Virus record (IMG/VR): IMGVR_UViG_3300042472_000431 | Coordinates: 1-37,200 of that record | Reading direction: 5' to 3' (one strand) | Length of the DNA: 37,200 nucleotides | From: a virus | Part shown: positions 1 through 37,200 of the stretch, piece by piece | Layout: the number at the start of each line of letters is the position of its first letter | Position numbering within the stretch: the first letter of the stretch is position 1 | Made by a program: the position numbers and the translations under genes | Notes under the pieces: model-generated | The model's input: only the letters and a program-made list of their open reading frames with translations | The model's database searches: none | What the model was told of the DNA's origin: nothing

Positions 1-107
1 CCTGCCATGTCACGCGGGAACGACGTGCCGGGGTTGGCGCGCGTCAGGTCAGTGAGCGTGTAGGGGTAGACCGGATCTTCACCCGGTACGGTCAGGATGT
101 AGAACAT
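1..107 (-). CDS. Tail assembly chaperone, N-terminal part (gene continues across the window ends)
   Basis: The frame opens with ATG at 107 (TGATG overlap with the stop of the upstream 79-residue gene) and runs off the left end after 35 codons, starting MFYILTVPGEDPVYPYT. Alone it is truncated. The last five bases of the window repeat the first five, and merging them joins this frame to the one entering at the right end, giving a 149-residue protein. The C-terminal part has the look of the phage tail assembly chaperone family (Phage_tail_APC). The N-terminal part is not recognised by itself. In that family the small protein helps fibres or tails assemble and is usually encoded beside fibre genes, as here. 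The reading frame is certain; the joining is an inference, but a strong one. Confidence 0.8.
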   Translation of the reverse strand, partial: MFYILTVPGEDPVYPYTLTDLTRANPGTSFPRDMA

Positions 108-346
108 CAGCCCTCCAACTGCTTGGCAATCACGTCGCGCATGATGATCTCTTTACGCTGCTCGACAATCGACGAGGCCAGCAAGTCAGCGAGACGGGCG
201 CGGAAGTCTGCAATAGCCGCATCGTCCGCGTAGTTGGTGTCAATCTCCGCAATCGCCAGCGTGTAGTTGTCGATATTGATCTGATGCTGGAACACCTCGG
301 CTTCACGGTGAGCGAGGGCGGGGGTGAGGATTTCGTGTCTGTTCAT
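107..346 (-). CDS. Small hypothetical phage protein in fibre module
   Basis: This 79-residue acidic, helix-prone protein has no recognised domain. It follows the propeller gene with one base between stop and start, and a GGAG ribosome binding site lies within the end of that gene. Its own stop overlaps the start of the tail assembly chaperone gene. Position between a putative receptor-binding protein and a tail chaperone suggests a role in tail fibre assembly or attachment, but the sequence does not show it. The tight spacing and good ribosome binding site make it a convincing gene. Confidence 0.75.
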   Translation of the reverse strand: MNRHEILTPALAHREAEVFQHQINIDNYTLAIAEIDTNYADDAAIADFRARLADLLASSIVEQRKEIIMRDVIAKQLEG

Positions 347-347
347 A

Positions 348-1388
348 TTATATTGCTCCGAAGGTCACGCCGTATCCACTGCCTGTTGGCAGCGTGGCTG
401 GATTAGAGAACTTGGTGCCGAAGCCCGATCCAGACCAAGGGTATGCGGTTATGTATGGGGACGTGGCGTGCGCTACAGCAATGGCAGCGCCGGATGGGGA
501 GAAGGCTACGTCGTATCCAGTGCCAACCGGCAACGTTGCTGGATTAGCAAACTTTGTCCCAAAGCCGCTGCCACTCCACGGATAAGCCGTGACAAATGGG
601 GACACGTCGTGCGCTACGGCAATAGCATCTCCAGAAGGAGAAAAGTCAACGCCCCAGCAAGTACTCGCTGGCCGCGTAGCGGGGTTAGAGAACTTGGTGC
701 CGAAGCCCGATCCAGACCAAGGGTATGCGGTGATAAAAGGAGTGTTAAAATGCGCCACGGCAATAGCATCTCCAGAAGGAGAAAAGGCAACGCCGTATCC
801 ACTGCCTGTTGGCAGCGTAGCGGGGTTAGAGAACTTGGTGCCGAAGCCCGATCCAGACCAAGGGTATGCGGTTATGTATGGGGACGACCCGTCCGCCACG
901 GCAATAGCATCTCCAGAAGGAGAAAAGGCAACGCCCGAGCCAGTAGACGCTGGCAGCGTAGCGGGGTTAGAAAACTTGGTGCCGAAGCCCGATCCAGACC
1001 AAGGGTATGCGGTTATGTATGGGGATGCCGAATGCGCTACAGCAATGGCAGCGCCGGATGGGGAGAAGGCTACGCCCGCGCCAGTAGACGTCGGTAGCGT
1101 AGCGGGGTTAGAGAACTTTGTCCCGAAGCCGCTGCCACTCCACGGATAGGCGGTTATGTATGGGGACGAGGCGTGCGCTACAGCAATGGCGTTACCTGTC
1201 GGAGTAAACGCGACTTCGTCGCCATATCCTGTCGGTATCGTAGCGGGGTTAGAGAACTTTGTCCCAAAGCCGCTGCCAGACCAAGGGTATGCGGTTATGA
1301 ATGGGGGCGTGGTGTGCGAAACCGCTAAATACTGCGCCGCAGTTGGCGTCGGCGTGGCAGTTGCCCCTTTGAGTCTCTGTGACAGCAT
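348..1388 (-). CDS. Seven-bladed WD40-like beta-propeller, putative receptor-binding tail protein
   Basis: The 346-residue protein is almost wholly seven repeats of exactly 47 residues, each containing YPWSGSGFGTKF followed by NPATLP-TG, V-FSPSG and AIAVAH--SPYITA. The FSPSG / AVAH pattern resembles WD40-like propeller blades. The protein begins in mid-blade (QYLAVSH) and ends with the preceding strand (GVTFGAI), so the two ends could complete one blade, the usual closure of WD40 propellers. Differences cluster in the turns SPYI/TPFI and TG-GYGV. The start overlaps the stop of the trimeric fibre gene (TGATG). Its place among fibre genes suggests a tip or receptor-binding role. That role is inferred, and no enzymatic motif is visible. 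Confidence 0.8.
   Translation of the reverse strand: MLSQRLKGATATPTPTAAQYLAVSHTTPPFITAYPWSGSGFGTKFSNPATIPTGYGDEVAFTPTGNAIAVAHASSPYITAYPWSGSGFGTKFSNPATLPTSTGAGVAFSPSGAAIAVAHSASPYITAYPWSGSGFGTKFSNPATLPASTGSGVAFSPSGDAIAVADGSSPYITAYPWSGSGFGTKFSNPATLPTGSGYGVAFSPSGDAIAVAHFNTPFITAYPWSGSGFGTKFSNPATRPASTCWGVDFSPSGDAIAVAHDVSPFVTAYPWSGSGFGTKFANPATLPVGTGYDVAFSPSGAAIAVAHATSPYITAYPWSGSGFGTKFSNPATLPTGSGYGVTFGAI
390..1345 (-). repeat. Seven tandem 141-bp units coding propeller blades
   Basis: A landmark in the sequence GAACTT(G/T)GT recurs at 411, 552, 693, 834, 975, 1116 and 1257, an exact 141-bp period (47 codons). Two codon versions of the same YPWSGSG segment exist: one at 411, 693, 834 and 975, and another at 552 and 1116. 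The unit at 1257 starts in one version and ends in the other. The period divisible by three also keeps several other frames open on both strands; those frames are not genes. Confidence 0.95.
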
Positions 1389-2965
1389 CAGGCGTCACCC
1401 ACCCGAGCGCCGTAGATCGTCGTGCCGACTTTCCACAACACGATGACCGTATAGCCCGTAGTCGCCAGCGTCGGCGCACTGCCGCCGTTGGTTTCCCACA
1501 CCACGCCAAGCGTCGTCCACGTCACCGTGTACGCTGTGCCGTCATCGATCATCAATGTGATCGACTGCCCTGCGGCCCAGTTCGCTTGCGTGGGAGTGCG
1601 GCTTGCGCCCAGCGTCCATGTCTGGATGCTGCCGTTGTTGGGATCAAGAACAGCGCCCGCAGCGTCAACGACAGCAAACACAGTCTCCGTGTAGCTCTTG
1701 AGAAACTTCACGTCGCCAAAGATGCGCGCCGAGGTGGTGCTGCTGTTGCCGATGGTGGTTTCGTTGCTTACGGTAGCTGACGAGGCGGCGGCGTTGTACC
1801 CAAGCAGGATGTTGTTGCTGCCTGTGGTAAGGTTATTTGTGCCGGAGTTGCCTGCGTTCGCGCCAAGAAGGGTGTTTTGCTGACCGGTCGTTACCGCTCG
1901 CCCGGCATTTTGCCCTGTCGCAGTATTTTGGCTGCCAGTTGTCAAAACATAAAAAGCATAGGCACCAACAGCACTGTTATTAGATACGGATGCATCGTAA
2001 AGCGCGCCATATCCAAAAGCAATGTTATCGTTGCCGGTAGTGGTATTTCGCATCGACTGAAAACCGAGCGTGCTGTTACGCGATCCGGTAGTATTACTAA
2101 GAAGCGATTGATTTCCAACTGCTGTATTACTATCACCTGTAGTATTTTCTTGTAATGCCGCATTACCAACAGCCGTGTTGGCGTCGGCAGTGTTTTTAGA
2201 AAGCGCGCTTTTCCCAAGAGCCGAGTTTTGCACTCCAATAGTGTTTAAGCCAAGTGCAGAATAACCTACTGCGGTGTTAAAATAGCCAGTTGTGTTGGCA
2301 TCCAGCGCCAAAGAGCCGACTGACGTATTCTGAAAACCCGTCGTATTGTCCTTGCCGGCCTGATACCCGATAAACGTATTGTTAAGGCCAGTTGTATTCA
2401 GACCAGCCTCAAAACCCAGTGACGTTTCAAACGGCGTTGCGCTATCAGTAACGCCCAGCAACGAAGCGCCAGACGCAGCGCTTGTCCACGTTGTGCCGTT
2501 GCTGGTTAGGACGTTGCCATTGCTGCCGGGTGCAACAACCTGCACCGCAGTCGTGCCGTTGCCAAGAATGACATTGTTGGCCGTAAGCGTTGTCGCGCCA
2601 GTGCCACCGTTTGCCACCGCCACAGTGCCGGTCACGTCGTTGGCCAGATTAACCGCGTCATAGGGCGCGATTGCAAAAACCCGCTTTGTGCCAACAGCAA
2701 AGGAAACCCGCGCGCCTGTGCTGCTAGCTCGCAGCGTGCCGCGTGTCAGCGTGCCGCCGGTTGACCAAGCGCCATCAGTGGCTTCCCAATCACCCGAAGG
2801 CGCGCCCGATCCGTCGATTGCCTCAATGACATAGGTGACGGTATCGCCGTTAGCCACGGTTGCCGAAAATGCCGAAAAGCCCGTTTCGGCCCCGGCAAGA
2901 GTCAATGTCCCAGTGCCAACCGTAGTCGTCGTTTCGGACACACGGTAAGGGCGCACATAGGCCAT
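1388..2965 (-). CDS. Trimeric tail fibre with YadA-head-like repeats
   Basis: The 525-residue protein starts MAYVRPYRVSETTTT, with a beta-rich N-terminal attachment domain of the GTGTLTLAG type seen in many phage fibres. A linker follows (NGGTGATTLTANN). About residues 210-420 are repeats of the form NTAVGYSAL--NTTG, like the left-handed trimeric coil of YadA-type adhesin heads. The C-terminal beta domain has no peptidase S74 chaperone motif. An upstream in-frame start would put 41 Arg-rich residues over the previous gene, so the ATG four bases after that gene's stop was chosen. The protein probably forms a host-contact fibre outside the particle. The neighbouring propeller gene may provide the tip. 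Confidence 0.85.
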   Translation of the reverse strand: MAYVRPYRVSETTTTVGTGTLTLAGAETGFSAFSATVANGDTVTYVIEAIDGSGAPSGDWEATDGAWSTGGTLTRGTLRASSTGARVSFAVGTKRVFAIAPYDAVNLANDVTGTVAVANGGTGATTLTANNVILGNGTTAVQVVAPGSNGNVLTSNGTTWTSAASGASLLGVTDSATPFETSLGFEAGLNTTGLNNTFIGYQAGKDNTTGFQNTSVGSLALDANTTGYFNTAVGYSALGLNTIGVQNSALGKSALSKNTADANTAVGNAALQENTTGDSNTAVGNQSLLSNTTGSRNSTLGFQSMRNTTTGNDNIAFGYGALYDASVSNNSAVGAYAFYVLTTGSQNTATGQNAGRAVTTGQQNTLLGANAGNSGTNNLTTGSNNILLGYNAAASSATVSNETTIGNSSTTSARIFGDVKFLKSYTETVFAVVDAAGAVLDPNNGSIQTWTLGASRTPTQANWAAGQSITLMIDDGTAYTVTWTTLGVVWETNGGSAPTLATTGYTVIVLWKVGTTIYGARVGDA

Positions 2966-2969
2966 TAGA

Positions 2970-3329
2970 TCAGACCAGCGCCGACGCAGTAACGATGAAC
3001 GCCGTACCGTCAACTGCGGCGCCGCTGTTGCTGGTCTGCGTTGGGGCCGTCGTGACGTAAAGCAATGTCGTTGCCGAGCAGAGCGCAACGTGATCGACAG
3101 TCTGCGATGCGTTCGCGGTCACGGACTTTGCGCCGACCGTAAGAATCCGATCAGTCGATCCAGTCTTAGCAAAATCGCCGCCGGCCATGACAATCGCCGC
3201 AGCGTGGCATTTGGTGCTGATCGCTGCCGCGCGGTTTGCGGGCTGGCCGTTGCAAAAGTAAAGTTCTGTTGCAGTCGCAATGACATCAAGCGGCGCGTCT
3301 TGCACCGCAAGGGCTGCGAATTTTGCCAT
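2970..3329 (-). CDS. Hypothetical virion-associated protein
   Basis: This 119-residue protein starts MAKFAALAVQDAPLDVI. It has an AGGAG ribosome binding site directly after the U-tract of the hairpin behind the capsid gene. The composition (Ala/Thr-rich, short beta-like stretches, TLLYVTTAPTQTS) fits a small structural protein. Similar proteins are often encoded between capsid or connector genes and fibre genes, so a decoration or fibre-base role is possible. No catalytic motif or membrane segment is visible. Confidence 0.7.
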   Translation of the reverse strand: MAKFAALAVQDAPLDVIATATELYFCNGQPANRAAAISTKCHAAAIVMAGGDFAKTGSTDRILTVGAKSVTANASQTVDHVALCSATTLLYVTTAPTQTSNSGAAVDGTAFIVTASALV

Positions 3330-3343
3330 GGGAAGGCACTCCT

Positions 3344-3373
3344 AAAAAAGGGCGGCGCTTTTACACGCCGCCC
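3344..3373 (-). terminator. Hairpin and U-tract between capsid gene and next gene
   Basis: On the minus strand an 8-bp GC stem (GGGCGGCG / CGCCGCCC) with a short A/T-rich loop is followed by six T. It starts 17 bases after the capsid stop. The T-tract runs straight into the AGGAG of the next gene, so no promoter fits between them. It should lower transcription downstream of the capsid gene. Confidence 0.8.
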
Positions 3374-3389
3374 GATTGTTGCCGGTCGC

Positions 3390-4607
3390 TTACGAAGCGG
3401 CGTTGATGAACAGCTTCACGGCGTTGGCGTCGAGAAGGTTGCCGCCTGAGCGCAGCCAAGCGCAAAAGCCAACCTGACCCTTCAGGCCAAAAGCGCTGTC
3501 ATCAAAGCGACGGGCGGTCATGCCCATTGCATCGCGAATGACAAACTTCGAAAAGTCGCCAAATGCGATCGACTTGGCGCTTGCTGCCATTGTCGCCATG
3601 TCCTGGTTGATGCTGATCGGATAGCCGAGCAGCGTATCAGGGGAGCCGCCGGGGTTGCCGGTTTCATAGCCAGGCGCAAAGATCGGGCGCGACTGACCGT
3701 CAACAACCTTGCGGATGTTGCGCACGCTGGTGTCGTTCATCATGAAACGAACGCCGCCGGCAGCGCGATAGGCCGGATCAACCGAATGAACCAGGTCAAC
3801 GAGGCTGGCGTAGGTTACGGCAGTAACCTGCGTCGAAGCGTTCGCCGCAGTAACGCCGGTTGCTGCGCCCGTCACAACGCCGCGCGGCTGCGAAGACCCG
3901 CTGCCGGTGGTGAAGTGCGTGTTGGTGATGCGACCAAGCCGCGTAACCAGGATCTTGTTGATGTAGGACTCGATGTCGATGTTGCTGTCCTGCAACAGTT
4001 CAATCGGCACCGCGAACGACTTCGACGAGTACTTGTAGACCGGAACCGAGATGGTGCTGAATGAAGTATCGAGGACGGTGGCAGTTGCGTTTTCAGCAAC
4101 AATTTCGCCAACTTCCGAAGTGGCATCAGCGGTCGAAAACGACAGCGGGTTGCCGGTGGCCGTCACCAGCACAGTGGCAACTTCGCGCATCCCGCCAAAA
4201 GCCTTGAGGCTTTCGATAAGGGCAGACGACGTATCGCTAGGGACAGAATAACCGCCTTCGCTTCCCGTGGTCGTGGACATTGTGTTGTAGAAGATGGCCT
4301 GCTCATCGGCATTAAGCGAGCGCTCGCCGTTCCGCAGCCACTTGGCAAACACAGCCGCGCCGACGTTGCCCTTGTCATGGCTGACACGCTCGGCAGCTTC
4401 GATGACGTTGCCGCGCATGGCTTCGTCGGCGACCTTGGCGTTGAGCGCGTTGACGTTCGCAATGCGCGCGTCAATGCTGTCCAGCTCGGCCATGCCAACG
4501 TCATAGATGGGCTGGTCGTTGGCAGCGTTCCACGTTTCCTTCGAAACCAGTTCGTTCAGCGTCTTTGCTTTAGCCGCGCGCTGTTCGCGGAGTGCCTGGA
4601 TCGACAT
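3390..4607 (-). CDS. Major capsid protein, HK97 family
   Basis: The 405-residue protein has the HK97 gp5 plan. A charged helical N-terminal segment (about residues 1-105, likely a scaffold-like delta domain) is followed by the capsid fold beginning near GSEGGYSVP. Family-typical stretches include VPVYKYSSKSFAVPIELLQDS, a GSGSSQPRGV loop, FMMNDTSVRNIRKVVD, LLGYPI, and FGDFSKFVIRDAMGM near the end. The ClpP-type protease encoded upstream would remove the N-terminal segment during maturation. The ribosome binding site is AAAGGG before ATG. A strong hairpin lies on each side of the gene. Confidence 0.96.
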   Translation of the reverse strand: MSIQALREQRAAKAKTLNELVSKETWNAANDQPIYDVGMAELDSIDARIANVNALNAKVADEAMRGNVIEAAERVSHDKGNVGAAVFAKWLRNGERSLNADEQAIFYNTMSTTTGSEGGYSVPSDTSSALIESLKAFGGMREVATVLVTATGNPLSFSTADATSEVGEIVAENATATVLDTSFSTISVPVYKYSSKSFAVPIELLQDSNIDIESYINKILVTRLGRITNTHFTTGSGSSQPRGVVTGAATGVTAANASTQVTAVTYASLVDLVHSVDPAYRAAGGVRFMMNDTSVRNIRKVVDGQSRPIFAPGYETGNPGGSPDTLLGYPISINQDMATMAASAKSIAFGDFSKFVIRDAMGMTARRFDDSAFGLKGQVGFCAWLRSGGNLLDANAVKLFINAAS

Positions 4608-4629
4608 GATCAGGTTACCCTTTCGTCAT

Positions 4630-4654
4630 AAAAAAAGCCCGCCGGATGGCGGGC
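4630..4654 (-). terminator. Hairpin with U7 directly before the capsid gene
   Basis: The minus-strand stem GCCCGCC / GGCGGGC with a 4-base loop is followed by seven T. The T-tract ends 22 bases before the capsid ATG. This is the downstream copy of the duplicated hairpin. Transcripts from the protease gene must read through two such elements to reach the capsid gene. Confidence 0.8.
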
Positions 4655-4681
4655 CTGGTGTCTGCTTTCGCGCGCGAGCGC

Positions 4682-4760
4682 CTAGGCAGGAGTGCGGAGC
4701 TTCAGCGCTGCAATGCGCTGATATTGCTCGATCATTGTGCTGGCATCCGGCATCGCCGGC
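4682..4760 (-). pseudogene. Duplicated remnant of the protease C-terminus
   Basis: The frame on the minus strand here reads as a variant of the last ~25 residues of the protease, ending in ALKLRTPA before TAG. The real gene ends ALRLRTPA. It has no start and no ribosome binding site and lies after the protease stop and its terminator. It is a by-product of the 147-bp duplication and is not expected to be translated. Confidence 0.75.
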
Positions 4761-4776
4761 TTGCCATTTAGGTCAT

Positions 4777-4801
4777 AAAAAAAGCCCGCCGGGTGGCGGG
4801 C
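4777..4801 (-). terminator. Hairpin with U7 after the protease gene
   Basis: The same GCCCGCC / GGCGGGC stem and T7 tract as the copy 147 bp downstream. It begins 28 bases after the protease TAG. Two in a row should form an effective but possibly regulated block between the packaging/portal/protease genes and the capsid gene. Confidence 0.8.
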
Positions 4802-4828
4802 TTGGTGTCTGCTTTTGCTTGCGAGCAA

Positions 4829-5629
4829 CTAGGCAGGAGTGCGGAGCCGCAGCGCTGCAATGCGCTGGCGTTGCTCGTTCAGGGCGCTGGCATCCGGCAT
4901 ATCGGGTGCAGCGGGATCGTCGGGCGCTTCCGGGGCTTCCGGCGCGTCCTCAATTTCAATGGTGATGGTAACGCTCGTGTCCTGCACCGGGGGCTTGGCG
5001 TATGCGCTCAAGTCCCATTGCTTCATTGCCTTTGGTGCAATGGCACTCACCTCGTCGGCAAGCCCGGCTTCGATTGCCTGCTGCCCGGTAAGCCAAGTCT
5101 CAGCGGCCATAAGCGAGCTAAACATATCGGCGTTATTATCTTTGCCGCGTTTAGCTGCGGCATCGGCGTAGCTTTCCGCCAGTGTTGCGTCGATGCCTTC
5201 CAGCGTTGCGGCTTGCTTCATAAACTCATCAGCATTGCCAGCGGCGATAGTCCACGCCTTGTGGATCATCATCCGCGCGCCTTTCGCCATTTCGATTTTG
5301 TCGCCAGCAATAGCAATGATTGAGGCGGCGCTAGCGGCAAAGGAATCAACAACGCAAGTTACTTGACCGGGATATGCGGCGATAGCATTTGCCATCGCGA
5401 TGCCCGCAAACACGTCTCCACCGGGGCTGTTGATGCGCACCGACACGTCGCCATTCATGGACGAAAGTGTCTGGTTGAACGTTTCAGCGTCAACGCCGCC
5501 AAGCCAGTCGGCATCGGCCTTAGACGACACAATGTGGTCATAGACAAAAAGGACGTTGCCTTCGGCGCGGAATTTTTCCCCCACGTCCTTGTTGGCGCGA
5601 AACAGATTGAGCAAGCGGTTAGGCTGCAT
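4829..5629 (-). CDS. Prohead maturation protease, ClpP/S49-like
   Basis: The 266-residue protein has a ClpP-type fold. INSPGGDVFAG at residues 67-76 is the oxyanion-loop region, SFAASAAS carries the likely catalytic Ser100, and ARMMIHKAW gives the likely catalytic His123. The C-terminus is acidic and Ala/Pro-rich, then charged (QRQRIAALRLRTPA). It should cleave the capsid N-terminal domain and portal or scaffold segments inside the prohead. The start overlaps the portal gene end by 11 bp. The 3' end was duplicated in the following spacer. Confidence 0.95.
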   Translation of the reverse strand: MQPNRLLNLFRANKDVGEKFRAEGNVLFVYDHIVSSKADADWLGGVDAETFNQTLSSMNGDVSVRINSPGGDVFAGIAMANAIAAYPGQVTCVVDSFAASAASIIAIAGDKIEMAKGARMMIHKAWTIAAGNADEFMKQAATLEGIDATLAESYADAAAKRGKDNNADMFSSLMAAETWLTGQQAIEAGLADEVSAIAPKAMKQWDLSAYAKPPVQDTSVTITIEIEDAPEAPEAPDDPAAPDMPDASALNEQRQRIAALRLRTPA

Positions 5630-6890
5630 TTTGCGCCCCCATATCTACAGGCCCTTGCGAGCCATCATCAACAACATCGCCACCGGGAACCGGCTTGAGG
5701 TTCTGCTTCCGGCGGACTTCATTCTGAGACATGAAGCCCTTGCGGCCCTGCCCACCAAGCGCCAGGTTGTAGCTTTCGAACAGCGACTTGGTGTCAGCCC
5801 GCTCAAGCTCGGTGGTGTCAAACTCGGCAAAGCGCGATGCCGTGCGGAAAAACTTACGATTAATCTCGTTGGTAAAGTGGTTTAGATGCTGCCGCAGCGT
5901 GTAGCGCACAAAGCCAACGCCCATCGCTTCAACGCCGCTTCCCCAGCTTGTGGTCTTTTCGCTGTGGCCAATCATAAACGGTGGCACGCGATAAACGCGG
6001 GCAACTTCCTCAACGGCAAACTGGCGCAGCGACAGCAGTTGCACGTCTTCGATCGGCATTGAGACAGTCTTAAATTCCAGGCCGGTTAAGATCATTGGCT
6101 TGCGCGAGTTACTGACGCCGCCGTGATTTTCGGCAATTTGCTGGCGCAAGTTTTCAATCTGTTCCGGCGAAAGTGTCGCGCCTTCCTTGTGCTGCAAAAC
6201 GTAATCGGGCCGGGCGCTGTTCGCAAAAAACTGCGCATTGTACTGCTGCATAGCCAGCGCCGATGCGCCGATCATGCGAAGCTGATTCCGCAACGGCGAT
6301 GGCGAACGAAAGCCATCAAAGCCGTCGCTCGGGATATGCAGCATATCGTCCTGGTCGAGAACGCGGCGCTCTTCGCCGGGTAAGCCTTCGACTTCGATCG
6401 CGTAAACCAGGCGTTTGGCAGTCGTTAGGTAAACGGTAACGCGGCGCGGGTGGATAGGCTCAAGCCCAATAACCTCGCCCGCCCGGTTCCGTTCAATGAT
6501 CGCGAAAGCGTCGCCATGATACATTCGCGATCGGCAAAGAAATTCCCAGCCAGCGGCGGCAGACCAGCGCGGCGAAAATTCCTCGTTAAGCACCCACCAG
6601 AGCTGATCGGACATCAACTGGTCGCGCTCGCCGTCTGCTTGGCGCCGGTAAATGTGCATCGGCAGCGATGCCACCGCGCCGCTGATAACGCCGACGCAAG
6701 CCTCTGCCGCTGATAGCGTCAGGATCGTGCTTTCGGTTGGCAGCGGCAAGTTGCCAGGAACATCATTGTTGCCGGTAAACGATGCCCAAACTTCGCCGCC
6801 AGACGCGCGCGTCACGTTCGTCAACGGCACAGCAACGTTCTGCACAGGTGGGAAGCCGAATGCGCCGGCAATGTTGTCCCATACGCTCAC
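5619..6890 (-). CDS. Portal protein, HK97 family
   Basis: This 423-residue protein matches phage portal proteins of the HK97 type: SRMYHGDAFAIIERN, then GLEPIHPRRVTVY, DMLHIPSDGFDGFRSPSPL, and later VEEVARVYRVPPFMIGHSEKTTSWGSG before a helical segment. The portal dodecamer occupies one capsid vertex and is the docking site for the terminase and later the connector. It shares a 4-bp ATGA overlap with the large terminase gene and overlaps the protease start, the standard terminase-portal-protease-capsid order. Confidence 0.96.
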   Translation of the reverse strand: MSVWDNIAGAFGFPPVQNVAVPLTNVTRASGGEVWASFTGNNDVPGNLPLPTESTILTLSAAEACVGVISGAVASLPMHIYRRQADGERDQLMSDQLWWVLNEEFSPRWSAAAGWEFLCRSRMYHGDAFAIIERNRAGEVIGLEPIHPRRVTVYLTTAKRLVYAIEVEGLPGEERRVLDQDDMLHIPSDGFDGFRSPSPLRNQLRMIGASALAMQQYNAQFFANSARPDYVLQHKEGATLSPEQIENLRQQIAENHGGVSNSRKPMILTGLEFKTVSMPIEDVQLLSLRQFAVEEVARVYRVPPFMIGHSEKTTSWGSGVEAMGVGFVRYTLRQHLNHFTNEINRKFFRTASRFAEFDTTELERADTKSLFESYNLALGGQGRKGFMSQNEVRRKQNLKPVPGGDVVDDGSQGPVDMGAQNAA

Positions 6891-8395
6891 AGGAAAATAA
6901 CCCCGGTTGCGGCGACTGGCGCAGGCGCTTGATTCATCGTCGCTGCTCCTATCGCCATGGCAAGCGCGACCATGCCGTCAATGCGGCCAGTCGATCGCGA
7001 CTTGTCCAGTTTCCGATTGCCGGCGGGGTCTTTGATAACCACCGCGTTGCCGGCACACATGTTCAACACCGGGTGATTGCCGTGCCGCAGCCGCCCGTTC
7101 AAAATCTCAATCTCTGTCGATTGCAGCGCGGGCGACATCGACACATAGCCTTGCCCAAACTCATGCAGCGGCACGGTCACCTCTGCCCGCTCTAGATGTG
7201 GCTTCAACAGCGCCATCCGGTAACGATCAAATGCCACGCCGCTGACGTTAAGCCCCGCGCAAAGCCGCGCGATTTCATGCGCTACAAACTCATAATCAAT
7301 CGACTTGCCCGGCGTCGTCAGCAAATGGCCTTGCTTGACCCAAAGATCGTATGGCACCCGATCGCCGCGCGCTCGGTCTCCAACTAGGTCTTCAGCCATC
7401 CAGAACGTCGGCTTGACGTGCCATTCGCCCCGCCACTGCGCCAGCATGACGAACGCGGTCAGATCGGTTGTTTCCGACAGATCAAGGCCCGCCCAAACTG
7501 TGCCGCGCGCGAACGCTTCCTCATCCGGCGCGGCGCCATTCGCCTCCCAAGTGTCTCGGGAGATGAACGGATTAAAGACCGTTACCCGCTGGTTGAGCGT
7601 CAGATTCCGAAACGTCGCCTCTGCCGATGGCATCCGCATTGCCTCGGCTGATTGCCGCTCAACATCGCCACGATCACGAAAGACACCCAGCGCCGGATTA
7701 GCCGCCGCCCAGGCCGCAGGGTCGTCAAGTGCCGCGTCCTTATCGGCTTCGTAAACGTGGCAAACTGTATGCGGATCACCGCTAGACTTCGCGTCATCAA
7801 TCCAGATCGACAACATGTCGCCATCGGTTGCCGCCTGCGTCGAAATGACAATCAACAGCGGATCGGAATAAGCCCCTTGCCCCGTCGTAATGGCGTCAAC
7901 GAAATCGTCTTTCGGCCCGCGAACCTGGCCCAGTTCGTCAAGCACCGCCAGCACCGGGGAAAGCCCGTGCGTTGTCGATGCCTCTGCCGCCAGCGCCTTA
8001 AACGTCGTATTGGCTTTTAATCCCACCAGCTTCTTGCCAGATGGAACAATGCGAACCCGGCCCCGCAGATCAGGGGACACGTTGATAATCTTGCACGCCA
8101 GATCAAACACCAGCGCTGCCTGCTCGCGCGATCGCGCGCCGCTGACTAGCTGTGCGTTAACCCGCGCCTCCGGTCCGACAAGGTGCGCCAGGATGATGCA
8201 AGCGATTAGTGCCGTCTTGCCGTTCTTTCGGGCGATGCTCAGAATCGAACGCCGCGTACCTGCCGGGTTGTCATAAGTGTCCAGAATGAACTGACGTTGA
8301 AACGGCTCTAACTCAAATGGCTTGCCGACGTGACGCCCCTCGGGGACGTTGCAGTGCTGCGATATGAAGGCAACGACCTTTTCGCCCCGCGTCAT
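6887..8395 (-). CDS. terL: Terminase large subunit
   Basis: This 502-residue protein packages DNA. The N-terminal ATPase shows a Walker A-like ARKNGKT at 55-61 and Walker B LAVLDE at about 149-154. The C-terminal RNase H-like nuclease shows AGLDLS (Asp305), VAFDRY (Asp390) and GRIDGM (Asp473), the usual acidic triad. Length and motif order match HK97-type terminases. It acts with the small subunit encoded just upstream (TGATG overlap). An HNH nuclease gene sits before both, a context associated with cohesive-end packaging. Confidence 0.97.
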   Translation of the reverse strand: MTRGEKVVAFISQHCNVPEGRHVGKPFELEPFQRQFILDTYDNPAGTRRSILSIARKNGKTALIACIILAHLVGPEARVNAQLVSGARSREQAALVFDLACKIINVSPDLRGRVRIVPSGKKLVGLKANTTFKALAAEASTTHGLSPVLAVLDELGQVRGPKDDFVDAITTGQGAYSDPLLIVISTQAATDGDMLSIWIDDAKSSGDPHTVCHVYEADKDAALDDPAAWAAANPALGVFRDRGDVERQSAEAMRMPSAEATFRNLTLNQRVTVFNPFISRDTWEANGAAPDEEAFARGTVWAGLDLSETTDLTAFVMLAQWRGEWHVKPTFWMAEDLVGDRARGDRVPYDLWVKQGHLLTTPGKSIDYEFVAHEIARLCAGLNVSGVAFDRYRMALLKPHLERAEVTVPLHEFGQGYVSMSPALQSTEIEILNGRLRHGNHPVLNMCAGNAVVIKDPAGNRKLDKSRSTGRIDGMVALAMAIGAATMNQAPAPVAATGVIFL

Positions 8396-8832
8396 CAGTT
8401 AAGGAGGCTGGTAGCCTCGCCCGCTTCCGCTTCAATGCTCAAGCCTGCATCCCTCCGCTTGCTCACGTCGCGGGCTTCCCCCCCCAGTGCGCGGGCGTGA
8501 AGCTGTAGATTGCGACGCAGCGACATGACCGAATTGGTGTAGTCACGAACCACCGCCACCAGCGGATTGACCCGGCCTTCATTGACCGAGTTTTCCAGAT
8601 CGAGCGCGTTGCCTTCCCGCTCTAGGCGGGCGATCGCCTTTGTCAGTTGCGCCGCGATCTCAAGCTGGTGATCTGTCCAATCCGCTTTTGGAAATTCGGC
8701 AACGACCGAACGCCAGAATGGCCAGTGGCCTTCAGCCAAATAAATATGGCCAGGCGGCAAAATCTCTCGAACCGCACCCGCGACAATGCGCTGCGCCGCC
8801 GTGATGCTGTCGACGCGCTGCCGCTTGGCCAT
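8395..8832 (-). CDS. terS: Terminase small subunit (P27-like)
   Basis: A 145-residue protein starting MAKRQRVDSIT, with a helical middle (DHQLEIAAQLTKAIARLEREGN) and a later segment on LRRNLQLHARALGG. This fits P27-type small terminases, which bind packaging sites and stimulate the large subunit. An in-frame TTG at 8886 would add 18 residues but would sit inside a probable terminator, so the ATG was preferred. Assignment rests on the position next to the large subunit and on general resemblance. Confidence 0.8.
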   Translation of the reverse strand: MAKRQRVDSITAAQRIVAGAVREILPPGHIYLAEGHWPFWRSVVAEFPKADWTDHQLEIAAQLTKAIARLEREGNALDLENSVNEGRVNPLVAVVRDYTNSVMSLRRNLQLHARALGGEARDVSKRRDAGLSIEAEAGEATSLLN

Positions 8833-8885
8833 GGGGAAACCTGTGTTAGCGATGAAGATTCCATGAGGTGCGGTGTCCAAGAACA

Positions 8886-8920
8886 AAAACCCCTAGAGAT
8901 TTGACCCTGGGGGGGGGGGG
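8886..8920 (-). terminator. Possible terminator containing a 12-G homopolymer
   Basis: On the minus strand the twelve C (8909-8920 read as G on +) are followed by AGGGTCAAATCTCTAGGGG and then TTTTT. A stem of CCCC with GGGG can form, extended imperfectly, giving a hairpin plus U-tract between the HNH and small terminase genes. The homopolymer is also a spot where sequencing or polymerase slippage is likely. Confidence 0.45.
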
Positions 8921-8922
8921 CG

Positions 8923-9252
8923 TCAGCGCCTCACAGGCCACCCGTCAGGCCCGATCGTGGGCTTGAGCTTCACATGACCGCTGAACGTCGCGCCCCGTGC
9001 CTCAGCGCTTTCCTTGGCGGTTTTGAGCGTGTGGCAAGGCTCGCAGATTGATTGCAGATTGCTTGCGTCTTCGTTGCCGCCCTTCGCCCTGGTCTTGATG
9101 TGATCAACCTGGGTGGCGAACGTGGCGCGTCCAATGGCGGCGCATGGCCTGCACATTGGCTCGCGTGCTAGTTGCTGCTGTTGTGTTTTGCGCCAGCCCT
9201 TCGGCATTGGTTCGCGGGCTGGTCGGTCACGCCATGATGTGCGCCCGGTCAA
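8923..9252 (-). CDS. HNH endonuclease
   Basis: This 109-residue protein has a zinc-binding CRPC motif, then QVDHIKTRAKGG, NLQSIC and CHTLKTA, i.e. the paired CxxC and the DH...N...H core of HNH nucleases. Small HNH proteins beside terminase genes are known to help terminase cut at cos sites in HK97-like phages. That fits the order here. The start is TTG at 9252, preceded by GGAG with a 7-base spacing. The first ATG would be at 9207 and would also keep the whole domain. Confidence 0.93.
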   Translation of the reverse strand: MTGRTSWRDRPAREPMPKGWRKTQQQQLAREPMCRPCAAIGRATFATQVDHIKTRAKGGNEDASNLQSICEPCHTLKTAKESAEARGATFSGHVKLKPTIGPDGWPVRR

Positions 9253-9310
9253 GGCGCAACTCCAACTGATGGCAAGGTGGATACAGTCTCAAACCGGATA
9301 GTGTAAAGCT

Positions 9311-9856
9311 TCAAAGACCCATCCCAACGAGAGCCATAGCCGCAGCCGCAAACACGTCCCGCGCCCAAGCCATACCAACCGATCGCGGTACCCCTTGTTG
9401 CTTGCGCTCAACAACGTCGCTGACACTCTCAGCGCCAAACGGGCCAAGCGTTGCGTGGAGCAAATCAACGCCGCGATGATCGACGTGAAAACGTAAGGAA
9501 AAGTCGATTGCCGACAGCCGATCGCGGGCAATGATGTAGCGCGGCACGGTGTTGCGCTCACTGCCACCGCCAGCCTGCGAAAAGTCAATGCACGACCGAG
9601 ACTTGTTGTAGCCCGCCGTTTCGATAATGCCTTGGTATTCAAGCAAAGCCCGCAGCCCCTCGTCATCAAACCACCCATGACGATGCAGGCGAATCAGCGG
9701 ATTAACCGCAACGCGCGCCTTGGCCGTCCGATCGCGCCAATCCTCATCGGCCAACTTGGGCGCTGCGATCACAGCCCAATCGCCTTTGGCCATTCGCTCG
9801 GGTGTCGGGCCGTCCTGATGCGTCGCAGGCTTGGCTTTAGGTTTTGCTTTGCTCAA
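9311..9856 (-). CDS. Hypothetical protein before the packaging genes
   Basis: A 181-residue protein with a Lys/Pro-rich N-terminus (SKAKPKAKPATHQDG), then a mixed domain containing RVAVNPLIRLHRHGWFDDEGLRALLEYQGI, SAIDFSLRFHVDHRGVDLLHATLGPFG and an Ala-rich end. No family is recognised. TTG is the likely start because a full AGGAGG lies five bases before it. Position between replication and packaging genes is where late regulators are often encoded, so a regulatory role is possible, but nothing in the sequence proves it. Confidence 0.75.
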   Translation of the reverse strand: MSKAKPKAKPATHQDGPTPERMAKGDWAVIAAPKLADEDWRDRTAKARVAVNPLIRLHRHGWFDDEGLRALLEYQGIIETAGYNKSRSCIDFSQAGGGSERNTVPRYIIARDRLSAIDFSLRFHVDHRGVDLLHATLGPFGAESVSDVVERKQQGVPRSVGMAWARDVFAAAAMALVGMGL

Positions 9857-9894
9857 CGTCGCCTCCTGTCAGTTGGGTGATTTTGGCGCGGCTG

Positions 9895-11376
9895 TCAGCG
9901 CTCGCTGTAATCGGCGTCACGGTCTTCCATGATGTTAGCGGGCCGCTGGTATTGGCTGGTTCGCCATTCCCAATCGAGCCGGTAGCTGCCCATGTGTCCC
10001 GGCAATCCCATGCGGACCTTGGTGACATGCACATCGACAAGATTGCTGTCTCGGTTTGGCCGGTGGATGACGACGCCGTAATCCGCTTTGTTGGCAAAGT
10101 TGGCGCTGCCCGAAATGTCGTAGAGCGTCGGCGCGCGGACACTGCCGCGATCCATGACCGGCTTGCGGGGATGCGCCACCAGCCACAGTGCAACCTGATA
10201 CTGCCGAGCAAACCGCTTCATCATGCGGATAGCGCGCCCGGTGTAGTCAGTTTCGGTTTCGTCAGGCTTTCGCTTGTGTTCGACTTCGTTCCACGGGTCC
10301 AAGATAACCAACTTCACCCCGTCGCGAATGACGGCGATGCGCGCCAGTTCAAGCACATCGTCAAGCGTCATGTCGGATTCGTCGTCGTTTGGCTGTTGGG
10401 CAATAACGACAAACTGCCGATCGATGTCGCGATCGGCCTTTGAGTTATCGCCGGTTAGAGCATCCTTGTCAGAACAGTTGCGCAAATGCGCCCGCAGCTT
10501 GTTTTGCAGGATAGGGCGCACGGCAGTTTCAAAGCTGCCCAGCGCGACGTTGACGCCCTGCTTTATCAAGTCCGACACGATCGCCATGATGAAACTAGTT
10601 TTGCCCTGGCCGGCGTATCCGGTGACGACCGTAAAGGTTCCCGGCACCACCGGCAGCGCCTCAAAAATGTCGGGTATGCGCACGTTCATCGGCTGATAGG
10701 GCGCCGGCTCGGGGAACTCGGATATGCGCGCCAGGCCGCGTATCGGGTAAGCGCGGGCATTCGACAGCACCGTCGCGACGCCGCCTTCGCCGTGAAGCAT
10801 CAGAACGTCGTTCAAGTCTTTGCAGCCCTGGGGATAGGTAACGAACATGCACCGCTCAGCGCCAAGCCTGCGAACCAGTTCCCATGCCAGGATAAGCCCC
10901 GGCTCGTCGTTGTCGGTGGCAATGATGAATCGCGCTACCTGGTCGGTGATAGGCGCGCTGGCGTGAACAAACCGAAACCGCTCGGCGTCGTTTACCGGGT
11001 CGATCGGGCTGTCATCACCCGGCTTTTGCGGGGCGCCATTGGGGACGGACAGCACGAATTGCCGGCCCGCCTGCATCGCTGCTAGTGCGTCCCACTCCCC
11101 TTCCGTTATCACCACCGGGAACGCAGGGTCGAGGACCCTCTCGTCTGTCAGGCAGTCGATGTTCCACCAGAGCAGCGGGGCGCCTTGATCCATCCGGTGT
11201 TGCTTGTCGGACGTGAGACGGTGCTTGTGGTTTATCACCTTGCCCGCCTGCGCATACGGCACGCTCAACCAATAGCCTTTGCCGTCGCTGGTGGTGCATA
11301 TCCCCAAGGCTTCCGCCAATTCGGGATCTATGCCCCGCGCCGCGATCCAGTCTTTGTGCTTCGGGTGAATGGTCAT
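9895..11376 (-). CDS. Primase-helicase, T7 gp4-like (TOPRIM plus DnaB-type helicase)
   Basis: The 493-residue frame holds a TOPRIM primase domain (VVITEGEWDALA with Glu92; IIATDNDEPG with Asp155/157) and a RecA-like helicase with Walker A GYAGQGKT (253-260) and Walker B KLVILDPWNEV, followed by LVAHPRK and SGSANFANKADYG. It should unwind and prime at the phage fork. The zinc ribbon that normally precedes TOPRIM is present, but in another frame just upstream. The ATG at 11376 has only a weak AAAGG site. It may be an internal start giving a short form, as with T7 gp4B, or merely the point where a shifted frame is entered. Confidence 0.93.
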   Translation of the reverse strand: MTIHPKHKDWIAARGIDPELAEALGICTTSDGKGYWLSVPYAQAGKVINHKHRLTSDKQHRMDQGAPLLWWNIDCLTDERVLDPAFPVVITEGEWDALAAMQAGRQFVLSVPNGAPQKPGDDSPIDPVNDAERFRFVHASAPITDQVARFIIATDNDEPGLILAWELVRRLGAERCMFVTYPQGCKDLNDVLMLHGEGGVATVLSNARAYPIRGLARISEFPEPAPYQPMNVRIPDIFEALPVVPGTFTVVTGYAGQGKTSFIMAIVSDLIKQGVNVALGSFETAVRPILQNKLRAHLRNCSDKDALTGDNSKADRDIDRQFVVIAQQPNDDESDMTLDDVLELARIAVIRDGVKLVILDPWNEVEHKRKPDETETDYTGRAIRMMKRFARQYQVALWLVAHPRKPVMDRGSVRAPTLYDISGSANFANKADYGVVIHRPNRDSNLVDVHVTKVRMGLPGHMGSYRLDWEWRTSQYQRPANIMEDRDADYSER

Positions 11377-11533
11377 TGTGGGTGCCGCCTTTAAAATTGC
11401 AGTGGTGACAGAACCAAACGAATGTTCCGTCTGTGTTCCTGGTGACGTTAAGGCATGGGTCTCGCTTCTTTTTCCGTGTCGCGCTGCACTCGGGGCAAAC
11501 CTGTTTGCCTGGCCTTGTCGGGGTCCAGGTCAC
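11015..11533 (-). CDS. Zinc-ribbon primase domain in a shifted frame
   Basis: ATG at 11533 overlaps the stop of the DUF1376 gene (ATGA), so this is the natural start of the primase gene. Residues 13-46 carry CPEC and CHHC with FVWFCHHCNFKGG, the zinc ribbon of phage primases. After about residue 50 the frame enters the helicase coding region out of phase and becomes Arg/Gly/Pro-rich without recognisable structure. The helicase lies in the +1 frame. Either the ribosome shifts, or one base is wrong or mutated, or the ribbon is made as a separate protein. Confidence 0.6.
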   Translation of the reverse strand: MTWTPTRPGKQVCPECSATRKKKRDPCLNVTRNTDGTFVWFCHHCNFKGGTHNDHSPEAQRLDRGAGHRSRIGGSLGDMHHQRRQRLLVERAVCAGGQGDKPQAPSHVRQATPDGSRRPAALVEHRLPDRREGPRPCVPGGDNGRGVGRTSSDAGGPAIRAVRPQWRPAKAG

Positions 11534-12249
11534 AGCGCTGGTGCCGTATCGTGGATTGATGCGTGTTGGCTGATGCCGTCGCGGCGCCTGGCCCTGAAGC
11601 AGCCTTCAATGAATGCCACCGGGTCGATCGCGCCATTGCGTTGCGCCTGCCCGAGCGCTGCCATGACAGTCGCGTCGCCGTGATCGCGCTTCCATTTGCC
11701 AATGACGGACCGCGCCTTGCCGTCGCTGATTCCTGCCGCGCCGAGCAGCCGAATCCCGGCGTCAAACATGAACTTTGTCGGGTCGATAAAATCAGACTTT
11801 TCGCCAGTAGATTTATCTACTGGTATTCTTTCGTCCTCTATCGTTTCGTTTAACGTGCGCGTTAGGTTAAGGCTTGCTTCGCTTATGTCGCTGTTTTCTT
11901 TAGCCTTGGCCTCGTTTTCAACACGCTTTCGTCCACCTTTCGCACCGCTTTCGGCTTGGTTTCGTGCAAATTTTTCTGCCGAAACTATCTCGAAACGTGC
12001 GCGAGAGTTGATTAGGTGGCCATCTTCGGCGATCAATTTGCCGAGCGAAATGAGCCGATCGCGGATTAGATTCCACTTGCGAATTGAGACGCCGCAGACG
12101 CCAGAAATCCACCTGGCATCGTCAGGTATAGGCGCGCCCCGATCGTAAATTAGGTCAAGGCAAAGCGAGTATGCGCCCTTTTCCTCAAGGGTCAGCGACA
12201 TAGTTCCGTGGATAAAATCAGCGCCGCAACGACGATACCAGCGCGCCAT
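11530..12249 (-). CDS. DUF1376 replication-associated protein
   Basis: The 239-residue protein starts MARWYRRCGADFIHG and continues SLTLEEKGAYSLCLDLIYDRGAPIPDDARWISGVCG, the pattern of DUF1376, a winged-helix-like domain seen in phage replication regions. A charged linker follows (GAKGGRKRVENEAKAKEN), then a C-terminal helical domain (IRLLGAAGISDGKARSVIGKW...AFIEGCF) as in primosomal helicase-loader-like proteins. GGAGG lies before the ATG. It overlaps both neighbours. A role in loading the helicase encoded next is inferred from position. Confidence 0.85.
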   Translation of the reverse strand: MARWYRRCGADFIHGTMSLTLEEKGAYSLCLDLIYDRGAPIPDDARWISGVCGVSIRKWNLIRDRLISLGKLIAEDGHLINSRARFEIVSAEKFARNQAESGAKGGRKRVENEAKAKENSDISEASLNLTRTLNETIEDERIPVDKSTGEKSDFIDPTKFMFDAGIRLLGAAGISDGKARSVIGKWKRDHGDATVMAALGQAQRNGAIDPVAFIEGCFRARRRDGISQHASIHDTAPAL

Positions 12250-12443
12250 TATGCTGCCTCCAATTCGTAATGTTTTAGCGCGGCAGAAAACACCGCCCCG
12301 GTTATCGCGCCGGCTTCGTAAAGCGTCATCAGATTGCGTTTGCGCGCCGCTTTGGTGCGTCCCAACGTGATCGCCAGTGCAACCAATCCGCCCGCCGCAG
12401 CGTCGTGGAATGACTGTGCCGAATGGGGCTGGTAAGCACTCAC
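12249..12443 (-). CDS. Small hypothetical protein
   Basis: A 64-residue protein with the segment ALAITLGRTKAARKRNLMTLYEAGAITGAVFSAALKHYELEAA. It overlaps the next gene by one base (ATAATG) and the previous by four. Its basic central part may bind nucleic acid or a protein partner, but no family is recognised. The tight coupling on both sides argues that it is real. Confidence 0.7.
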   Translation of the reverse strand: MSAYQPHSAQSFHDAAAGGLVALAITLGRTKAARKRNLMTLYEAGAITGAVFSAALKHYELEAA

Positions 12444-12700
12444 GGCAACACCTCGCGAACATCGTCGCGCGCGTCCTTGCCAAGTCGGCGCAACACAATG
12501 CCCAAGATCGCGCTACACGTGGTCAGGCCGTCGCCTGCATAGGGCGCACAAAGCGCAACCAGCCCGTCCGCGCCGTGGCGGTCGATGTGCGCGCTCACAG
12601 CCGCCGTGGCGGCACTGACGCGGGCGTATGCGGCTTCCTGTGCCGTCGCCTTGTCGCGCAGCATAATGGCGCGCTGGCGGGCGCTGTCTTGCTGGCTCAT
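12440..12700 (-). CDS. Small hypothetical protein
   Basis: An 86-residue mostly helical protein, rich in Ala and Arg at the N-terminus (SQQDSARQRAIMLRDKATAQEAA), with a C-terminal LCAPYAGDGLTTCSAILGIVLRRLGKDARDD. It is coupled by 4-bp overlaps to RusA upstream and the 64-residue protein downstream. No known domain is seen. Confidence 0.7.
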   Translation of the reverse strand: MSQQDSARQRAIMLRDKATAQEAAYARVSAATAAVSAHIDRHGADGLVALCAPYAGDGLTTCSAILGIVLRRLGKDARDDVREVLP

Positions 12701-13101
12701 ACCGGTACCACCCGAACGACAGCACGCGGATCATCGCTGTAGATTTTGGTGCATGTCAGCGAGACGACAGCGCTGTCATCGGCCCAGACAACACCGTTAA
12801 GCGCGTCCAGAATGTTCTTGGCATAATTGTCCACATCGGGCCGCGAAACGGGCCAGACGGTGCCATTGAGCGCACTCGCCTGTTTAGCCTTTGACCATGA
12901 CGCCGGGATCGGCAGATGCACGACCAGTAACAGCGACAGCGGCCCTTCAGCCGGCGGTTCGTCACCCATTGCCAGCTTGCCGATCTGCGCGACGCGCGCG
13001 GCATAGTTGGCGGTCTTTGCCGGCGTGTAAGAGCGGCCAGATTTGAGCGTCCGAGCGCGGCCCTTGGCGACGCATACGCCGGGGATGACAAAGGTGATCA
13101 C
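12697..13101 (-). CDS. RusA-like Holliday junction resolvase
   Basis: The 134-residue protein carries the RusA signature: a basic N-terminus (VAKGRARTLKSGRSYTPAKT), then RPDVDNYAKNILDALNG (Asp89, Asp91, Lys95/Asn96 region) and VVWADDSAVV (Asp108/109), the acidic residues that bind metal in the dimer. It cuts four-way junctions made during replication or recombination, so DNA can be packaged. The GTG at 13101 was chosen because it overlaps the preceding stop (GTGA). A more distal GTG would add 13 residues. Confidence 0.92.
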   Translation of the reverse strand: MITFVIPGVCVAKGRARTLKSGRSYTPAKTANYAARVAQIGKLAMGDEPPAEGPLSLLLVVHLPIPASWSKAKQASALNGTVWPVSRPDVDNYAKNILDALNGVVWADDSAVVSLTCTKIYSDDPRAVVRVVPV

Positions 13102-13265
13102 AGCACCACCCCGAACAGCGCCAGGCACGCCCGCCGCCACTTGCTCGCGCGGGTGCGATTGCCCTTTGCAACCGCAGCCGATCGCGCCGTCAGTGCTTTG
13201 CGCACGATCAGCGGAGCGGTGCGCTCTGGCCGGTCAAAGCGGCCCCTGTTGTTACGGCACGTCAT
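13098..13265 (-). CDS. Small basic hypothetical protein
   Basis: A 55-residue, strongly basic protein, starting MTCRNNRGRFDRPERTAPL and containing KGNRTRASKWRR before a hydrophobic tail (ACLALFGVVL). It has 4-bp overlaps with both neighbours. The charge suggests nucleic-acid contact. No family is recognised. Coupling on both sides supports expression. Confidence 0.6.
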   Translation of the reverse strand: MTCRNNRGRFDRPERTAPLIVRKALTARSAAVAKGNRTRASKWRRACLALFGVVL

Positions 13266-13582
13266 CCTGCCGCCACCGCTGCGCACTTGCTGGCAAACGC
13301 CGGATCAGTAGCCCGAAGCGCCGTTGCCTTTTTCAAGCCGTGCAAGATCGTCGTATGGTCGCGCCCACCCAGCGCCGCGCCAATGCGGGGCATTGACACA
13401 CCGCGCGCCCGCATAGCGAGCATCACGGCCCAGCGCGCCCGCACAAGATCTGTAAACCGTGAATCGCCGGTTAATTCGGAAAGGCTAATGCCGAACACAT
13501 CAGCCGCCGTCCGCAATGTCTGCGGCAAATGATATGGCGGGCGATACCAGGCCGGCACCAGACTAGCGAGTTGCGGGGTCAT
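13262..13582 (-). CDS. DnaA domain IV-like DNA-binding protein
   Basis: The 106-residue protein looks like the C-terminal DNA-binding domain of DnaA alone. FGISLSELTGDSR, then LVRARWAVMLAMRARGVSMPRIGAALGGRDHTTILHG (GGRDHTT at 72-78) is the signature helix-turn-helix that reads DnaA boxes. The AAA+ ATPase is missing. Such a protein could bind origin sequences to mark the phage origin or compete with host DnaA. Which of these applies is not shown. Confidence 0.85.
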   Translation of the reverse strand: MTPQLASLVPAWYRPPYHLPQTLRTAADVFGISLSELTGDSRFTDLVRARWAVMLAMRARGVSMPRIGAALGGRDHTTILHGLKKATALRATDPAFASKCAAVAAG

Positions 13583-14031
13583 GCTGCCGCCAACCGTTTT
13601 TTGCGGTTCGCATAGAAGCTATCCATTGCCGCCCACATCAGCTTGTCGGACATGACAGCAGCCCGCCGCCATTCCACTTCGCAACTGACGCCGCCAAAAG
13701 TATCGGCGCGCGTCAGACCCCAATGCAGGCGGTGACGACGGCACTCATCAACGCTGCTGCCGGTCATCTTGGCCGCGTGTTGATCAAACTTTTGCGACGA
13801 CATGGAATGCCCGTACCGCGCCCAAATCTGGGTCAACTGCTCACAAAGCGCCTGGTCGATCGGCCATTCGTCATGTGCTTGCAGGCCCAGCTTCCGCCAG
13901 CCATTCAGGGTGCTTTCCTTTAGGCCAATCATGTCGGCAATCTCGGCCCAAAGCAGCCCCTCCGCGCGTAACTGGTTGACGCGGGCGACGTTGGCCTGGG
14001 TGCGATAACGTGATTTAGTGGAGACCGTCAT
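13579..14031 (-). CDS. HTH-containing hypothetical protein
   Basis: A 150-residue basic protein. Residues about 12-45 (ANVARVNQLRAEGLLWAEIADMIGLKESTLNGWRKLG) form a clear helix-turn-helix of the homeodomain/transposase kind. A second part has WARYGHSMSSQKFDQHAAKMTGSSVDECRRHRLHWGL, perhaps another HTH. It is coupled by 4-bp overlaps to the nuclease-like gene and the DnaA-like gene. A role in replication or early gene control is inferred. Confidence 0.75.
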   Translation of the reverse strand: MTVSTKSRYRTQANVARVNQLRAEGLLWAEIADMIGLKESTLNGWRKLGLQAHDEWPIDQALCEQLTQIWARYGHSMSSQKFDQHAAKMTGSSVDECRRHRLHWGLTRADTFGGVSCEVEWRRAAVMSDKLMWAAMDSFYANRKKRLAAA

Positions 14032-14591
14032 GCGGTGGCGCTCTCGGCGGGCCAGTCGATAACCTGCGCGTTTTGCAAAGCAGACAACAGTGTGGCTGTT
14101 GGAACGGCGACGCTTTCAGTAATGTAACCGCGGCCAAAACTGCCGACGTTGTGCGCTTCTACTGTGCGAAAGCCGTCCGCCCGCTGATTTGCCTTGTCTA
14201 TCCATGTGCGTCCGTTCTGCTGCCAAGCGCGGCGCAGCAACATAAACGGGATCAGATAACAGCGTCTGTCGGGGACGAGAGCATAAGCTATAAAATCGCA
14301 AGCCAAGTCCTTTTGCACCCAGCCTGGGATGTTGGAGCCGCGATCTGACCAACGCTCTAAAAGAATGTCGTTATAGCTCTTGTCGCGGACCTTTTCGTCA
14401 ATCGTGACTGTCTTGCCTGATTTAAGCGTAACCACGCGGTCAATGCCCGCCCGCTGCGCCCAACCGTCATCGCGAACCGAAACAGCCGACAAAAAACCGG
14501 GAAAGGCTGTCTGATAGATTGCGTCCCACCACGGTGAACTTTCATGCTGGTGCGATAACGCCAGACTTTTTTCAAAGACATGAACAGTCAT
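14028..14591 (-). CDS. Putative PD-(D/E)XK nuclease-like protein
   Basis: The 187-residue protein contains GIDRVVTLKSGKTVTIDEKVRD (shown in two parts: Asp51 in GIDR, Asp65-Glu66-Lys67 in TIDEK). The spacing fits the D...(D/E)xK core of restriction-type nucleases. LACDFIAYALVP and a later WIDKAN could complete the fold. It overlaps the methylase gene by four bases, so both are made from one message. No nuclease of this exact type is recognised, and specificity cannot be read. Alternative roles are DNA repair or degradation of host DNA. Confidence 0.65.
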   Translation of the reverse strand: MTVHVFEKSLALSHQHESSPWWDAIYQTAFPGFLSAVSVRDDGWAQRAGIDRVVTLKSGKTVTIDEKVRDKSYNDILLERWSDRGSNIPGWVQKDLACDFIAYALVPDRRCYLIPFMLLRRAWQQNGRTWIDKANQRADGFRTVEAHNVGSFGRGYITESVAVPTATLLSALQNAQVIDWPAESATA

Positions 14592-15814
14592 TCGGCATCA
14601 CCGGATTGGTTGCCCCAAACGGCCCAGCCTTGTCGTGGTGAGCGGCAAAATAGTTCAATCTTTTGCAAGCCGGAATACGCTTCCTCAATCATTTCATAGT
14701 AAAATAAAGGCTTGGCAGAATGTGCTGTGCGCGCCTCACGGTGAACGCTTGACGGCTGCTTTCCGGCTTGTGGCGGCGGGATATTGCCTCGCTTGCAGAT
14801 CAGCAAAATTTCATGCTGATTCCTGGCGTGGTAGCCCATGCCAATCTTTTCTTTGTCCCACACAATATTGGTGCGGTATTCAAAGCCCCATGCCTTAACC
14901 ACCTCAAGGCATTCAGCCAGTTTGGGCGCTGTTGCCCACAAATAAAGCATGGCGTCATCTGCCGCCAATTCCGCTATCGGCATGGCGCAAATTTCTTCAA
15001 GCGTCATCGTAGGGTAATGATTTTCGATCGCGCGATTGCCGGCGCCCATCGGCGGATTCTCATAACGCCAGGGCGGATCGGCATAGACGACTGGGTATTT
15101 TGTGGAGGTATCCAGCGCCGTATTTCCGCGACTGATTTCATCAATTTTTTGCAGTCGTTCGCCGCGCGAGATCACAGCCTTTTCAGCGCGAATAGCCTTG
15201 GCTGCGGCTAAGATTTCCTTTTCGCCTTTAGCCACAATTTCGCGCTGTTGATCGTGCGGAACTTGCGCAATCTCAGCAGCGGCGGAAACCGAAGCCATGC
15301 CGCTATCGACAGCCGCCACCAGTTCCGGCGCACCGTGTTCTTGAACCTTGCGGGCAGTGCGAACGCTGCGCTCGGAGACGTTCAGCAAGCTGGCAGCTTC
15401 GGATTGGCTGACTGGTGGTGGCGCGACGGATTGGGAGACGTAAAGCGGCAAATTTGCCGGATTAGCTGGCTTCCCGACCCGCATATTCGCCAGCCGCGCC
15501 GCAATGCTGGCCCGCTGCGATTCAGTCAGGTGGCGGCGGTGCAAATTGGTGCTGATAACAAACGCCAGCGCGGCGGCGTCATCGCCCACAAAGTCGCGCG
15601 TTGGAACATCAATGCCGATGTCGTTGGCGGCTAAACAGCGGTTGCGCCCGTCTAGCACTTTGCCCTGGTACAACATGACCGGCTCACGGATGCCGTGTTC
15701 TGCAATGTCGGCAGAAAGCATGGCAAGCGTATCGCTAGACAGCATCGGAAACAGGTTGGCGTATTCGTGCCAGGTGTCGGGAGTGGCGCGCATGGCCAAA
15801 GCAAGGGCGCTCAT
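14588..15814 (-). CDS. ParB-like domain fused to MT-A70 adenine methyltransferase
   Basis: The 408-residue protein has a ParB/Spo0J-like N-terminus (IREPVMLYQGKVLDGRNRCLAA at about 42-63, then a helical segment with TESQRASIAARLAN and an HTH around SQSEAASLLNVSERSVRTARKV). The C-terminal MT-A70 methylase has VVYADPPWRYENPP (DPPW at 246-249), NIVWDKEKIGMGYHARNQHEILL and HSAKP (365-369). It should make N6-methyladenine in DNA. The ParB-type part may direct it to sites or clamp DNA. Such fusions are common in phages. Confidence 0.93.
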   Translation of the reverse strand: MSALALAMRATPDTWHEYANLFPMLSSDTLAMLSADIAEHGIREPVMLYQGKVLDGRNRCLAANDIGIDVPTRDFVGDDAAALAFVISTNLHRRHLTESQRASIAARLANMRVGKPANPANLPLYVSQSVAPPPVSQSEAASLLNVSERSVRTARKVQEHGAPELVAAVDSGMASVSAAAEIAQVPHDQQREIVAKGEKEILAAAKAIRAEKAVISRGERLQKIDEISRGNTALDTSTKYPVVYADPPWRYENPPMGAGNRAIENHYPTMTLEEICAMPIAELAADDAMLYLWATAPKLAECLEVVKAWGFEYRTNIVWDKEKIGMGYHARNQHEILLICKRGNIPPPQAGKQPSSVHREARTAHSAKPLFYYEMIEEAYSGLQKIELFCRSPRQGWAVWGNQSGDAE

Positions 15815-15984
15815 GCGGCGGCACTCTCAACGGCGCGGCGCAATTCGCCAACCTTATCAGCCCGCCAAGTCGGCGCGCTGCCCTTTTTGACCCATGCGTG
15901 TATCGTAGTCACGGGGACGCCGATTAGGCGGGAGGCTTTATGCTGACCGCCAGCGGCAGCAACGAGGGTTCTAATATCATCCAT
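15811..15984 (-). CDS. YdaS/Cro-like HTH regulator
   Basis: A 57-residue protein, MDDIRTLVAAAGGQHKASRLIGV, with PVTTIHAWVKKGSAPTWRADKVGELRRAV. This is the single-HTH plan of YdaS/Cro antirepressors. It is divergent from the repressor and first in the leftward chain, the classic Cro position. A second ATG at 15990, two codons earlier, is possible. Neither start has a strong ribosome binding site. It likely binds the TGTGC-N7-GCACA operators and promotes lytic growth. Confidence 0.85.
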   Translation of the reverse strand: MDDIRTLVAAAGGQHKASRLIGVPVTTIHAWVKKGSAPTWRADKVGELRRAVESAAA

Positions 15985-15991
15985 GCCCATC

Positions 15992-16020
15992 AATGTGCGA
16001 TATAAGCACAAGACTTGCAA
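15992..16020 (-). promoter_or_regulatory. Possible leftward lytic promoter overlapping operator
   Basis: The minus strand has TTGCAA at 16020-16015, and 17 bases later CACATT, a weak -10. The 17-bp operator lies between and over the -10. If correct, transcription starts about at the Cro-like gene ATG, so the message would be nearly leaderless. The -10 is poor and the call depends mainly on the operator and gene layout. Confidence 0.35.
15994..16010. promoter_or_regulatory. Operator, 17 bp: TGTGCGATATAAGCACA
   Basis: This is a perfect 5-bp inverted repeat TGTGC / GCACA with a 7-base spacer. It lies between the Cro-like and repressor genes. A second site of the same design occurs on the far side of the repressor gene. 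The length and symmetry suit a dimeric HTH repressor. Confidence 0.75.
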
Positions 16021-16027
16021 GCGTTGA

Positions 16028-16044
16028 TGTGCGATATGGGAAAC
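16028..16044. promoter_or_regulatory. Half-operator TGTGCGATATGG
   Basis: The left half-site and spacer of the operator recur here (TGTGCGATAT shared exactly), 34 bp from the first, but the right half is degenerate (GAAAC). It may be a weaker, cooperative site in front of the repressor gene. Confidence 0.5.
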
Positions 16045-16119
16045 TACGGATTTCGGAGGCGTAATTTTGAGTGCGCTATTGGTGCTAGAACCCGCAGGGG
16101 GGGTATGTAAATTGGGCGT

Positions 16120-16686
16120 ATGGATATGCTTGTTGTCAAAAATCGTATGCTTGAACTGGGTTTTACCCAGGGGGACGTTGCGGAGCATCTTCGCATTGAG
16201 CGATCAGCTATCTCGAAGCTACTTAATGGGAAACGACAGCTTAAAGCTCGCGAGGCGCAATTATTGGCGCAGATGCTGCGCCTTGATGGCATCGGCTACC
16301 CCTCAGTCATGCAAATCCCTGTGATAGGCATGGTATCAGCGGGTAGCTGGGAATTGGCGGTAGAAGAACCTCAGTATCTAATGCCAGCCCCCGCGACAGA
16401 CTTGCCACCATCAGCGTTTGGCGTCGTCATAACCGGCGACAGCATGGATAAGATCATGCCACCCGGTTCCATAGCTATTGTGGACCCCGACGACAAAGAC
16501 TTAGTGGCGCGCGGCGTCTATGTCGTCATGAACGGTGATGACGAATCGACCGTTAAGCGCTTTATGACCGATCCCGCACGGCTTGAACCCGATAGTTTTA
16601 ACGATGCCCACAAAGCCATCTATCCCGGTCGTGACGCCTTCTTTGTCATCGGGCGCGTGATTTGGCGCGCGGAAAAAATGCGATAG
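16120..16686 (+). CDS. LexA/CI-like repressor with S24 autoprotease
   Basis: The 188-residue protein has an N-terminal HTH (LGFTQGDVAEHLRIERSAISKLLNGKRQL, about residues 13-41). The C-terminal S24 domain has a cleavable Ala74-Gly75 in VSAGSW, the catalytic Ser108 in TGDSMD and the catalytic Lys146 in STVKRF. It should hold the prophage silent by binding the flanking operators and self-cleave when RecA is activated by DNA damage. The ribosome binding site is weak, with the G-rich stretch 16096-16102 upstream. The gene is alone on its strand, facing the Cro-like gene. Confidence 0.95.
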   Translation: MDMLVVKNRMLELGFTQGDVAEHLRIERSAISKLLNGKRQLKAREAQLLAQMLRLDGIGYPSVMQIPVIGMVSAGSWELAVEEPQYLMPAPATDLPPSAFGVVITGDSMDKIMPPGSIAIVDPDDKDLVARGVYVVMNGDDESTVKRFMTDPARLEPDSFNDAHKAIYPGRDAFFVIGRVIWRAEKMR

Positions 16687-16722
16687 CTGCATAATATAAT
16701 ATTCTAAACTAGCACAAACCAC

Positions 16723-16751
16723 TTGCGCTATGTGCGAATCTAGCACAATAT
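16723..16751 (+). promoter_or_regulatory. Possible rightward early promoter overlapping operator
   Basis: TTGCGC at 16723-16728 is followed, after 17 bases, by CAATAT. The 17-bp operator at 16731-16747 covers the spacer. The arrangement mirrors that on the other side of the repressor gene. It would drive the operon starting at 16816. The -10 match is weak. Confidence 0.4.
16731..16747. promoter_or_regulatory. Operator, 17 bp: TGTGCGAATCTAGCACA
   Basis: The same TGTGC / GCACA inverted repeat with a 7-base spacer as at 15994. It lies after the repressor gene and before the rightward operon. The 129-base gap holding it has no gene; it also contains an A/T-rich run (ATAATATAATATTC). Confidence 0.75.
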
Positions 16752-16815
16752 CCCCTCAAGTCACCCCGACGACGCCTGAATAGACAGGCCGTTGCGGGTG
16801 ACGGGGACGCCTCCG

Positions 16816-17163
16816 ATGGCCACCGCTTACCGCGACGTAGATTGCCGCGACCTCTCAGAAGCCGCCATACCCTATTGCCTTGCCAAGCTGGCCTATGCCG
16901 CTGGCGAGGACGAAGCAGGTGACGCGGCGTGGCAGCGCTTTGTTGACGTAACCGACAGCGACGATCGCGAGCAGATCGAAGCCGAACTTGACTGCGAGTA
17001 TAGCAACATCGCGGCTTGGGCATCGTGCCTTGAGTACGAAGCCAATCGCATCAAGCGCGACATGGTTAAGCTGGCGGTTCTCAAGGCCATCGCAGCGTTT
17101 GGTGTGCGGTCGGCATGGGTTCCGGTTGTTGCCAATGAAGCGGCGCGGCAGGTGCTGGCATGA
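16816..17163 (+). CDS. Hypothetical early protein
   Basis: The 115-residue protein starts MATAYRDVDCRDLSEAAIPYCLAKLAYAAGEDEAGDAAWQ (seen in two parts) and is acidic in the middle (DSDDREQIEAELDCEYSNIAAWASC). No family is recognised. It is the first gene after the operator, so it is expressed when repression fails. A TTG start 24 bases upstream is possible. The stop overlaps the next gene by four bases. Confidence 0.7.
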   Translation: MATAYRDVDCRDLSEAAIPYCLAKLAYAAGEDEAGDAAWQRFVDVTDSDDREQIEAELDCEYSNIAAWASCLEYEANRIKRDMVKLAVLKAIAAFGVRSAWVPVVANEAARQVLA

Positions 17164-17390
17164 CCGCCGTCTACATTTGCTGGTCGGAAACCCTATTCGA
17201 TGGTGGAGCCAGGTACGTGCTGGCGACGCCCGCGACGGATGCGGCCGAGGATTTGCTGACCGCCCTTAATGGCGTCATGAGCCTACTCGATAGCGCCGAA
17301 AGCAACGCCAGCGGGTCGCCTGACTGGCCCCATGTCGGGCCTCGCGTTGCGGCCTGCCGCGCTGCCGTTGCCAAGGCGACTGAAGCATGA
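17160..17390 (+). CDS. Hypothetical early protein
   Basis: A 76-residue protein (MTAVYICWSETLFDGGARYVLA...) with a helical second half, LTALNGVMSLLDSAE and RVAACRAAVAKATEA. It has no recognised domain. ATGA overlaps tie it to both neighbours in the rightward operon. Confidence 0.7.
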   Translation: MTAVYICWSETLFDGGARYVLATPATDAAEDLLTALNGVMSLLDSAESNASGSPDWPHVGPRVAACRAAVAKATEA

Positions 17391-17479
17391 GCGCCATCGC
17401 CATCGCCGCGCGCTTCGGCGTGACCGCGCTTACCATCGCCCTGCTCTTTGTGGCTCTGCCGCTTTTGGGACCAGCATGA
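17387..17479 (+). CDS. 30-residue single-pass membrane protein
   Basis: A very short gene whose ATG overlaps the preceding stop (ATGA) and whose TGA overlaps the next ATG. The product starts MSAIAIAARFGVTALTIALL and ends FVALPLLGPA, so nearly the whole protein is one hydrophobic helix. It could be an inner-membrane peptide. Coupling on both sides is the main support. The function is unknown. Confidence 0.6.
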   Translation: MSAIAIAARFGVTALTIALLFVALPLLGPA

Positions 17480-17691
17480 TGCACTTACCCGTTTATAACG
17501 ACGCCCTGGCGCTCGCTGCGTTTCACGAACACGTTGCGCCACTGCTGCCGCCTTTCGTTGTTGTGGCTGTCAGCGAGTTGATGACCCGCATGGAGATCGA
17601 CCGTATCAAGGCGCATAACGCGCGGTCGGCGATACAGCCGGGCTGGCCGATTCAGCGCGTGGCCGAGCATCGCGTTGAGGTGTCGGCATGA
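17476..17691 (+). CDS. Hypothetical early protein
   Basis: A 71-residue protein starting MMHLPVYNDALALAAFHEH, with a hydrophobic stretch (VAPLLPPFVVVAVSELM) and a basic tail. The start overlaps the membrane peptide gene and the end overlaps the next gene by four bases. No family is recognised. Confidence 0.65.
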   Translation: MMHLPVYNDALALAAFHEHVAPLLPPFVVVAVSELMTRMEIDRIKAHNARSAIQPGWPIQRVAEHRVEVSA

Positions 17692-18026
17692 GCGCCAGTC
17701 ACACAATGGGGCCATGGGGCCGCGGAATTTGCAGCGTTAGCAAGACGGGGGATGGGTTTGCGTCACTGACTGTTGTCGATGACAGCAAAGCCTTTGGATG
17801 GAGCAATGTGGCGTCTGTTCATTTTTCCAAAATGAACCTTGCTGGCAGGAGGCCATGGGAAATGCCTGATTATTTGCTGATCAAGGCCGCGCCTGATTTG
17901 CTGGCCGCGCTGGAAATGATCCGCGACGCTGACGACGATTGCAAAGCTGACGGCCTTTTCACCATCCCCGCCCCGACCCGTGCGGCTATCGACGCAGCCA
18001 TTGCCAACGCCACAGGTGTAGCATGA
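17688..18026 (+). CDS. Hypothetical early phage protein
   Basis: A 112-residue protein: MSASHTMGPWGRGICSVSK, a middle with DYLLIKAAPDLLAALEMIRD, and an Ala-rich end. The AAPDLLAALE motif is frequent in small phage proteins of early and replication regions whose role is unknown. Coupled to the transglycosylase-like gene by ATGA. Confidence 0.7.
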   Translation: MSASHTMGPWGRGICSVSKTGDGFASLTVVDDSKAFGWSNVASVHFSKMNLAGRRPWEMPDYLLIKAAPDLLAALEMIRDADDDCKADGLFTIPAPTRAAIDAAIANATGVA

Positions 18027-18721
18027 CCCGCCGCACTCGCTACCATGGCACCCCAATGACCCCGCGCGCCGCGTTGCGAGCAATGGCGGGCCGGTCATTT
18101 TGCGTCAGTTTTGCCCGTCCAGACGATATTGCCACAGTCGACGAGATTGCTGACAGCATCATGCTCGACAACGGCGCGTTTTCGTTTTGGATGAAGGCGC
18201 GCAAGGCTGGCAACGAGGCTTGCGAGGCCGAGCGCGATTGGGCGCCTTACTATGCTTGGGCGGATCGTTGGCTTTCCGGTGCAAACCGCTGGGCTGTCAT
18301 CCCCGACGCCATTGCCACGCCATCACAGATCAATGACGCGCTCTTAAACCGGTGGCCACTCGGCAAGGCGCAGGCCGCGCCGGTCTATCATATGGACGAG
18401 CCAATCAGCCGTCTTGCCCGCCTGCTTGAGCAGGGGTGGAACCGCGTAGCGCTTGGCTGGGTGGCGCAAAGCCAAACCGACAACAAGGTTGGCAGCAACG
18501 CCTATATGCGCCGCATTGACCAGATCGACCGCGAAATACCGGCAATGCCATGGGAAGAAACGCACATGCTGCGGGGTCTTGCCGTGATGGGCGTCCGTCC
18601 CTTTCAAAAGCGGCGACAGCACCAGCTTGGCGCAAAATGGGTGGAAATACGACAGCCCGCTACTCAGCGACCAGTGGCGCGGGCGCAAAGCCTAAGCCGA
18701 CAAACTGGAGGGCAAGCATGA
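18023..18721 (+). CDS. Queuine transglycosylase-like (DpdA-like) protein, frame broken near the C-terminus
   Basis: The first ~190 residues follow phage TGT/DpdA-like proteins: MLDNGAFSFW, then WADRWL, WAVIPDAIATPSQIND, PVYHMDEPISRL, NRVALGWVAQS and HMLRGLAVMG. After codon 18587-18589 the frame becomes Arg/Gln-rich, while the +1 frame (from 18591) reads ASVPFKSGDSTSLAQNG, then WKYDSPLLSDQWRGRKA and TAA at 18695. That is the expected end. Removing one G from GGG (18589-18591) gives a 223-residue protein. Related enzymes exchange guanine for 7-deazaguanine in DNA or RNA; no deazaguanine synthesis genes are present. Confidence 0.7.
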   Translation: MTRRTRYHGTPMTPRAALRAMAGRSFCVSFARPDDIATVDEIADSIMLDNGAFSFWMKARKAGNEACEAERDWAPYYAWADRWLSGANRWAVIPDAIATPSQINDALLNRWPLGKAQAAPVYHMDEPISRLARLLEQGWNRVALGWVAQSQTDNKVGSNAYMRRIDQIDREIPAMPWEETHMLRGLAVMGVRPFQKRRQHQLGAKWVEIRQPATQRPVARAQSLSRQTGGQA

Positions 18722-18972
18722 CGCCCGAGCAATCTGCCGAGCGCGCCCAACAGATCGCGAAGATGCCGCCCGGCAACTTCAGGCATCGCTGTTTTGACGA
18801 CCTCATCAACAGCATCGCTAGCGAGCATGGCCATGGCGAGGCTGTTGCAATCTTTGATGCCGTCGCCGCGCCCGACCATTACGATATTGAACAAGCCCCA
18901 TTCTCCGCACTCCAATTATTAACCGGCAAAACGTCCGATGAATGGCGTGAAATTAAGGAGCTTAAAGCATGA
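18718..18972 (+). CDS. Hypothetical early protein
   Basis: The 84-residue acidic protein starts MTPEQSAERAQQIAKMPPG, with a helical FDDLINSIASEHGHGEAVAIFDAV. GGAGGG lies nine bases before the ATG, so it does not depend on the frame of the gene before it. No family is recognised. It overlaps the next small membrane protein gene by four bases. Confidence 0.75.
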   Translation: MTPEQSAERAQQIAKMPPGNFRHRCFDDLINSIASEHGHGEAVAIFDAVAAPDHYDIEQAPFSALQLLTGKTSDEWREIKELKA

Positions 18973-19073
18973 CCCGCCGCACTTTCCCCCAGGCGCTTTG
19001 TCTTGGCTTTGTGATGGCCGGCATTGTCGCGGCAATCGTGACCGGGTTCAAGGGGTTGCTGTCATGGTATTGA
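18969..19073 (+). CDS. 34-residue single-pass membrane protein
   Basis: The ATG overlaps the preceding stop (ATGA). The peptide starts MTRRTFPQALC and has one hydrophobic helix (LGFVMAGIVAAIVTGF) before KGLLSWY. The basic N-terminus suggests it stays in the cytoplasm. The exonuclease gene starts inside its end (10-bp overlap). It is the second mini membrane protein of this operon. The function is unknown. Confidence 0.55.
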   Translation: MTRRTFPQALCLGFVMAGIVAAIVTGFKGLLSWY

Positions 19074-19762
19074 TAGCCGGCCCCGTATTCCACGAAGCTT
19101 TCGATCAAGGTTCGGAGGCTTGGCTACAGGCCAGGTGCGGCCTGCTCACGGCAAGCGGGATGAAGCTGATCGTCACGCCGACGTTAAAGCCCGCCAGCAA
19201 TGACAAAGAACGCTCCCACCTTTACGAACTCCTGGCGCAACGCATCACCGGCCATGTCGAACCGCAGTTTATTACGGACTCAATGCTGCGCGGCCATGAA
19301 GACGAGATAACCGCCCGCGCGCTCTATGCCAAGCATCATGCGCCAGTGCATGAAATCGGCTTTATTACCAATGACCGCTGGGGCTTCCCGATCGGCTATT
19401 CACCCGATGGCCTGGTCGGCGAGCATGGCCTAATCGAATGCAAGTCTCGCGCACAAAAGTATCAGGTGCAGACCGTCATCGAAAACGCCGCAACCGGCAC
19501 GATCCCGGCTGATTACCTCATTCAATGCCAGACCGGGATGCTCGTTGCCGATCGTCACTGGTGCGATTTCATCAGCTTTAGCGCCGGCCTGCCGATGATC
19601 GTTGTCCGCGTCCACGCTGACCCCGTTTTGCAGGATGCCATCATTGCAGCCGCATCAGCCTTTGAGGCGCGGCTTACCGACAAGCTGGCGACGTTTAGCG
19701 AAACCGTGACCGCGCTGGGAATGATCCCGACAAAGCGCACCGTTGAAATGGGAATTTTCTAA
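19064..19762 (+). CDS. YqaJ-like phage exonuclease (lambda Exo-like)
   Basis: The 232-residue protein opens with EAFDQGSEAWLQARCGLLTAS, the usual N-terminus of YqaJ-family exonucleases. Active-site residues are Asp115 in GYSPDGLVG and Glu125-x-Lys127 in LIECKS, with later DYLIQCQTGMLVADRHWCDF. It should degrade one strand from double-stranded ends to expose DNA for annealing. The ATG follows AAGGGG at good distance. The next gene starts at its stop (TAATG) and is the likely partner. Confidence 0.95.
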   Translation: MVLIAGPVFHEAFDQGSEAWLQARCGLLTASGMKLIVTPTLKPASNDKERSHLYELLAQRITGHVEPQFITDSMLRGHEDEITARALYAKHHAPVHEIGFITNDRWGFPIGYSPDGLVGEHGLIECKSRAQKYQVQTVIENAATGTIPADYLIQCQTGMLVADRHWCDFISFSAGLPMIVVRVHADPVLQDAIIAAASAFEARLTDKLATFSETVTALGMIPTKRTVEMGIF

Positions 19763-20469
19763 TGTCCGATATGTCGCAAGTCATCGAAGCCAAGAGCGAC
19801 CAGATCAACGCTGGCGATCTGGTTGGCATCAGCCGCACAATCCGCGTTGCTTCCGTCAATGTGATCCCAGGCGAAGATCAACCGGTTTTGATAAAGGTCG
19901 ATGGCGACAAGAAGGCATACAAGCCTTGCAAGTCTATGTGCCGCGTTCTGGTTGCCGCATGGGGTGCAGAAAGCGCCAAATATGCCGGGCGTTCGATGAC
20001 CCTCTACAATGACCCGGACGTTCTGTGGGCAGGCATGAAAGTCGGCGGCATTCGCATCAGCCACATGTCGCATATCGACAGCCCGATCACCCTGGCGCTG
20101 GCCGAAAACAAAAAGAACCGAAAACTATTTACCGTCAAGCCGCTGCAAACCCAGCGCGCCGATACCCCCGCCGTCGCTTCTCCCCCAGCGACCGCTGCCG
20201 AAACCCCATTAATCGACGCCGGGCAGTCAGCCGGGGCGGCGTCAACCGACCGCATAACCGCCTATTGCGAGACCGTCATGGACGCCATCAACGCCGCCGA
20301 AACCGTCGCCGATCTGGACGCTATCGAAGGCAAAGCGGCTACCAAGCTGGCGAACCATGCCAACCAGTTGGCGTACATCCGAGCGGCTGTTGAGTTTAAG
20401 CTGCCGTTCCTGGCGGCGCAGGGTGACGATGGCTTTGGGACTGACGCTGGCGCTCGGGTGACGGCATGA
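19762..20469 (+). CDS. Hypothetical recombination-associated protein
   Basis: The 235-residue protein has an N-terminal beta-rich domain (NAGDLVGISRTIRVASVNVIPGEDQPVLIKVDG, CRVLVAAWG, AGRSMTLYNDPDVLWAGMKVGGIRISHMSHID; seen in short parts). A Pro/Ala-rich linker and a helical tail follow (YCETVMDAINAAETVADLDAIEG). Its start touches the exonuclease stop, as annealing proteins or SSBs do in Exo-Bet-type operons. The sequence is not clearly RecT, Erf or SSB, so it is a candidate partner only. Confidence 0.75.
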   Translation: MSDMSQVIEAKSDQINAGDLVGISRTIRVASVNVIPGEDQPVLIKVDGDKKAYKPCKSMCRVLVAAWGAESAKYAGRSMTLYNDPDVLWAGMKVGGIRISHMSHIDSPITLALAENKKNRKLFTVKPLQTQRADTPAVASPPATAAETPLIDAGQSAGAASTDRITAYCETVMDAINAAETVADLDAIEGKAATKLANHANQLAYIRAAVEFKLPFLAAQGDDGFGTDAGARVTA

Positions 20470-20669
20470 CGACCGTGCGCCTGCTGCGTCAGCCTGAAGT
20501 GCTGGCGCGCGTCAGCCTGTCCCGCATGACTATTGAACGCGAAATTGCCGCTGGTCGTTTTCCGCGCCCGATCTATCCGACGCTTGCGACAAAAGCATGG
20601 CGCTCTGACGAAATCGATGCATGGATTGCAACCCGCACCCAGGCACGCGACGAAAGCCAAGCGGCCTGA
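20466..20669 (+). CDS. AlpA-like excisionase/regulator
   Basis: The 67-residue protein contains LLRQPEVLARVSLSRMTIEREIAAGRFPRPIY and WRSDEIDAWIATR (MerR-type winged HTH), the signature of AlpA-family proteins. Next to an integrase such proteins usually act as excisionase (Xis) or switch on the integrase. ATGA overlap with the gene before. The gap to the integrase holds the presumed attachment region. Confidence 0.9.
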   Translation: MTTVRLLRQPEVLARVSLSRMTIEREIAAGRFPRPIYPTLATKAWRSDEIDAWIATRTQARDESQAA

Positions 20670-20907
20670 CATGGGGGTATCTTTGGGGGCATTGGGCGAA
20701 TTTACTGCCCCTTTAACCATGGTAACTATGGATTCCGGTCGGGCCTCCAAAACAGCAGCACATACCCTCACAAGCGCTCCCACAACCCCTTGCATTACCA
20801 TGGTAAACCAAGGCATAAATGCTCAAGAGCGCCCTGACCGGCCCTTGCAAGCGCAGCCGTTTGGGGTTTCCGCTGGGGGTATCGGACAAAAGCGTGGGGG
20901 TATTGCC
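20670..20907. other. Presumed attP/arm-site region before the integrase
   Basis: This 238-base gap has a direct repeat, GGGGGTATC / GGGGGCAT, at 20673 and 20684, and again GGGGGTAT at 20876 and 20896. Such G5 motifs precede many DUF4102-type integrase genes and may be arm sites. ACCATGGTAA occurs twice (about 20716 and 20797); the second is within the 12-bp palindrome TTACCATGGTAA. No core identical to a tRNA end could be fixed. The integrase frame is open here, but family starts lie at 20908. Confidence 0.5.
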
Positions 20908-22152
20908 ATGCTTTCGGACTTGCAAATCAAGAAAGCCGCGAATCGCGACAAAGCATACAAGCTGGCGGATGATCGCGGCTTATACGTCTACGTCAGCGCA
21001 ACAGGCGCAAAGTCCTTCCGCCTAAAATACCGTTACGGAGGTAAAGAAAAGGCGCTGACCATTGGTCGCTGGCCAGAAGTAACGCTATCTCGCGCCCGTG
21101 AATTGGCGATCATTGCCCGCACTGATCTTGCAGAAGGCCGCGATCCTGGCATCTCAAAACAGCAGCGCCGAGCTGCTAGTGCGGCATCGTCAGCATCGAC
21201 GCTTGAAGCAATAGCGCGCGAGTATCACCGCAAGCAAGCTGGACGCTATGCGCCGCGCCAGCACCAGACGTTTATTGCCAGCTTAGAGAATGACATATTC
21301 CCAGCGCTTGGAGCGCTGCCGATCACCGACATAACCGTGCCGATGCTGCTCGGGCAGCTTGAGCGCATTGAATCGCGAGGCGCTATTGAGACAGCGCACC
21401 GCGTTCGTCGTCGCCTTGACGTTGTATGGGCTTACGCCATTGGAACCGGGCGGGCGGCGCTCAATCCGGCTACGCAGTTGCGCGGCACCCTGACCCCTGT
21501 AAATCGTCTTGCCAAGCAGCCTGCTGTCCTGACGCTGGCAGATGCCCGCGAAGTCTATCGTGCCGTCAGCAATACCCCCGCTGATGCCGTTGTTGTGGGG
21601 GCATCGCGCCTTTTGGCGCTTACGGCAACGCGGCCCGGCGACGTGCGCGGAATGGCATGGGATGAATTGTCTGGCTTAGACACCGATGCGCCTGTCTGGC
21701 GGATTCCGGCGGCGCGGCTGAAGGGGACGATTGAACAGAAGGCCGACGCAAGCCGCGCGCACGTTGTGCCACTGTCTGCCGCCGCCGTTGCCGCCATCGC
21801 GTTTGTGCGGCCCCTAACGGGCCACTTGCGGCTAGTCTTTGCGTCGCATCGCTTTCCCAATCAGCCCATGAGCGACATGACGCTATCAATGCTGTTTAAG
21901 CGCGCCGGCTTTGACGGTCGGCATGTGCCGCATGGCTGGCGGGCGACGTTCAGCACAATAATGAACACGTTACATCCAGAAGAATCCGCCGCTATCGATG
22001 CCACCCTGGCGCACGTCAAAGGCGGCGTTGAAGGCCGCTATAATCGCGCCGTGCATATTGCTCGGCGCCGGGAGTTGCTTGCTGAATGGGCTGATATGTT
22101 GACAGGCGAAAACCTCACTTCGGCCACCCCACCACCAGCGCCCGTCGCTTAA
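20908..22152 (+). CDS. int: Tyrosine integrase, P4/DUF4102 type
   Basis: The 414-residue protein has an arm-binding DUF4102-like N-terminus (LADDRGLYVYVSATGAKSFRLKY; LTIGRWPEVTLSRAREL), a core-binding SAM-like part (about 98-200) and a catalytic domain: Arg242 in TATRPGD, Lys272 region, His342-x-x-Arg345 in PHGWRATF, His369 in LAHVKGG and the nucleophile Tyr378 in EGRYNRA. It integrates and, with the AlpA-like protein, excises the phage. GGGGG before ATG serves as ribosome binding site. Its last 38 bases overlap the spanin gene on the other strand. Confidence 0.97.
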   Translation: MLSDLQIKKAANRDKAYKLADDRGLYVYVSATGAKSFRLKYRYGGKEKALTIGRWPEVTLSRARELAIIARTDLAEGRDPGISKQQRRAASAASSASTLEAIAREYHRKQAGRYAPRQHQTFIASLENDIFPALGALPITDITVPMLLGQLERIESRGAIETAHRVRRRLDVVWAYAIGTGRAALNPATQLRGTLTPVNRLAKQPAVLTLADAREVYRAVSNTPADAVVVGASRLLALTATRPGDVRGMAWDELSGLDTDAPVWRIPAARLKGTIEQKADASRAHVVPLSAAAVAAIAFVRPLTGHLRLVFASHRFPNQPMSDMTLSMLFKRAGFDGRHVPHGWRATFSTIMNTLHPEESAAIDATLAHVKGGVEGRYNRAVHIARRRELLAEWADMLTGENLTSATPPPAPVA

Positions 22153-22360
22153 CCTCGCAGGCAATCACCGCAGCCCCGCGCTCAATCAGCGCCGCGTCCA
22201 CGCTGGCCGCATCACCGCCGGCTAACGCGGGGATAGCGCACGGCAACAGCGCCTCACTTGGCGGCGGCGGCAGCACTCGCAGCGGCGTCAGCGTCCTTGA
22301 TGGACCGCAAGCGCTCGTCAGACAGACAGCGCACAACAGGGCGGTCCTTGTAATAGACAT
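22115..22360 (-). CDS. Rz1-like outer-membrane spanin lipoprotein
   Basis: An 81-residue secreted lipoprotein: MSITRTALLCAVCLTSAC signal with a Cys at residue 18, then Pro-rich LTPLRVLPPPPSEALLP as in Rz1 proteins. It begins inside the Rz gene in another frame, the standard nested layout. It should anchor in the outer membrane and pair with Rz to fuse both membranes in the last step of lysis. The C-terminus is longer than in lambda Rz1. Its end overlaps the end of the integrase gene on the other strand. Confidence 0.85.
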   Translation of the reverse strand: MSITRTALLCAVCLTSACGPSRTLTPLRVLPPPPSEALLPCAIPALAGGDAASVDAALIERGAAVIACEVKRRALVVGWPK

Positions 22361-22643
22361 GGGCGGTTTCCTTTGATCGTGCCGACAGCGCGGCTAGGCG
22401 GGCTTGTGCAGCGGTTGCGGCGTCATTGGCGGCAATGACTGCGGATTGCTGGCGGGCTGCGTCCTGCGCCGCCTGTAGGGCTTGGGCTGTGGCTATGGCC
22501 TGCCACTTGGCGCGCTCTACAGATCGGCCAGTTGCTTCGCGTGAATTGCCCCAAAGCCAAAGCGCCCCGATGATGGATGCGGCCAGCAAGATCGGCCAGA
22601 TGATCGGCCAAAAGCGTCGGGCCAGGCCAAGCGCGGCGATCAC
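22254..22643 (-). CDS. Rz-like inner-membrane spanin
   Basis: The 129-residue protein starts with a membrane anchor (FWPIIWPILLAASIIGALWLW), followed by a periplasmic coiled coil rich in Ala/Gln (AKWQAIATAQALQAAQDAARQ) and a Cys-containing C-terminus. This is the i-spanin plan. GTG at 22643 overlaps the stop of the holin-like gene. The nested lipoprotein gene in its 3' part supports the call. It works with Rz1 to disrupt the outer membrane. Confidence 0.87.
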   Translation of the reverse strand: MIAALGLARRFWPIIWPILLAASIIGALWLWGNSREATGRSVERAKWQAIATAQALQAAQDAARQQSAVIAANDAATAAQARLAALSARSKETAHVYYKDRPVVRCLSDERLRSIKDADAAASAAAAAK

Positions 22644-22807
22644 TTGACGCCCCCGTCCGGTACCAGCGCGGCAATGACCCCGATAGCCGCCGCGACGTAA
22701 GACCATGGCGCGGTCAATGCCGCAGCGCCGGCAATCCCGGTGCCGATAAGCAGCCAGGTGCTGCGCTCGTTAAGCCTGGCGCGGATGTAGCGGATGGTGG
22801 GGATCAT
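22640..22807 (-). CDS. Small membrane protein, probable holin
   Basis: A 55-residue protein starting MIPTIRYIRARLNERST, with two hydrophobic stretches (WLLIGTGIAGAAALTA and YVAAAIGVIAALV) and a charged start. It lies between endolysin and spanins, with a TGATG overlap with the endolysin stop. It probably helps release the endolysin or sets lysis time. A second holin-like gene exists at 24762-24953, so which protein triggers lysis is open. Confidence 0.7.
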   Translation of the reverse strand: MIPTIRYIRARLNERSTWLLIGTGIAGAAALTAPWSYVAAAIGVIAALVPDGGVK

Positions 22808-23313
22808 CACGCCTCCCCCGTCGTAGCAACCGCAGCCGCCACCACCAAAGGCGCGCGCTCCCCAACAGCCACTCCCGCCGGCCAGCGATACGCAATCACC
22901 CGCGCCACCGGGAAGGCGCGCTCGTTTACAGCATCGGCCTGATTGCCGCCCAAAATCCGCAGCCGGCCATCGGGATAAACGCCAGTCAGCAACCCGACAT
23001 GCCCGCCACCATCGCGGCTTAACACAACGATGCACCCGAGCGGCTTACTCACGGACACGTCGACGCCCCAGCTTGCCCATGCCTTCGCCCGCAACCCGAC
23101 GAAACCGCGCGGCGGCTTGAACCCGGCAGCGTCCATGCAATCCGCGATGAAAAGCCCACACCACGGCACCGCATCGCCACTGTACGCCGCGCCAAGCCAT
23201 GCCACAGCGCGCTTGGCCATCGCCATGATGACCGGGTTATTGCCCGCGCCCGGTGTCTCACGGGTGCCGATGCGGCGACGGGCATAGGCGAGCCACAGGG
23301 GGTCTATGGGCAT
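22807..23313 (-). CDS. Endolysin, NlpC/P60-CHAP-like (TIGR02594 type)
   Basis: The 168-residue protein starts MPIDPLWLAYARRRIGTRETPG, typical of TIGR02594 peptidases. Cys52 in VPWCGLFIADC and His105 in GGGHVGLLTG form the likely catalytic pair; GGNQAD follows. It should cut peptide bonds in peptidoglycan at lysis. AGGAG lies before the ATG. No signal peptide is seen, so it needs a holin. The 131 bases before it hold no clear gene. Confidence 0.93.
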   Translation of the reverse strand: MPIDPLWLAYARRRIGTRETPGAGNNPVIMAMAKRAVAWLGAAYSGDAVPWCGLFIADCMDAAGFKPPRGFVGLRAKAWASWGVDVSVSKPLGCIVVLSRDGGGHVGLLTGVYPDGRLRILGGNQADAVNERAFPVARVIAYRWPAGVAVGERAPLVVAAAVATTGEA

Positions 23314-23444
23314 TGCTTTTGCTCCTGTTTTTGTGGTATTTTTGCAACATAGCCCCCGGACGCTTGCCAACTGCCCACAAGGCCAAGGCAGCGCACCATC
23401 GGGGTCGGGGAAGCCAGCGCCCTCATTTGCGCAAAGACTGGCAA

Positions 23445-23615
23445 CTAACCCCGCGCCGGCTTGTCGCGCTCAATCGCGGCCATAAACGCCGCCCGGCGCA
23501 TCTCGATAATCCCGCGCCATTCATGTTCGACGCGCTCGGTGGCGTTGCTTACGGCAATGTCACGGGCGGTGACGGCTTGGCAGAGTAAGTCCCAGGCGGC
23601 TTCTGAGGTGGTCAT
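23445..23615 (-). CDS. 56-residue hypothetical protein
   Basis: This small frame starts with ATG overlapping the metallophosphoesterase stop (ATGA). It reads MTTSEAAWDLLCQAVTARD, then a helical part (SNATERVEHEWRGIIEMRRAAFMAAIERD) ending before TAG. It is charged and soluble with no recognised domain. Overlap with the upstream gene and even amphipathic helices support it. Confidence 0.6.
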   Translation of the reverse strand: MTTSEAAWDLLCQAVTARDIAVSNATERVEHEWRGIIEMRRAAFMAAIERDKPARG

Positions 23616-24760
23616 GCTGCCAGACCCTCCAACATTTCGGGCCGCACGGTATTGCGCGCGACCTCCCCGAACGTGGCGTGATAGGTGATGCCAATGGCGG
23701 CGCGATCGGCCTGGTAGCCTGCCCGAGCGCTGTATGCGTCCTTGGCTGATAGCGTCGGGTGCTGCTCGACAATGGCCCCGGCGTCTTCTTTCAAGTGCCG
23801 ATGATGCAGATGGCCAGTGTGGATGTAGACCTTACTGCAACGCCCCCACATCGCGCGAAACTGCGCGGCAAAGATAGACGATAACCCGCCCATCTTGGAA
23901 AGGTGCGAGTGATGCCAGCCCAGCATTACCGAGCCGAACTCGAAAGCATAATACGGCAACTCGCTGTCGATCACTTCGACGCGCGGCTCGCACTCATAGA
24001 GCGCCTTGAACATGTGCCGAAGCCATACCGACGATGCCAGATCGTGATTGCCTTCCGCCATTAGGACAATGACGCGGCGATGTTTGAGCAAGGCGCGATC
24101 AACAAGACCGCGCAGGGCTTTGATGGTGGCGCTGACCATCTTGGAAAAGCGCCCGTCCGCATCAAGTGGGTGGCCGCTTGTCGGGGTCGCGGCAACTAGC
24201 CCGTCGTAATGGAGAAAGTCACCTAGTTGAGCAATGACACAGGTGTCGGCGGCGGGTGCGCCGGCAACCATCGCGGCAAACGCGCCGTCAAGAATGCGCG
24301 ACGCAATGCCAATGTCCCAATCGGCGCCGCCCTCTTTGTGCCAGGCCAGCATCCCCATGTGGTAATCGGTGAAGGTGTAGACGTTGCAGAGCAGCGCGGA
24401 TGTGGTGGCCGGCGCGGCAACCGGATCAATGCGCGGCAAGTCCGCAGCCATCGCCGCAAATGCCGCCCGTGTCGCTTCGTCCCGCCGCTCCTGATCTAGC
24501 GATGTTTTGACCCATTGTCCGCGCTGGTTGCCGTCGCTGTCAAAATAGGTCGACACGCCCTTGACGACATAGGGTCCGCCGCCGTCACGCTCTGGGCTGG
24601 CTGCAATGCCGCCAATAATTCCCGCGTGCCGCAACGTGCGCTGCAACGTTTCGCGCGCGATGCCCAGCGCCTCGGCGGCGGCGCTCTGATTGTTGCCGCT
24701 TTCGGCATATGCGGCTAACCGGCGGGCAACCTCCACCGAATCGACGGAGGAAATTCCCAC
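23612..24760 (-). CDS. Metallophosphoesterase with N-terminal HTH
   Basis: The 382-residue protein has a helix-turn-helix at about 25-47 (QSAAAEALGIARETLQRTLR) followed by a calcineurin-type phosphoesterase: TDYHMG (131-136), GDFLHYDG (180-187), GNHD (237-240), GWHHSH and HTGHLHHRH. These give the metal ligands of a two-metal site. It hydrolyses a phosphoester. The substrate (DNA end, cyclic nucleotide or other) is not evident. It is coded by GTG, one base after the holin-like gene. Such HTH fusions occur in tailed phages near late genes. Confidence 0.9.
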   Translation of the reverse strand: MGISSVDSVEVARRLAAYAESGNNQSAAAEALGIARETLQRTLRHAGIIGGIAASPERDGGGPYVVKGVSTYFDSDGNQRGQWVKTSLDQERRDEATRAAFAAMAADLPRIDPVAAPATTSALLCNVYTFTDYHMGMLAWHKEGGADWDIGIASRILDGAFAAMVAGAPAADTCVIAQLGDFLHYDGLVAATPTSGHPLDADGRFSKMVSATIKALRGLVDRALLKHRRVIVLMAEGNHDLASSVWLRHMFKALYECEPRVEVIDSELPYYAFEFGSVMLGWHHSHLSKMGGLSSIFAAQFRAMWGRCSKVYIHTGHLHHRHLKEDAGAIVEQHPTLSAKDAYSARAGYQADRAAIGITYHATFGEVARNTVRPEMLEGLAA

Positions 24761-24761
24761 G

Positions 24762-24953
24762 CTATTTGCCTTGCTCGTCGGGTGGCAATCGGCCCGTCCA
24801 ACCCCTGACCGTGTTGGATTCCCAAATTCTGATGGCCATCCATATGGCGGTCAGCAGCGCCGCCAGTGGATTGAACAAGCCAGCCCATGAGGCAGCGAGC
24901 GCGCCAACGGATGCAAGGTCCATCAGCTTAGACCATTCGGGCTGGTCGCTCAT
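24762..24953 (-). CDS. Holin-like small membrane protein
   Basis: The 63-residue protein, MSDQPEWSKLMDLASVGALAASWAG, then FNPLAALLTAIWMAIRIWE and a charged tail (SNTVRGWTGRLPP), resembles short podovirus- and siphovirus-type holins with the pattern PxxAALLTxxWxAIRIxE. It has one to two membrane segments. It is separate from the endolysin-proximal holin candidate. The start overlaps the stop of a possible 35-residue frame (ATGA). Confidence 0.75.
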   Translation of the reverse strand: MSDQPEWSKLMDLASVGALAASWAGLFNPLAALLTAIWMAIRIWESNTVRGWTGRLPPDEQGK

Positions 24954-25057
24954 GCGACGGCGCCCGAAAAAAAGATTCGCGTTCCCGGTGAGCCGGGATT
25001 ATCGGCGCGGCTATTCATCTGGGCGGTCCTTCGCTCGGGTGATAGGGCCATCGTCAT
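24950..25057 (-). CDS. Possible 35-residue leader peptide
   Basis: ATG at 25057 opens a short frame beginning MTMALSPERRTAQMNSRAD and ending at a TGA that overlaps the holin-like start (ATGA). An inverted repeat CCCGG / CCGGG with a T7 run some ten bases later lies in its second half. It may be a coupling peptide or just leader RNA. No strong ribosome binding site is visible. Of the gap from 24954 to 25093, nothing else is recognised. Confidence 0.3.
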   Translation of the reverse strand: MTMALSPERRTAQMNSRADNPGSPGTRIFFSGAVA

Positions 25058-25093
25058 GTTCGCGCAGGGCGATGGTCCGACTGTTGCGCCAGG

Positions 25094-25411
25094 CTATTCA
25101 GCGCTGACCGGCGTCACTTCGCCCAACGCCGCGACCATGGCATCGCCGCGCCCGTCATCGCGCAGCCCGTGCCAGCCGTTGCCGGTTGCAAATGCGATCA
25201 ATCCACCGGCCAGCGCCTTGCCCGCGTCGCTGATCCCGGCGCGCTGGGCAAACAGATATTCGCCAGTGCGCACGATTTGATCAACGGGCGACGGCAGCAC
25301 GTTGAAAGCCTCGACCGCTGCAATGACCGCCACGCCTTCATCAAGCAGCGGCCCCGCGCAATAGTCGGCGATCGCGTCACGGGCGGCGGTGATGTTGTCG
25401 AATGTGTCCAT
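25094..25411 (-). CDS. Hypothetical protein after the tail tip gene
   Basis: The 105-residue protein starts MDTFDNITAARDAIADYC and has a helical pattern and a GLIAFATGNGWHGLRDDGR segment. Upstream in-frame starts would run into the tail tip gene, so the ATG seven bases after that gene's stop region was chosen (AGGCAGG nearby). No family is recognised. It lies between tail and lysis genes. Confidence 0.7.
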   Translation of the reverse strand: MDTFDNITAARDAIADYCAGPLLDEGVAVIAAVEAFNVLPSPVDQIVRTGEYLFAQRAGISDAGKALAGGLIAFATGNGWHGLRDDGRGDAMVAALGEVTPVSAE

Positions 25412-25418
25412 GGCCTGC

Positions 25419-28400
25419 CTATCCTCTGCAAAAAATCTTGGTGGTGTCGTTGGCGACGGTCGACCCGGAATAGCCAACTGAAAAGCTGACAAGCTGGGCG
25501 GTCGCGCCATTGGTAAAGGTGCCGGTGACCTCGCCCGAGCCAGGCTCCCCAGGGCCGGCAAACCAAGCATCGCCAGTAGCAAAGACAGACCCGTTTGCGA
25601 GTAGCCGAGCGGAGCGATTGCCATTGGTGGCAGTTGATGCGGTTGCTCCGTAGCCGCCGCTAAATGTGGCTGTGGCGAAAGCCGCCATGTATTTTTTGAT
25701 GGTTTCGCCCACGCCGACCGTCACTTCGCCAAACCCGGCGGGCTTGCCCGTTACGCCGGTCGCCCAATCGACTGTATTTTGTGTCGCAAGCGCGCCTTGC
25801 CCGGCAATGGCTGCGGCAGTGTTGGCGCTGGTCTTGTCAGCGTCGGCAGGGGGCTTTGTGCCGGTGATCGCGGTGTAGTTTGAGTTTGTCGCTGTTGCCG
25901 CTTGCCCGGTAATGCCGGCGGCGGTGCCGATCCCGGTGATGATGCTCGCGTCAAGCAGCCATGTATCATTGGCCTGGTTGGTCAGCCCGCCTTCTGCCGC
26001 GCCAAGAGTGACTCTGTTGCGCGTCGCTAAAACGCCCTGGCCCGCGATTGCGGCGGCGGTGTTCGCGGCGGTCACATCGGCGCCAGCGGTTGCCGGTTTC
26101 AGCGCTTCGACGCGGGCGCCATCAGCATAAATAACGTCGTCGGCCAGCGGCGGGCCTAGGCTCCAAGATGTAGCAACATCGCCTTCCTCGACCTGTAAAT
26201 CGTCAAGGATAAAAACGTCGCCGTTGACAGCAACGCGCCCGGTGCCGGCTTCGGGTTTCCAACTGATAAACACATGGCCATTAGGCTCGACCGACGCGCC
26301 CCAATTGATGCGGAAAACAAACCGTTTAAACCCGCTGGCATCAACTGCCGGATTAGCCACCTCGACCACGCTTGCAGGAAAGATATTCCAGCCTAACAAC
26401 ATGCCAGGATTGACAAATGCCCCAAGTTTTTTTGCCCAAAACGACAGCATATATGTCGTGTTAGGTTTCCATCCACCAATAACGCCGCTTATCGTAGGCT
26501 CTGGCGTAAAATCGCCCGCCAAAAGTCCAAATGTTGTGTTTGAAGTGGCGGCCAGCGCCCGCAACCCAAAAGCAGAGCCGCCGTTACGCCCGTCGATGTT
26601 GACCCATTCCGTTGCGATTTCGGCGCCGTTATAAACGCTATAAGCCACCGGCCGCAGGCTTGATCGCCGCGTAAATCCCGCATTGTATAGCAGATTGCCA
26701 CCACCCACCGATCCAGTGAAGTTGCTGGCGTTCGCCCCCACCGTGGCGTTGTCTGCTGGCTTAGTTGCACCAGTAACAGCAGCAAAATCTGAATTTGTCG
26801 CCGTTGCAGCCTGGCCCGAAATGCCAGCGGCGGTATTCGCGCTTGTTGTGACTGGCCCTAAAATCCGACGCGGCCCGGTAACGCCATAAAGCACATACGA
26901 AACAGCCACCTCATAGGCTGTCACCGGCAAAAGCGCGGTCGCCTCCCAACGTGTTGCGCTTGCTAACGCCTCGCCGGAGGTGATCCATCCCGCTTCCGAA
27001 GCCTGTCCCAAAACGTATAGGCGATACTCGAAAACAATAGCATCAATGGGATTTACCGCTGCGCCGGTTGCTACCAAGGCCGGGGTGACAGACCCGCCTG
27101 CCGTAAGGCTGGTTCCGCTGATGGCCCAATCAGAAACGCCCGGCGTCGGCGCGGTCGGCGGCGCGGTGACGCTAGGCGTCGGTGGTGCAACGCCCGTTTG
27201 CCCCAACGCAAATGCGTGCTTTGCCGCCGTCTCGCTGCGCGCGATCAATGTAACCGACGCCCCCTCAGCGTCCAATTCGCGGTTAACGATGACGACCGTT
27301 TGCCCATTCAGGCCAACTTCCGGCAAGTTCACAGCAATCTGATCGCCAGGCTTGTAGCCCATCCAGCGCAATTTCAACGGCAGCGCGATCGGCCCAAACT
27401 CGCGTGCATTCTCGATATCATAGCGCGCAAGCTGCGAAACCTGCGTCAAATCTTGCACTAGCGGGTATTGCACTTCCTTGGTTCGTAGCCCGCCATCTGT
27501 TGAGACGTGAGCCGCGACGACGATCGGCAGCGCCGGGATCACCTGCCAGCCATGCGCCTCGCTGCGATAGCGCGGGATGATGCGGTTGATGCGGTCACGG
27601 CGCGGCTGTGTCCCGGTAACGCTGGCCTCGCCAACCACATCGTTCAGCGTAACCGTCGCAAGCGTGACCTTCGGCGCGTTCACAATGCAAGAGAGCTTTG
27701 CGCCAAGGTGCATCGGTTCACCGCTGCCAGCTTGCAGGATCGCCTTCAAAACGCCCCACTTGCCATCGCCGGAATAGATGACGCCGCCGACCTTCCAGTT
27801 ATTTGCATCGGCAACATTCGCGCCATCAACAAACGCGGCAACATCAATGCCGACGATGGGAGCGCCGACGCCAAGAATCCGCTGACCGTTCTGGTAGCGG
27901 CCAAGCGCGAACGTCAGCGCATGGAGGTAAGGATTTTCACTGTAAACGAACGTCGCTTCGTTTGCCGATCGGCATGAACCGGACCCGCCTGGATAAGTGC
28001 TGTCTAGGCGCGGATCATAGACCCGAACGCCGCGCACAACCCAGCCAGGTATTGGGGCGCCCTGGCTGTAAATCTTGCTTTTCAGATCATAGCGCAGCGT
28101 CCACATCGCCGCCGCAAAACCCGACAGTTTATTGGATGATCCCCAGCCCGGCGAGGCAGTAGTGGTTTTGCCCGACGAAACAAACAATCCCGCCGTTGAT
28201 AGCGCGCTGGATTCTGGTGATTGACCGAGCTGCGTTTTTTGGAACATCCACGTCGCAAAGCCGCCGCTTGCCGAGCCGCCGGAAAAGTTGACGATCGCCT
28301 TGTCGGCGGTGAACGATTCAACCGCATCGATCGGCCCTGCGCCTGACAGAATGACGACGTTTGTTTGCAGATCCGGCAGCGTATATCCGGTCGTGCTATG

Positions 28401-28769
28401 CGTGCGGCGATAAATGATATTGCCGGCGTTGAATGTGCGCCCGATCGCATAGGGAATCGATGCGTTTGGGTCGGCCTTAAACTGAGTCGCAATTCCGCCA
28501 GCGGTCGGCCGCGATGCCGTAAGGTTTGCCGCTATCGACAGGCCACCCGCGACCATGCTCAACGTCGCCGCGCTGATGCCGCCAACCGTCGCCGCCGTTG
28601 CTGCCGTTGCCGCCGTGACTGATGCCGTCGCGATCGCCCCCGCAGTCAGGCCACCCGCCGACGCAGCGGCCCCCGCCGTGCCGATGCCCACCGCCGCCGC
28701 GCCGCCTGTGGCAACGACGATCGCCGCCACCGCGACGACAATAGCTGCGACTTTTAGAACCTTGCTCAT
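25419..28769 (-). CDS. Tail tip / host-specificity protein (GTA gp15- or J-like)
   Basis: The 1,116-residue protein has an Ala/Gly-rich hydrophobic N-terminus (about 1-90), then PYAIGRTFNAGNIIYRRTHS, a long beta-rich body with fibronectin-like parts (SGEALASATRWEATALLPVTAYEVAVSYVLYGV in short stretches), a carbohydrate-binding-like middle (NTTYMLSFWAKKLG...VNGDVFILDDLQVEEG), and repeats of TAAAIAGQG-LATRN near the end. It is the usual last gene of a siphovirus tail tip series, and ATG overlaps the NlpC-like gene stop. It likely forms the tip that contacts the cell. Confidence 0.88.
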   Translation of the reverse strand: MSKVLKVAAIVVAVAAIVVATGGAAAVGIGTAGAAASAGGLTAGAIATASVTAATAATAATVGGISAATLSMVAGGLSIAANLTASRPTAGGIATQFKADPNASIPYAIGRTFNAGNIIYRRTHSTTGYTLPDLQTNVVILSGAGPIDAVESFTADKAIVNFSGGSASGGFATWMFQKTQLGQSPESSALSTAGLFVSSGKTTTASPGWGSSNKLSGFAAAMWTLRYDLKSKIYSQGAPIPGWVVRGVRVYDPRLDSTYPGGSGSCRSANEATFVYSENPYLHALTFALGRYQNGQRILGVGAPIVGIDVAAFVDGANVADANNWKVGGVIYSGDGKWGVLKAILQAGSGEPMHLGAKLSCIVNAPKVTLATVTLNDVVGEASVTGTQPRRDRINRIIPRYRSEAHGWQVIPALPIVVAAHVSTDGGLRTKEVQYPLVQDLTQVSQLARYDIENAREFGPIALPLKLRWMGYKPGDQIAVNLPEVGLNGQTVVIVNRELDAEGASVTLIARSETAAKHAFALGQTGVAPPTPSVTAPPTAPTPGVSDWAISGTSLTAGGSVTPALVATGAAVNPIDAIVFEYRLYVLGQASEAGWITSGEALASATRWEATALLPVTAYEVAVSYVLYGVTGPRRILGPVTTSANTAAGISGQAATATNSDFAAVTGATKPADNATVGANASNFTGSVGGGNLLYNAGFTRRSSLRPVAYSVYNGAEIATEWVNIDGRNGGSAFGLRALAATSNTTFGLLAGDFTPEPTISGVIGGWKPNTTYMLSFWAKKLGAFVNPGMLLGWNIFPASVVEVANPAVDASGFKRFVFRINWGASVEPNGHVFISWKPEAGTGRVAVNGDVFILDDLQVEEGDVATSWSLGPPLADDVIYADGARVEALKPATAGADVTAANTAAAIAGQGVLATRNRVTLGAAEGGLTNQANDTWLLDASIITGIGTAAGITGQAATATNSNYTAITGTKPPADADKTSANTAAAIAGQGALATQNTVDWATGVTGKPAGFGEVTVGVGETIKKYMAAFATATFSGGYGATASTATNGNRSARLLANGSVFATGDAWFAGPGEPGSGEVTGTFTNGATAQLVSFSVGYSGSTVANDTTKIFCRG

Positions 28770-29197
28770 ACGCGCCACGCGGTGATGAACAGCACTGGCT
28801 GCAAAACCGTTGCGCCGCCTGGTGCGTCATCGTGATAGCCAAGCACACGGCCATTGCCGAGCGCGATTGCTAGCGCATCAAAACTGTCAGCCGAAGGCAT
28901 AGCGATAATATCCCCTGCTGCTGCCGACGCTGGCGCAATTCGTTCCAGGCCGTGCTTGTCGAGCGCCTCGCTCAATGATTCCACGCCAAACCGGCGCATT
29001 GCCCGTGCCGCGCCCAGCGCGCTCGAATAGCTGCCGGCCTTGGCCATCGCGATCGGGATGCCAAGCGCCCGCAAATGATAAACCACCATCCGCGCGCAAT
29101 CCTCGCGGCCCCATGTAAACGGCACATCTTGAAAGCGTGCGACTGTTGCCTGCGTCGCGGCAACGCGGCGCACCATGGCAGGATGTGGGGCTTTCAT
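28766..29197 (-). CDS. NlpC/P60-like tail tip peptidase (DUF6950-like)
   Basis: The 143-residue protein has FTWGREDCARMVVYHLRALG, placing Cys in the WGxxDC motif of small NlpC/P60-like proteins, and a later GRVLGYHDD with a likely His. It occurs between the two small tail genes and the tip protein, as gp14 in GTA-like tails. It may open peptidoglycan locally during DNA entry. The His is less certain than the Cys. Confidence 0.82.
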   Translation of the reverse strand: MKAPHPAMVRRVAATQATVARFQDVPFTWGREDCARMVVYHLRALGIPIAMAKAGSYSSALGAARAMRRFGVESLSEALDKHGLERIAPASAAAGDIIAMPSADSFDALAIALGNGRVLGYHDDAPGGATVLQPVLFITAWRV

Positions 29198-29209
29198 GCC
29201 GGGTTCCCG

Positions 29210-29857
29210 CTAATCATAATTGACATATTGGTTAGCGCCAAAATTGCCGCTGCCGCCGCCGCCGTATGAGACGCCTGACGGTGGAGGCTCAACGCCCCAG
29301 TAGATTGTGCTTTCGACGCCGGTCACATCGAAGAATCCCGCTTCACCGGGCCAAACTGACTGATGAAAACCGTCTGCCAGGCGCTGCCCCTCGTCGTCGG
29401 AAAACAGCCGCTCCATCACCGAGACGACTTCGTATTCGAGCGTGCGGCCTTCCTTGCCCGATCGCAGGATTGGCACGTCAACCTCGCCCAGAAACACTAG
29501 ATACGGGTCTGGAATTACCAGCCCGGTCGCCGGGTTGATTGCCCCCATGTAGAGCGAAACCAGACTGCCCTGCATTGCCGCGCTGGCCAGCGTTGCCGCC
29601 GCCGTATCGTTTGGCGGAATCATGCTGATATTGATTGCGGGCGATTGATCGCCGCTGCCGTCGCTTAGGGCCGATACCGACGACAAAGTTCCAAACGACG
29701 CATCAATACCGCTGTAAGTAGAACCGCCAAATGCAACGACGCCGCTGCCGTCGAGCAGGCGGATCGGCGCGCCGGGGAGCAGGATTTCAACCGCGCCAAA
29801 AACCAGAACTCGGTCACCGGCTAGGGCCGTGTCGAACCCAGCGGATAGGCTCGTCAT
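29210..29857 (-). CDS. Distal/minor tail protein (GTA gp13-position)
   Basis: The 215-residue beta-rich protein starts MTSLSAGFDTALAGDRVLVFGAVEIL and ends in a Gly/Pro tail (SGVSYGGGGSGNFGANQ). The order tape measure, small tail protein, this, NlpC-like, tip matches GTA g11-g15. ATG overlaps the preceding stop by four bases. It is a structural tail protein by context. Confidence 0.8.
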   Translation of the reverse strand: MTSLSAGFDTALAGDRVLVFGAVEILLPGAPIRLLDGSGVVAFGGSTYSGIDASFGTLSSVSALSDGSGDQSPAINISMIPPNDTAAATLASAAMQGSLVSLYMGAINPATGLVIPDPYLVFLGEVDVPILRSGKEGRTLEYEVVSVMERLFSDDEGQRLADGFHQSVWPGEAGFFDVTGVESTIYWGVEPPPSGVSYGGGGSGNFGANQYVNYD

Positions 29858-30453
29858 GCGGATTCGGCGATTGAAAAGCTGACAGGAACGTAAGCGTCTA
29901 GGTCGTGATCCCAAGCCATTTCCTGCCCGGCAATCAAGCCTTCAATGACCGGCGACGAAAAATTGCATGGCGAATTGTCTGCTGGTGAAGTGCGCAAAGC
30001 CGGGAAGATCGACAGTGCCGCAACGCCGCCGCCCGATGCCGTAACTGCCGCCGTCACCATGTGCAGATAACGCCGACCGCCGGTTAGGATGCTAAAAAAC
30101 TGGCCAGCCTGGACGGGATAAGATGCGGCAAATGCGTCCACATTTAACGTGGTGCCGGTTTGTGATGCGCCGTTGACCAGCACAGACCCCGGCGTCCCAA
30201 TCGTCAGGCCCGGTTGTGGCCACGGGTAGGACGCGCCCGCCGATCGCGCCAGCAACAGCGGCACCAGCAACGAGCGCAAGGTCGCGCCCTCTTTGGTGTT
30301 TGGAAACTCCACGTCGAGCGCCCAGCGTGAGCCGAGCCGATCAAGCCGCTGTGACACGCCGCCGCCTGGCGGTGTCTGCGTCAGGCCGAAGTCAATGAAA
30401 CGCGGGGTTGCCTTGGCATAGCCACGCAGCACCGGGATCGCCACAGCAGGCAT
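29854..30453 (-). CDS. Minor tail protein (GTA gp12-position)
   Basis: A 199-residue beta-rich protein, MPAVAIPVLRGYAKATPRFI, with FPNTKEGATLRSLLVPLLL and GQFFSILTGGRRYLHMV. It follows the tape measure gene with a one-base overlap and sits in the position of GTA gp12. It probably forms part of the distal tail. The family was inferred from order and length. Confidence 0.78.
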   Translation of the reverse strand: MPAVAIPVLRGYAKATPRFIDFGLTQTPPGGGVSQRLDRLGSRWALDVEFPNTKEGATLRSLLVPLLLARSAGASYPWPQPGLTIGTPGSVLVNGASQTGTTLNVDAFAASYPVQAGQFFSILTGGRRYLHMVTAAVTASGGGVAALSIFPALRTSPADNSPCNFSSPVIEGLIAGQEMAWDHDLDAYVPVSFSIAESA

Positions 30454-32309
30454 TACAGCGACCTCCTTGCCGAGCGCGCACGCTGTGCTGCCGCCATCTG
30501 TGCGCCGCCCATAGCGCCCGCCTGCGCGGCCCGCTGGCCGGTCGCATCGATGCGACGATAAAGTTCTTCGGTCATGATCGTGCCGCGAAAATCGTTATAG
30601 GTGTCGCCGCCGCCGCCGCCGTTTCCGCCGGTCAGAATGCGCGGGGTTTTCTGCATCGGGATGACGCGCGCTTGGCCATTGCCGACGATCAGTTCAGGGC
30701 CGTTTTCACCAACGATGCTAACCCGTCCCGATGGTGGAACGCCGCCTTCCGCAAAGCCGAGCAGCTTGGTCACGCCCGATAGAGACGCGCCAAAACTAAC
30801 GCCCTTGGCGCCGCCGCTCATCAGGTCAAGCAGGCCGCTCGCAATGATAGCCTCCGCAGCGCGTTGGAATGTCCTGATCAGGACATCGCCAAGGTTCCCG
30901 CCGCTGACAATGGCTTGCGCGAGACCTTGGGAAAGGTCTTGCATCAGGTCGCTGGCAAGCAGCCGCGCGGCGTCTAGGCCCTGCGACAGATCGGGCAAGG
31001 CGGCGATCATCTCGTCAAGGTTGTCGGTGCTGAACGCCTCTTTTAGCGTTTCAAGCAGAGGCTCGGCCCCTACCTGGGAAACGAGTTTCGCTGTCTCGGC
31101 TAGGCTGGCGTTAAACTCGGTCGACATGCCGATCGGCGTGTCGCGGAGATAGGCGGCACGATCGACGGGCTTGGGGCCACGCGCGGTTTTCTTGGTTCCG
31201 ACAACCGCATCAACCTCAACATCGGGCGCCTGCGGTGGCAACGCGGCGCGTATCGGAAACGTGGCGTTAAGAAAATTCGCCATCGATTCAGCTTTGAACG
31301 CTTTGGCGTCAGCAACTGCCGGCGCCCCCCGGCCAGCCATTTTTGTTAGATTTCTTGTGGCATAATCCAACTGGCCCTTTGGCGTCCCGACTGCCGCCAG
31401 TTCGTCGCCAGACATTGTAAAAAGGCTGACAGCATCGCCGCGCGTAGTCAGCAACTTGATTGCCCGCATCTGGTTAACTAGGCCAGAAATCCCAGAAATG
31501 GCATTCGCTGCCGCGCTACCCAGCGCCAGGATGGCGTCGGCATTTTCGCCGATCGCTGCCGCAAGCTGCGTCGTAATGACTTGCTTAACCGCCGCGCCTT
31601 TGTCGGCCAGCATGTCCAGCTTGTTGATTGTTTCGTTAGACAGGATTAGCCCGGCGCGTTCCGCTGCGTCGGCAAACGCATTCAGCCCCGCAGAGCCGCC
31701 CTCCAAAATCGGGATAATGGCCTGCCCGCCCTTGCCAAAGATCGCCACCGCGTCCGCAGCCTGCCGCGCAGGGTCCGGTATCTTGGCAATGCCATCGGCA
31801 ATTTTGCCAAAGATCGCCGCGCTATCCGCATTGGCCAGGTCTTTAGTCGTGACGCCGACATTGGCAAAGGCAGCAACAGCATCTTTGCTGCCCTCGCGTG
31901 CTTTGCCCAGATTGATCGTAAACTTGCCGATCGCCTTGTCGGCCTGTTCAACGCTGGCACCCGATTGCGTCGCGGCGAAACGGTATTCCTGCAAAAACTT
32001 GGTGGTGATGCCAAGCTGCTGCGCAGTTTCGCCCAGGCTTGATGCGTATTCGACCGATCCGGCGATCGCGTCTTTGATACCGCTGCCGACGAAATAGCCG
32101 ACCGCCAGGCCAATGCCGCTTTTCAACGACGCGCCGATCGACTTGCCTATGGTTGCAACCCGCTTGTCTAGATCAAGCAGCGACCGCTCACTTTTGCGCG
32201 AAAAGTCGTCAACGCTGTCAGCACCGCGCGCCAGTTCGCGGCGTAGGATTTCCGTCGACGCATCGATCGACAACAGCAGTTGTGCAACGTCAGTGGTCCT
32301 GGATGCCAT
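30453..32309 (-). CDS. Tape measure protein
   Basis: The 618-residue protein has a helical N-terminus (TDVAQLLLSIDASTEILRREL; RSLLDLDKRVATIGKSIG), a membrane-like stretch (GIGLAVGYFVGSGIKDAIAG), long helices rich in Ala, and a C-terminus with FAEGGVPPSGRVSIVGENGPELIVG, the classic end of phage tape measure proteins. It sets tail length and guides DNA. Start at ATG 32309, since GGAGG just before it would otherwise be coding. Six hundred residues suggests a tail under 100 nm by the usual proportion. Confidence 0.94.
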   Translation of the reverse strand: MASRTTDVAQLLLSIDASTEILRRELARGADSVDDFSRKSERSLLDLDKRVATIGKSIGASLKSGIGLAVGYFVGSGIKDAIAGSVEYASSLGETAQQLGITTKFLQEYRFAATQSGASVEQADKAIGKFTINLGKAREGSKDAVAAFANVGVTTKDLANADSAAIFGKIADGIAKIPDPARQAADAVAIFGKGGQAIIPILEGGSAGLNAFADAAERAGLILSNETINKLDMLADKGAAVKQVITTQLAAAIGENADAILALGSAAANAISGISGLVNQMRAIKLLTTRGDAVSLFTMSGDELAAVGTPKGQLDYATRNLTKMAGRGAPAVADAKAFKAESMANFLNATFPIRAALPPQAPDVEVDAVVGTKKTARGPKPVDRAAYLRDTPIGMSTEFNASLAETAKLVSQVGAEPLLETLKEAFSTDNLDEMIAALPDLSQGLDAARLLASDLMQDLSQGLAQAIVSGGNLGDVLIRTFQRAAEAIIASGLLDLMSGGAKGVSFGASLSGVTKLLGFAEGGVPPSGRVSIVGENGPELIVGNGQARVIPMQKTPRILTGGNGGGGGDTYNDFRGTIMTEELYRRIDATGQRAAQAGAMGGAQMAAAQRARSARRSL

Positions 32310-32321
32310 CGCCACCTCCAT

Positions 32322-32346
32322 AAAAAAGCCCGCCGGTTAAGGCGGG
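32322..32346 (-). terminator. Hairpin with U6 directly before the tape measure gene
   Basis: A CCCGCC / GGCGGG stem with a 6-base loop and six T ends 12 bases before the tape measure ATG. The T-tract is followed by AT and the GGAGG ribosome binding site. A 25-base core is identical to the element before the tail tube gene. It lies 17 bases after the second tail chaperone stop. Confidence 0.8.
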
Positions 32347-32362
32347 TGGATGCCATTCGGCG

Positions 32363-32500
32363 CTAGGTTTCATTTGACTTAGCTGCCCGGCGTTCCAGAT
32401 ATTCGTAACAAGTCCAGAACTCGTGCGGCGTTGCCTGCCAAAACTGATCGGCAGACCAGCCCATTTCGCCCATCGCAACCGATGCCAGGCGACGGAACAA
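32363..32500 (-). CDS. Second tail assembly chaperone (rcc01693/TAC_6-like), probable -1 frameshift partner
   Basis: This frame ends MGEMGWSADQFWQATPHEFW and LERRAAKSNET; the GWSADQFWQATP pattern matches the small GTA-type chaperone family. A TTG at 32500 or ATG at 32473 could start it, neither with a strong binding site. The frame is open back through SGGAQGDGDEDLDERPLF into the first chaperone gene, displaced by -1, so a lambda G-GT-like fusion made by frameshift near the G5 run is likely. Its length as a separate protein is 45 or 36 residues. Confidence 0.7.
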   Translation of the reverse strand: MFRRLASVAMGEMGWSADQFWQATPHEFWTCYEYLERRAAKSNET

Positions 32501-32511
32501 TGGCCGTTCGT

Positions 32512-32898
32512 CTAGGTCTTCGTCTCCGTCGCCTTGCGCTCCCCCGATGGGGTATAGGCTCCCGATGCGGCACCAGATAGGACGGCGCCTATAATGGCCC
32601 CGATCTGATAAGAGCCGGCGTCGAATATCAGACCGCCAACGCCCGCCACGTTAAACGCTGCCATTGCGTGATCTTCGGTGGCGCGGCCATGCGCCTTGAT
32701 CAACTCGGTCGCGACGATCGCCGTCTTGGCCAGCGGCATCGTGAACGACAGACCCGCTTGAGCCAGGCTTACAAGCGTGTCGTCAGTCAACCGCTCAATC
32801 TCAACAATGGCTTCGTATGAAGGGCGCAGCGTATACGCCACGCCCTCCAATTCGATCGTCACCTCGCCGCGTAAAGCGTTCGCGGGTTTAGTTGTCAT
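32512..32898 (-). CDS. Tail assembly chaperone (GTA TAC_11-like)
   Basis: The 128-residue protein, RGEVTIELEGVAYTLRPSYEAIVEIERLTDDTLVSLAQ (short parts), then TELIKAHGR and a Gly/Ala end (GAVLSGAASGAYTPSGERK), matches GTA-type tail assembly chaperones between the tail tube and tape measure genes. It coats the tape measure during tail assembly. ATG is one base after the tail tube stop. The end carries the possible -1 shift site TCGGGGGAG. Confidence 0.85.
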   Translation of the reverse strand: MTTKPANALRGEVTIELEGVAYTLRPSYEAIVEIERLTDDTLVSLAQAGLSFTMPLAKTAIVATELIKAHGRATEDHAMAAFNVAGVGGLIFDAGSYQIGAIIGAVLSGAASGAYTPSGERKATETKT

Positions 32899-32899
32899 C

Positions 32900-33331
32900 T
32901 TACGACAGCAGATCGATGGTCGGAGCCGATGCCAGCGCCAGCTTGAGCGTGTATTTTACCGGCTCATTTTGGGCATAGGTGGGGCTGAAATCCACGATAT
33001 GGCAAAGACCTTCAAAGATAGAATCGCCGGTCACGCCAGCAGCGCCATTCTTGCGAATCTGAAACTTCCAAGGCACCTGAGCCTTATATTTCGTATCGAC
33101 AAAGGTAAAGCCCGCCGCATCGGGAAGATCGGCGACGCCGGAAAGATCAACCTGGTAATTGAAGTTGCCCGCTGCCGACGTGAGGTACGGAGTGTCGTCT
33201 TTGGTGCTGGTATCAATCGTGCTGGCACTGCGCGGCGTACTCATCGATTGCTGACCTTTGATGATCGCGTAAGTTCCAGGAACGGCGGTTTCCACCCAAA
33301 GGCGGTATGCATTGCCGAGCAGTTTTGCCAT
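32900..33331 (-). CDS. Major tail tube protein
   Basis: The 143-residue protein starts MAKLLGNAYRLWVET and includes GQQSMSTPRSASTIDTSTKD, LPDAAGFTFVDTKYKAQVPWKFQIRKNG and GLCHIVDFSPTYAQNEPVKYTLKL, the beta-sandwich pattern of siphovirus/GTA tail tube proteins. It stacks as hexamers in the tail. The ATG follows GGAGG, which comes straight after a hairpin and U-tract. Four upstream codons (MEAI) are the ribosome binding site and were left out. Confidence 0.9.
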   Translation of the reverse strand: MAKLLGNAYRLWVETAVPGTYAIIKGQQSMSTPRSASTIDTSTKDDTPYLTSAAGNFNYQVDLSGVADLPDAAGFTFVDTKYKAQVPWKFQIRKNGAAGVTGDSIFEGLCHIVDFSPTYAQNEPVKYTLKLALASAPTIDLLS

Positions 33332-33343
33332 GATGGCCTCCAT

Positions 33344-33369
33344 AAAAAAGCCCGCCGGTTAGGGCGGGC
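33344..33369 (-). terminator. Hairpin with U6 directly before the tail tube gene
   Basis: A GCCCGCC / GGCGGGC stem with a 6-base loop and six T ends 12 bases before the ATG at 33331. It is followed by AT-GGAGG as in the element before the tape measure. It begins 25 bases after the stop of the preceding gene. Confidence 0.8.
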
Positions 33370-33393
33370 TGGTTGGGTGAAATTGCCGAAAAA

Positions 33394-33777
33394 TCAGTCA
33401 GCAGGCTGGGCGAATACCAAAAAGCGTTGTTCGCCAATTAGGGCCAGGCCGTCGTCGCCAAGGCGATCATCAGACCCAAGAAAAACAGGGCGGGACAGTA
33501 CCGCGCCGGTAAACGTGAGAGAGACATTTTCAAGCGCCGTTTGAATTTCTAACATCAACGCAAACAACGACTTTTTTGATGCGCCCGAAACGATCGAAGC
33601 AATGCGGACCTCAAACCGTTCAAGCCCTTCGACTTCAACAGTTCCAACCGCATCGGCAATAATCACAACCGGCGGCTGCGTTCCCTCTGGCGCGATCGCG
33701 TAAACGGTGGCGAGCGTTACACCCGCAGCGAGGCGCGCATAGACCGCCGTATGGACAGCATCGGACAGGCTAATCAT
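33394..33777 (-). CDS. Tail terminator/completion protein (DUF3168)
   Basis: The 127-residue protein, MISLSDAVHTAVYARLAAG, then IAPEGTQPPVVIIADAVG, RIASIVSGASKKSLFALMLEIQTAL and a C-terminal FLVFAQ, matches the DUF3168 pattern (GTA gp8-like). In this family it closes the tail end that joins the head. It overlaps the HK97 gp10-like gene by eight bases. The gene order is adaptor, gp10-like, this, tail tube. Confidence 0.88.
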   Translation of the reverse strand: MISLSDAVHTAVYARLAAGVTLATVYAIAPEGTQPPVVIIADAVGTVEVEGLERFEVRIASIVSGASKKSLFALMLEIQTALENVSLTFTGAVLSRPVFLGSDDRLGDDGLALIGEQRFLVFAQPAD

Positions 33778-34294
33778 TGCCGCCGGCTCCCCTTGATGCG
33801 TGGGCTAAAACTTTTTCAAAGGCAAGTTTAAGTCTGCCGCGCATCGTTTCGCGGATCGACTTGTTCGGCGCAAAGATGGTCCGATGCGGTAAGATGCGCG
33901 GGACTCGCATTGTGTAGGTTGCCGAAATCACGCTGCGTTTTCGACGGTCAAAGAAACTGCGCTCAACGCCGCTGCTATCCGTGTAGGTCTTGGCCACACG
34001 GCGCTTGATTTGCACGTCTTGCGCCTTGCGACCGAACTCAAGGATGCGAGCGTAAAACAGGTGGCGGTTGAGTTTCTTACCGAGCAGGCCAACGCGCAAC
34101 CGCAGCGTGTTGGGATAAACCTTGTATGATAGCGCGCCCCTGAGAGCGCCGGTTTTTACTGGCGTTTTTGCCTTCATCGCCGCCAGAAGATCGCGCCCGC
34201 CCGCCGTAAGGATATCCGTGATTTCCTCACGCATTGCTGGCTCAATCGCCTTAAACAAACGCTTGACCGTGCGCGCGCCTTGAACCCGGCTCAC
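33770..34294 (-). CDS. HK97 gp10-like tail/head-tail protein
   Basis: The 174-residue basic protein has MREEITDILTAGGRDLLAAMKAKTPVKTGALRGALSYKV, with TPVKTGALR as the family hallmark, then HLFYARILEFGRKAQ and a C-terminus with RILPHRTIFAPNKSIRETMRGRLK. It joins head to tail in HK97-like phages. Overlaps both neighbours. Confidence 0.92.
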   Translation of the reverse strand: MSRVQGARTVKRLFKAIEPAMREEITDILTAGGRDLLAAMKAKTPVKTGALRGALSYKVYPNTLRLRVGLLGKKLNRHLFYARILEFGRKAQDVQIKRRVAKTYTDSSGVERSFFDRRKRSVISATYTMRVPRILPHRTIFAPNKSIRETMRGRLKLAFEKVLAHASRGAGGND

Positions 34295-34623
34295 TCAGGC
34301 AGTCCGCCAGCATCAGCAAAGGCCACGGTCCACGTCTTGCGGCCATCGGGATCGGCGGCGCTCCGAATATTCATCACGGTGCTGCCCCACGTCAGCCTGT
34401 CTTCCGGCTGAATGCCCAGGCCATGCCGCACGGTCACGCGATAACCTTGGACGCCTAGCAGCGCGACATCGGTCAGCGTTTCCTTGCCGCCAGTTGGCAA
34501 CACGCTCGCCCAGACGGTGGCCAGCGTTGCCCATGACCGAGTAAAGCCGCCGGCACCGTCACTGGTCATCGTGACCCGCTCAATTTTCACGCGCTCGCAA
34601 AGATCGCCGGCTCGAATATTCAC
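34291..34623 (-). CDS. Head-tail adaptor (Phage_H_T_join)
   Basis: The 110-residue protein contains DLCERVKIERVTMTSDGAGGFTRSWATLATVWASV and later RVTVRHGLGIQPEDRLTWG, the standard head-tail joining family. It forms a ring below the connector. Tied by 4-bp overlaps to the gp6-like gene and gp10-like gene. Confidence 0.93.
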   Translation of the reverse strand: MNIRAGDLCERVKIERVTMTSDGAGGFTRSWATLATVWASVLPTGGKETLTDVALLGVQGYRVTVRHGLGIQPEDRLTWGSTVMNIRSAADPDGRKTWTVAFADAGGLPE

Positions 34624-35183
34624 GCGATGAAACTGCTGCGCAAAAGGGCGATAAGGCGATTATAGCCTAGCGGTATTTCATTGACGGTTTCGCCAATGCT
34701 GATCGGCTCTCTGTTTTGGTGCCAATGCGCTACTAGCATAATCACCGCCAAGCGCGCCATTTCGGGCAATGGATTCAACCCGCCAGTTGCCGTAATCGTA
34801 ATAATCGGATCGTCGCCCAGCGCCGGCCAGTCAGACAATGCAGCCGGGCGGATTAGCGTATCGGTGCCAATGCCTGGCCGCGCGACGAAACCCGTCCATG
34901 CAACAGTTGCACCGGCTGCGTTGGTGTATGTAATGCTCGTTATCGACGAGACTATTGACGCAATGGTGATGGCGGTTGCGGGCCATGCCTCAAGTGTGCC
35001 GGTGAGTGTGCGGCTTCCAAGGCTTTGCCCGATATCTGTCTCTACCATTTCTCGCGCGGCAATCAAGTCGCCAAAGATCAGCGCGTCTTCAGTTGTGTCA
35101 TCAATGCGCAGTTGCGCCTTAACGTGGCCAAGCGTCACCGGCTCAACGGTTGGCTGTGCAGTCGGCGCCAAAAAAAGTCTCAT
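34620..35183 (-). CDS. Head-tail connector, gp6-like
   Basis: The 187-residue protein has PVTLGHVKAQLRIDDTTEDALIFGDLIAAREMVET, the hallmark of the HK97 gp6 family, a beta part (SSITSITYTNAAGATVAW) and a helical end (EMARLAVIMLVAHWHQNREP). It sits below the portal. In the usual order it follows the capsid gene; here the fibre module separates them if the ends are joined. Confidence 0.93.
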   Translation of the reverse strand: MRLFLAPTAQPTVEPVTLGHVKAQLRIDDTTEDALIFGDLIAAREMVETDIGQSLGSRTLTGTLEAWPATAITIASIVSSITSITYTNAAGATVAWTGFVARPGIGTDTLIRPAALSDWPALGDDPIITITATGGLNPLPEMARLAVIMLVAHWHQNREPISIGETVNEIPLGYNRLIALLRSSFIA

Positions 35184-35464
35184 ATTGCCTCCACCGGCCC
35201 GATGCGCACGTCAAATGATTGGACATAAATCCGGCTTTGGCTTGTCGTGACGGTGTTGGTGACCGAGTAGACAGCGCGATAAAGCCCGCCCGACAAAATG
35301 CAGGATGTGACGACGCCATTGACCGCCGGACTGCCACCAACCACCGCAAGCCCGCCGGTATCAACAGGGACGATCGTCCAGGTTGACGTGGAGATGGTTT
35401 CGCCGCCTGTCAGGGTGTAGCTGATCGGCCAATCAAGCGCCGATGTGGGAGCCTTGATGATCAT
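35180..35464 (-). CDS. Fibre-tail adaptor-like protein
   Basis: The 94-residue protein, MIIKAPTSALDWPISYTLTGGETISTSTWTIVP (in parts), with VVTSCILSGGLYRAVYSVTNTVTTSQSRIYVQSFDVRIG, has the single Ig-like plan of phage fibre-tail adaptor proteins. It lies between the repeat protein and the gp6-like gene, with 4-bp overlaps on both sides. It probably attaches a fibre or decorates the virion. Confidence 0.75.
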   Translation of the reverse strand: MIIKAPTSALDWPISYTLTGGETISTSTWTIVPVDTGGLAVVGGSPAVNGVVTSCILSGGLYRAVYSVTNTVTTSQSRIYVQSFDVRIGPVEAI

Positions 35465-36594
35465 CCGTTAACCCCTTGCAAAGAACGGACCCCGCCGCCG
35501 GAAAACTGTCGGTTGCCGGATGACGAAAGACTGCGGGCCGCACCGCCGGAAAATTGGCGGGTGGTTGACGGCGTGTAGATGGCCGTGCCGCCGGTAATTG
35601 TTATTAAGGCGTTGCTGCCAACCAGCGGAAAACTTGCGCCGCCACCCTCGAGCCTTGCCTTTGCCCGCGTTATTGTGCCGGCGCCTAAAATGCCGATCGC
35701 GCCAGATTGCCCAATCGTGTTTGCCCTGGCGCGGACTGTAGCCTGATTGCCGACAAGCGGCAGGCTACCGACTGCTGGTGTGGTCCTGGCATTGGCTCGC
35801 AGCGTGGCGGCGCCACCAAGCAATGGCAGCGTCGTCGAAACAATCCCCAGCGTCGAACGTGCGTAAAGTGTGGCAATCGCACCAACCAGGCCCAAGCTGC
35901 TGCTTGCCGGCGCGGTGCCGGCATTGGCCCGCAGAGTGGCGGCGCCACCAAGCAATGGCAGCGTCGTCGCTGTCGGCATAATCCGAAGCGTCAGAGAAGC
36001 GTAAAGTGTGGCGGTCCCGCCAACCAGGCCCAAGCTGCTGCTTGCCGGCGCGGTGCCGGCATTGGCCCGCAGAGTGGCGGCGCCACCAAGCAATGGCAGC
36101 GTCGTCGCTGTCGGCATAATCCGAAGCGTCAGAGAAGCGTAAAGTGTGGCGGTCCCGCCAACCAGGCCCAAGCTACTGTTTGCAGGCGCGAGCGACGCCT
36201 TGGCGGCTATATCGGTAGAGCCGCCGGTCAGGCCCAAGCTACTGTTTGCTGGCGCGGGTACCGCCCTAGCCGAAAGTGCCGCCGCGTCGCCTACCAAGCC
36301 CAGGCTGCTGTTTGTAAATACAAGCGACGCCCTGGCAGCGAGAACCGCCGCGCCGCCAACCAGGCCGAAGTTGCCATCTGCCAGCGCAAGCGCCGCCTTA
36401 GCCGCGAGATCCGTAGCGCCGCCTGCTAGGCCCAAGCTACTGTTTGCCGGCGCGAGCGCTGCCCTAGCCGCAAGATCCGTAGCGCCGCCGACCAGCGCAA
36501 GCGCGCCAGCCACGGGCGCTATAACAATTCCGCGCGAAACGACGCGCCCAAAACTGCCGATCGGGCGTGCGCCTAATGGTGAAAATCCGGTCAT
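35461..36594 (-). CDS. Repeat-rich putative fibre/virion surface protein
   Basis: The 377-residue protein starts MTGFSPLGARPIGSFGRVV. The middle (about 50-320) is about a dozen or more units of 22-24 residues of the type SSLGLVGGTATLYASLTL / TTLPLLGGAATLRANAGTAPA. Alternating hydrophobic residues and Gly-Gly turns suggest a beta-solenoid or stacked sheet. The C-terminus has RQFSGGAARSLSSSGNRQFSGG. It lies between small fibre-assembly genes and the adaptor-like gene. It may be a fibre shaft or outer protein; no known family is recognised. Confidence 0.7.
   Translation of the reverse strand: MTGFSPLGARPIGSFGRVVSRGIVIAPVAGALALVGGATDLAARAALAPANSSLGLAGGATDLAAKAALALADGNFGLVGGAAVLAARASLVFTNSSLGLVGDAAALSARAVPAPANSSLGLTGGSTDIAAKASLAPANSSLGLVGGTATLYASLTLRIMPTATTLPLLGGAATLRANAGTAPASSSLGLVGGTATLYASLTLRIMPTATTLPLLGGAATLRANAGTAPASSSLGLVGAIATLYARSTLGIVSTTLPLLGGAATLRANARTTPAVGSLPLVGNQATVRARANTIGQSGAIGILGAGTITRAKARLEGGGASFPLVGSNALITITGGTAIYTPSTTRQFSGGAARSLSSSGNRQFSGGGVRSLQGVNG
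35882..36157 (-). repeat. Perfect tandem repeat, 2 x 138 bp, in the repeat-protein gene
   Basis: The 138 bases from 35882 recur identically from 36020, and the match continues about 17 bases into a third, diverged unit. The unit is 46 codons, so the frame is kept. Neighbouring units are clearly diverged. The perfect identity points to a recent duplication, or an unstable tract that assemblies may collapse or expand. Confidence 0.93.
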
Positions 36595-36595
36595 G

Positions 36596-36847
36596 TTAGC
36601 CCGGAGCGCCCAAGAATGTTTGGCCGTCCGCGATAGCCTGATTAATAGCAGACATATCCTCGTTAGCCCAAAAGTCCTTTGCAAGCATTATCTTAAGGTG
36701 CTGCACGTTGCGGCTAACACAATCTTTTTTAGCGTCTTGCGTGTCAACGACCATTTGATCGCCAGCGATAACGGCATTAATCAGCCAAACGCTGTCACCC
36801 ATAGCCTTGTAATGCTGTGCGATCTGTTCCGGCGTTGGCGAATCCAT
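36596..36847 (-). CDS. Small hypothetical protein of the fibre module
   Basis: An 83-residue protein starting MDSPTPEQIAQHYKAMGDSVWLINAVIAG and continuing QNAKK/QDAKKDCVSRNVQHLKIMLAKDFW. The charged helical profile resembles small accessory tail proteins, but no domain is recognised. GGAG lies eight bases before ATG, and the preceding chaperone stop is five bases away. A TTG nine codons upstream is a less likely start. Confidence 0.7.
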   Translation of the reverse strand: MDSPTPEQIAQHYKAMGDSVWLINAVIAGDQMVVDTQDAKKDCVSRNVQHLKIMLAKDFWANEDMSAINQAIADGQTFLGAPG

Positions 36848-36852
36848 GATGA

Positions 36853-37200
36853 TTACTCCGGTTGCGTTGGCCAATTAACGGAATACGGGAAGTTTGGCTG
36901 TGCGGTTATGTCTCGCAAGGCTTGGCGATACGTTGCCCATGCCGCTTTTTGCGTGTTAGTCAGTGGCGCATCGTCAACTTGCGTCCAATCAGATGCGGCC
37001 AATTTCTCGTTTCGTTCGTAGCGCACCGCGCCGGCTTGCGCCTCAACCTGTTCCGGCGTTGGCTCGACAAGCTCCCAGCGTTCCTGCCACACGCCGTCCA
37101 CCAGTTCGGGCGCAATGCGCTGCGCCACCATGCCAGTGGCCTCCGGCGGCGTCGTGTCCTGCACCGGGTAGCAATACCAGTCGCTGCCGTCGAAGCCTGC
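36853..37200 (-). CDS. Tail assembly chaperone, C-terminal part (gene continues across the window ends)
   Basis: The frame enters from the right end (AGFDGSDWYCYP) and ends PNFPYSVNWPTQPE. The segment RYERNEKLAASDWTQVDDAP, then LTNTQKAAWATYRQALRDI, is the Phage_tail_APC family pattern. GTG at 37164 is not needed as a start, because the left-end frame joins it exactly after merging the shared CCTGC. The full protein would be 149 residues. It is likely a fibre or tail assembly chaperone. Confidence 0.88.
   Translation of the reverse strand, partial: AGFDGSDWYCYPVQDTTPPEATGMVAQRIAPELVDGVWQERWELVEPTPEQVEAQAGAVRYERNEKLAASDWTQVDDAPLTNTQKAAWATYRQALRDITAQPNFPYSVNWPTQPE

Follow-up and report, generated by a model that had tools for sequence, protein, structure and literature searches.

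Repeat proteins whose units are homogenized while their surfaces diversify have been described in fungi. In Podospora anserina, the hnwd allorecognition genes (het-d/het-e/het-r) carry near-identical WD-type repeats that evolve in concert and exchange units, and their top face diversifies at pairs of sites in the d-a and b-c loops that are separated by 18 residues (PMC1805685, PMC2873952). These genes encode NACHT receptors with a variable repeat number. In prokaryotes, highly repetitive WD40 propellers of the PkwA type (e.g., 2ymu) combine nearly identical blades with variable interaction hotspots (PMC5587647). Phage propellers are treated in the accessible part of one report (PMC4901313), which places them in fibre or baseplate proteins with proposed host binding (phi11 RBP, PRD1 P2 and PhiKZ gp131C). 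That part gives the phi11 and PRD1 rings as five-bladed, proposes that phi11 uses one cavity rather than a diversified face, and describes no blade exchange for the three. A constant scaffold bearing variable residues is also found in phage receptor proteins diversified by DGRs, such as the tentaclins (PMC10743442).

The gene described here lies in a 37,200-nt stretch of viral DNA, analysed as a whole and referred to as the window. It shares the constant scaffold and variable residues of the DGR receptors. However, a search of the 37-kb circular record for a reverse transcriptase (PF00078) gave no match; therefore, a DGR does not explain the propeller diversity, which appears to be carried by repeats and recombination. 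Unlike hnwd, the phage gene stands beside fibre genes, its blade number is locked to sevens, and a Pfam search of the protein found no NACHT domain. In contrast to the PkwA type, its blade is 47 residues long, carries YPW in place of WD, scores below the Pfam cut-off and belongs to a tail cassette. Propellers in phage receptor proteins (PMC4901313) and highly repetitive propellers (PMC9218822) are already known. What may be new here is a phage propeller family behaving like the fungal recognition genes, for which we found no earlier report; the literature search, outside which most subscription papers lie, returned no phage propeller with blade exchange.

The propeller gene and its predicted ring

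The gene encodes 346 residues on the minus strand and extends beyond the 390–1345 assigned by the initial annotation on both sides (Table 1). The 12-residue motif YPWSGSGFGTKF occurs seven times, and all six spacings are exactly 47 aa (141 nt), with TRF scores of 852 and 1043 over the repeats. There are six full units, and the N-terminus completes the seventh. The motif is written in two codon versions that differ at 12 of 36 nucleotides. Version A (TAC CCT TGG TCT GGA TCG GGC TTC GGC ACC AAG TTY) is carried by units 3, 4, 5, and 7, and version B (TAT CCG TGG AGT GGC AGC GGC TTY GGG ACA AAG TTY) by units 2 and 6. In unit 1 (window 1289–1254), an A-type start is followed by a B-type remainder. 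The split reaches past the motif, where the codons of VAFSPSGxAIAVA also part units 2 and 6 from 3, 4, and 5. The 141-bp period, the division of four units against two and the switch within the unit at 1257 had all been recognized in the initial annotation. Its description of the blades as exact holds for their length but not for their sequence, pairwise identity being 62–86% for nucleotides and 66–87% (mostly above 75%) for amino acids.

Exact searches for versions A and B gave matches solely in this phage's own contigs. The idea that a pair of codon versions is peculiar to this phage was nevertheless dropped, as AGY and TCN serines are mixed within one gene in 32 of 51 family genes and the motif has 138 further DNA versions in the family. 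At the two motif serines, all four AGY/TCN combinations are seen among blades, a set that would not easily be reached by single-base mutation.

Structure prediction with AlphaFold2, using an alignment with 39 relatives, gave a closed seven-bladed WD40-type propeller (mean pLDDT 93.3, pTM 0.90). Among solved structures, the model comes closest to designed seven-bladed propellers (7bid: Z 40.1, rmsd 1.7 across 286 residues) and to 2ymu, a naturally occurring WD40 ring of the highly repetitive type (Z 35.2), which is also matched in a PDB sequence search (E 2.7e-35). By alignment with 2ymu, the strands are a (GVAFSP), b (AIAVAH), c (ITAYPWS), and d (GTKF). One blade, that of unit 7, is split: DSSP and the WD40 alignment pair the C-terminal strand a (residues 338–345) with the N-terminal strands b and c (19–37). 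The model thus has the four-stranded blades, closed ring, and split-blade closure of WD40 propellers, in agreement with the earlier reading of half-blade ends as a sign of a closed WD40-like ring. At the level of the predicted model, computation shows the gene product to be a closed seven-bladed ring. With the fold and pairwise blade identities all above the 60% median that delimits highly repetitive beta-propellers, it belongs among them. The repeat has neither GH nor WD dipeptides, and YPW ends strand c. Because its score against PF00400 is 11.4 bits, below the gathering threshold of 27, the protein is called WD40-like and is not filed under that family. Pfam and PHROGs searches returned no function for it.

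Table 1. Coordinates of the propeller gene, its motif copies and linked genes in the window.
Feature	Position	Strand	Basis or remark
Seven-bladed beta-propeller gene, 346 aa	348..1388	−	ORF and seven 141-nt units; AlphaFold2 pLDDT 93.3, pTM 0.90; Z 40.1 to 7bid, 286 residues
Unit 1 motif, hybrid (A start, B remainder)	1254..1289	−	Codon table
Unit 2 motif, version B	1113..1148	−	Codon table
Unit 3 motif, version A; exact 564-nt (4 x 141) junction site of contig L083	972..1007	−	
Unit 4 motif, version A	831..866	−	Codon table
Unit 5 motif, version A	690..725	−	Codon table
Unit 6 motif, version B	549..584	−	Codon table
Unit 7 motif, version A	408..443	−	Codon table
Upstream fibre gene, YadA-head-like repeats	1388..2965	−	PHROG virion structural / tail spike matches
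79-aa gene directly 3' of propeller, 1-bp gap	107..346	−	Homologue in 163/254 propeller loci (some loci are overlapping fetches of one contig)
Tail fibre assembly / tail assembly chaperone (Phage_tail_APC), N-terminal part	1..107	−	Spans circular genome ends
Same chaperone gene, C-terminal part	36853..37195	−	PF16778, E 7.3e-24; join shown by contig L082
YqaJ / RecE-like exonuclease	18938..19762	+	PF09588, PHROG; candidate supplier of recombination

Relatives, blade number, and the variable face

Scans of IMG/VR with three queries returned 381, at least 578, and 170 related stretches, and judged by these matches the propeller module is widespread, on several hundred viral contigs. In the Caudoviricetes record MW202701, a "wD40 repeat protein" is homologous to the window propeller at 65% identity, as is Orf76 of Pseudomonas phage POR1 at ∼30%; the records of these two propellers assign no function. 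The phage DNA collection searched held no near match to the gene. Bacterial matches are mostly scattered MAGs. Propeller homologues also occur in MAG or genome contigs assigned to many phyla (L085–L100), among them an archaeal bin (Nitrosotalea) and an isolate of Pararhodobacter; these contigs could be viral or represent prophages.

Among 126 complete, distinct ORFs, seven units were counted in 79, 14 in 25, and 21 in three, so that 107 of 126 have 7, 14, or 21 blades. In the longer ORFs, the spacing is ∼52 aa between rings and 47 aa within them. Blade number is therefore locked to whole rings. Most of the remaining ORFs are full-length genes with one weak unit missed, distant relatives, or frameshifted fragments; L083, with three units, and L027, with five, depart clearly from the rule. 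Variation of blade number as a tuning device was considered, but the idea gave way to the quantised counts. It is apparently the content of the blades that is shuffled, not their number. Accordingly, invariance of blades across relatives, which the initial annotation had named as evidence against its proposal, applies to number (locked to 7, 14, or 21) but not to codon set, which varies. In some phages (L004, L065, and L062), two or three propeller genes lie adjacent to each other, with seven blades each.

Blade variability was computed over 686 distinct blades (277 in a smaller set). In the full set, entropy is highest at columns 40, 24, 22, and 41 (3.43, 3.32, 3.05, and 2.55 bits, respectively) and near zero at Y1, F8, G9, P15, and F28, and the variable columns hold 534 distinct four-residue combinations. 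Columns 22 and 24 fall in the d-a loop, and columns 40 and 41 in the b-c loop. The top face of WD40 propellers is built from these two loops, and its residues R1-2, R1, and D-1 (consensus 16, 18, and 34) make the majority of contacts (PMC3419727); in Podospora hnwd, codons 7, 9, 25, and 27 diversify (PMC1805685). Columns 22, 24, and 40 are spaced exactly as the WD40 hotspots and match Podospora codons 7, 9, and 25 in both spacing and loops. The 12-residue motif falls within strand c and the turn between c and d, on the face opposite the variable loops. From WD40 topology and the alignment, the variable residues would thus occupy the top face and the motif would be part of a bottom-face framework.

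At columns 22, 24, and 40, pN/pS is 1.14 (bootstrap 1.05–1.24), only slightly above 1 and with silent sites near saturation, which leaves some room for relaxed constraint; for this reason, we regard selection at these columns as relaxed at the least and probably as diversifying. The framework, with a pN/pS of 0.21, is under strong purifying selection, as the initial annotation had supposed for the protein as a whole. Its further suggestion that shuffled turn residues could face the receptor agrees with the diversified surface, but the motif in which the codon switch was seen is itself framework.

Fibre neighbourhood and genome context

The window represents one entire circular phage genome (37,195 bp), since the five bases at its end repeat those at its start and the circular join is spanned by an independent contig (L082). 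Judged from its terminase, portal, S24 repressor, and integrase genes, this is a temperate phage of the HK97 type. Its terminase most resembles those of HK97-group phages (59%), and its capsid those of phages recorded as infecting cyanobacteria (57%).

The propeller gene is tightly packed with its neighbours. The TGA of the upstream fibre gene overlaps the propeller ATG as TGATG, and the chaperone start overlaps the stop of the 79-aa gene in the same way; in relatives, the 79-aa gene often lies 3 nt past the end of the propeller ORF. A chaperone homologue is present in 199 of the 254 propeller loci, overlapping fetches included. Beside the propellers of L002 and L009, the C-terminal 106 aa of the fibre are 95–97% identical to those of the window, while the upstream fibre proteins otherwise give no alignment to the window fibre; the fibre end and the propeller therefore form a cassette. 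In other relatives, the propeller is fused directly behind tail-fibre domains (L031, PHROG 6320, E 9e-32; likewise L038), the fusion partners being collagen-like and T4-like fibre domains, and in L059 it follows the N-terminal domain of the window fibre itself (57% over 170 aa). An overlap between propeller and fibre genes, as seen in the window, also exists in the cultivated Pseudomonas phage POR1, where the fibre gene is collagen-like. Like phage receptor-binding proteins, the propeller is thus encoded in or fused to a tail-fibre cassette. Based on the fusions, the coupled upstream fibre, and the chaperone neighbour, a receptor-binding fibre tip is the best reading: most likely, the propeller would sit at the tip of a tail or side fibre, with its top face binding a host surface molecule.

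Other parts of the genome also contain repeats. A 407-aa protein (35461–36684, minus strand) has three near-identical tandem units of 138 nt and further 66-nt repeats; it has no Pfam or PHROG match, and among the first 80 loci its only homologue, besides this phage's own contig, is in L054. Between the capsid and protease genes (4625–4900), a 147-nt stretch is directly duplicated (87%), each copy starting with an A-run and the GC hairpin GCCCGCC..GGCGGGC. An MT-A70 adenine methyltransferase domain (PF05063, E 7e-21) is encoded at 14588–15814 on the minus strand; by eye, the N-terminal part before it resembles ParB.

Probable blade exchange and competing explanations

At unchanged codons, third-base identity between genes is 0.417 for blades at the same position and 0.416 for blades at different positions, and 0.600 within genes (1115 gene pairs). 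Within-gene silent identity exceeds the expectation from codon usage in 39 of 39 genes (0.594 vs 0.415), the window gene included (0.602 vs 0.370). A within-gene excess with no effect of position between genes is the signature of concerted evolution; in this respect the family resembles hnwd, and its blades are shown by computation to evolve in concert at silent sites. In the window gene, mosaic runs of silent sites go beyond chance (P 0.0002 to 0.005 by phase, Sawyer-type permutation). Clustered silent tracts at P<0.05 were found in a minority of the family (19 of 85 genes). The recombination or gene conversion among blades first suggested by the two codon sets is thus borne out both by the mosaic and by the silent-site excess. 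In close phage pairs, the flanks are mostly 90–99% identical and the propeller 65–90% in most segments. For L003/L008, the values are 93–99% for the flanks versus 77–88% for the propeller, with off-diagonal matches inside the latter; L002/L009 and window/L002 likewise diverge more in the propeller than in the flanks.

The ring, the constant frame, the variable face, the concerted evolution, and the fibre linkage all follow from computation, and we consider it probable that they belong to a WD40-type propeller at a fibre tip, diversified by blade recombination and by selection on one face. Inter-blade identities of 50–60 nt would allow homologous exchange or single-strand annealing, perhaps helped by the phage's own RecE-like system. 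The candidate is the YqaJ/RecE-like exonuclease (PF09588, E 2e-14; PHROG RecE-like exonuclease); that annealing is also phage-encoded, with 19762–20469 as the partner of the exonuclease, is conjecture. Copying of blade segments, inside one gene or from one related gene to another, would generate new combinations of surface residues and at the same time homogenize the frame. Ring closure would remove variants other than whole sevens, and new or changing host receptors would keep the surface diverse by selection. A broader view, in which the tandem blades are the self-contained repertoire of a retroelement-free diversifying receptor, kept at whole sevens by ring closure and parallel to the fungal recognition genes, is put forward tentatively, as possible rather than probable.

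If the top face binds receptors, the family would represent a widespread host-recognition module diversified by repeat recombination and not by reverse transcriptase. Repeat homogenization, ring closure, and receptor switching could then be linked and tested in one small phage gene, and the same surface sites would diversify in fungal self-recognition and in phages. Such a propeller would also offer a natural, very regular scaffold with a constant frame and a variable face.

Whole blades or genes might instead be swapped between phages in mixed infections, with conversion within the gene playing a minor part. The fibre C-terminus and propeller do move together among phages whose fibre N-termini are unrelated, and several phages hold two or three propeller genes side by side. 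We nonetheless find this account doubtful: silent identity within genes is above both the between-gene level and the codon-usage expectation throughout the 39 genes, and homogenization inside the gene is therefore needed.

A recent amplification of one blade into seven, in which similarity would reflect recency and the loops would be unconstrained with no special diversification, is unlikely. Repetitive propellers derived from a single blade are known in all kingdoms, including viruses (PMC9218822), and the pN/pS of the variable columns lies near 1. However, the blades differ widely from each other at silent sites (pS ∼0.5) although the protein framework is conserved; they are therefore not recent copies. 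Two diverged codon versions coexist in the window gene, positional identity between genes has been erased, and a family of hundreds holds exactly seven blades per ring.

The propeller could also be a virion part with another job, such as a head decoration or a baseplate enzyme processing polysaccharides. The gene for the window fibre directly follows that for the major capsid protein, which makes a head location possible, and the best PHROG of the fibre belongs to the head and packaging category. Moreover, enzymes are common among propellers, and the structural matches of the model include lactonase-like folds. Such a job seems improbable all the same in view of the tail-fibre-domain fusions and the tail-assembly-chaperone neighbour, and the variable top face shows no conserved catalytic set, the invariant residues being framework. 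A head-only role was rated lower than the fibre tip owing to the tail-fibre fusions in relatives.

It is very improbable that the codon mosaics and blade losses are short-read assembly artefacts, even though tandem repeats mis-assemble and L083 and L027 show exact unit losses, since a separately assembled contig carries the propeller gene with 100% identity (L001/L082), its longest exact internal repeat is only 61 nt, and the same phages from several samples give the same seven units (L009–L014 and L017–L021). For these two blade-deletion contigs themselves, assembly collapse could be the source. Over 6.2 kb, L083 matches this phage at 99.9% but lacks precisely 4 x 141 nt; the deletion junction has 53 nt of identity, and the contig may represent a real deletion allele or an assembly product. 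At its end (L083:6403–6416), the final 14 bases differ from the window after 181 matching ones; thus, the downstream haplotype may differ too.
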